Below are positions 1-35,491 of a stretch of 35,491 nucleotides of DNA, piece by piece; the stretch's first letter is position 1, and every line of letters begins with the position of its first letter. The translations under genes were made by a program, and so were the position numbers. A model generated the notes under the pieces. That model saw only the letters and a program-made list of their open reading frames with translations, did not search any database and was not told the origin of the DNA. Location of the stretch: NCBI GenBank assembly GCA_937860145.1, contig CALMBF010000128.1, positions 1 through 35,491 on the forward strand, written 5' to 3'. This DNA is from an uncultured Geobacter sp. (GTDB lineage Bacteria > Desulfobacterota > Desulfuromonadia > Geobacterales > DSM-12255).

Positions 1-376
1 CCCCCTCCCCGGGCACCTCCAGCTGCTTGGCGAACCATGTCCCGGCGACAACCCCCCGCTCTTTCTTCCCCCCCGCGGAAAACTCGGCAATGCCGAACAG
101 GTAGGGGGCAAAGCCGGTGATGTTGTATTTCCAGAAAACCGTCTTGATTTTCGGCAGGTCTTCCTCGCGCAGAAAGCCCCCCCCCTCGACTGCCGACGGC
201 TCCAGCAGGATGTTGGCGCCATAGCTCCGGAGTTCCAGCGCCATCTTGTGGGAGACCTCGCCGGCGATGCCGAGGAAGGCGGTGGCCACGGCGGCGCCCA
301 TGGTGATCGACAGGAATATCAGGAACACCGCCTTGGGGCGCTTGAGGAAAGAGTGTTTGATGATACGGAAGAGCAC
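1..376 (-). CDS. ABC transporter permease, MacB/FtsX type (N-terminal part, gene runs off the left edge)
   Basis: Only the first 125 codons are present; the 3' part lies beyond the left edge. The gene should encode a membrane permease of an ABC exporter-like complex. The reading begins VLFRIIKHSFLKRP, followed by a hydrophobic helix at about residues 18-38 and then a periplasmic MacB_PCD-like stretch with the family signature LRSYGANILLEPS. The GTG start at 376 is chosen because AAGGAG sits 8 nt upstream. The His-rich membrane protein gene at 466-918 lies upstream on the same strand with a 90-bp gap, so the two are probably co-transcribed. Substrate is unknown. Similar permeases occur in iron or heavy-metal handling loci of anaerobes, but nothing here proves that role. 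Confidence 0.8.
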   Translation of the reverse strand, partial: MLFRIIKHSFLKRPKAVFLIFLSITMGAAVATAFLGIAGEVSHKMALELRSYGANILLEPSAVEGGGFLREEDLPKIKTVFWKYNITGFAPYLFGIAEFSAGGKKERGVVAGTWFAKQLEVPGEG

Positions 377-465
377 GGGGTATTCTCCTTCGCTACGGTC
401 ATCTCCGGGGCTGGCTTGTGGTGGCAGTGGAGGCCCGAATCAGGCGCAAAGGCTGGACTACGCGG

Positions 466-918
466 TTACTCACCGGCTGCGGCACGCAGGTCTGCGGGGA
501 GCCCTTCCCGTAGTCCGGCAACCTTGACCTTCAACCGGCGCCAGGCGCGAATACCATAGACCACCGCAACCGCCATCACGAGATGCTTCACCATGAGGGC
601 CGGCACCTGCAACTTGTCGGCGAAATGGTTCCATTCGAAACTCACATAGAAGATGGTGCGCGGTACCCCGCCGATGATGATCCACCAGAGGGAAAACCTG
701 AAAAACTTCACCATCTGCCGGTAGGCCTTGAGGAAGAAGAGCGTGGCAACCGGTGTGTTCATGGTGTCCTGGACCCGGACGATCGCATGCAGCGTAACGG
801 CGCTGGCCAGCATGAGGGCTGTTGCCACGTCGTGGAAGTAGTTGTTCATCATGACCGCGACCCCGAGGCCCGGTGACTGGTTCAGCAGGTGCGTCAGGTA
901 CTGGTTGAGTTCATTCAC
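466..918 (-). CDS. Four-helix integral membrane protein rich in histidine, unknown function
   Basis: A 150-residue protein that I cannot assign to a named family with certainty. It shows four hydrophobic segments (about residues 18-45, 54-66, 75-92 and 105-122) followed by a basic, Ala-rich tail. Histidines at about 29, 44 and 112 lie within or at the edge of membrane helices, with H10 and H98 outside. This arrangement is seen in CopD/DUF2269-like and b-heme membrane proteins, so metal or heme binding is a possibility but is inference. The GTG start at 918 is preceded by AAGGA at 10 nt. It lies directly upstream of the ABC permease gene on the same strand and probably belongs to that transporter operon. 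Confidence 0.7.
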   Translation of the reverse strand: MNELNQYLTHLLNQSPGLGVAVMMNNYFHDVATALMLASAVTLHAIVRVQDTMNTPVATLFFLKAYRQMVKFFRFSLWWIIIGGVPRTIFYVSFEWNHFADKLQVPALMVKHLVMAVAVVYGIRAWRRLKVKVAGLREGLPADLRAAAGE

Positions 919-1678
919 GGGAAATGAGTCCTTGTCTCCTTCGTGCCGAAGGGGTGGGTTTCTCCTTCTTACCGGAGGTCCTCTGCACGAAAGGGGTGCA
1001 ATGAGCGGGGACAGTGCGTGCGGGCATCGCCCCTCGTGGCAACCGGGCAGTACCCGGAGCGGTATTCAAGGGAGACCTGGAGCCGGATGTCGTTGCCTCT
1101 GGGCAGGTTCCGTATGAAATAACTGAAAAAATACCGTACTGCCGCGGTTTCAGCAACCGTAATGTTGACGGTTCGAGGGATAACCAATCGTTGTCGAATG
1201 CATATTGATACATCCGGGGGAGATGTCCTCTGCTCCGGTGGGGGGCGTGGGACGGAGGGGGTAATGGAGTTGCATGTGCGGGAATGCTTGCCGTAAGCGG
1301 GCGTATCCATCATGGCCCCCCGCGGCGCTCAATACGCCCCTGTCCGCGGGGCGACCTACAGTCTGCTGGTGGCGATGGCATACGGGAGACCTGTTACGGT
1401 TGCGCAGAGCGAGGGGGACCGCCCGATCGTGCAGAATAGTGCACCGGGGCTACTCTACGGGAGTGAAGATGATTCCTTGAGAAAACGAGGCTGCTGGTTA
1501 TCCCGGAGTTGCGCCACCGTTCAGGGCGTGCCGGGTGGAAGCAGGTAGAGGAGCACTGCTCGCCGAAGCGAGAGGCGGTGCGGTTCCTGCTCATGGACAG
1601 AAGGTGGTGACTGGCGTCAGCCGGAAATAAAAAACCCCGCCTCTTGCGAGGCGGGGTTGGCGAACATCTCAAAGACGA
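919..1678. other. 760-bp stretch without a convincing gene
   Basis: Reading frames here are short, overlap on both strands and resemble nothing I know. The stretch holds the cytochrome operon terminator at its right end (1626-1658). A locally AT-rich part at 1110-1215 is the likeliest promoter region for the membrane gene starting at 918. It contains an inverted repeat, AACCGT-N7-ACGGTT (1155-1173), which could be an operator. A frame at about 1483-1610 reads KTRLLVIPELRHRSGRAG and onward with plausible codon use, but it has no start codon or ribosome site and may be a gene remnant. Confidence 0.5.
1626..1658 (-). terminator. Rho-independent terminator of the porin-cytochrome operon
   Basis: On the minus strand an 11-bp perfect stem AACCCCGCCTC/GAGGCGGGGTT (1633-1643 paired with 1648-1658) with a 4-nt loop is followed by TTTTTTATTT. 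It lies 20 bp past the stop codon of the 9-heme cytochrome gene. Confidence 0.93.
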
Positions 1679-3289
1679 TCAGCGTCTGTAGTACTTGCCA
1701 CCGGAAGACCTTAGCAGCCAGCCCTTGAGGGCCGTTATGCTGGTGGCGTTTGCCGGACGGGTCCCTGCAGCTACTGCCGTGGAGTAGGCAGTGAAGGATA
1801 CCTGTGCATTGGGGTCTGTGGTCCCGCCGATTGTACCGGTGGAGGTTGAGTAGGTGTTGGTGCCGGTCTGCAGGTACTGGATGGAGTCGAAGATCAGGCG
1901 ACGTGCGTAGGTCCGGTTATGGACGTGGGCGCCCTTCTCGCGAGTGAGCATGTTGAAGTTGAAGGCCGCACCCATGTTTCTGCTGCCGTCGCTTGTCGGC
2001 CCGACGACCGTCCAGTTCTTGACTGCCGTCGTTGCCGCAGCGGTGGTGTAGAAGTAGGGGTAGACCGTGCTGTAGAAAATGTTACCATTGTTGAGGGTAA
2101 ACGCGAAGAAGTCCATGCCCCTCTCGAAAATCGTTCTCTCTTCTTCATTGAGCAGGGCCATGTCATCTGTACCATGGCAGCCGTAGCAGCCCGTCGCCCC
2201 GGTTGATTTTGCCACTTCGATCGGATCCCAGGTGTGCAAGCCGTTCATGTGGCATGCGACACAGGGCCCGTTGCTGCCGGTAGCGATTCCTGCCGAGGTC
2301 ACATAATTGTTGACCCCGATATTGGAGTGCTGCCAGGTGTTGGTCATCTTGGTGGCAGAGGTGTAGAAGTGGTAGCCGATCTTCTGGTAGAAGGATCCCG
2401 CTGCCCCGAGATAGTGGGAGTTCTTGAAGCTCACGTTAGTAAAGTCGGCAATGGCTTTTACACTCTCTCCGCTCTCTCGTCCCGAGTGACAGGGTATGCA
2501 GAGCCTGGAATCGCCGAGGTTGGTCGCATAGGTTCTGGGTATTCCCGACGGGGTCTTGTAGGGGGTCGAGAATGTGGCAAATGACGCATCGGAGGTTCTT
2601 CTCTTCCAGCTGTAGTCGATGTGACAGGTCTTGCAGCCAGCGACTTCACGTCCGGTCGTGTACTGTCCGAAGAATGTTGACCCTGGAATTTTCAGGCCGT
2701 TGGTCATGTAGTAGACGTAACCGGTTTCCGTGTGGCACCGCTGGCAGGCACTGTTCGCGGGAGCCTTCCACTTGTGGGTGGAGTCAGCCCAGGCAGGCTC
2801 GGTGGTAAGGCCGTGCTTTGATTCAGCCCACTGCTTGTTGATGTTGATCAGCGAGGTCATGTCGTGGGGGTTATGGCAGACGCGGCACCCGTTGGCATCG
2901 TTTGGCGTCACATAGGCAGCTTTTGTCGCGTTGAAGGATACACTGCCGTCGAAGTGGGCAGCACCTGTTTTCATCGTTGCCTGGGTATGGCACTCAAGGC
3001 AGACCGCGTCGAGCGGGTTCGTGATGATGCCGCCGTTCGGGTGGCCAGTCGGTTTGTGGCAGTCTGGGCAGGCCGCGCCGTTACGGGTGTTATGGGCGGA
3101 ATTCAACCACTCCTGGGTAATGAGGTTCCCTGTTACCGGCGACGTTTTTGCGGAATGGCAGCCGATGCATGCCTGTGATTTCTGAAGGGACGCTGTCGAT
3201 GAGGTTTCCCGGTTGTCGCTGCCGCAGCCGGCAAGGCCTGCAAACAGCGCCGCAGTGAACAGAGGAACAATGACTTTGGGATAATTCAT
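1679..3289 (-). CDS. Nine-heme outer-membrane lipoprotein c-type cytochrome
   Basis: A 536-residue secreted lipoprotein: the N-terminus has a hydrophobic segment ending in the lipobox LAGC, so the mature protein starts at lipid-modified C22. Nine CXXCH heme sites are visible at about residues 41, 74, 97, 135, 182, 219, 264, 343 and 368. The last 150 residues have no heme site and are rich in Thr, Ala and Tyr, suggesting a separate surface domain. Start ATG 3289 has AAGGAGG 9 nt upstream. It is the last gene of a three-gene operon, 30 bp after the 8-heme cytochrome, and is followed by a strong terminator. By analogy with Geobacter porin-cytochrome complexes (OmbB-OmaB-OmcB, Ext clusters) it would be the outer-face electron exit. 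Which known outer-surface cytochrome it matches, if any, cannot be told by eye. Confidence 0.93.
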   Translation of the reverse strand: MNYPKVIVPLFTAALFAGLAGCGSDNRETSSTASLQKSQACIGCHSAKTSPVTGNLITQEWLNSAHNTRNGAACPDCHKPTGHPNGGIITNPLDAVCLECHTQATMKTGAAHFDGSVSFNATKAAYVTPNDANGCRVCHNPHDMTSLININKQWAESKHGLTTEPAWADSTHKWKAPANSACQRCHTETGYVYYMTNGLKIPGSTFFGQYTTGREVAGCKTCHIDYSWKRRTSDASFATFSTPYKTPSGIPRTYATNLGDSRLCIPCHSGRESGESVKAIADFTNVSFKNSHYLGAAGSFYQKIGYHFYTSATKMTNTWQHSNIGVNNYVTSAGIATGSNGPCVACHMNGLHTWDPIEVAKSTGATGCYGCHGTDDMALLNEEERTIFERGMDFFAFTLNNGNIFYSTVYPYFYTTAAATTAVKNWTVVGPTSDGSRNMGAAFNFNMLTREKGAHVHNRTYARRLIFDSIQYLQTGTNTYSTSTGTIGGTTDPNAQVSFTAYSTAVAAGTRPANATSITALKGWLLRSSGGKYYRR

Positions 3290-3319
3290 GCGTTCAATCC
3301 TCCTTGTGATGATTAATTG

Positions 3320-3994
3320 TTAATGACAAACCCGACAAGTCTTGTTTGTTCGGGAACTGATATTGCCACCTTTGAAACTCTTCGGATGGGGGTTGACCAT
3401 CGGCCCGCTCTTGGCGCTGTGACAGCGGAGACAGACATCCCCTTCCGGGTGGCAGGTCTGGCATGACTGCAGGTTGCGCCGGGCCTCGGTGCTGTGTTCG
3501 CTGCTCCAAATGAACGACTGGCCGGAACCGCTGGGGAGGTGGGACTTGATCCGCAGGCTCCCTTTGGGGAAACGGTCATGGCACTGGGTGCAGTACTTCT
3601 GGTCGTGGCAGCGATAGCAGGTCTGGGGGTTGTCCAGGGCTTTTATCGGGTGCAGGTTGACGAAGTCGCTGCGATGGCTCTTGGGGACATAATCCCGGCC
3701 GAACGTGTCAAGGGTCAGGTCGGCATTGATCCCTCCTCCCTTGTGACAGTCGAGGCAGTAGGACTGGTCGTGACACTGGGCGCAATTGCTGCCGGATTTG
3801 CCCGCCAGGGTACGGTGGTTCCTGATCCAGTCTCCGTCGTGATTGGGGGCGATACCCTCTGCCTTGTGGCAGCTGTTGCAGTCGCTGATCTTCGAGTCAG
3901 CGTATTCCTTGTGGTTCTGTCGCTGGGCTGCCGCCTGCTGTACGTACAGAACCGACATCATGAGAAGCATTACGACAAACAACTGTTTCTTCAC
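3320..3994 (-). CDS. Eight-heme periplasmic c-type cytochrome
   Basis: A 224-residue protein with a clear signal peptide (MKKQLFVVMLLMMSVLY..., cleavage near QAAAQ) and eight CXXCH sites: CNSCH, CAQCH, CLDCH, CYRCH, CTQCH, CQTCH, CLRCH and CRVCH. That is one heme per about 25 mature residues. The last residue is the histidine of the eighth CXXCH, directly followed by TAA. There is no lipobox, so it is probably soluble in the periplasm or bound to the periplasmic mouth of the porin. Start GTG 3994 has AAAGGGGG at 7 nt. It begins 15 bp after the porin stop. In the conduit model it passes electrons from periplasmic carriers into the barrel. Confidence 0.92.
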   Translation of the reverse strand: MKKQLFVVMLLMMSVLYVQQAAAQRQNHKEYADSKISDCNSCHKAEGIAPNHDGDWIRNHRTLAGKSGSNCAQCHDQSYCLDCHKGGGINADLTLDTFGRDYVPKSHRSDFVNLHPIKALDNPQTCYRCHDQKYCTQCHDRFPKGSLRIKSHLPSGSGQSFIWSSEHSTEARRNLQSCQTCHPEGDVCLRCHSAKSGPMVNPHPKSFKGGNISSRTNKTCRVCH

Positions 3995-4009
3995 AGGTAC
4001 ACCCCCTTT

Positions 4010-5221
4010 CTAGAAGTCGTAATCGAATGTGAGACGGCCCGATACATTCTCGGTGTAACGGGCATTGACATCTTCCTGTATGCGGCCGGAAAGGGCCATG
4101 TTCTTGGCGAACCGGTACTTGCCGCCGATCCAGTAGCGACGGGCGGTCTCGTCATTGGTCAGGGTATCCCGCTGGTAGACGTCGTAGGTGATGCCGCCGG
4201 AAACCTGGGCATCCTTGTTGATCTGATAGTCTGCATCAACAATGACGCCGTTGGTGCTGCCGTAGTACCCCTGGCGGTTGTCGTATTCCACGTTCAGCTT
4301 CAACTGGTCGACGGGGCGTATCCCGACTCCGGCGTGGTAGACGTTGGCAGCGGCCCCTTCGCCGTACCCCTGGCGATTGTAGCCCAGGTTGAGGGATATC
4401 CTGTCGTTCAGGGCGTAGTCGATCCTGAACACGCCCTCCTGATACTCGTTGACCGCAAAGACCGAGTAGATGGAGGTGGTATCGAAGGTGGGGTAACTCT
4501 GGTAGTACTCGGCGGTGAAGACCAGGTCTGAGGTGGGGAAGTACTTTATCCCCCCCTGGACTTCGTTGAAGGTCTCGCTGACCAGGTCGAACCGGGCGTT
4601 GCCGTAAAGCTTGATGCTGTTCAACAGGTACTGTTTGGCGGAGAGGCCGATGGTGTCGCGGGCCGTGTCGCCTTTGACGAATTTCCGCAGCCAGCTTATC
4701 TCGGCATCGGTCTTCTTCATGTCGGTAAGGTACGCGGAGATGCCGAGGTCAGTATTCCATGCGTATCCCGCCTCTCCACTCAACCCGAACACGACGTCAC
4801 GTCCTCCGAAGAGGGTGAACCCGACCGGCCCGACATTCTTCAGGTCGACCTGCAGGCCGTCGATGATGGCGCTGCCCGCGGAGTTGTTGACAAACTGCCT
4901 CCCCATTTTCAGGTCGACCTTGTCGAAGAGATCACGATAATCCGCATAGAAATAGTAGAGCCTGGCAGTGGTGTCATAGTCTTCACCGATCGATTGTGCT
5001 GCCCGGCCGTAGCCGTAGAAGGAGAGTTTCCCCGCCGTGTCAATTTTGGTTACGCCGACACGCAGGTACTCTGCGGCTTCAAATACTCGATTTTCGGTGA
5101 ATTCGTTGTTGTACCAGAGGAACTGGGTGGAGCTCCTACCGTTTATTTCAGCGCCCCATGCGGTTCCCGTGACCAACAGCAGTGCTGCCGTAAGCGCTTT
5201 GCCTACCCTGTTGAGTCCCAT
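4010..5221 (-). CDS. Outer-membrane beta-barrel porin of a porin-cytochrome cluster
   Basis: A 403-residue exported protein. The signal peptide ends in TGTAWGA-E. The mature chain is a run of alternating hydrophobic/polar strands rich in Tyr, Gly and Asp with short turns, and it ends in FDYDF, the terminal aromatic typical of outer-membrane barrels. Start ATG 5221 is preferred over an in-frame TTG at 5242, because AAAGGAGG lies 7 nt before the ATG and the longer version would put that ribosome site inside the coding region and precede the signal peptide with MGKGGQL. It is the first gene of the operon with the 8-heme and 9-heme cytochromes. The role by analogy is an insulated trans-outer-membrane sleeve for the cytochromes. 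No substrate-specific porin family could be recognised. Confidence 0.88.
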   Translation of the reverse strand: MGLNRVGKALTAALLLVTGTAWGAEINGRSSTQFLWYNNEFTENRVFEAAEYLRVGVTKIDTAGKLSFYGYGRAAQSIGEDYDTTARLYYFYADYRDLFDKVDLKMGRQFVNNSAGSAIIDGLQVDLKNVGPVGFTLFGGRDVVFGLSGEAGYAWNTDLGISAYLTDMKKTDAEISWLRKFVKGDTARDTIGLSAKQYLLNSIKLYGNARFDLVSETFNEVQGGIKYFPTSDLVFTAEYYQSYPTFDTTSIYSVFAVNEYQEGVFRIDYALNDRISLNLGYNRQGYGEGAAANVYHAGVGIRPVDQLKLNVEYDNRQGYYGSTNGVIVDADYQINKDAQVSGGITYDVYQRDTLTNDETARRYWIGGKYRFAKNMALSGRIQEDVNARYTENVSGRLTFDYDF

Positions 5222-5274
5222 CAATTGACCTCCTTTCCCCAAAATATAAGTCGATAACAGTTACTTCTCAGCAC
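5221..5274 (-). other. Possible 17-codon upstream reading frame overlapping the porin start
   Basis: In the leader of the porin mRNA a frame from GTG 5274 runs 17 codons and stops at TGA inside a TGATG overlap with the porin ATG. An AAAGGAGG sits 14 nt before the GTG, which is longer than usual. It uses AGA, CGA and ATA codons, which are unusual for this GC-rich genome. It may be a regulatory leader or simply chance. Confidence 0.25.
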
Positions 5275-5346
5275 AACCCGGGTGATGTCCTCCTTTAGCG
5301 ATGAAGTTGTTAGACAACGAGAATTAAAGATTGCAAAACGTAGTCC

Positions 5347-5374
5347 AGTTTATAATAAATCGTTCTGCTGTCAA
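5347..5374 (-). promoter_or_regulatory. Likely sigma-70 promoter of the porin-cytochrome operon
   Basis: Minus strand: TTGACA (5369-5374), 16-bp spacer, TAAACT (5347-5352). It would give a leader of about 120 nt before the porin ATG. The rest of 5222-5512 is AT-richer than its surroundings and holds no gene. I found no GEMM-type riboswitch consensus and no -24/-12 sigma-54 site in it. Confidence 0.5.
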
Positions 5375-5512
5375 GGAGGGGGGAGGAGAAAATTAATAGT
5401 AAGTCACACATTAAGTTCATTAAATCGATAGGTTATGGCAGGCAAGGTGGTGAGGAGGGTGGTGGGTGGCGCGTTGGAAGTATTACTATTCGTTAACTTG
5501 GAAGGATTGTCA

Positions 5513-6361
5513 TTAGTTTTTTTGGCGCAGCTTCAGTGCCAGTGAATAGACTTCACTCCGCGAAATTCCGGTTTCGGCAACGACACCGGCGACAACGTCT
5601 TTCAGGGACTGTCCCCCGTTATCCAGCCTCTCCCGGAGAAGCGCCTCCGCATCGCCTGCTGACGCGGTACGCGACTCCACCTGCGGTGCGACCAGGATCG
5701 CCACCTCCCCCCTGACGCCGGTCCCGGCATAGTGGGATGCCAGTTCCACCAGAGTGCCGCGCCGGAATTCCTCATGAATTTTGGTCAGTTCACGGGCAAT
5801 CACCGCCTCCCGCTCGCCGAATACCTCGGCCATGTCGGCCAGGGTATCCGCGAGCCGGTGGGGTGCTTCGTAGAAGACCACCACCCGGTCATCATCCTTC
5901 AGCTCCATCAGCCGGGATTTCCGCTTCCCCTGCTTGGGGGGGAGAAAACCCTCGAAGGAGAAGCGGTCGGTGGGGAGGCCGGCGGCGGAGAGGGCGGCGA
6001 TGATGGCTGACGGTCCCGGGACGGGGACGACCCGGATGCCGGCCGCGGCCGCGGCCCTGGCGATGCGGTAGCCCGGGTCGGCGATGCAGGGGGTTCCGGC
6101 ATCGGTGATGATGGCGACCGACTCCCCCCCGCGGAGTTTTTCCAGCAGGTAGTCGGTCTTGAGCCGTTCATTATGGTCGTGGTAGGGGGTGAGCCGGGTA
6201 GGGATGCCGAAATGGGCGAGGAGTTTGCGGGAGTGGCGGGTGTCCTCGGCGGCGATCAGGTCCACCTCCGCGAGGGTCCTGACGGCCCGGTAGGTGATGT
6301 CCTCCAGGTTGCCGATGGGGGTTGCCACGATGTAGAGGGTGCCGCTGCTGGTCAATGCCAT
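5513..6361 (-). CDS. rsmI: 16S rRNA (cytidine(1402)-2'-O)-methyltransferase RsmI
   Basis: A 282-residue member of the tetrapyrrole-methylase fold, close to the usual 280-290 residues. It methylates the ribose of C1402 in the 16S rRNA decoding centre using S-adenosylmethionine. Family signatures are TLYIVATPIGNLEDIT at the N-terminus, AEDTRHSRKLL, and DAGTPCIADPG in the SAM pocket region, with the conserved FYEAPHRL further on. The ATG at 6361 is chosen: the open frame extends upstream, but that part has no similarity to the family, whereas AGAGG precedes 6361 and the product starts just before the conserved core. It is divergent from the PrmA-like gene with only 66 bp between starts, so the two probably share a bidirectional promoter region. 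Confidence 0.95.
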   Translation of the reverse strand: MALTSSGTLYIVATPIGNLEDITYRAVRTLAEVDLIAAEDTRHSRKLLAHFGIPTRLTPYHDHNERLKTDYLLEKLRGGESVAIITDAGTPCIADPGYRIARAAAAAGIRVVPVPGPSAIIAALSAAGLPTDRFSFEGFLPPKQGKRKSRLMELKDDDRVVVFYEAPHRLADTLADMAEVFGEREAVIARELTKIHEEFRRGTLVELASHYAGTGVRGEVAILVAPQVESRTASAGDAEALLRERLDNGGQSLKDVVAGVVAETGISRSEVYSLALKLRQKN

Positions 6362-6427
6362 TGAGATGCCTCTTCCCTTTCCCGGGGAAAGGGGGTAAGT
6401 TTGGTCACCACAACCAAAGGAGCAATC

Positions 6428-7027
6428 GTGACGACAGGACGTATTTTCAGGCCCTTCCGGGTGGGGCGGTTCACCATTGTCCCCGAGGGGGAACTCCCTC
6501 CCGACGGGTGCGACATCCCCCTTGTCATGGGACGGAAGGGCGCTTTCGGTTCCGGGGAGCACGAAACAACCGCCGCGTGCCTGGATCAACTGGTTTCGTG
6601 CACTCCCCTGGCCGGTGCCACGGTCCTCGACCTGGGGAGCGGCACAGGGATTCTTGCCATAGCCGCGCTGCTCCTCGGCGCCGGGTCGGCACTGGCCGTT
6701 GATATCGAATGGCCGGCGGCGCTCTCCTGTCAGAGCAACTTCAGGCTCAACGGGCTGGAGGGGCGCGGCGTGACGGTGTGCGGCGAACTGGCCTGCATAT
6801 CATCGACCGGATTCGACCTTGTCATGGCCAACATATATGCCGATATCCTCATGCCGCTGGCGGACCGGTTGGTGGGGCTGACCCGCTCCGGCGGCAAGGT
6901 CCTCCTCTCCGGCATCCCCTTGCAGGACAAGTACGATATCTGGAGGCGTTACACCTCCCTGGGGTGCCGGGAGCTCGATTGCCGCATCGGCGAGGAGTTC
7001 GTCACCTATCTTCTGGAGAAGAGGTAG
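6428..7027 (+). CDS. PrmA-like class I SAM methyltransferase (short form)
   Basis: A 199-residue methyltransferase resembling the catalytic half of ribosomal protein L11 methyltransferase PrmA. It has the AFGSGEHETT motif (AFGTG-H-TT in PrmA), the SAM loop VLDLGSGTGIL, the acidic LAVDIE after the second strand, and MANIYADIL at the NxxxxxL catalytic position. The N-terminal L11-recognition domain of standard PrmA (about 290 residues) is missing or reduced, so the substrate may not be L11. GTG 6428 is preferred, with AAAGGAG 5 nt upstream; a TTG at 6401 is an alternative. A weak hairpin (7046-7065) follows. Confidence 0.8.
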   Translation: MTTGRIFRPFRVGRFTIVPEGELPPDGCDIPLVMGRKGAFGSGEHETTAACLDQLVSCTPLAGATVLDLGSGTGILAIAALLLGAGSALAVDIEWPAALSCQSNFRLNGLEGRGVTVCGELACISSTGFDLVMANIYADILMPLADRLVGLTRSGGKVLLSGIPLQDKYDIWRRYTSLGCRELDCRIGEEFVTYLLEKR

Positions 7028-7045
7028 AGGTATAACCCATTCGGG

Positions 7046-7065
7046 CGGCAGTTTCAATACTGCCG
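7046..7065. terminator. Hairpin between convergent genes, possible weak terminator
   Basis: CGGCAGT-ttcaat-ACTGCCG forms a 7-bp perfect stem between the ends of the PrmA-like gene (plus) and the histidine kinase gene (minus). There is no long T-run on either side, so it is a weak intrinsic terminator at best. Confidence 0.4.
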
Positions 7066-7122
7066 GTTTCGTGGCGGGGCGAAGGGGGGGAAGATGAACC
7101 TCGTGGTACGGAGGGGAAACGG

Positions 7123-8553
7123 TTACTGCCCCACCTTGTTGTCCGGGTCACGGTCCGGCAGGGTGAAGTAGAAGGTCGCGCCCTTGCCGACCTCTCCCTC
7201 TGCCCAGATCTCGCCCCGGTGCCGGTGTATGATCCGCTGGACCGTCGCCAGGCCGATGCCGCTCCCCTCGAACTCTTCGCCGTGGAGGCGTTCAAAAACC
7301 CTGAACAGCTTGTCCCGGTAGGCCATGTCGAAGCCGACACCATTGTCCCTGACGAAAAAGGTTTCCCTTCCGTTCATGAAGGTCCTGCCGAACTCGATGG
7401 CCGCATCCTTCTTCCGGGCCGTGTATTTCCAGGCATTACCGATCAGGTTCTGGAGAACCATCCCCAGGAGGGTGGCATCCCCCCGGGCGACCAGGTCTGG
7501 GGTGATGTCAAAACGTACCGACCGGTCCGGCTCGGCATCCCGGAACAGGTTTGCCACGTTTTCAGCCACGTGGGAGAGGTCGACCTTGCTGAGCGTCAGT
7601 GTTGTCCGGGCTACCCGGGATATTCTGAGCAGGTCGTCGATCATCCCCCCCATCCTGTTGGTTACGGCGCAGATCCGCCGGAGGAAGGCCTGGCCTTCCT
7701 TGTCAAGCCGGTCGCAGTACTCTTCCAGAAGTATGTTGCTGAAGCCGCTGATATGCCGGAGCGGCGCCCGCAGGTCGTGGGAGATCGAGTAGCAGAAGGA
7801 TTCCAGTTCCTTGTTGACCTCCTGGAACTGGGCGGTCCGCTCCACGACCCGCGTTTCCAGTTCCGCGTTCATTCGTGCGAGTTCGTCCTGGGCTTGTTTC
7901 AGTCCGGTGATGTCGTTGTAGACGAGAACGATCCGTTTCACCGTGCCATCCAGATCATGAATCGGCGCTGCTTCCACGTCGAACACGTGACCGCGGACTT
8001 CCCACCCCTTGAAGCTGGCAGTCTCCGCACCCGCCAGGATTTTGCGCACGGCACACAATTGGTCAGGGATATTCCCCTTGCAGACCATGTCCCGGCAGTG
8101 GTCGCCGCAGATCTCCTCCTCGGTCACCTCCCCGAAGAAAATCTCCCGCATCTTGGTGTTGCTGGAGAGGATGCGGAATTCGGTGTCAACCACCATGATC
8201 CCCACCTGGGCTGCGGAGAAGATCGCCATGGTTTCGTCGTGCAGCAGCTGTAGCTGGTTGTTCTTCTCCTTCAGGCTGGCCAGGATGTGACGGAAGGAGT
8301 CGAAGATGATGCCGAGGGGGTCGAAATCCTGAATGCTGTCATCGTCGAGCTCCTCTTCGCGCAACGGTTTCGTCCCCATGACGTCGAGCAGTTGATTGAT
8401 CTTGTCGTGGATGTAGCCGTTTCTCCGCTTAAGCGTCTCCTTCAGCGCCTCATTTTCGCTGCGCAGCTCCGCCAGTTCGGCGATCAGCTCTTCTTCCCGG
8501 TGCAAGGGGGCACTCTCCTCCACGGCATGTTCCTTTGGTCTGATAGATGTCAT
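7123..8553 (-). CDS. Cytoplasmic PAS sensor histidine kinase with Cys-rich PAS domain
   Basis: A 476-residue kinase without membrane helices. Order: a coiled region (about 20-60), a PAS domain (about 100-218) ending in VYNDITGLKQ, a coiled linker, HisKA with phospho-acceptor H259 in SHDLRAPL, then HATPase with the N-box NLIGNAWKYTARK, DNGVGFD and GSGIGLATV. The PAS domain carries four cysteines (about 149, 153, 158, 167) in EEEICGDHCRDMVCKG and onward, a possible redox or metal site. It starts 30 bp after the TusA-like gene on the same strand, so it appears to be the third gene of the thiosulfate transporter operon. No response regulator is adjacent. The ATG at 8553 lacks a strong ribosome site. 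The kinase core closely resembles that of the kinase at 12022-14655. Confidence 0.92.
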   Translation of the reverse strand: MTSIRPKEHAVEESAPLHREEELIAELAELRSENEALKETLKRRNGYIHDKINQLLDVMGTKPLREEELDDDSIQDFDPLGIIFDSFRHILASLKEKNNQLQLLHDETMAIFSAAQVGIMVVDTEFRILSSNTKMREIFFGEVTEEEICGDHCRDMVCKGNIPDQLCAVRKILAGAETASFKGWEVRGHVFDVEAAPIHDLDGTVKRIVLVYNDITGLKQAQDELARMNAELETRVVERTAQFQEVNKELESFCYSISHDLRAPLRHISGFSNILLEEYCDRLDKEGQAFLRRICAVTNRMGGMIDDLLRISRVARTTLTLSKVDLSHVAENVANLFRDAEPDRSVRFDITPDLVARGDATLLGMVLQNLIGNAWKYTARKKDAAIEFGRTFMNGRETFFVRDNGVGFDMAYRDKLFRVFERLHGEEFEGSGIGLATVQRIIHRHRGEIWAEGEVGKGATFYFTLPDRDPDNKVGQ

Positions 8554-8583
8554 TGGCGCTCGATCCAGGAGACGGTCATCATG

Positions 8584-8829
8584 CTAGGCCTTTGAAACCA
8601 GGATGGTATAGCGGGAGTCATCCTTCTGCACGTCCACCCTGAGCCCCATGTTGCTCGCGGCCTCGGGGATCGTGCTGGTGCAGTCCCGGTTGTCGGTTTT
8701 GAAGGCAAGCTGCACTCTCCCTGCGTTGATCCCCTCGATGTTGCGGTTTATTTCCCGCAGGGCTACCAGCAGGGTCGAAGGGCATATCTGTCCGGAAATA
8801 TCAAACTCTATCGTCTGTACGTTCTCCAT
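8584..8829 (-). CDS. TusA/SirA-family sulfur-carrier protein (TsuB/YeeD-like)
   Basis: An 81-residue TusA-fold protein with DISGQICPSTLLVALREIN, where the cysteine is the expected persulfide carrier. The usual CPxP motif reads CPST here, so its second proline is absent. The C-terminal strand pair (VQLAFKTDNRDC..., LRVDVQKDDSRYTILV) fits the family. ATG 8829 has GGGGGAGG 5 nt upstream; a start at 8853 is possible but unsupported. Pairing of a YeeE/YedE transporter with a small TusA-like protein is the known thiosulfate-uptake arrangement, the small protein being thought to take sulfur from imported thiosulfate. It lies 60 bp after the transporter and 30 bp before the kinase gene. Confidence 0.88.
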   Translation of the reverse strand: MENVQTIEFDISGQICPSTLLVALREINRNIEGINAGRVQLAFKTDNRDCTSTIPEAASNMGLRVDVQKDDSRYTILVSKA

Positions 8830-8889
8830 GGCAACCTCCCCCTTAGTACGCATGTCATATGGATTGAAATGCAGCGGCGTGCCTCCGCA

Positions 8890-9999
8890 TCAGCGGACGA
8901 CGAACCGGGTCAGCAGCTTGGCTCCGAGCCATGTGCCGGGGATCAGTCCGGCGAGGAAGAGCATGCTCTGCAGCGCCATGATCGGCAGCCCGCCGAGCAG
9001 GTGCCACACGTTGCAGCCGGCGGCCATCCGGGAGGCAAGTCCCATCACAACCCCTCCGGCGAGAGCGGAGACATACTGGCGTGGCGGCGCGTTCCAGCGG
9101 ATGCCGAATTCCCCCAACCGCACGGCAGACAAGGTACTCCCCGCAACAATGCCGAAAATAAGGGGGAACTGCACCAGAGCCACGCCGTCCAGCTCTCTCC
9201 CCGGTCCGCCGCGCAATTGGATGCCGGTGAGGGGGTGGGTATACTGCAGCGGCATGGTGTGAAAAAACCTGACGCTCTCGTAGTGGAAGGGACAGACGAC
9301 GGATTCCGCCAGGGCGGCAGCCTTTGCATAGGATGTGGTGATCCCCAGGGGCATGCCGATGACAATGACGGAGACGAGTCCGATCAGGGCGAGGAGGAGC
9401 GCCGCCAGCCACGGTTGCATGGCCCCCTCGGCGTAGACTTTCCGTGACCACCCCTCGCGTCGGTGGATGGTCACGAAGATGGGGAGTGCGGCCAAAATCA
9501 CCACCCCTGCGAGGAGTGACGGGCTGATGTCGAGTGCGTCTGCCAGGGTGATCTTCCCCGTGAGGAGGGTGGCTGCCCTGTTCACGGACACCCACCACGG
9601 TGCTATCTCGGCAAAGAGGGCACTGCCGATGATCATGCCGATGATCGCGACCATGCTGGGTACGCTGCCCGCCCCGGCCTTGTAGAGTGAGCCGACCACG
9701 CACCCTCCTGCCAGCACCATGCCGATGCCGAAGAGCATCCCCCCCAGGGGGGCGGCCAGGGAGGGTGAGACGAGGAGGGGGAACGGGTAGAGGCGGATCA
9801 GGCCGGCCAGCCTGGCGAGCTCGAAGAGGAACATGCTGGAGATGACCAGGAGAAGCAGGATCTGCAGCTTGAACACCGACCTGAAGAGGAAGAAATCGCG
9901 GAACATGGCGGTCAGGCAGAAGTCTGCCCGGTGCATGATGAAGCCGGCGGCTAGGCCGAGAAGGGTGCCGCAGATGAGCATGAACAGCATGTGAGCCAT
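8890..9999 (-). CDS. YeeE/YedE-family (TsuA-type) thiosulfate transporter
   Basis: A 369-residue multi-spanning inner-membrane protein with the family's repeated Gly- and Cys-containing signatures: GFIMHRADFCLTAMFRD near the N-terminus, GMVLAGGCVVGSLYKAG in the middle, and ASRMAAGCNVWHLLGG near the C-terminus. In TsuA the equivalent cysteines relay thiosulfate through the pore, so thiosulfate import is the likely function; a different sulfur compound is possible. ATG 9999 is chosen over an upstream in-frame start at 10041, because the promoter's -10 box lies at 10032-10037 and the longer start would not be transcribed. Downstream are the TusA-like gene and the Cys-rich PAS kinase. Confidence 0.9.
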   Translation of the reverse strand: MAHMLFMLICGTLLGLAAGFIMHRADFCLTAMFRDFFLFRSVFKLQILLLLVISSMFLFELARLAGLIRLYPFPLLVSPSLAAPLGGMLFGIGMVLAGGCVVGSLYKAGAGSVPSMVAIIGMIIGSALFAEIAPWWVSVNRAATLLTGKITLADALDISPSLLAGVVILAALPIFVTIHRREGWSRKVYAEGAMQPWLAALLLALIGLVSVIVIGMPLGITTSYAKAAALAESVVCPFHYESVRFFHTMPLQYTHPLTGIQLRGGPGRELDGVALVQFPLIFGIVAGSTLSAVRLGEFGIRWNAPPRQYVSALAGGVVMGLASRMAAGCNVWHLLGGLPIMALQSMLFLAGLIPGTWLGAKLLTRFVVR

Positions 10000-10031
10000 G
10001 TCGTGTCTCTTCCGGAAAATAGAACAGCCGG

Positions 10032-10060
10032 ATTCTAGCATTGACAGACAATAAAGGCAA
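10032..10060 (-). promoter_or_regulatory. Sigma-70 promoter with extended -10, thiosulfate transporter operon
   Basis: Minus strand: TTGCCT (10055-10060), 17-bp spacer ending in TGC, then TAGAAT (10032-10037). The predicted start of transcription near 10025 leaves about a 25-nt leader before ATG 9999. Confidence 0.65.
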
Positions 10061-10101
10061 ATTAACTTAAAAAGACCAATAAACAGGGGGGGTGGCCCAA
10101 T

Positions 10102-10134
10102 AAAAAACGCCCGTCGTGATTGACGGGCGTTTTT
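10102..10134 (-). terminator. Bidirectional-looking terminator after the acyl-CoA synthetase gene
   Basis: A 9-bp perfect stem ACGCCCGTC/GACGGGCGT (10107-10115 with 10122-10130), loop of 6 nt, is flanked by A5-6 on one side and T5 on the other. On the minus strand it closes the synthetase gene, whose stop is about 10 bp away. It also insulates the transporter promoter from read-through. Confidence 0.93.
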
Positions 10135-10144
10135 GTCATGACAC

Positions 10145-11803
<1,659 letters not shown>

Positions 11804-11858
11804 CTCCCCACCTCCGCCATTTCATTGAGATTGCCGCACTGCCTTCATGCGTGTTGAT

Positions 11859-11887
11859 GCATTACCATAGAGCACTGTGCAAGTCAA
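11859..11887 (-). promoter_or_regulatory. Candidate promoter of the acyl-CoA synthetase gene
   Basis: Minus strand TTGACT (11882-11887), 17-bp spacer, TAATGC (11859-11864). A second TTGAC lies 11 bp upstream, making a direct repeat TTGAC-N6-TTGAC that could bind a regulator. Confidence 0.45.
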
Positions 11888-11955
11888 TTCCCTGTCAACG
11901 CCACCCGGTTACGTCACGTGATGCAGGCGTGGCAGGATTTTAGTTAATTGCTATT

Positions 11956-11961
11956 TATAAT
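11956..11961 (+). promoter_or_regulatory. Perfect -10 box upstream of the signalling operon
   Basis: A consensus TATAAT lies 61 bp before ATG 12022 in an AT-rich patch. No good -35 box is seen at 16-18 bp, so activation by a regulator would be needed if this is the promoter. Confidence 0.4.
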
Positions 11962-12021
11962 GTGTCCAAGTATATTTTTGTCAGGTACAGCGCATGATGT
12001 CGCACACTCCGGAGCTGCCCT

Positions 12022-14655
12022 ATGCCACGCGATCCACGAGATGAAATCTCCCGGAACGGGACTGACCAGAGGTTTGGTCCATCGCCTCAGGCGCCGTCGC
12101 CCGGGCAGGGGGAGGGGATGCTCCACAATGGAGATGAGAAGTTCTCCAAGGCATTTCTCCACGCTCCTGTCCTGATGACCATCAGTGCCATCGAGGACGG
12201 ACGATATCTGGACGTGAATGACCGCTACTGCGAAGTCTCGGGATTCAGCCGCGAGGAGGCTCTCGGGAAAACCTCCATTGAGCTTGGCTGGATCTCCCCC
12301 CGGGAACGTGAGCGTATCGTGGCGGCATTGAAGCGTGACGGGCATGTATCCAACATGGTGCTGACACTTTCCGCAAAGAGCGGCAAGCCGGTCTGTTGCC
12401 TCTATTCGGCGGAGACCATCATGGTCGGAGGTTTGAGTCGACTCCTTTCCATTGCCGTGGATATTTCGGAGCAGAAAAAGTACCTGGAGGAGCTCGATAG
12501 TGCCAGGGAGTGCTTTGCCCAGGCCATCAGCGGCTCCCAGCACATCCTTTACCGGCTCAATGTGAAAAAGGGGGGGTACGACTATATCAGCCCCCTCTTC
12601 GAGCAGGTTACCGGCTATCTGGTTAATGAGTTTGCCCATACGAAGCTTGAAGACCTTTTGACCTACTTCCACCCTGACGACAGGGCACGTGTTCACGGTC
12701 TCATCGAACATGCCGTGAGGACGCGGACGTCACCCACGGTCAACTTCGACCTGGAGTACCGCTTCAGGAAAGCGGACGGAAGCTATTGCTGGCTCCACGA
12801 TGTGAGCACGGCATGCTTCGATGACGAGGGGAGCCTGGAATATTTTTTCGGGTCCGCCCGGGACATTACCGACCGCAAGATCCACGAACGGGAAATGGAG
12901 CGGCTGAACCGGCTCTACGCTGTGTTATGCAACGTGAACGAGGCGATAGTGCGGATTCGCTCCCGGGAGGAACTGTTTGCAGAGGTCAACCATGCTCTCG
13001 TGGAGATCGGCAAGTTCAAGATGGTCTGGATCGGCCTGACGAATCCCGAAACCCGTGAGGTCGAGATGGTTGCCCACAGGGGGGATGACAGCGGTTACCT
13101 GGACAGGCTCCATGTGTATGCCGATGACCGTCCTGAAGGGAGGGGTCCCACCGGCACGGCGATTCGCGAGGGGCGGACCTATATCTGCAACGATTTCTTC
13201 GACGATCCACGGACGATCCCCTGGCGGGATGCTGCGGCCAGGGCCGGCTGGCACTCGTCGGCCGCGTTCCCCATCCGTCAGGGGGGGAAATGCTCCGGTG
13301 CCCTGACCATCTATGCGCTCGAAGCGAATTTTTTCGGAGAGCGGGAAGTGCAGTTGCTGGAAGAGGTTGTCGTCGATGTCTCCTTCGGGTTGGAGAACCT
13401 GGAGCATGAAGCCCTGCGCGAACAGGCGGAGATGGCGCTACGGGCGTCGGAGGAAAAGTATCGGAACATCTTCGAAAACGCACCGGTGGGCATCTTCCAG
13501 TCGACGGTGACCGGTCGGTTTCTCAGTGTCAACAGGACCCTGGCACGGCAGTTTGCCTTTGAGTCGTGTGCCGAGATCATTGCCGCAGTGACCGACATCC
13601 CCAGGCAGATCTTCGTCAAGCCAGGGCAGCGCACCGAGATCATCGGGGCGGCGCTGGCTACGAAGGAGTATGCGGTCAGGGAGGTCGACTACCGTCGCAA
13701 GGACGGCTCCATCTTCCTGGCAAACCTCTACATGCGGGCCGTACGCGCCGAAAACGGCGAGATCCTCTACCTGGAGGGGTTCGTCGAAGACATAACCGAC
13801 CGCAAACGTGCCGAAGAGCAGCTCAGGGAGCTCAATGCGGAACTCGAACAGCGGGTCAGGGAGAGGACCGCCGAGCTTGAGAGTGTGAATGCGATGCTGA
13901 TACGGGAGATCGAGGTCCGCAAGGAGGCCCAGGACGAGGTCATCTGCCTGAATGAGGATCTCCAGGAGCAGAAAACCGCTCTTGAGACTGCCAATGGAGA
14001 GCTGGAGAGCTTCAGCTATACGGTCTCCCACGACCTGCGCGCTCCGTTGCGGCGGGTGGGAGAGTTCAGCAGGATTCTCGAAGAGTCCTGTGCACGCAAG
14101 CTGGATGAGACTGAACGGGGCTATCTGCGACGGATCATTCGTTCGACGGTCGCCATGGACAACCTGGTCGGTGCCCTGCTCAACCTCTCCCGCGTCAACC
14201 GGACGGAGATGAAACGCAGCGCCATCGACCTCTCCGGGATAGCCCGGAAGATACTGGCGGATCTAGCTGCCTCCGAGCCGGGGCGGTGCGTCAGATTCGA
14301 TGTCGAGGAGGGGGTTGTTGTGGAGGCCGATCCCGGCCTGATCCGGGGGGTGTTGGAAAACCTCCTGGGTAACGCATGGAAATACAGCGCCAGGAAGGAC
14401 GATGCTGCCATATACTTCGGGACCGTCGCCCTGGACGGCCGGCGTGCCTGCTTCGTGCGGGACAACGGGGCAGGATTCGACATGGCATACGCCGACAGAC
14501 TCTTCATCCCATTTCAACGGTTGCATCACCAGGAGTTCGAGGGGATCGGTATCGGCCTGGCAACGGTGCAGCGGATCATTCATCGGCATGGCGGCAGGAT
14601 CTGGGCTGAGGGGGTGCCGGGGCAGGGGGCTACGTTCTACTTTACCCTGGGGTGA
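12022..14655 (+). CDS. Multi-PAS/GAF hybrid-free sensor histidine kinase
   Basis: An 877-residue soluble kinase. Domain order: PAS (about 40-150, ending VDISEQKKY), PAS (about 165-287, ending ARDITDRKIHE), GAF (about 300-460, with AAFPIRQGGKCSGALTIY), PAS (about 475-597, ending EDITDRKRAEEQ), coiled coil (about 600-660), HisKA with H670 in SHDLRAPL, then HATPase with NLLGNAWKYSARK, DNGAGFD and GIGIGLATV. It should phosphorylate a partner, most simply the receiver protein encoded 54 bp downstream. ATG 12022 has GGAG at 7 nt; ATG 12118 also has a good GGGGGAGGGG site, and the first 32 residues are Pro/Gly-rich and dispensable-looking, so the start is uncertain. Signals are unknown. Confidence 0.93.
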   Translation: MPRDPRDEISRNGTDQRFGPSPQAPSPGQGEGMLHNGDEKFSKAFLHAPVLMTISAIEDGRYLDVNDRYCEVSGFSREEALGKTSIELGWISPRERERIVAALKRDGHVSNMVLTLSAKSGKPVCCLYSAETIMVGGLSRLLSIAVDISEQKKYLEELDSARECFAQAISGSQHILYRLNVKKGGYDYISPLFEQVTGYLVNEFAHTKLEDLLTYFHPDDRARVHGLIEHAVRTRTSPTVNFDLEYRFRKADGSYCWLHDVSTACFDDEGSLEYFFGSARDITDRKIHEREMERLNRLYAVLCNVNEAIVRIRSREELFAEVNHALVEIGKFKMVWIGLTNPETREVEMVAHRGDDSGYLDRLHVYADDRPEGRGPTGTAIREGRTYICNDFFDDPRTIPWRDAAARAGWHSSAAFPIRQGGKCSGALTIYALEANFFGEREVQLLEEVVVDVSFGLENLEHEALREQAEMALRASEEKYRNIFENAPVGIFQSTVTGRFLSVNRTLARQFAFESCAEIIAAVTDIPRQIFVKPGQRTEIIGAALATKEYAVREVDYRRKDGSIFLANLYMRAVRAENGEILYLEGFVEDITDRKRAEEQLRELNAELEQRVRERTAELESVNAMLIREIEVRKEAQDEVICLNEDLQEQKTALETANGELESFSYTVSHDLRAPLRRVGEFSRILEESCARKLDETERGYLRRIIRSTVAMDNLVGALLNLSRVNRTEMKRSAIDLSGIARKILADLAASEPGRCVRFDVEEGVVVEADPGLIRGVLENLLGNAWKYSARKDDAAIYFGTVALDGRRACFVRDNGAGFDMAYADRLFIPFQRLHHQEFEGIGIGLATVQRIIHRHGGRIWAEGVPGQGATFYFTLG

Positions 14656-14709
14656 ACCCGTGGCAGCGGAGAGAAATTAATCGACAGTGATTTCATTAAG
14701 GAGCGTATC

Positions 14710-15081
14710 GTGAAAGAAATAGATATCCTCATAGCCGATGATGAGCCGCACATTGTCAGGGCCCTCAGCTTTATCTTCAGCAGGGAAGGCTTTCGAGTCG
14801 AAACCGCGGCGGATGGTGAGGAGGCTCTCCAGAAATGCCGGAGATTCGCCCCCCGAGTCGCTTTTTTCGATCTCATCATGCCCCGGCTGGACGGTCTCGA
14901 ACTCTGTCGCGAGATCAAGTCAGACAGAGGTGGCTGTCACCCCTATGTCATCATTCTTACCTGCAAGGGGCAGGATGTCGATCGTGAAAACTGCCTGAAA
15001 GCGGGAGCCAACGAATTCATGACCAAGCCTTTCAGCCCCAGCGAGGTCCTGGGGAAGGTCAGATCTCTGCTGGACCGCTGA
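14710..15081 (+). CDS. Stand-alone response regulator receiver (CheY-like)
   Basis: A 123-residue single receiver domain with the complete active site: acidic pair D10/D11 in IADDEP, phospho-acceptor D54 in FFDLIMP, T84 in IILTCKG and K106 in MTKPFSP. It has no output domain, so it acts by protein contact or as a phosphorelay intermediate. GTG 14710 has GGAG 6 nt upstream. It follows the multi-PAS kinase by 54 bp and ends 3 bp before the next kinase gene, so all three should be co-expressed. It could connect either kinase, or both, to the HD-GYP protein. Confidence 0.95.
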   Translation: MKEIDILIADDEPHIVRALSFIFSREGFRVETAADGEEALQKCRRFAPRVAFFDLIMPRLDGLELCREIKSDRGGCHPYVIILTCKGQDVDRENCLKAGANEFMTKPFSPSEVLGKVRSLLDR

Positions 15082-15084
15082 TTC

Positions 15085-16965
15085 ATGAACGACAAACTTC
15101 GCAACATAGTGCTCCCCTTGACGATTCTGCCCCTTCTGGTCGCGTGCTCTTATACCGGTGGCGTTTCGAGCCCGTTCAGATTCTTTTTTTTCCCCCTGGT
15201 GCTCCTGCTCTCCCTGTATCTTGCCCCCGCTACCGTTTTCCTGTCAGGGGTCATATTCTCCTCTGTTCAAGTCGTTCTTGCCATCTTCGCCCGGCCAGCC
15301 GACATGCCGTCGCTGCCCGGTATCGTTGCGGAGTTCGTCTGCTACCTCTTGACCACATGGGCGGCCACCAGGATTGCCGGTTCCCGGGCTGAAGAGGCCA
15401 AGCGCTTCCGGTTGGCCGAAGCGACCTTTCAGGGGCTGGGAAACGAACTGAGCCACCGGACGACGAATCTACAGACAGCACTTGATGCACTCTCCCAGGC
15501 ACACGACAGGCTCCAGGATCTCGATCGGAATAAGACCGCCTTTCTGGCCAATGTAGCCCATGAACTGCGCACCCCCTTGTCGGGCATACGCGCCTATTCC
15601 GAAATGCTGTTGACGTACAACGATCTGGACAGCGCCACCCAACGGGAGTTTACGGAGATAATGCAGAATGAAAGCGTCCGGATGACAAACCTGGTCAACG
15701 AACTGCTCAATCTCATCAAGATAGAAACCGGCAAAGTCGAGCTGGCAACCGGGAGGGTCAATGCTGCGGAACTGATAGGCGAGTGCATCAGCATCATGAA
15801 GCCGATGGCTGCGACAAAGGGGTTAACGCTTGACGCCGTGTCAGCCTCTGCCGTTATCTGGGTTAATGCCGATATCGAACAGTTGAAGCAGGTACTGATA
15901 AACCTGATCAATAACGCCATCAAGTTCACCCAGACAGGGGGGGTGACCGTGGGAGTCCTTCGCCGGGAGAAGTCGGCTGAATTCTTCGTTGCCGATACGG
16001 GGGAGGGGATATTCCCTGAAGAACAGGAGAAGATTTTCCAAGAGTTCTACCGTGTTCTGGACAGCGTGCCGAACCGCCCGGCCGGCACGGGACTCGGACT
16101 CTCCATCTGCAAGAAGATCGTGGAGATTCATGGTGGCACCATAACCGTCGAGAGCGCCGTTGGTAAAGGGAGCACCTTCCGCTTCACCATCCCTCTTTTC
16201 CAGAGCGGGGAACCTTCGTTTCTGATGGCTCCGGGGGAAAAGCCGAAACGCCACCATGACGGATTCCGGCCGATTCTGGTTGTCATCCGGAATACCGTCA
16301 AGTGGATGTGTCTCAGGAAGTGCCTGGAAGAACTTGGCTACAAAACAGTGGGTGCACTGACCTACGAAAAGGCCTGCGACCTGGCCAAGACCACCCCGAT
16401 CGACCTCATTGTCGCCGAACTCACCAACAACAGGGATGGTCTCGAATCTCTGGCAGCACTGGCGTACACCGAGGGAACCCCTTTCTTCATGGCTTACTTT
16501 CATGTCTCCCCTCCGGAAATCATAAGCCTGCCGATGACCGGCTATATCTGGAAGCCGTTCAACGGCTACCAGATACTCCCCCTGATCGAACCGTTCAAAA
16601 AAAAGCGGATGACGTTCGTGATCATCTCGGCTGACATGGATGAGTCGCGGATGTTACAGATGATTCTCGGGACCGAAGGGCATGCGACATCCCTTTTCGT
16701 TACGGTCGAATCGCTCATCCAGTCCAGCGCGTCAAGCTCTCCCGATGCCGTTATCATCGGATCATATGATGAAGAGGCGCTGGACATCATTGTCGGCCGG
16801 GTACGGGCGCACAAAGGACTGGCGCTCAAGCCTTTGTTTCTCGTCATTGAGGCGAAGCCTGCCAATCATGTCAGGCTGGTCACCGCATCTTTTCAGGATA
16901 AAAAGCCTCTATTGTTCGGGCTCTCGCCACTGATACAGGAAATTGAAGGCGTACTTCTGAAGTAA
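15085..16965 (+). CDS. Membrane histidine kinase with two C-terminal degenerate receiver domains
   Basis: A 626-residue protein. The first 100 residues form about four membrane helices, followed by a coiled linker, HisKA with H159 in ANVAHELRTPL, and HATPase with NLINNAIKF, DTGEGIF and GTGLGLS. After about residue 390 come two receiver-like segments. The first (about 394-510) begins FRPILVVIRN and has DLIVAELTNN, with Glu (about E445) where the phospho-Asp belongs and no DD pair, but it keeps the Lys in WKPF. The second (about 512-626) begins MTFVIISADMDES and reads DAVIIGSYDEE, again without the phospho-Asp. Both look like pseudo-receivers that regulate by contact. It starts 3 bp after the receiver gene and ends 11 bp before the HD-GYP gene. 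Confidence 0.9.
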   Translation: MNDKLRNIVLPLTILPLLVACSYTGGVSSPFRFFFFPLVLLLSLYLAPATVFLSGVIFSSVQVVLAIFARPADMPSLPGIVAEFVCYLLTTWAATRIAGSRAEEAKRFRLAEATFQGLGNELSHRTTNLQTALDALSQAHDRLQDLDRNKTAFLANVAHELRTPLSGIRAYSEMLLTYNDLDSATQREFTEIMQNESVRMTNLVNELLNLIKIETGKVELATGRVNAAELIGECISIMKPMAATKGLTLDAVSASAVIWVNADIEQLKQVLINLINNAIKFTQTGGVTVGVLRREKSAEFFVADTGEGIFPEEQEKIFQEFYRVLDSVPNRPAGTGLGLSICKKIVEIHGGTITVESAVGKGSTFRFTIPLFQSGEPSFLMAPGEKPKRHHDGFRPILVVIRNTVKWMCLRKCLEELGYKTVGALTYEKACDLAKTTPIDLIVAELTNNRDGLESLAALAYTEGTPFFMAYFHVSPPEIISLPMTGYIWKPFNGYQILPLIEPFKKKRMTFVIISADMDESRMLQMILGTEGHATSLFVTVESLIQSSASSSPDAVIIGSYDEEALDIIVGRVRAHKGLALKPLFLVIEAKPANHVRLVTASFQDKKPLLFGLSPLIQEIEGVLLK

Positions 16966-16976
16966 AGGGGAATCCG

Positions 16977-18386
16977 ATGGCTGAGACAGAGCTATTCTCA
17001 AGGGACAAAATCGTGGGTGCCATCACCGAACTGTCGGGCAAGATGCGGCTCCCCCTCGCATTCATCGACATGGAGGGGAACTACTTCACGAGTGGAGATG
17101 ATCCGCGTGGGCAGGAAGAGAGCCTCCACGGGGACGAACATTCCCTTCGCCGGGTACCGGTCTATCTCGGCAGGGAGATGGTCGGCTTCGTCGCCTGCGG
17201 CGACGGGACGGCGCAGGGTGAAGCGATCCTGAACGCCGCCGCTGTCAGTCTGGAAATGTTGTTCCGGCTGGAAAAGGAGATCGAGGATCTCTCCGCGGAA
17301 ATTGTCCGGGTCTACGAAGAGTTGTCCCTCATCTACTCCCTGTCGAGCAAGCTCGGCGCCGAGCTGGACATCGCCACCATCTGCCTGCAGGTGGTGGAAG
17401 AGATAAACCGGGTTTTGGGCGTCAAGACGATTCTCCTCATGCTGCTGGACGAGAAGAGCGGAACCCTTTCGATCCAGTACTGCACGGAGAAGGTCCGGGA
17501 ACGGGTCGAAACTATGAGAGTCGCCTCCTCGGCAGAACCCTTTGCCCAGATATTTGCAAGGAAGAAATGCGTCGTTATCCCGGAGGGAGAAGCTGCGACC
17601 GGTTTTCCCCTCCCGTTCAAGGAGGCTCTCTGGGTGCCGTTGGTCACCGACAATCGCAACATCGGCATGCTGATCGCCGCGGACAAGGTAAATGGCAAGG
17701 AGTTCCGCTCCCAGGAGATCAAGCTGATAGACGCCCTTTCCGGGGAGATTGCCGCGGCCATCAAAAAAGCTCAGCTGTACGAAAGGATAAAAAAGCTGTT
17801 CATGAGCACCGTCGAGGCCCTTGCCTCGGCAATCGACGCCAAGGACCCGTACACCTACGGCCATTCACGGCGCGTGGCGCACATTTCTGAGGCAATCTGT
17901 CGGGAGCTGGGGCTGCCGGGGGAGGAGATTCAGTTCATCGAGCTTGCCGCCCTGCTTCACGACATCGGAAAGATCGGCACGCCGGAACGTATTCTGCAAA
18001 AACCCGGCAGGCTGCAGCCGAAAGAGATGGAAGTGATCAAGGAACACCCGCTGCAGGGGGCGCACATACTCTCAACTATCGATGAACTGCAGGAGGTCAT
18101 GGCCTGGATCAGGCAACATCATGAAAGGTATGACGGGAGGGGGTACCCGGGTAAAGTCACTGCTGAGGATATCCCCCTCCCCGCACGGATCATCGCGATT
18201 GCCGACAGCTATGATGCCATGACCTCCGACCGGCCTTACCGGAAGGCGATGAATCCTGGGAAGGTGATGGATATCATGGACGATCTCGCCGGCAGCCAGT
18301 TCGACCCCCATGTGTTCAAGGCGTTTAAAAGCGTTTTCTTGCGCAGGGGTGCCCGGATGACCTGCGAGGAAGATGGTGTCAGGTAA
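16977..18386 (+). CDS. GAF and HD-GYP domain protein, probable cyclic-di-GMP phosphodiesterase
   Basis: A 469-residue cytoplasmic protein. A short N-terminal sensory part (1-90) precedes a coiled coil, a GAF domain (about 120-265) and an HD-GYP domain (about 275-460). The HD pair is H328-D329 in LLHDIGKIG, and the second signature is HHERYDGRGYPGK, followed by IADSYDAMTSDRPYRKA. These are the metal- and substrate-binding motifs of active enzymes hydrolysing cyclic di-GMP (some members prefer cGAMP, which Geobacter also uses). ATG 16977 has AAAGGGGAA at 4 nt. It is the output end of the signalling operon. Its 3' end overlaps the 3' end of hpnH, on the other strand, by 8 bp with no terminator between. 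Confidence 0.94.
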   Translation: MAETELFSRDKIVGAITELSGKMRLPLAFIDMEGNYFTSGDDPRGQEESLHGDEHSLRRVPVYLGREMVGFVACGDGTAQGEAILNAAAVSLEMLFRLEKEIEDLSAEIVRVYEELSLIYSLSSKLGAELDIATICLQVVEEINRVLGVKTILLMLLDEKSGTLSIQYCTEKVRERVETMRVASSAEPFAQIFARKKCVVIPEGEAATGFPLPFKEALWVPLVTDNRNIGMLIAADKVNGKEFRSQEIKLIDALSGEIAAAIKKAQLYERIKKLFMSTVEALASAIDAKDPYTYGHSRRVAHISEAICRELGLPGEEIQFIELAALLHDIGKIGTPERILQKPGRLQPKEMEVIKEHPLQGAHILSTIDELQEVMAWIRQHHERYDGRGYPGKVTAEDIPLPARIIAIADSYDAMTSDRPYRKAMNPGKVMDIMDDLAGSQFDPHVFKAFKSVFLRRGARMTCEEDGVR

Positions 18387-19377
18387 AATTCCAGATGGCC
18401 ATCTCCAGCATGTCCCGCCAGCTTTTTGAAATCTCCCTCACGACCGTCGGCTCGAAGCCGCAGTGCATCATGCACTGGGCGCAGCGCTCGTCCTTCCCGA
18501 CGCCGTAGCGGCCCCACTCCGTCTTCTCCATCAGTTCGGCAAAGCTCTTGTAGTGACCGTCGGTGATCAGGTAGCAGGGGGCCTTCCACCCCTGGGTGTT
18601 CCTCGTCGGGTTGCCCCAGGGGGTGCACTGCAGTTTTTTCTCACCCATGAGGAAGCGGAGGTACATGGGGGTCGACCAGAAGCGGAACCGCTTGCTCATG
18701 GCGTAGACCTCCCGGAATTTCCGTTCGATCTCCTGCCGTTCCAGGAAGAGTTCCTCGCCGACTGCGACGTAGCTGAAACCGGGAGCCACCAGGATGCCGT
18801 CAACGCCCAGGTCGGTAAGCATGGAGAAGAGCATCTCCATCTCCAGCAGGTCGGAGTCGCGGAAGATCGTCGTATTGGTACAGACGCGGAAACCCAGGCG
18901 CTTCGCCTTCTTGATGCTCTCCACGGCGATCTTGAAGGTCCCCTTCCGCTCCAGGATCCGGTCATGGGTCTCTTCCAGCCCGTCCATGTGGACGTTGAGG
19001 GTGAAGTTGGGGTGGGGGGAGAGCCTGTCGAGGGCATCACCCAGGAGCAGGGCATTGGTGCAGAACTGTATGTGCTTGCCCCTGGCCAGGACTTCGTTGA
19101 CCAGGTCGTAGACCGGCGGATAGAGGAGCGGTTCGCCGCCGGTAATGGTGACGATGGGGGCCGGACACTCGTCCACGGCAGCCAGGCACTCCTCCAGGGA
19201 CATCATCTCCTGGATGGTGCCGGCATACTCGCGGATCCGGCCGCAGCCGGAGCAGGCGAGGTTGCACAGGTGGGTCGGCTCAAGCATCAGGACCAGGGGG
19301 TACCGGTCGATTTTTTTCAGCGAATTGCCGAGTATGTACTTGCTCAGGTCGTAGTTAAGTCGCCAGGGAAAACGCAC
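18379..19377 (-). CDS. hpnH: Hopanoid radical SAM protein HpnH (adenosylhopane synthesis)
   Basis: A 332-residue radical SAM enzyme with the cluster motif CNLACSGC (C38, C42, C45), the GGEP motif in VTITGGEPLLYP, and a C-terminal Cys group CAQCMMHCGFEP. HpnH joins a 5'-deoxyadenosyl group to diploptene to make adenosylhopane, the first step of side-chain extension. The near-start sequence MRFPWRLNYDLSKYILGNS and the length are typical. GTG 19377 has AAAGGA 8 nt upstream. It lies on the same strand as shc-hpnA-dxs but 0.8 kb further along, with a plus-strand cytochrome gene between. No hpnG (adenine removal) is visible in the window. Confidence 0.95.
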   Translation of the reverse strand: MRFPWRLNYDLSKYILGNSLKKIDRYPLVLMLEPTHLCNLACSGCGRIREYAGTIQEMMSLEECLAAVDECPAPIVTITGGEPLLYPPVYDLVNEVLARGKHIQFCTNALLLGDALDRLSPHPNFTLNVHMDGLEETHDRILERKGTFKIAVESIKKAKRLGFRVCTNTTIFRDSDLLEMEMLFSMLTDLGVDGILVAPGFSYVAVGEELFLERQEIERKFREVYAMSKRFRFWSTPMYLRFLMGEKKLQCTPWGNPTRNTQGWKAPCYLITDGHYKSFAELMEKTEWGRYGVGKDERCAQCMMHCGFEPTVVREISKSWRDMLEMAIWNFT

Positions 19378-19715
19378 GGAAATGTTCCTTTCTTGACCAG
19401 GGGACGCTTGTTCGCTTGCGCGGTATCCGGGGACGGCTGGTTGCCGGTCCGTGACGTGGTGGTCATCCGAACTATACTAACCGATTCCACCCCCTTTTGG
19501 GGAGTAAAACTTTATGGCAGTGCCACGGAACAGGTATTTAATAAGAAAGTCTGTTCTGTGATGCACATCCTCACATCAATAGTCTCCAACGCTTTTTGCA
19601 TTGACCTTTTGAACGTATCTTTGCTAGAAAAATGTAAGGAGCTGATTGTTAATGAGATGAAGGCAGTTTGTAACCTGCCTGTTCTGCCTGTCATGGTCAG
19701 CTGGAAAGGGGAGGT
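19378..19715. other. 338-bp region between divergent hpnH and the monoheme cytochrome gene
   Basis: No convincing gene. It should hold both promoters. On the plus strand there are two promoter candidates, GTGACG-N16-TATACT (19451-19478) and TTGACC-N18-TAGAAA (19601-19630). Between them is a 10-bp stem (19524-19533 with 19551-19560, one G-U pair, 17-nt loop). CCCCTTTTGGGG (19491-19502) is a smaller hairpin. A 52-codon frame from 19561 overlaps the cytochrome start but lacks a ribosome site. Confidence 0.45.
19601..19630 (+). promoter_or_regulatory. Candidate promoter of the monoheme cytochrome gene
   Basis: TTGACC (19601-19606), 18-bp spacer, TAGAAA (19625-19630), 86 bp before the ATG. Confidence 0.4.
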
Positions 19716-20057
19716 ATGACAAGAATAGTGACGGTGGCCTCGATCCTGTTGATTTCCCTCGCAACCGTGTATGCAGGCGAACCGGCCGGCAGCGGGGAGT
19801 GTCCGACAGGAGGGTGTCCCGGGGGGAAGACGCTCTCCCCCAGGCAGCTCGAAGCCGATGCCCTGGTGAAGAAACATTGCACCACCTGCCATACCGAGAG
19901 CCGCATCATGGACAGCCTGAAGCTGATGCGGAGCGAGCGGGACGAGAACTACGAGCAGAACGTGAAGAGCATCGTCGTCAAGAAGATCAGGCTGACCGGC
20001 GGGGAGATCTCGCACCGGGACGGCAAGAAGATACTGGAGTACCTGGTTACCCTGTAG
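19716..20057 (+). CDS. Small periplasmic monoheme c-type cytochrome
   Basis: A 113-residue exported protein: the signal peptide ends at about A20 (TVYAG), and one heme site, CTTCH, starts at C55. The C-terminal helix DGKKILEYLVTL matches class I cytochromes c. The region where the axial methionine usually sits reads VVKKIRLTGGEIS with no Met; the only Met residues after the heme site (about 65 and 71) are close to it. The sixth ligand is therefore uncertain. Two extra cysteines occur in CPTGGC near the mature N-terminus. ATG 19716 is preceded by GGAAAGGGGAGG. It is a lone gene between the divergent hpnH and a strong terminator; a link to hopanoid synthesis is only positional. Confidence 0.85.
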   Translation: MTRIVTVASILLISLATVYAGEPAGSGECPTGGCPGGKTLSPRQLEADALVKKHCTTCHTESRIMDSLKLMRSERDENYEQNVKSIVVKKIRLTGGEISHRDGKKILEYLVTL

Positions 20058-20095
20058 AGACCACGACTCGGGAATGCTCCGGAAGAGACAACTGA

Positions 20096-20141
20096 AGAGG
20101 GGGAGCAGCGGAGATAGTCCCCGCTGCTCCCCCTCTTTTTT
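20096..20141 (+). terminator. Strong intrinsic terminator after the monoheme cytochrome gene
   Basis: A 16-bp perfect stem (20096-20111 paired with 20121-20136, loop of 9 nt) is followed by T5-6. It lies in the gap between the convergent cytochrome and dxs genes. On the minus strand the same hairpin follows dxs but with a poorer T-tract. Confidence 0.95.
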
Positions 20142-20204
20142 CGTAGACCCTCACCAGCGACGGTACGGGCTGGGTCAGCGCGGCCCCGTTTGTGCCACCC
20201 TGAC

Positions 20205-22082
20205 CTATCTCCCCAGTACCTGCCGAACCGTGGCGGCGATGCCGGCGGCGTCCAGTCCCAGGTCTTTCCTCAGCTGGGCCTGGCTGCCGTGCTCGATGAA
20301 CCGGTCCGGTACGCCGATACGCTTCACCTTCAGCCCCGTGACCCGCTCGTCGGCGAGAAGTTCCAGCACGGCGCTGCCGAAGCCCCCCTGCAGGGCGTTC
20401 TCCTCCACCGTCACCAGGACGCCGCATCGCTGGGCCGCCGCCAGGATCAGCTCCCGGTCCAGGGGCTTCACGAACCGGGCGTTGATCACCGTTGCCCGGA
20501 TCCCCTCCTTCTCCAGCTCCATGGCCGCCGCCAGTGCCGGATGGACGGTGGAGCCGATGGCGATGAGCGCCACATCGGACCCTCCTGCCAGCTCTTCCCC
20601 CCTGCCGATCGGGATCTCCCGGAGCTCCTGCTCCAGCGGCACACCGTAGCCCGCGCCACGGGGGTAGCGGAGGGTGACCGGCCGGCCCAGGTAGAGGGCT
20701 GTTTTCAGCATGTGGCGCAGCTCGTTCTCGTCCTTCGGGGCCATGACGGTCAGCTCGGGGAGATGGCGGGTGTAGGAGAGGTCGAAGACGCCGTGGTGGG
20801 TCGGGCCGTCATCCCCCACCAGCCCCCCCCGGTCCATGGCGATGGTCACCGGCAGCTTCTGCAGGCAGATGTCGTGGAAGAGCTGGTCGTAGGCGCGCTG
20901 CACGAAGGAGGAGTAGATGGCCGTTACGGGCCTGAATCCCTCGGTGGCCAGGCCCGCGGCAAAGGTGAGGGCATGCTGTTCGGCGATCCCCACGTCGAAG
21001 AACCGCTGGGGGAATCGCCGGGCAAACCCGGTAAGTCCGGTCCCTTCGGGCATGGCGGCGGTAATGGCGACGATCTTGTCGTCCTCTTCCGCCAGGTTCA
21101 CCAGGGTTTCGCCGAACACGGCGGTGTAGGACTTCGCGCCCCCCTTGTCGCCGGCTGTCGCCCCGGTTTTGAGGTCAAAGGGGCCGACGCCGTGAAACTT
21201 GCCCGGCTCCTTCTCCGCCGGCGGGTAGCCGCACCCCTTTTTCGTCATGACATGGACCAGTACCGGCCCCTCCACGTTGTGCAGGTTGGCGAAGATGTCG
21301 ATCAGCTTGGTGAGGTCGTGGCCGGGGATCGGGCCGAAATACTCGAATCCGAGGGCCTCGAAGAGGGCGGCGGGGGTGAGGAACCCCTTGAGGGAGTGCT
21401 CGGCCCGGCGGGCGAACTGAAGGATGTTGCGGCCGAAGGCCGGGATGCTGCTGAGGAGCGAGGCCATCTCCTTGCGCAGGCCGCGGTAGTAGGAGCTGGT
21501 CATCTTGCGGGATATGAAGGTGGCGAAGGCCCCCACGTTCTCGGCGATGGACATCTCGTTGTCGTTGAGGACGACAATCAGGTTCTGCTTCAGGTGCCCC
21601 GCCTGGTTGAGGGCCTCGAAGGCCATGCCGCCGGTGAGTGACCCGTCGCCGATAACGGCGATGACCCGGCTGCTCTCCCCCTTGATGGCGCTGGCCATGG
21701 CCATCCCCAGGCCGGCGGAGATGGAGGTGGAGGCATGGCCGGCGCCGAAGGGATCGTGGGGTGACTCGCTCCTCCGGGGGAATCCGGAGAGCCCCCCGTA
21801 CTGGCGCTGGGTGGGAAAACGGTCCCTCCTGCCGGTGATGATCTTGTGGGTATAGGCCTGGTGCCCCACGTCCCAGATGAAGCGGTCGCGGGGCGAGTTG
21901 AAGCAGTAGTGCAGGGCCAGGGTCAGCTCGACCGCCCCCAGGTTGGAGGCCAGGTGGCCACCGGTCTTCGAAATGGTTTCCAGGAGGAAGGTGCGGAGCT
22001 CCCCGGCCAGGGTCTCCAACTCCTCGGAGGAGAGCCCCTTAAGATCCGCGGGACTCTCTATGGTTGCAAGAATGCTGCTCAT
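20205..22082 (-). CDS. dxs: 1-deoxy-D-xylulose-5-phosphate synthase
   Basis: A 625-residue thiamine-diphosphate enzyme condensing pyruvate and glyceraldehyde 3-phosphate, the entry step of the MEP isoprenoid pathway. Signatures: [10 protein letters not shown] near the N-terminus, the ThDP/Mg motif [17 protein letters not shown] with N-DNEMSI, and the transketolase-like [14 protein letters not shown] and [15 protein letters not shown] in the second half. Length is standard (about 620-640). ATG 22082 overlaps the hpnA stop as ATGA, so the two are translationally coupled. Placement at the end of a hopanoid operon suggests a dedicated or main supply of isoprenoid precursor for hopanoids; whether a second dxs exists elsewhere is unknown. 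Confidence 0.98.
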
Positions 22083-23080
22083 GGCTGCTCCTCGTGTGAT
22101 ACGTACCCGTTCCTGATGAACCAGTCGACCGCTCTCCGCAGGGCCTCGGTTGCCGGGCGCGTCTCCAGCCCCAGTTCCCGCTCTGCCCGGCTGGAGTCAA
22201 AGAACATCTTCTTTGCCGCCATTCTGACCCCCGCAAGGGGGATGAGCGGTTCCCGGCCGGTGACCATGGACAGGGCCTCGTTCACCCAGGCGGCTGCCAG
22301 TATGGGGAGGTAGGGGAGGCGAACCTTCGGTGCCGGCCGGCCCGTGATCTCCGCCAGAAGCTGGAAGATGTGCGCCAGGGTGAGGTTCTCCCCGCCGAGG
22401 ATGTATTTCCTGCCGACCTCACCCCTGGTGGCTGCCAGCAGGTGGCCACGGGCGCATTCGTCCACGTCGATGATGTTCAGACCCGTGTCCAGGTAGGCGG
22501 GCATCCGGCCGTTGAGAAAGTCGACGATGATTTTCCCCGTGGGGGTCGGCTTGATGTCCCGGGGACCCACAGGGGTGGAGGGGTTGACGATGGTCAGGGG
22601 GAGCCCCCGGGCCAGGAAGCTCTCAGCCTCCCGTTCCGCCAGGAACTTGCTTTTCTTGTAATCACCCACCATGTCGGACAGGGATACGGGGGTCTCTTCC
22701 GTGCCGGGGGTGCCATCCCCCGGATTCCCCAGGGTACCGACGCTGCTGGTGTAGACCACGCGGGAGACGCCGCTTTCCAGGGCTGCTTCGAGGATGGTGC
22801 GGGTACCGTCGACGTTGGCGGCATACATGGCCGCCGGGTCCGGTGTCCAGAGGCGGTAGTCGGCGGCGGCGTGGAACAGTAACCCGCAGCCGTCAAGGCC
22901 CCGTTGCAGGGAACGTCTGTCCAGCAGGTCCCCTTCCCAGAGTTCCACGTCCAGGCCGGCCAGGTTCCTCCGGTCGCTGCCGGGCCGCACCAGTGCCCGG
23001 ACCTGGTATCCTTCTGCCAGCAGTGCCCGGACGAGTGCCGCGCCGATGAAGCCGCTGCCGCCGGTGACGAACGCCTTCAT
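22079..23080 (-). CDS. hpnA: Hopanoid-associated NAD-dependent sugar epimerase HpnA
   Basis: A 333-residue extended short-chain dehydrogenase. The Rossmann loop is [13 protein letters not shown] at the N-terminus; the catalytic region has YTSSVGTLG and DYKKSK (Tyr-x3-Lys), followed by [20 protein letters not shown], a stretch typical of HpnA. HpnA is regularly encoded with squalene-hopene cyclase and is thought to modify the sugar used for hopanoid head groups, but its substrate is not established. The start at 23080 overlaps the shc stop as ATGA, and its own stop overlaps dxs in the same way. Confidence 0.95.
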
Positions 23081-25068
23081 GGGGGGGAGCCGGCCAGTCG
23101 CCGGTAGGTTCCGAGGGCCGCCAGGGGGAAGCAGTTGCGGTAGATGTGGTATCTGATCATGAAGTATTTGGGGAAACCGGTCCCGGTGAATTCATCTTCG
23201 TCCCAGGTGCCGTCCTCCTTCTGCCGCTCCAGGAGGAACTGGACGCCGCGCACCGTCTCCGGGGCCACCGTCTCCCCCGCCGCCAGCATGGCGAGAAGCG
23301 CCCAGGCGGTCTGGGACGGGGTGCTGACGCCGACCCCTGCCAGGGCCGGGTCGTGGTAGGAGGCGCAGCTCTCACCCCACCCGCCGTCCGGGTTCTGCAC
23401 GCTCTTCAGCCACGCCACTGCCCGGCGGACGGAGGGCTGGCCCATGTCCTGGCCGATGGCTGCCAGTCCACAGAGGACGGACCATGTGCCGTAGATGTAG
23501 TTGACCCCCCAGCGCCCCCACCAGGGACCGCGGGGGTCCTGCTCCGCCATGATGAAGGCAAGGGCGCGCCGTGCGCGGGGGTGGTCGGCGCTGTAGCCGA
23601 AGCTCCCCATGAGCTCGAGCATCCGCCCCGTCAGGTCGGCGGTCGGCGGGTCGATGAGCGCCTCGAGGTCGGCAAAGGGGATCTTGTTGAGCAGGTGCTT
23701 GGTGTTGTCGCGGTCGAAGGCGCCCCATCCGCCGTTTTTGCTCTGCATTCCCAGGCACCAGTCGATGCCCCTGCTGATGGCCGCGTCCAGGGCAGCGCTG
23801 TCCCCTACCTTGACATCCCTGATGGAGAGCATGACGAAGCCCGAGTCATCCACGTCGGGGTAGTGATCGTTGAGGAATTCGAAGGCCCAGCCACCGGGCT
23901 GCAGCTCCGGGCCCTTGATCCGCCAGTCCCCCCGTATCTTGACCTCCCGCGCCAGGAGCCATTCGGCGCTCTTCACGGCAGCGGGGTGATCGGTGGGGAG
24001 GCCCGAGTCGAGGAGCGCCTTCAGGGCCAGGGCGGTGTCCCATACCGGCGAGATGCAGGACTGCAGCACCAGGCTCTCCCCGGTTTCGATGGTGAAGTTT
24101 GCCAGGGCCTGAAGCCCCTTGGCCACGGCCGGATGGTCGTTGGCGTATCCCAGGGTGTGCAGCGCCAGCACCGAGTTGAGCATGGCCGGCTGTATCCCCC
24201 CCCAGTCGCCCGTCACTTCCTGGTGGTCCAGCACCCACTGCTCGGCAATCGCCAGACCCCGTTTTTTCAGCGGTCGCACCGGGCTGCTTTCGTAGATCTT
24301 CAGGAAATGGTCGATGCCGATGAAGAAGTTTTTCCAGGTGAACAGGCCGTCTTCGCTGCTGACGGTGAAATCCGTCGGCCGGGGGGGGCGGAGGTAGAGT
24401 TCCTGCACCCGCGCCTGGGGCGGGATCTTGGTGACCTGCCGCTTCTCCATGACGATGGCGAGGGGGACGATCGTCGCCCGGGACCAGCTGGAAAGCTCGT
24501 AGAGGTTGAAGTAGGCCCAGTTGGGGAGGAGCATCAGCTCGATCGGCATGGAGGGGACGCCGTACCAGGAGAATTCGCCGAACAGGGCGAGGAATATCTT
24601 GGTGAAGACCCGGCACTTGAGGATGCCGCCATGGGCGAGGATGAACTCCCGTGCTTTGACCATGGCCGGGTGATCGGCGGAAATCCCGGCCAGCTTGAGG
24701 GCGAAGTAGGCTTCCACCGTGGTGGAGAGGTCGCCGGGCCCGCCGTAATAGATGGTCCAGAACCCCTCGGCAGTCTGCTTGTCCAGGAGGTAGGTGACGA
24801 TCTTGCGCTCCCGCTCCCGGTCGACCATGCCGAGGATGTGGAAGAGCATCAGGTATTCGGCGGTGATGGTGACGTTGGACTCCAGCTCTGCCCACCAGTA
24901 CCCGTCGGGGAGCTGCTGGTGGAGGAAAAACTCCTGGCTGGCGGCAATCGCGCTGTCGAGGCGGGCGGCACCGGAGTCCCCCTTTTTAGCTCCGGCTGCC
25001 GGCATGGAGCCAGCCGGAGGGGGGAACGAGGTCATCGCGGTTGATATGGGTGGTGTTGTCTGTAGCAT
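23077..25068 (-). CDS. shc: Squalene-hopene cyclase
   Basis: This enzyme cyclises squalene to hopene/diplopterol at the membrane. The open frame reaches 25146 (689 residues). The acid motif DVDD is at 431-434 of that long form, inside YPDVDDSGFVML. QW-type repeats occur throughout, for example QNPDGGWGES, QSKNGGWGAFD and QKEDGTWDEDEF. ATG 25146 has no ribosome site. ATG 25068 (663 residues) follows GGAAAACAGGAC and is preferred; the extra N-terminal residues are low complexity and outside the cyclase fold. It is the first gene of the shc-hpnA-dxs operon and divergent from mnmM. No squalene-synthesis genes (hpnC/D/E) are in the window, so they must lie elsewhere. Confidence 0.95.
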   Translation of the reverse strand: MLQTTPPISTAMTSFPPPAGSMPAAGAKKGDSGAARLDSAIAASQEFFLHQQLPDGYWWAELESNVTITAEYLMLFHILGMVDRERERKIVTYLLDKQTAEGFWTIYYGGPGDLSTTVEAYFALKLAGISADHPAMVKAREFILAHGGILKCRVFTKIFLALFGEFSWYGVPSMPIELMLLPNWAYFNLYELSSWSRATIVPLAIVMEKRQVTKIPPQARVQELYLRPPRPTDFTVSSEDGLFTWKNFFIGIDHFLKIYESSPVRPLKKRGLAIAEQWVLDHQEVTGDWGGIQPAMLNSVLALHTLGYANDHPAVAKGLQALANFTIETGESLVLQSCISPVWDTALALKALLDSGLPTDHPAAVKSAEWLLAREVKIRGDWRIKGPELQPGGWAFEFLNDHYPDVDDSGFVMLSIRDVKVGDSAALDAAISRGIDWCLGMQSKNGGWGAFDRDNTKHLLNKIPFADLEALIDPPTADLTGRMLELMGSFGYSADHPRARRALAFIMAEQDPRGPWWGRWGVNYIYGTWSVLCGLAAIGQDMGQPSVRRAVAWLKSVQNPDGGWGESCASYHDPALAGVGVSTPSQTAWALLAMLAAGETVAPETVRGVQFLLERQKEDGTWDEDEFTGTGFPKYFMIRYHIYRNCFPLAALGTYRRLAGSPP

Positions 25069-25277
25069 GTCCTGTTTTCCGCAGGCGGCACTGGAGAGAC
25101 GCAGGTGGTAGGCGCCTGCCGCTGCATCGGTTTTTTTAGCACACATCTGCGAAAAGATACATCCATTTAATTTTTGCCGGAGATTTTTATGCCCGGTCCG
25201 GGGTGGAATTGCCTTCGGCGTGGCCCTGTGCTAAGTTCCGGCAGCGGAGTCATTCCAAGGGGAACAGGAGCGCGGTG

Positions 25278-25895
25278 ATGAATTCCACATCTATGCCAGG
25301 GAGCCGGGAACGGGGCGGCCTGCGGGGAGCGGTGCCGCTGTGTCATTACTTTCTCCGGGAGAGGGTCCGTCACGGGGACCGGGTGGTGGATGCGACCTGC
25401 GGCAACGGCCAGGATACCCTGCTCCTGGCGGAACTGGTCGGTGAGACGGGGCGGGTCTGGTCCTTCGATATCCAGGAAGAGGCGGTGGCACGAACCCGTG
25501 AGCGTGTGAACGCCGCCGGCTGGGGGGGGCGGGTGGAGCTCGTGCTGGCAGGTCACGAGAACCTGGCGGCGCTCGTGGCGGGGCCGCTGCGGGCGGTGGT
25601 CTTCAATCTCGGCTACCTCCCCGCCGGGGACCGGGAGGTGCGGACCGGCGGGACAACCACCGTCACTGCCCTGGACCAGGCGGCCGACCTGCTGGCTCCG
25701 GAGGGGATCGTGCTGCTTGCCGTGTACACCGGTCACGAGGGGGGGATGGAGGAGTGGGAGGCTGTGCGTGGATGGTGCGCCGGCCTTGAACCGAAGCAGT
25801 TCAACGTCTGGCAGGCCCGTCAGCTGAACCGCTCGGCGGCTGCGCCGTTCGTGGTGGTGGTGGAGAAGGTCGCTTCCCGGTTCACCCCAGCCTGA
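25278..25895 (+). CDS. mnmM: MnmM/YtqB-type tRNA methyltransferase
   Basis: A 205-residue class I SAM methyltransferase of the rRNA_methylase/YtqB family. The SAM loop reads VVDATCGNGQDTLLLA, followed by WSFDIQEEAV. The family-specific core is VFNLGYLPAGD, then TTVTALDQA and LLAVYTGHEGG. In Bacillus and related bacteria MnmM methylates the 5-aminomethyl-2-thiouridine at tRNA wobble position 34. That fits with mnmA nearby in this window, which makes the 2-thio group, though the two are 8 kb apart. ATG 25278 has AGGAG at 7 nt; an upstream start at 25203 is possible but unlike the family. Its 3' end overlaps the convergent permease gene by 14 bp. Confidence 0.85.
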   Translation: MNSTSMPGSRERGGLRGAVPLCHYFLRERVRHGDRVVDATCGNGQDTLLLAELVGETGRVWSFDIQEEAVARTRERVNAAGWGGRVELVLAGHENLAALVAGPLRAVVFNLGYLPAGDREVRTGGTTTVTALDQAADLLAPEGIVLLAVYTGHEGGMEEWEAVRGWCAGLEPKQFNVWQARQLNRSAAAPFVVVVEKVASRFTPA

Positions 25896-26754
25896 TGAGG
25901 AAGGCGCCGGCGAGGATGAGCAGTGCCGAGGCGAGGCGGACCCGGCCGAAGGATTCGCCGAGGAAGAGCACCCCGATGAGGACCCCCACGAGGATGCTCA
26001 CCTGGCGCACCGGCACGGCGTAGCTCATGGGGGCGAGCTTGAGGCCGTAGCGGAAGGTGAGGAACGACCCCATCATGATCGGCCCGCTCATGAGGATGAG
26101 CCGCCAGTTCTCCCGCAACTCGGCCCGGATCTGGTTCCGGTAGCGGGTGCGCAGGAGGTTGGCGCTCATGAGGACCAGCATGACCACCACCATCAGCCAG
26201 GTGAAGTAGAGGGGGGAGTAGCGCTGCACCCCCGCCTTGTCCAGCATGGCGCCGAAGGAGTAGACGAAGCCGGCTGCCAGGGCTGCCCGCACCGACCCCT
26301 CCTTCAGGTTGCGGAACGGCCGGAGGAGCTCACCCAGGCTGAGCCGCTGCATCTGCACCGTGTAGGCCCCCAGCACGACCAGGGCGATGCCGCTGATCCC
26401 GACCAGGGTCAGCCGCTCGCCGATGAGGACCCCCCCCCAGATGGGGACGTAGACCATGGAGGTCTGGCAGAGGGGGTAGGTGAGGGAGAGGTCGCCGGAG
26501 CGGTAGGCCCGACCGGTCAGGAGATGGTAGAGGACGAAGCAGCCGCCGCCGGCGGCGCTGATGAGCAGGATCTCCCGGTCGGGAACGGGGATCGGCCCGG
26601 GGATGAAGGGGAGGGTGAGGGTGAAGAGGAGCCCGGAGCTGATGAACATCCACCAGATGAAGACCGTCTTGTGGCGGCTCTGCTTGACGAACAGGTTCCA
26701 GAGGGCGTGCATGACGGACGAGGTGATGATGAGGATGAAGGCCAGGTTGCTCAT
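25882..26754 (-). CDS. EamA/DMT-family permease
   Basis: A 290-residue membrane protein with about ten hydrophobic helices arranged as two EamA repeats. Each repeat holds a small-residue helix; conserved-type pieces are MHALWNLFVK at the start and APMSYAVPVRQVSILVGVLIG in the second repeat. The family exports or imports small metabolites; substrate unknown. No ribosome site precedes ATG 26754, while a TATACT box lies only about 9 bp upstream, so the mRNA may be leaderless. The gene is convergent with mnmM and overlaps it by 14 bp. Confidence 0.9.
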   Translation of the reverse strand: MSNLAFILIITSSVMHALWNLFVKQSRHKTVFIWWMFISSGLLFTLTLPFIPGPIPVPDREILLISAAGGGCFVLYHLLTGRAYRSGDLSLTYPLCQTSMVYVPIWGGVLIGERLTLVGISGIALVVLGAYTVQMQRLSLGELLRPFRNLKEGSVRAALAAGFVYSFGAMLDKAGVQRYSPLYFTWLMVVVMLVLMSANLLRTRYRNQIRAELRENWRLILMSGPIMMGSFLTFRYGLKLAPMSYAVPVRQVSILVGVLIGVLFLGESFGRVRLASALLILAGAFLIRLG

Positions 26755-26762
26755 GGAGAGGA

Positions 26763-26802
26763 AGTATAGTGGAATGGAAAAATTTTAGCGAGAGTAAAAT
26801 TT
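26763..26802 (-). promoter_or_regulatory. -10 box and 23-bp palindrome upstream of the DMT permease gene
   Basis: Minus strand TATACT at 26763-26768. Just upstream is a perfect inverted repeat AAATTTTA-N7-TAAAATTT (26780-26802), covering the place where the -35 box would be. This is the layout of a repressor or activator operator. No recognisable -35 box is present. Confidence 0.4.
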
Positions 26803-26968
26803 AAAACGCCAGTTGGCGAAAGCCGGTCTTGCACGAGGAGGACAACGTGACCGAGCCTTCCCCTTTCCGTGAGTGAGGGAATCTGGGGGCGCTTCGTGAT
26901 CTGCCGGTCATGAACGCGGAACGTGTCTGGCATCCTGAATGGCTTATGGCCGCGGGCGGTTTTCCCCG

Positions 26969-28648
26969 TTAGCGGGCCTTGCGCAGGTAGTCGTCGGCAA
27001 GCACGTTATCACCAAGTCTGCGGTAGGCCAGGGAGGCATTGAAGTATGCTTCCCGGTTGTTCGGGTCGGCCTCGATGGCGGCGAGGTACCGGGAGATGGC
27101 GGTCCGGTAATCGTTCCGGAGAAGGGCGATGTTGCCGAGACCCACCAGGGCGGGGGAGTTTGCCGGGTCGAATTGCAGGGTCTCCCGGTACTGGCCGGCG
27201 CTCTTGTCGAACAGGTTGTGGGTCCCGTACAGCATGCCCAGCCGGTTATGGAGAATGGCCCGCGCTGAGGTGGTGGGGGCGTGGGGCAGGGCGGCCAGGA
27301 GGGTCTTTTCGGCCAGTTCGAACTTCCCCCCGGCGTCATAGAAGTCGGCGGCTTTGACCGCGGCGGCATCGTTGCCCGGAGCGGTTGCGAGGACCTTTTC
27401 GACGATGGCCAGCTCCGTCCGCCAGGAACGGGTGGCCAGGACGGTTGTCGCCAGGGCGGTCGTTACCAACAGGCCGACGAAGAGCGCGGCCGGCAGCTTC
27501 ACCTGTCGGCAGTGTGTCAGGAACCAGGCAATCAGGATGCTGACGCCGGCCGAGGCGAGGTAGAGGGAGCGGACCGCGAACATCGGGTGGGGATTAAGGG
27601 CTGCCAGGACCGGAGCGGTCAGGCTGAAAAGGATCCAGCAGATTCCGAACAGCAGCACCCGGCGGTCGGGCAGATTGCGGCGGACAAGGGCGAAGGCGAG
27701 GGTGGCGCCGATGATGATCGTGGCGACGCCGTGGGCCGACAGGCTGATGCCGTGCTCCGGGGTGCTGAGGTAGAACGGCTGGGGCCAGGGGACGAGGAGC
27801 TGGTCAAGGTAGGCACCGGCAAAATTTGCCGCGGTTTTCCACGGGGCGGCGCTCGTCAGGTCGAGGGGGACCGCCTGGGCCAGGACCGCCGTGCGCAGGA
27901 CGACATAGCAGAGCAGCAGGACCCAGGGGGCGACGTTCCGGAGTGTCAGGAGCCGGCGATGGTCCAGGTACTCGTAGCAGGTGACGATCAGGGGGAAGGC
28001 GATGGCCACCTCCATCGACAGCAGGGCGAGGCCGAAGAGGCCCAGGGACAGGGCCAGTGGCCAGGGTTTCCCTGATTCGCCATGACGCAGATGGCACAGC
28101 AGTGCTCCCAGGAGAAGGAGGGTGGCGAGGGGGTGGCCGAAGGCGCTGATCCAGCTTACCGCTTCGACATGGACCGGGTGGGCCGCGAAAAGGAGCGCCC
28201 CTGCCAGGGGGGGGAGTGTCCCGGCGTTGGGGAGGAGCCGGCGCAGCAGCTGCAACAGCATGAGCGAGGCGAGGGCGTGGAGCAGGATACTGAAGGCGTG
28301 GTGGGCGATGGTGCTGCTGCCGAACAGCGACTGGTTCACCCACATCGCCAGCATGAACACCGGGCGGTAGAGGGGGTCTGACTGCCGCGCGAGGATGGAA
28401 TGTTCCCAGACGCTGCTGGTAAAGAAGCGGCTGACGTCATGGTTTGCCGTGAGGGAGGGGTTGTTGACGTAGAATGCCTGGTCGTCAAGGACGAACTCGC
28501 CGGCCAGGCAGTTAAGGTAGGCAACGACCGCCAGCAGGAGTACCGCCAGTGCCGCGGCAGCATGCCGGCTACCGGACGTGAGTCCGGGGGCACTCCGGTG
28601 AGCGGTGCTCTCCCGGTGGTGGGGCTGGTGCTCTGTGGTCGTCGGCAT
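26969..28648 (-). CDS. Polytopic membrane protein with C-terminal TPR repeats (TMTC-like)
   Basis: A 559-residue protein. One helix at the N-terminus is followed by the signature FVLDDQAFYVNNPSL, which resembles the DD-containing first loop of GT-C glycosyltransferase-like TMTC proteins. About ten further helices extend to residue 400, then roughly three TPR units (for example AGQYRETLQFDPANSPALVG, AISRYLAAIEADPNNREAY). A role in protein or lipid glycosylation is possible by family resemblance only. ATG 28648 is chosen: it lies 13 bp after the yraN stop with GGGGACGGGA before it, whereas the longer frame would overlap yraN. It is the last gene of the amidase-nadE-yraN operon. Confidence 0.85.
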   Translation of the reverse strand: MPTTTEHQPHHRESTAHRSAPGLTSGSRHAAAALAVLLLAVVAYLNCLAGEFVLDDQAFYVNNPSLTANHDVSRFFTSSVWEHSILARQSDPLYRPVFMLAMWVNQSLFGSSTIAHHAFSILLHALASLMLLQLLRRLLPNAGTLPPLAGALLFAAHPVHVEAVSWISAFGHPLATLLLLGALLCHLRHGESGKPWPLALSLGLFGLALLSMEVAIAFPLIVTCYEYLDHRRLLTLRNVAPWVLLLCYVVLRTAVLAQAVPLDLTSAAPWKTAANFAGAYLDQLLVPWPQPFYLSTPEHGISLSAHGVATIIIGATLAFALVRRNLPDRRVLLFGICWILFSLTAPVLAALNPHPMFAVRSLYLASAGVSILIAWFLTHCRQVKLPAALFVGLLVTTALATTVLATRSWRTELAIVEKVLATAPGNDAAAVKAADFYDAGGKFELAEKTLLAALPHAPTTSARAILHNRLGMLYGTHNLFDKSAGQYRETLQFDPANSPALVGLGNIALLRNDYRTAISRYLAAIEADPNNREAYFNASLAYRRLGDNVLADDYLRKAR

Positions 28649-28661
28649 GGTGTCCCGTCCC

Positions 28662-29048
28662 CTACAACGCCAGCTCGAAGGCGTCCCTGATATGTTCGAT
28701 GGAGTAGGTGAACTCCGATTCCAGGAGGATGGCGACCACGTCGAAGCGGGCAGGGGCATCCGGGGACCGGTGCTTCAGGAGCCAGGTGAGGGCGGCCTTG
28801 CTGACCTGCCGCTGCTTGAAGGGGGTGAGGGCCAGCTGGGGGACGCCGTAGGCGAGGGTGCGGCGGGTTTTCACCTCGACGAAGACGGTGGTGTTACCCT
28901 CCCGGGCGACGATGTCCACCTCACCCCCCTTGCAGCGGAAATTCCGTTCCACCACCTGCAGACCGTGCTTCTCCAGGAAGGAGGCGGCCAGCTCCTCCCC
29001 CCGGTCTCCCACCCCCTTGTTGAGATCTCCCTTCCGTGCCCCGTTCAC
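28662..29048 (-). CDS. UPF0102/YraN-family nuclease-fold protein
   Basis: A 128-residue protein with the family core GDRGEELAASFLEKHG, NFRCKGGEVDIVAREG and VFVEVKTRR, the E/D and ExK residues of the PD-(D/E)XK nuclease fold. Its cellular function is not settled; a link to Holliday junction-like structures has been suggested for the family. GTG 29048 lies 4 bp after the nadE stop with GGGGGAAG about 8 nt upstream. It is usually a housekeeping gene near translation or cobalamin genes; here it sits inside the NAD synthetase operon. Confidence 0.93.
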   Translation of the reverse strand: MNGARKGDLNKGVGDRGEELAASFLEKHGLQVVERNFRCKGGEVDIVAREGNTTVFVEVKTRRTLAYGVPQLALTPFKQRQVSKAALTWLLKHRSPDAPARFDVVAILLESEFTYSIEHIRDAFELAL

Positions 29049-29052
29049 CGGG

Positions 29053-29874
29053 CTACTTCCCCCAGTCGCGGGAGTAGCGGAAGTCCCGGTCGATGGTCCG
29101 GTTGGAGACCTTGGCGATGATGGGGAGGCGCCGCTTGAAGTGGGAGTTCTTGATCTTCTCCCCCACGGTGGCGATGAACTCGGCGGCAAACCCCTCGGCC
29201 AGGAGTTCCTCCGTCGTCATCCGCAGGTCCACCATGCAGTACATGAGCTCGTCCACCTCCCGGTAGGTGAACCCCAGCTCCTGCTCATCGGTCTGGCCGG
29301 CCCAGAGGTCGGCCGACGGCTTCTTCTCGATCACCTCCCGGGGGACCCCCATCTCCCCGGAGAGCTGCCAGATCTGGCTCTTGTACAGGTCGCCGATGGG
29401 GTTGAGGGCGCTGGCCATGTCCCCGTAGAGGGTGCCGTACCCCAGGAGGAGCTCGGTCTTGTTGCTGGTCCCCAGGACCAGGGCGCCGTGGAGGGCCGAG
29501 TGATCGAAGAGGATGGTCATCCGTTCCCGGGCCATCTTGTTCCCCCGGCGCATGTTGTCCGCATCGGGGAACCGGTCGAAGTATGCGTCGACCATGGGGG
29601 TGATGGGGATCACCGTGAAGTTGACCCCGCATGCCTCGGCCACGACCCGGGCATGGGCCTCGCTGTCCGGGTTGCTCGATTTGTAGGGCATGCAGACCGC
29701 ATGGACGTTTTCCGGGCCCAGGGCCTCGGCGGCGATGAACGCCACCAGGGCGGAGTCGATGCCGCCGGAGAGGCCGAGGACCCCTTTCTTCAGGCCGGTC
29801 TTGCGGATCTCCTCCCGCACGAAGTCGACCACGATCCTGCGCAGCAGCCTGGTGTTGACCGACAAGCGACTCAT
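29053..29874 (-). CDS. nadE: NAD synthetase, ammonia/synthetase subunit
   Basis: A 273-residue ATP pyrophosphatase that amidates deamido-NAD to NAD. The P-loop is [14 protein letters not shown]; further family motifs are [33 protein letters not shown] and [14 protein letters not shown]. It is the size of the ammonia-dependent form and lacks the N-terminal glutaminase domain of the fused enzyme. The ATG at 29874 overlaps the stop of the nitrilase-family gene (TGATG), which suggests that gene supplies ammonia in trans. Confidence 0.97.
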
Positions 29875-30725
29875 CAGCGACCCCCTTCCGTGTCGATGCG
29901 CGCCAGTTCCCGCAGGGTCAGGGGGAGATTTTCGTCCCGCATGAGGGGTGAGAAGATCCGCTCCCGCCGCAGTTCTCCCTCCCTGATCGTGGCGAGGACG
30001 AAATCCTCCTCCAGGAGTTTCCCCCGGGAGGTGGCGACCCCGGAGGGGGAGACCGCCTCCGACCCCCCCCAGAAGTTGACCCCGTCCTCGAAGCCGACCC
30101 GGTTGCAGTAGATCACCCGGGAATTGAGAAAGGTGGCGGTGGTGGCGGTGAGACGCTGCCAGGCGACGGTTGAGCCGAGGCTCTCGTCCTCCGACAGGCC
30201 CCGGCCGGGGCTGCTGGAGAGGCAGAGGAGGGTGGTGGCGCCGTCCATGGCCAGGATGTAGGGGGCGGAGAGGTGCCAGAAGTCCTCGCAGATCAGCATC
30301 CCCATCCGGCCGAAGCGGCTGTCGAAGGCGCGGAACCGGTCACCCCGGGCCAGGTAGCGCTGCTCGTCGAAGAGCCCGTAGGTGGGGAGGTAGACCTTGC
30401 GGTGCAGGTGCCGGATCTCCCCGCCATCCAGGAAGAGGGCGCTGTTGAAGAAACGGTAGTCACCCGTCGCCTCGACAAAACCGACTGCGATCCCGATGTG
30501 GCGGGAGAGCTCCTTCAGCCGGGCTATCTCCGGGGAGTCCAGGCCCAGGGCCAGGTCGGGGACAAGATCCTTGAGAAAGTAGCCGGTCAGTGCCAGTTCG
30601 GGGAAGACGATCAGGTCGGCCCGCTCCCGTATCCCCCGTTCGATCGCCCCCTCCACCAGGGAGAGGTTGTCCGTGAGGCAGCCGAGCTTCGGCTTGATCT
30701 GTGCCAGTGCGATGGTGAAGTCCAT
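29874..30725 (-). CDS. Nitrilase-superfamily amidohydrolase, probable glutaminase partner of NadE
   Basis: A 283-residue carbon-nitrogen hydrolase. The Glu-Lys-Cys triad is visible: Glu in [10 protein letters not shown], Lys in [10 protein letters not shown], Cys in LICEDFWH. Sequence character (start [15 protein letters not shown], then [12 protein letters not shown]) resembles the glutaminase domain of fused glutamine-dependent NAD synthetase. It should release ammonia from glutamine and pass it to NadE. ATG 30725 has AGGAG at 7 nt; the upstream extension of the frame to 30851 has no support. It is the first gene of a four-gene operon. An unrelated amidase role cannot be excluded by eye. 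Confidence 0.88.
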
Positions 30726-30755
30726 GACAGGGCTCCTGGACGGAAATTTTCCGCC

Positions 30756-30784
30756 AAGGTAGCATAGAGGCGCCAGCAATGCAA
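30756..30784 (-). promoter_or_regulatory. Candidate promoter of the amidase-nadE operon
   Basis: Minus strand TTGCAT (30779-30784), 17-bp spacer ending in TGC, TACCTT (30756-30761): a weak -10 with an extended TG element, about 31 bp before ATG 30725. Confidence 0.35.
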
Positions 30785-30849
30785 TTGGCAGCCTACGGGG
30801 CGGTTGAAAACCTTGCACAGCATCCCGGGCAGTGCTACTCTTCCTCCCC

Positions 30850-31986
30850 ATGATGAAGGCCCTGCTCCCCTATCTGTTTACCATCCCTTCCGTTGCCTAC
30901 TCCCTGCTGACCCTCTTCTGCGCCAACCGGTTCTTCCGCCGGCCGGCGGCGGGGGGGGAGTTCCTGCCGCCGGTGACGATCATCAAGCCGGTCAAGGGGT
31001 GCGATGCGGAGGCCTATGAAAATTTCGCCTCCTTCTGCCGGCAGGATTACCCGGCGTTCCAGATCGTCTTCGCCCTTGCCTCCGGAGATGACCCGGCCGT
31101 GCCGGTCATCCGCAGGCTGCAGCGGGAGTTCCCCGGGGTACCGGTGGAGCTGGTGATCGACGGGACCACCCATGGGGCCAACGGCAAGGTGGGGAATCTC
31201 ATCAATGCCTGGCCGTCGGTGCGGCACGACCTCGTCATCATCGCGGACAGCGACGTGCGGGTAGGGGAAGGGTACCTGCGGGCCACCGTCGCCCCCTTTG
31301 CCGACCCCCGCGTGGGGCTGGTGACCAACCTCTACCGCTCTGCCGGGGTGGACGGGGTGCCGGCGGCACTGGAGGCCCTCGGGTTCACCACCGAGATGAT
31401 CCCCAACGTGCTGGCGGCCGTGCAACTGGAGGGGCTCTCCTTTGCCCTCGGCGCCTCCATGGCCTGCCGGCGGGAGGCTCTCCTTGCGATCGGCGGTTTT
31501 CCCGCCCTGGCCGACCTCCTTGCCGACGACTACCAGCTGGGGAACCGGATCGCCCTGGCGGGGTGGCGGCTGGAGCTTTCGGCCGAGTTCGTGGAGTGCT
31601 TTTCCCGCGGGGAGAGCCTGTCCCAGATCCTCTCCCGGCAGCTCCGCTGGTGCCGGACCATGCGGGTCTCCCGCCCCGGCGGCTACCTCGCCTCCGGCAT
31701 CACCCAGCCCTTCTGGGGGGTGGTGGCGGTCCTCCTTGCCGCCCCGGAGTGGGGTGCCACCCTCGGCGCGGTGGCCCTCATCTGTCTGGTCCGTTCCCTG
31801 ACGGCCCTCTCGTTCAGCCGGGTCCACGTGCGGGACAACCTTCTCCCCCGCTATCTCTGGCTCCTGCCCGTGCGTGATGCTCTCTCGTCGGTCGCCTGGG
31901 CCCTCTCCTTCCTCGGCAGGCGTGTCCGGTGGCGCGGCACCCTCTACGAGCTCCAGCGGGGGGGGAGGATCACCCGCCTGGAATGA
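30850..31986 (+). CDS. hpnI: Hopanoid-associated glycosyltransferase HpnI
   Basis: A 378-residue membrane-anchored family 2 (ceramide-glucosyltransferase-like) enzyme. One N-terminal helix (about 4-26) is followed by PPVTIIKPVKGCD, the DxD-type metal site IIADSDVRV, the acid LLADDYQLG, and the Q-x-x-R-W-type motif RQLRWCRTMR. Two to three helices follow from about 285. In hopanoid producers HpnI adds an N-acetylglucosamine to bacteriohopanetetrol. No HpnK (deacetylase) or HpnJ is seen here, and the gene is 5.7 kb from shc and isolated on the plus strand. The start is uncertain: ATG 30850 and 30853, and GTG 30832, all lack a good ribosome site. Confidence 0.9.
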   Translation: MMKALLPYLFTIPSVAYSLLTLFCANRFFRRPAAGGEFLPPVTIIKPVKGCDAEAYENFASFCRQDYPAFQIVFALASGDDPAVPVIRRLQREFPGVPVELVIDGTTHGANGKVGNLINAWPSVRHDLVIIADSDVRVGEGYLRATVAPFADPRVGLVTNLYRSAGVDGVPAALEALGFTTEMIPNVLAAVQLEGLSFALGASMACRREALLAIGGFPALADLLADDYQLGNRIALAGWRLELSAEFVECFSRGESLSQILSRQLRWCRTMRVSRPGGYLASGITQPFWGVVAVLLAAPEWGATLGAVALICLVRSLTALSFSRVHVRDNLLPRYLWLLPVRDALSSVAWALSFLGRRVRWRGTLYELQRGGRITRLE

Positions 31987-32066
31987 CAGGGCAGCCGATG
32001 CTTTTCATGACCAGCCCCAGCTGTCTGCATGACGAACTCCATTTCGGCAACAACAGGTGAAACGCT

Positions 32067-32978
32067 ATGAAAATCGAATGTCCCGAATGCAAGCTCTCCG
32101 GTAACGTCGACGATGCCATGGTCCCGGCCACCGGCATCACCATGAACTGCCCCCGCTGCAAGGCGCGCTTCGTCGTGGAGCGACCCCAATTCGGCCAGGC
32201 CCAGGCGGCGGCGATGATGGACAGTTGCCCCTCCTGCCAGTATGCGACCTTTTCCGAGGAGAAGTTTGCGGTCTGCCCCAAGTGCGGGCTGGTGGTCGCT
32301 GAGTACCAGCAGCAGCTGCGCGCCGGGCGGAAGGGGGATGCTAACGGGCGGAAAAGCCCCCCGCAGGCTGAGCAGCCCATGACGCCGGAGCAGCAGCGCC
32401 GGGATGAGGAGGCGCGCAGGAAGTACGGACTGGACGATGGGGCCGGGATGGGGGGTAACGGTACCCCGGCGATGGCCGGCGCGGTGCAGTTGCCGACAGC
32501 GCTGCTCGTCGCCGGGTGGGGGACGATTGTCGTTGCCCTTGGCGTGATCCTGTATGGCGGCAGCGGCGTAGTCGAGTACCTGGGGAACCTCAAGGCTGCC
32601 CAGGCTGCCGTGCAGGCCGGCGATGAAGCCCCGTCGGTCGGGGCGCTCTTCCTGCGCTTCGCACTCTTCCCCCTTTTGCTGATCGTCTACGGGATTGCCA
32701 TGGCCTTCCTGGCCAACCGCTTCCTCGCCCTGAAATCCTGGGCGGTCAGGTCGCTGGAGATCGGCGGGTGGACGGGCGTCGGACTTGGCGGGGCCATGGA
32801 GCTGGCAGACATCGCCGGCTGGGTTGCCAGGTCTTCAGCGGGCGCGTCCTTCGGTTACTATGCCGTGGGACTGCTCGGCGGGGTACTGATGGCGGTCCTC
32901 TGGATGTTTCCCCCCTTCGTGCTGGTCGAGTATCTGCGCAGCGAGCAGTTCGACAGGTTGGGGGATTATTTCAGCTGA
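32067..32978 (+). CDS. Zinc-ribbon (MJ0042-type) membrane protein, unknown function
   Basis: A 303-residue protein. The N-terminus is a zinc ribbon with CPEC and CPRC pairs, followed by a second ribbon with CPSC and CPKC. An acidic/basic linker rich in Gln and Gly (about 85-140) leads to about four hydrophobic helices (about 145-165, 190-215, 225-255, 265-290). Such ribbon-plus-membrane proteins are common in deltaproteobacterial genomes and their function is not known. ATG 32067 has AGGT about 8 nt upstream. It is 80 bp downstream of hpnI on the same strand and may be co-transcribed with it. Confidence 0.85.
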   Translation: MKIECPECKLSGNVDDAMVPATGITMNCPRCKARFVVERPQFGQAQAAAMMDSCPSCQYATFSEEKFAVCPKCGLVVAEYQQQLRAGRKGDANGRKSPPQAEQPMTPEQQRRDEEARRKYGLDDGAGMGGNGTPAMAGAVQLPTALLVAGWGTIVVALGVILYGGSGVVEYLGNLKAAQAAVQAGDEAPSVGALFLRFALFPLLLIVYGIAMAFLANRFLALKSWAVRSLEIGGWTGVGLGGAMELADIAGWVARSSAGASFGYYAVGLLGGVLMAVLWMFPPFVLVEYLRSEQFDRLGDYFS

Positions 32979-33049
32979 CGTCGGGGACCACCACCCGATC
33001 CATGACTTCCCCGCTCTTCAGGCCGTGCCGGAGGTAGTCGTGGTTCTAC

Positions 33050-33078
33050 TTGACTAATTTAGTCGGGTATGTTATCAG
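33050..33078 (+). promoter_or_regulatory. cysE promoter overlapped by a perfect palindrome (candidate Rrf2-family operator)
   Basis: TTGACT (33050-33055), 17-bp spacer, and an extended -10 TG-t-TATCAG (33070-33078). The -35 box lies within the palindrome GACTAA-T-TTAGTC (33052-33064), followed by GGG. A regulator bound there would block RNA polymerase. The shape suits IscR/CymR-type Rrf2 regulators of cysteine and Fe-S genes, which is inference. Confidence 0.6.
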
Positions 33079-33118
33079 GAATTATCCGCACAACACAATG
33101 TTGCACAGGGGGGTCGTT

Positions 33119-33790
33119 ATGTTCGCCAGGATGAAGGAAGATGTGATGTCGGTGTTCGACCGCGATCCTGCCGCGCGCAACGCCCTTGAGGTCATCTTCT
33201 GCTACCCCGGCCTCCACGCCATCTGGATGCACCGCATCGCCCACTGGTTCTGGACCCACGAACTCTTCTTCCTCGGCCGCTTCACCTCCCAGGTCTCCCG
33301 CTTCATCACCGGCATCGAGATCCATCCCGGGGCGAAGATCGGGCGGAAATTCTTCATCGACCACGGCATGGGGGTGGTGATCGGCGAGACCGCCGAGATC
33401 GGCGACAACGTCACCATGTACCACGGCGTCACCCTGGGGGGGGTCACCTGGGACAAGGTGAAGCGCCACCCCACCATCGGCGACAACGTGGTCATCGGTT
33501 CGGGGGCCAAGGTCCTCGGCCCGTTCACCGTGGGGGCCAACAGCAAGATCGGCTCCAACTCGGTGGTGGTGAAGGAGGTCCCTCCCAACTCCTCGGTCGT
33601 GGGTATCCCCGGACGGGTGGTCATGTCCGAGGAGAAGCAGCCCGAGAAACCGGACCTCCAGCACGGCAACATGCCCGACCCGGAGGCAAAGGCGATCGCC
33701 TGTCTCTTCGACCAGATCCGCGACCTGGACAAGAGGTTCCATGCTCTCGCTTCCGAGCACGAGGAGCTGAAGAGGAAGGTCGGTGCCTGA
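33119..33790 (+). CDS. cysE: Serine O-acetyltransferase
   Basis: A 223-residue enzyme making O-acetylserine from serine and acetyl-CoA, the committed step to cysteine. N-terminal helices ([18 protein letters not shown]) are followed by a left-handed beta-helix of hexapeptide repeats, with family motifs [39 protein letters not shown] and [14 protein letters not shown] 33119 is preferred: an in-frame start at 33050 lies inside the promoter, while GGGGGG precedes 33119 by 5 nt. It is of the short form common outside enterobacteria. No cysK is next to it. With the thiosulfate transporter this window holds two parts of sulfur assimilation. Confidence 0.97.
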
Positions 33791-33816
33791 AACGCGCAAG
33801 AACTTGTCAGTTCGGG

Positions 33817-33849
33817 CGGGAAGCCGTAAAATGGCTTCCCGTTTTTATT
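33817..33849 (+). terminator. Intrinsic terminator between cysE and mnmA
   Basis: A 9-bp perfect stem CGGGAAGCC/GGCTTCCCG (33817-33825 with 33833-33841), 7-nt loop, then TTTTTATTT. Confidence 0.93.
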
Positions 33850-33862
33850 TGAGGTGAGCAGA

Positions 33863-34903
33863 ATGACGATGGAGAAGAGAACCGTTGCCGTGGCCATGAG
33901 CGGCGGCGTCGACTCGTCGGTGACCGCGGCCCTGCTGCAGCAGGCCGGCCACCGGGTGATCGGCATCACCATGCGCCTGTGGGACGGGCCCACGACCCAC
34001 ATCGAGGATGCGGCCCGCGTGGCCGACCATCTGGGGATCCCCCACCACGTGGCCGACCTGGAGCCCTGCTTCGCGGCGGAGGTGATGGGGTATTTCGTCC
34101 GCGAGTACGAGAGGGGGCGCACCCCGAACCCCTGCGCCCGCTGCAACAAGCTCCTCAAGTTCGGTGCCCTCATGGATACGGCCCGCAGCCTCGGGGCGGA
34201 GTGTCTGGCCACGGGGCACTATGCCCGGGTTGTCCGGGGCGACGATGGCGAGCCCCACCTGGTGGCGGCGGTGAACCGGAAAAAGGACCAGTCCTATTTC
34301 CTCTTCTCCCTGACCCGCGAGCTCCTCCGCGCCATCCTGTTCCCCCTCGGAGAGGTGCAGGACAAGCAGCAGGTCCGGGACCTGGCGGCCTCCCTCGGCC
34401 TGCCGGTGGCGGCCAAGGATGACAGCCAGGACATCTGCTTCATCCCGGGGGACGACTACATCGCCTTCCTGCAGGGGGCGGGTGTGAAGAGCTCGCCGGG
34501 TGAGTTCGTCCTCGCCGACGGCAGGGTGGTGGGGACCCACGGCGGCATCCACCGCTACACCGTCGGCCAGCGCCGTGGCATGGGGATCGCCTGGAGCGAG
34601 CCCCTCTACGTGCTGGGGATCGATGCGCCCGCCAACCGGATCATCGTCGGCACGGAGGGGGAACTGTACCGGGACGGCTTCACCATCGGCGACTGCAACT
34701 GGATCGTGCCGGCCGGGGAGGAGCCGTTCCCGGCCCTCTGCCGCATCCGCTACCGTCACAAACCGGTGGCCTGCACGGTTGCGCCACTCCCGGGCGGACG
34801 GGCGGCTATCCGTTTCGAAAAACCGGAAAAAGGGGTGACCCCGGGGCAGGTGGCGGTGTTTTATGATGGAGAGGAAGTGCTGGGCGGGGGGTGGATCGAT
34901 TGA
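33863..34903 (+). CDS. mnmA: tRNA-specific 2-thiouridylase MnmA
   Basis: A 346-residue enzyme that puts the 2-thio group on wobble uridine 34 of Lys, Glu and Gln tRNAs, using ATP and a persulfide sulfur donor. The PP-loop is VAMSGGVDSSV near the N-terminus. The first catalytic cysteine is in TPNPCARCNK and the second in DSQDICFIP; GQRRGMGIA marks the central domain. ATG 33863 has GAGGTG at 6 nt; a GTG at 33854 is less likely because it overlaps that site. It follows the cysE terminator at once, so it needs its own promoter, not recognised in the 72-bp gap, or relies on read-through. Confidence 0.97.
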   Translation: MTMEKRTVAVAMSGGVDSSVTAALLQQAGHRVIGITMRLWDGPTTHIEDAARVADHLGIPHHVADLEPCFAAEVMGYFVREYERGRTPNPCARCNKLLKFGALMDTARSLGAECLATGHYARVVRGDDGEPHLVAAVNRKKDQSYFLFSLTRELLRAILFPLGEVQDKQQVRDLAASLGLPVAAKDDSQDICFIPGDDYIAFLQGAGVKSSPGEFVLADGRVVGTHGGIHRYTVGQRRGMGIAWSEPLYVLGIDAPANRIIVGTEGELYRDGFTIGDCNWIVPAGEEPFPALCRIRYRHKPVACTVAPLPGGRAAIRFEKPEKGVTPGQVAVFYDGEEVLGGGWID

Positions 34904-34955
34904 TTCTAATCCCAGGGGGCAGGGCGTATGCGGCGAGTGGACGATGCCTGCATTC

Positions 34956-35088
34956 GCGCTGCCGATCTCTTTCTGTACTTCTAGACTCATTCCGCTGCAG
35001 CCGATAAACTCGCCCTCGCGGGCTCGGACAGTATCGGCTGCTGCCGCTCCATGTCGCCAAGAAGTACAACGAAAGAGCTCCAAGGCGC
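34956..35088. repeat. 133-bp imperfect palindrome between mnmA and mtaB
   Basis: The inner stem GCAGCCGATA/TATCGGCTGC (34997-35006 with 35032-35041) is perfect over 10 bp, and the 25-nt space holds GCCC-tcgc-GGGC. Outer arms pair CTCTTTC-TGTACTTCT (left, 34967-34982) with the complement of AGAAGTACAACGAAAGAG (right, 35060-35077), apart from a 2-nt bulge. Weaker pairing extends to GCGC on both ends. The RNA of either strand could fold into a long cruciform-like hairpin. It has no T-run and codes for nothing. It looks like a small dispersed repeat (REP- or MITE-like) or a structured RNA element. Confidence 0.65.
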
Positions 35089-35147
35089 TCATTACGGCAC
35101 CCTCCACTCGCCGACCGGCACACGTTGCCGTTGATAGGAAAACCTCC

Positions 35148-35491
35148 ATGAAAAAAGTCGCCATTACCACCCTGGGGTGCAAGACCAACCAGTTCGAGTC
35201 CGCCGCCATGACCGAGGCCCTGGAGCGGGACGGTTACCAGCTGGTCCCCTTTGCCGCCGGGGCGGACATCTACATCGTCAACACCTGTACCGTCACCGCC
35301 CGGACCGATGCGGAGTCGCGCCGGCTGATCCGCCGCGCCTCCCGCTGGAACCCCGAGGGGAAGATCGTGGTGACCGGCTGCTACGCCCAGCTGGCGGCCG
35401 ATGACCTGAAGGAGCTCCCCGGCGTTGCCCTGGTCATGGGCAACCGGGAAAAGGGGGGGGTGACCGCCCTGCTGCAGGAGCTGGAGGGGGG
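35148..35491 (+). CDS. mtaB: MtaB-type tRNA methylthiotransferase (N-terminal part, runs off the right edge)
   Basis: The first 114 codons of a MiaB-family radical SAM enzyme, which methylthiolates N6-threonylcarbamoyladenosine 37 of tRNA. The N-terminal UPF0004 domain has its three auxiliary-cluster cysteines in ITTLGCKTNQFES, VNTCTVT and VTGCYAQ. LGCKTNQ rather than LGCxMN and the Asp-Ala-Glu-Ser piece TARTDAESRR point to MtaB rather than MiaB or RimO. ATG 35148 is preceded by TAGGAA about 7 nt upstream. The radical SAM and TRAM parts lie beyond the window. With mnmA and mnmM it is the third tRNA-modification gene here. Confidence 0.93.
   Translation, partial: MKKVAITTLGCKTNQFESAAMTEALERDGYQLVPFAAGADIYIVNTCTVTARTDAESRRLIRRASRWNPEGKIVVTGCYAQLAADDLKELPGVALVMGNREKGGVTALLQELEG

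Follow-up and report, generated by a model that had tools for sequence, protein, structure and literature searches.

A predicted OmbB-OmaB-OmcB-type porin-cytochrome operon of an uncultured Geobacterales bacterium, with an apparently mosaic outer cytochrome derived from two lineages

A three-gene operon in a 35,491-nucleotide stretch of DNA from an uncultured Geobacter sp. (the whole of this stretch is referred to here as the window) very probably encodes an electron conduit of the Pcc (OmbB-OmaB-OmcB) kind, spanning the outer membrane of a Geobacterales bacterium. Its predicted features, namely the gene order, an 8-heme partner, a 22-strand porin and a multiheme outer lipoprotein, fit Pcc group I. 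The outer cytochrome of this operon appears to combine two lineages, with a G. argillaceus-type N-terminal part and a Geotalea-type C-terminal part. In the family, the barrel and octaheme proteins are the conserved part, and the outer cytochrome is exchangeable as a whole gene and apparently also by segment.

The operon is read on the minus strand, from the barrel gene (4010-5221, minus; ATG start; 403 aa) through the octaheme cytochrome gene (3320-3994, minus; GTG start; 224 aa) to the nine-heme lipoprotein gene (1679-3289, minus; 536 aa). The intergenic gaps are 15 bp between the barrel and octaheme genes and 30 bp between the octaheme and lipoprotein genes, in agreement with the coordinates and spacing put forward in an earlier sequence-only reading of this DNA, and a TTG at 5242 offers an alternative barrel start that would add seven residues. 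The promoter at one end and the strong terminator at the other that the same reading had described were also recovered: a promoter-like site (TTGACA-16-TAAACT; 5374-5347, minus) with 10 of 12 consensus matches is predicted upstream of the barrel gene, and a Rho-independent terminator (1658-1633, minus), composed of an 11-bp stem with 8 GC pairs and a T run, lies 3' of the outer cytochrome gene in a region with a folding z of -4.7. Sites of the looser promoter class (at least 9 of 12 matches) numbered 5, against 1.9 expected.

The operon has unremarkable neighbours. Upstream are rsmI, which is found near the porin-cytochrome cluster in many relatives too, and genes for a prmA-like methyltransferase and a histidine kinase, and downstream there are two short reading frames without assignment. 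No TetR-type regulator gene (OrfR/OrfS) adjoins the operon. In Geobacter sp. AOG1 and H2geo, the same cluster is flanked by genes that share 64-91% identity with the immediate downstream neighbours of the operon, and the site is therefore an inherited one. Elsewhere in the window (8584-10041), the gene for a TusA-like protein adjoins that for a sulphur-transport (PF04143) membrane protein, and the two are likely a sulfur-handling pair.

The barrel protein has a signal peptide and a C-terminal end that reads FDYDF. The final F, corresponding to the terminal Phe recognized earlier, is invariant in 26 relatives, and 64 of the 403 positions are invariant among these 26 members. Identity to the nearest relatives is 69-81%, and relatives with the same gene neighbours reach 73-81%. 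The AlphaFold2 model of the barrel (pLDDT 84) has 22 strands, a predicted count that falls within the 18-22 range of Pcc group I porins, and in structural comparison it matches TonB-dependent receptor barrels best (Z about 21). Because of this strand number and these matches, the barrel is not narrow; the earlier reading had allowed for one too narrow for a conduit, whereas the model is wide. There was no MtrB-type chain among the structural matches listed for the model. Kinship of the barrel with TonB-dependent receptors or with the generic Foldseek matches (such as OprD-type porins and ushers) was considered and not accepted. Residues 245-256 (window positions 4454-4489), around TFDTTSIYSVFA, are among the most conserved in the family, yet have the lowest model confidence; this stretch is possibly a contact with the octaheme partner.

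The generic nature of the Foldseek matches (OprD-type porins and ushers), together with the fact that no Pfam family matched the barrel, would be in keeping with an ordinary solute porin, in which case the two cytochromes would act without the barrel. We regard this as scarcely credible, since 22 strands are predicted rather than 16 or 18, the barrel and octaheme genes adjoin in nearly all clusters, mostly with the same 15-bp gap, and Pcc porins and periplasmic cytochromes form matching phylogenetic groups (PMC4245776).

The octaheme protein, which has a signal peptide and is 71-84% identical to its nearest relatives, contains eight CXXCH motifs, the number originally claimed. All eight are invariant in 22 members, as are H28, H52, H60, H107, H115, H152, H167 and H203; these eight further histidines provide one candidate distal ligand per heme. 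CX3-4CH sites were found in neither cytochrome of the operon. For both cytochromes, PDB sequence searches returned nothing useful, and Pfam and NCBIfam gave generic multiheme matches only, with the DmsE and QrcA names far below the cut-off.

The outer cytochrome presents a lipobox ending LAGC, with its cysteine at residue 22 (G21-C22 being invariant in 18 relatives), and nine CXXCH motifs, which bears out its description as a lipoprotein with nine heme sites. It is 42-51% identical to its nearest relatives, reaching 51% over the full length with the G035 protein, and it aligns over its full length with nine-heme relatives (31-51% identity) and in two parts with 12-heme ones. All nine CXXCH motifs, the lipobox and eight further histidines are invariant in 18 members, and these histidines are also invariant in a set of 27. 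The predicted model of this protein is poor (pLDDT 52).

The sequence-only reading had ascribed to the outer cytochrome a heme-free C-terminal domain of 150 residues. Beyond the last heme site the protein indeed lacks CXXCH, but this part is 164 residues long and is family-wide rather than special. Within it, H457 (codon at 1919-1921, minus) is a histidine in 18/18 and 27/27 nine-heme relatives and a likely candidate distal heme ligand. H457 and the seven other invariant histidines outside CXXCH motifs could ligate eight of the nine outer hemes on the distal side, and no invariant distal histidine for the ninth was found among the nine-heme relatives (18 and 27 sequences). Because it holds this invariant residue, the C-terminal segment is not demonstrably unconnected with heme and, though without CXXCH, it probably takes part in heme binding.

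The barrel family is present in 45 of the 58 relatives searched, about 30 of these 45 being strong full-length homologs with octaheme and lipoprotein cytochromes alongside, and the octaheme protein occurs in 54 of 103 good genomes of the order. We collected 72 complete clusters from relatives and named genomes, all of which have the porin gene first, that of the periplasmic cytochrome second and that of the outer lipoprotein cytochrome third; the three-gene arrangement is not a product of chance, because the same order is found in dozens of genomes. With the nearest intact clusters, some of which are probable relatives of published Pcc clusters, the barrel and octaheme proteins of the window share about 66-84% identity, in support of the porin-cytochrome conduit of three parts that had been proposed. 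The assignment to the OmbB/OmaB/OmcB family of G. sulfurreducens (GSU2737-2739) was drawn through intermediates.

The sequence-only reading had further suggested that 17 hemes and a heme-free C-terminal domain could mark a distinct type of conduit, and that heme number and order are different in the characterised conduits of Geobacter. A new type might be argued from the outer cytochrome, which is only 42-51% identical to its nearest relatives and whose C-terminal segment appears to come from another lineage, but we consider it very improbable. Nine CXXCH motifs are the commonest outer count (28/72 clusters, with 12 hemes in 20/72), the octaheme partner is the rule (55/72), and the heme-free tail is found in nine-heme and 12-heme members alike (medians of 176 aa and 142 aa, respectively). 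In the literature, outer Pcc cytochromes have 1-15 hemes. Furthermore, the same arrangement has been characterised in G. metallireducens, where Gmet0911-0912-0913, likened to the window by description, also encode a porin, an 8-heme and a 9-heme protein in the same order, contradicting the supposed difference in heme number and order (PMC11389400). Deletion of Gmet0911-0913, which was complemented, delays Fe(III)-citrate reduction, slows that of ferrihydrite and lowers that of an anode (PMC11389400). Neither the 8+9 heme arrangement nor the gene order nor the heme-free C-terminus is out of the ordinary in the OmbB-OmaB-OmcB family, in which the 8-heme and 9-heme version of the conduit is common and already published.

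Two of the collected clusters (L037 and L040), which are probably, judging in part by a published description, those of Geotalea uraniireducens Rf4 and G. daltonii FRC-32, have 8- and 9-heme partners like the window, with barrels 69% and 66% identical and octaheme proteins 71% identical to the window's. The C-terminus of the Geotalea outer cytochrome is nearly identical to that of the window (last residues KYYRR/LYYRR), whereas its N-terminal half falls in a different clade, and the Geotalea genomes, unlike that of the window, have a second adjacent cluster. In the published description of Geotalea, GURASL_08460/08470 are adjacent OmaB (8) and OmcB (9) homologs, paired with Geob_1681/1682 and Gura_0988/0989, and two adjacent dissimilar clusters are reported (PMC9961858). 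The Geobacter argillaceus cluster (L070/L033) has a barrel 73% and an octaheme protein 83% identical to those of the window, and its 9-heme outer cytochrome is the nearest to the window's in its N-terminal half, whereas its C-terminal segment is of the other type.

The OmbB-OmaB-OmcB and OmbC-OmaC-OmcC clusters of G. sulfurreducens have the same parts, order and 8-heme periplasmic partner (PMC4245776, PMC4589669). They differ in their 12-heme outer cytochromes, their tandem duplication and the presence of OrfR/OrfS, compared to nine hemes and a single copy in the window; the G. sulfurreducens Pcc complex of porin, 8-heme and 12-heme proteins works in proteoliposomes (PMC4245776). ExtABCD, ExtEFG and ExtHIJKL are porin-cytochrome conduits too, with other periplasmic heme counts and gene orders, and the window does not fit ExtABCD, which is composed of a 12-heme periplasmic protein, a porin, and 5- and 12-heme lipoproteins (PMC6148476). 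MtrCAB, with 28 predicted porin strands and a 10-heme periplasmic partner (PMC4245776), contrasts with the 22 strands and 8 hemes of the window. The OmaB-type gene is present as a single copy in the window's genome, which is 95% complete, and because of this the operon may be the genome's only conduit of the OmbB-OmaB-OmcB family.

Other contigs of the same genome carry further multiheme gene clusters. One of them (L149; G000:C91:12468-15606), a second conduit-like cluster, encodes a 449-aa barrel and 5-heme and 9-heme lipoproteins in an ExtBCD-like arrangement, with no adjoining ExtA-like gene and with a 34-heme protein a few genes off. Another (L147; G000:C127:6818-10572), located behind Rrf2 regulator and cytochrome bd oxidase genes, contains an outer-cytochrome paralog of 641 aa (8 CXXCH), then a 456-aa protein whose sequence is barrel-like and has one CXXCH near the N-terminus, and then a 123-aa monoheme cytochrome. 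This trio, which in its predicted products resembles a fused cytochrome-porin conduit, is conserved as a group in three relatives (L156-L158), with its last two genes on the opposite strand there. A third locus (L148; G000:C164) encodes very large multiheme proteins in a row, with 31, 9, 16 and 19 CXXCH or more.

By analogy with the family, from which its location, complex formation, electron direction and substrate are all taken, the octaheme cytochrome would dock in or under the 22-strand barrel and receive electrons from small periplasmic cytochromes. By way of the barrel, these electrons would then reach the 9-heme lipoprotein at the cell surface, which would reduce extracellular acceptors such as Fe(III). 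The same parts could also serve an inward conduit, with electrons drawn from Fe(II), a cathode or a partner cell: the architecture leaves the direction unfixed, and similar porin-cytochrome clusters are found in bacteria not known as solid Fe(III) reducers (PMC4245776). We deem this unlikely, however, since the characterised Geobacter members of the family run outward (PMC4589669, PMC6148476, PMC11389400) and no feature of the operon points to uptake.

The outer lipoprotein has been described as often replaced while the periplasmic parts are kept (PMC6148476), and the heme-class and cluster numbers obtained here extend that observation. On a tree of barrel and octaheme proteins from 61 clusters, heme class required at least 23 changes, compared to a mean of 29 after shuffling. 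Within the 45 clusters used to compare 9 and 12 outer hemes, 14 changes were counted against 14.3 in shuffles; the distinction between 9 and 12 hemes carries no phylogenetic signal on this tree. A simple three-heme insertion was considered as the source of the difference and rejected: although the two kinds of protein share both ends, the alignment places no clean insert. In Geobacter sp. H2geo (PJFC01000010.1), two clusters about 52 kb apart (L086/L087) encode barrel and octaheme proteins of identical sequence but differ in their outer cytochromes, one of 582 aa with nine CXXCH and the other of 742 aa with nine and one atypical site.

The window's outer cytochrome was compared in 40-residue blocks with both types. 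Over residues 1-160 it is closer to G. argillaceus, over residues 361-536 it is closer to Geotalea (58-100% vs 12-50% identity, taking the nearest of each), and in the blocks between residues 160 and 361 neither type is clearly preferred. Trees of residues 25-270 and of residues 375-536, built from 18 sequences and again from 27, assign the window's protein to two different clades, each supported at 100%, and the C-terminal segment without CXXCH (residues 375-536; 1679-2167, minus) is of Geotalea type, grouping with L037/L040/L041 with support of 100/99. AU tests reject the opposite groupings of the N-terminal and C-terminal parts (p of 2e-84 and, for the C-terminal segment grouped with the G. 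argillaceus type, 1e-47), although these p values are optimistic because the groups were picked after the blocks had been seen; the likelihood differences are large (210 and 183 units). A single history of the window's outer cytochrome is thus rejected by these tests. Strong unequal selection could exaggerate the mosaic pattern, but alone it does not alter clade membership. DNA identity within the C-terminal segment is only 66-77%, which rules out a very recent transfer of a near-identical C-terminus; the exchange, if there was one, is therefore old.

As regards the conduit itself, the window is a further genomic example of an already well-studied family, and the useful part is quantitative. 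What is new here is the lack of phylogenetic signal in 9 versus 12 hemes and the apparently mosaic outer cytochrome. On balance, we lean towards a reading in which the barrel and octaheme proteins form a standard socket, with outer cytochromes exchanged by segment as well as by whole gene, as in the window, where a Geotalea-type segment after the last heme site would have been joined to a G. argillaceus-type heme region. If such segment swaps are real, the acceptor-facing end could change with docking and the heme chain unaltered. Through the heme-count tree, the two H2geo clusters and the mosaic, the published remark on replacement of the exposed part (PMC6148476) becomes testable as a module swap, with the same socket and a different acceptor preference.
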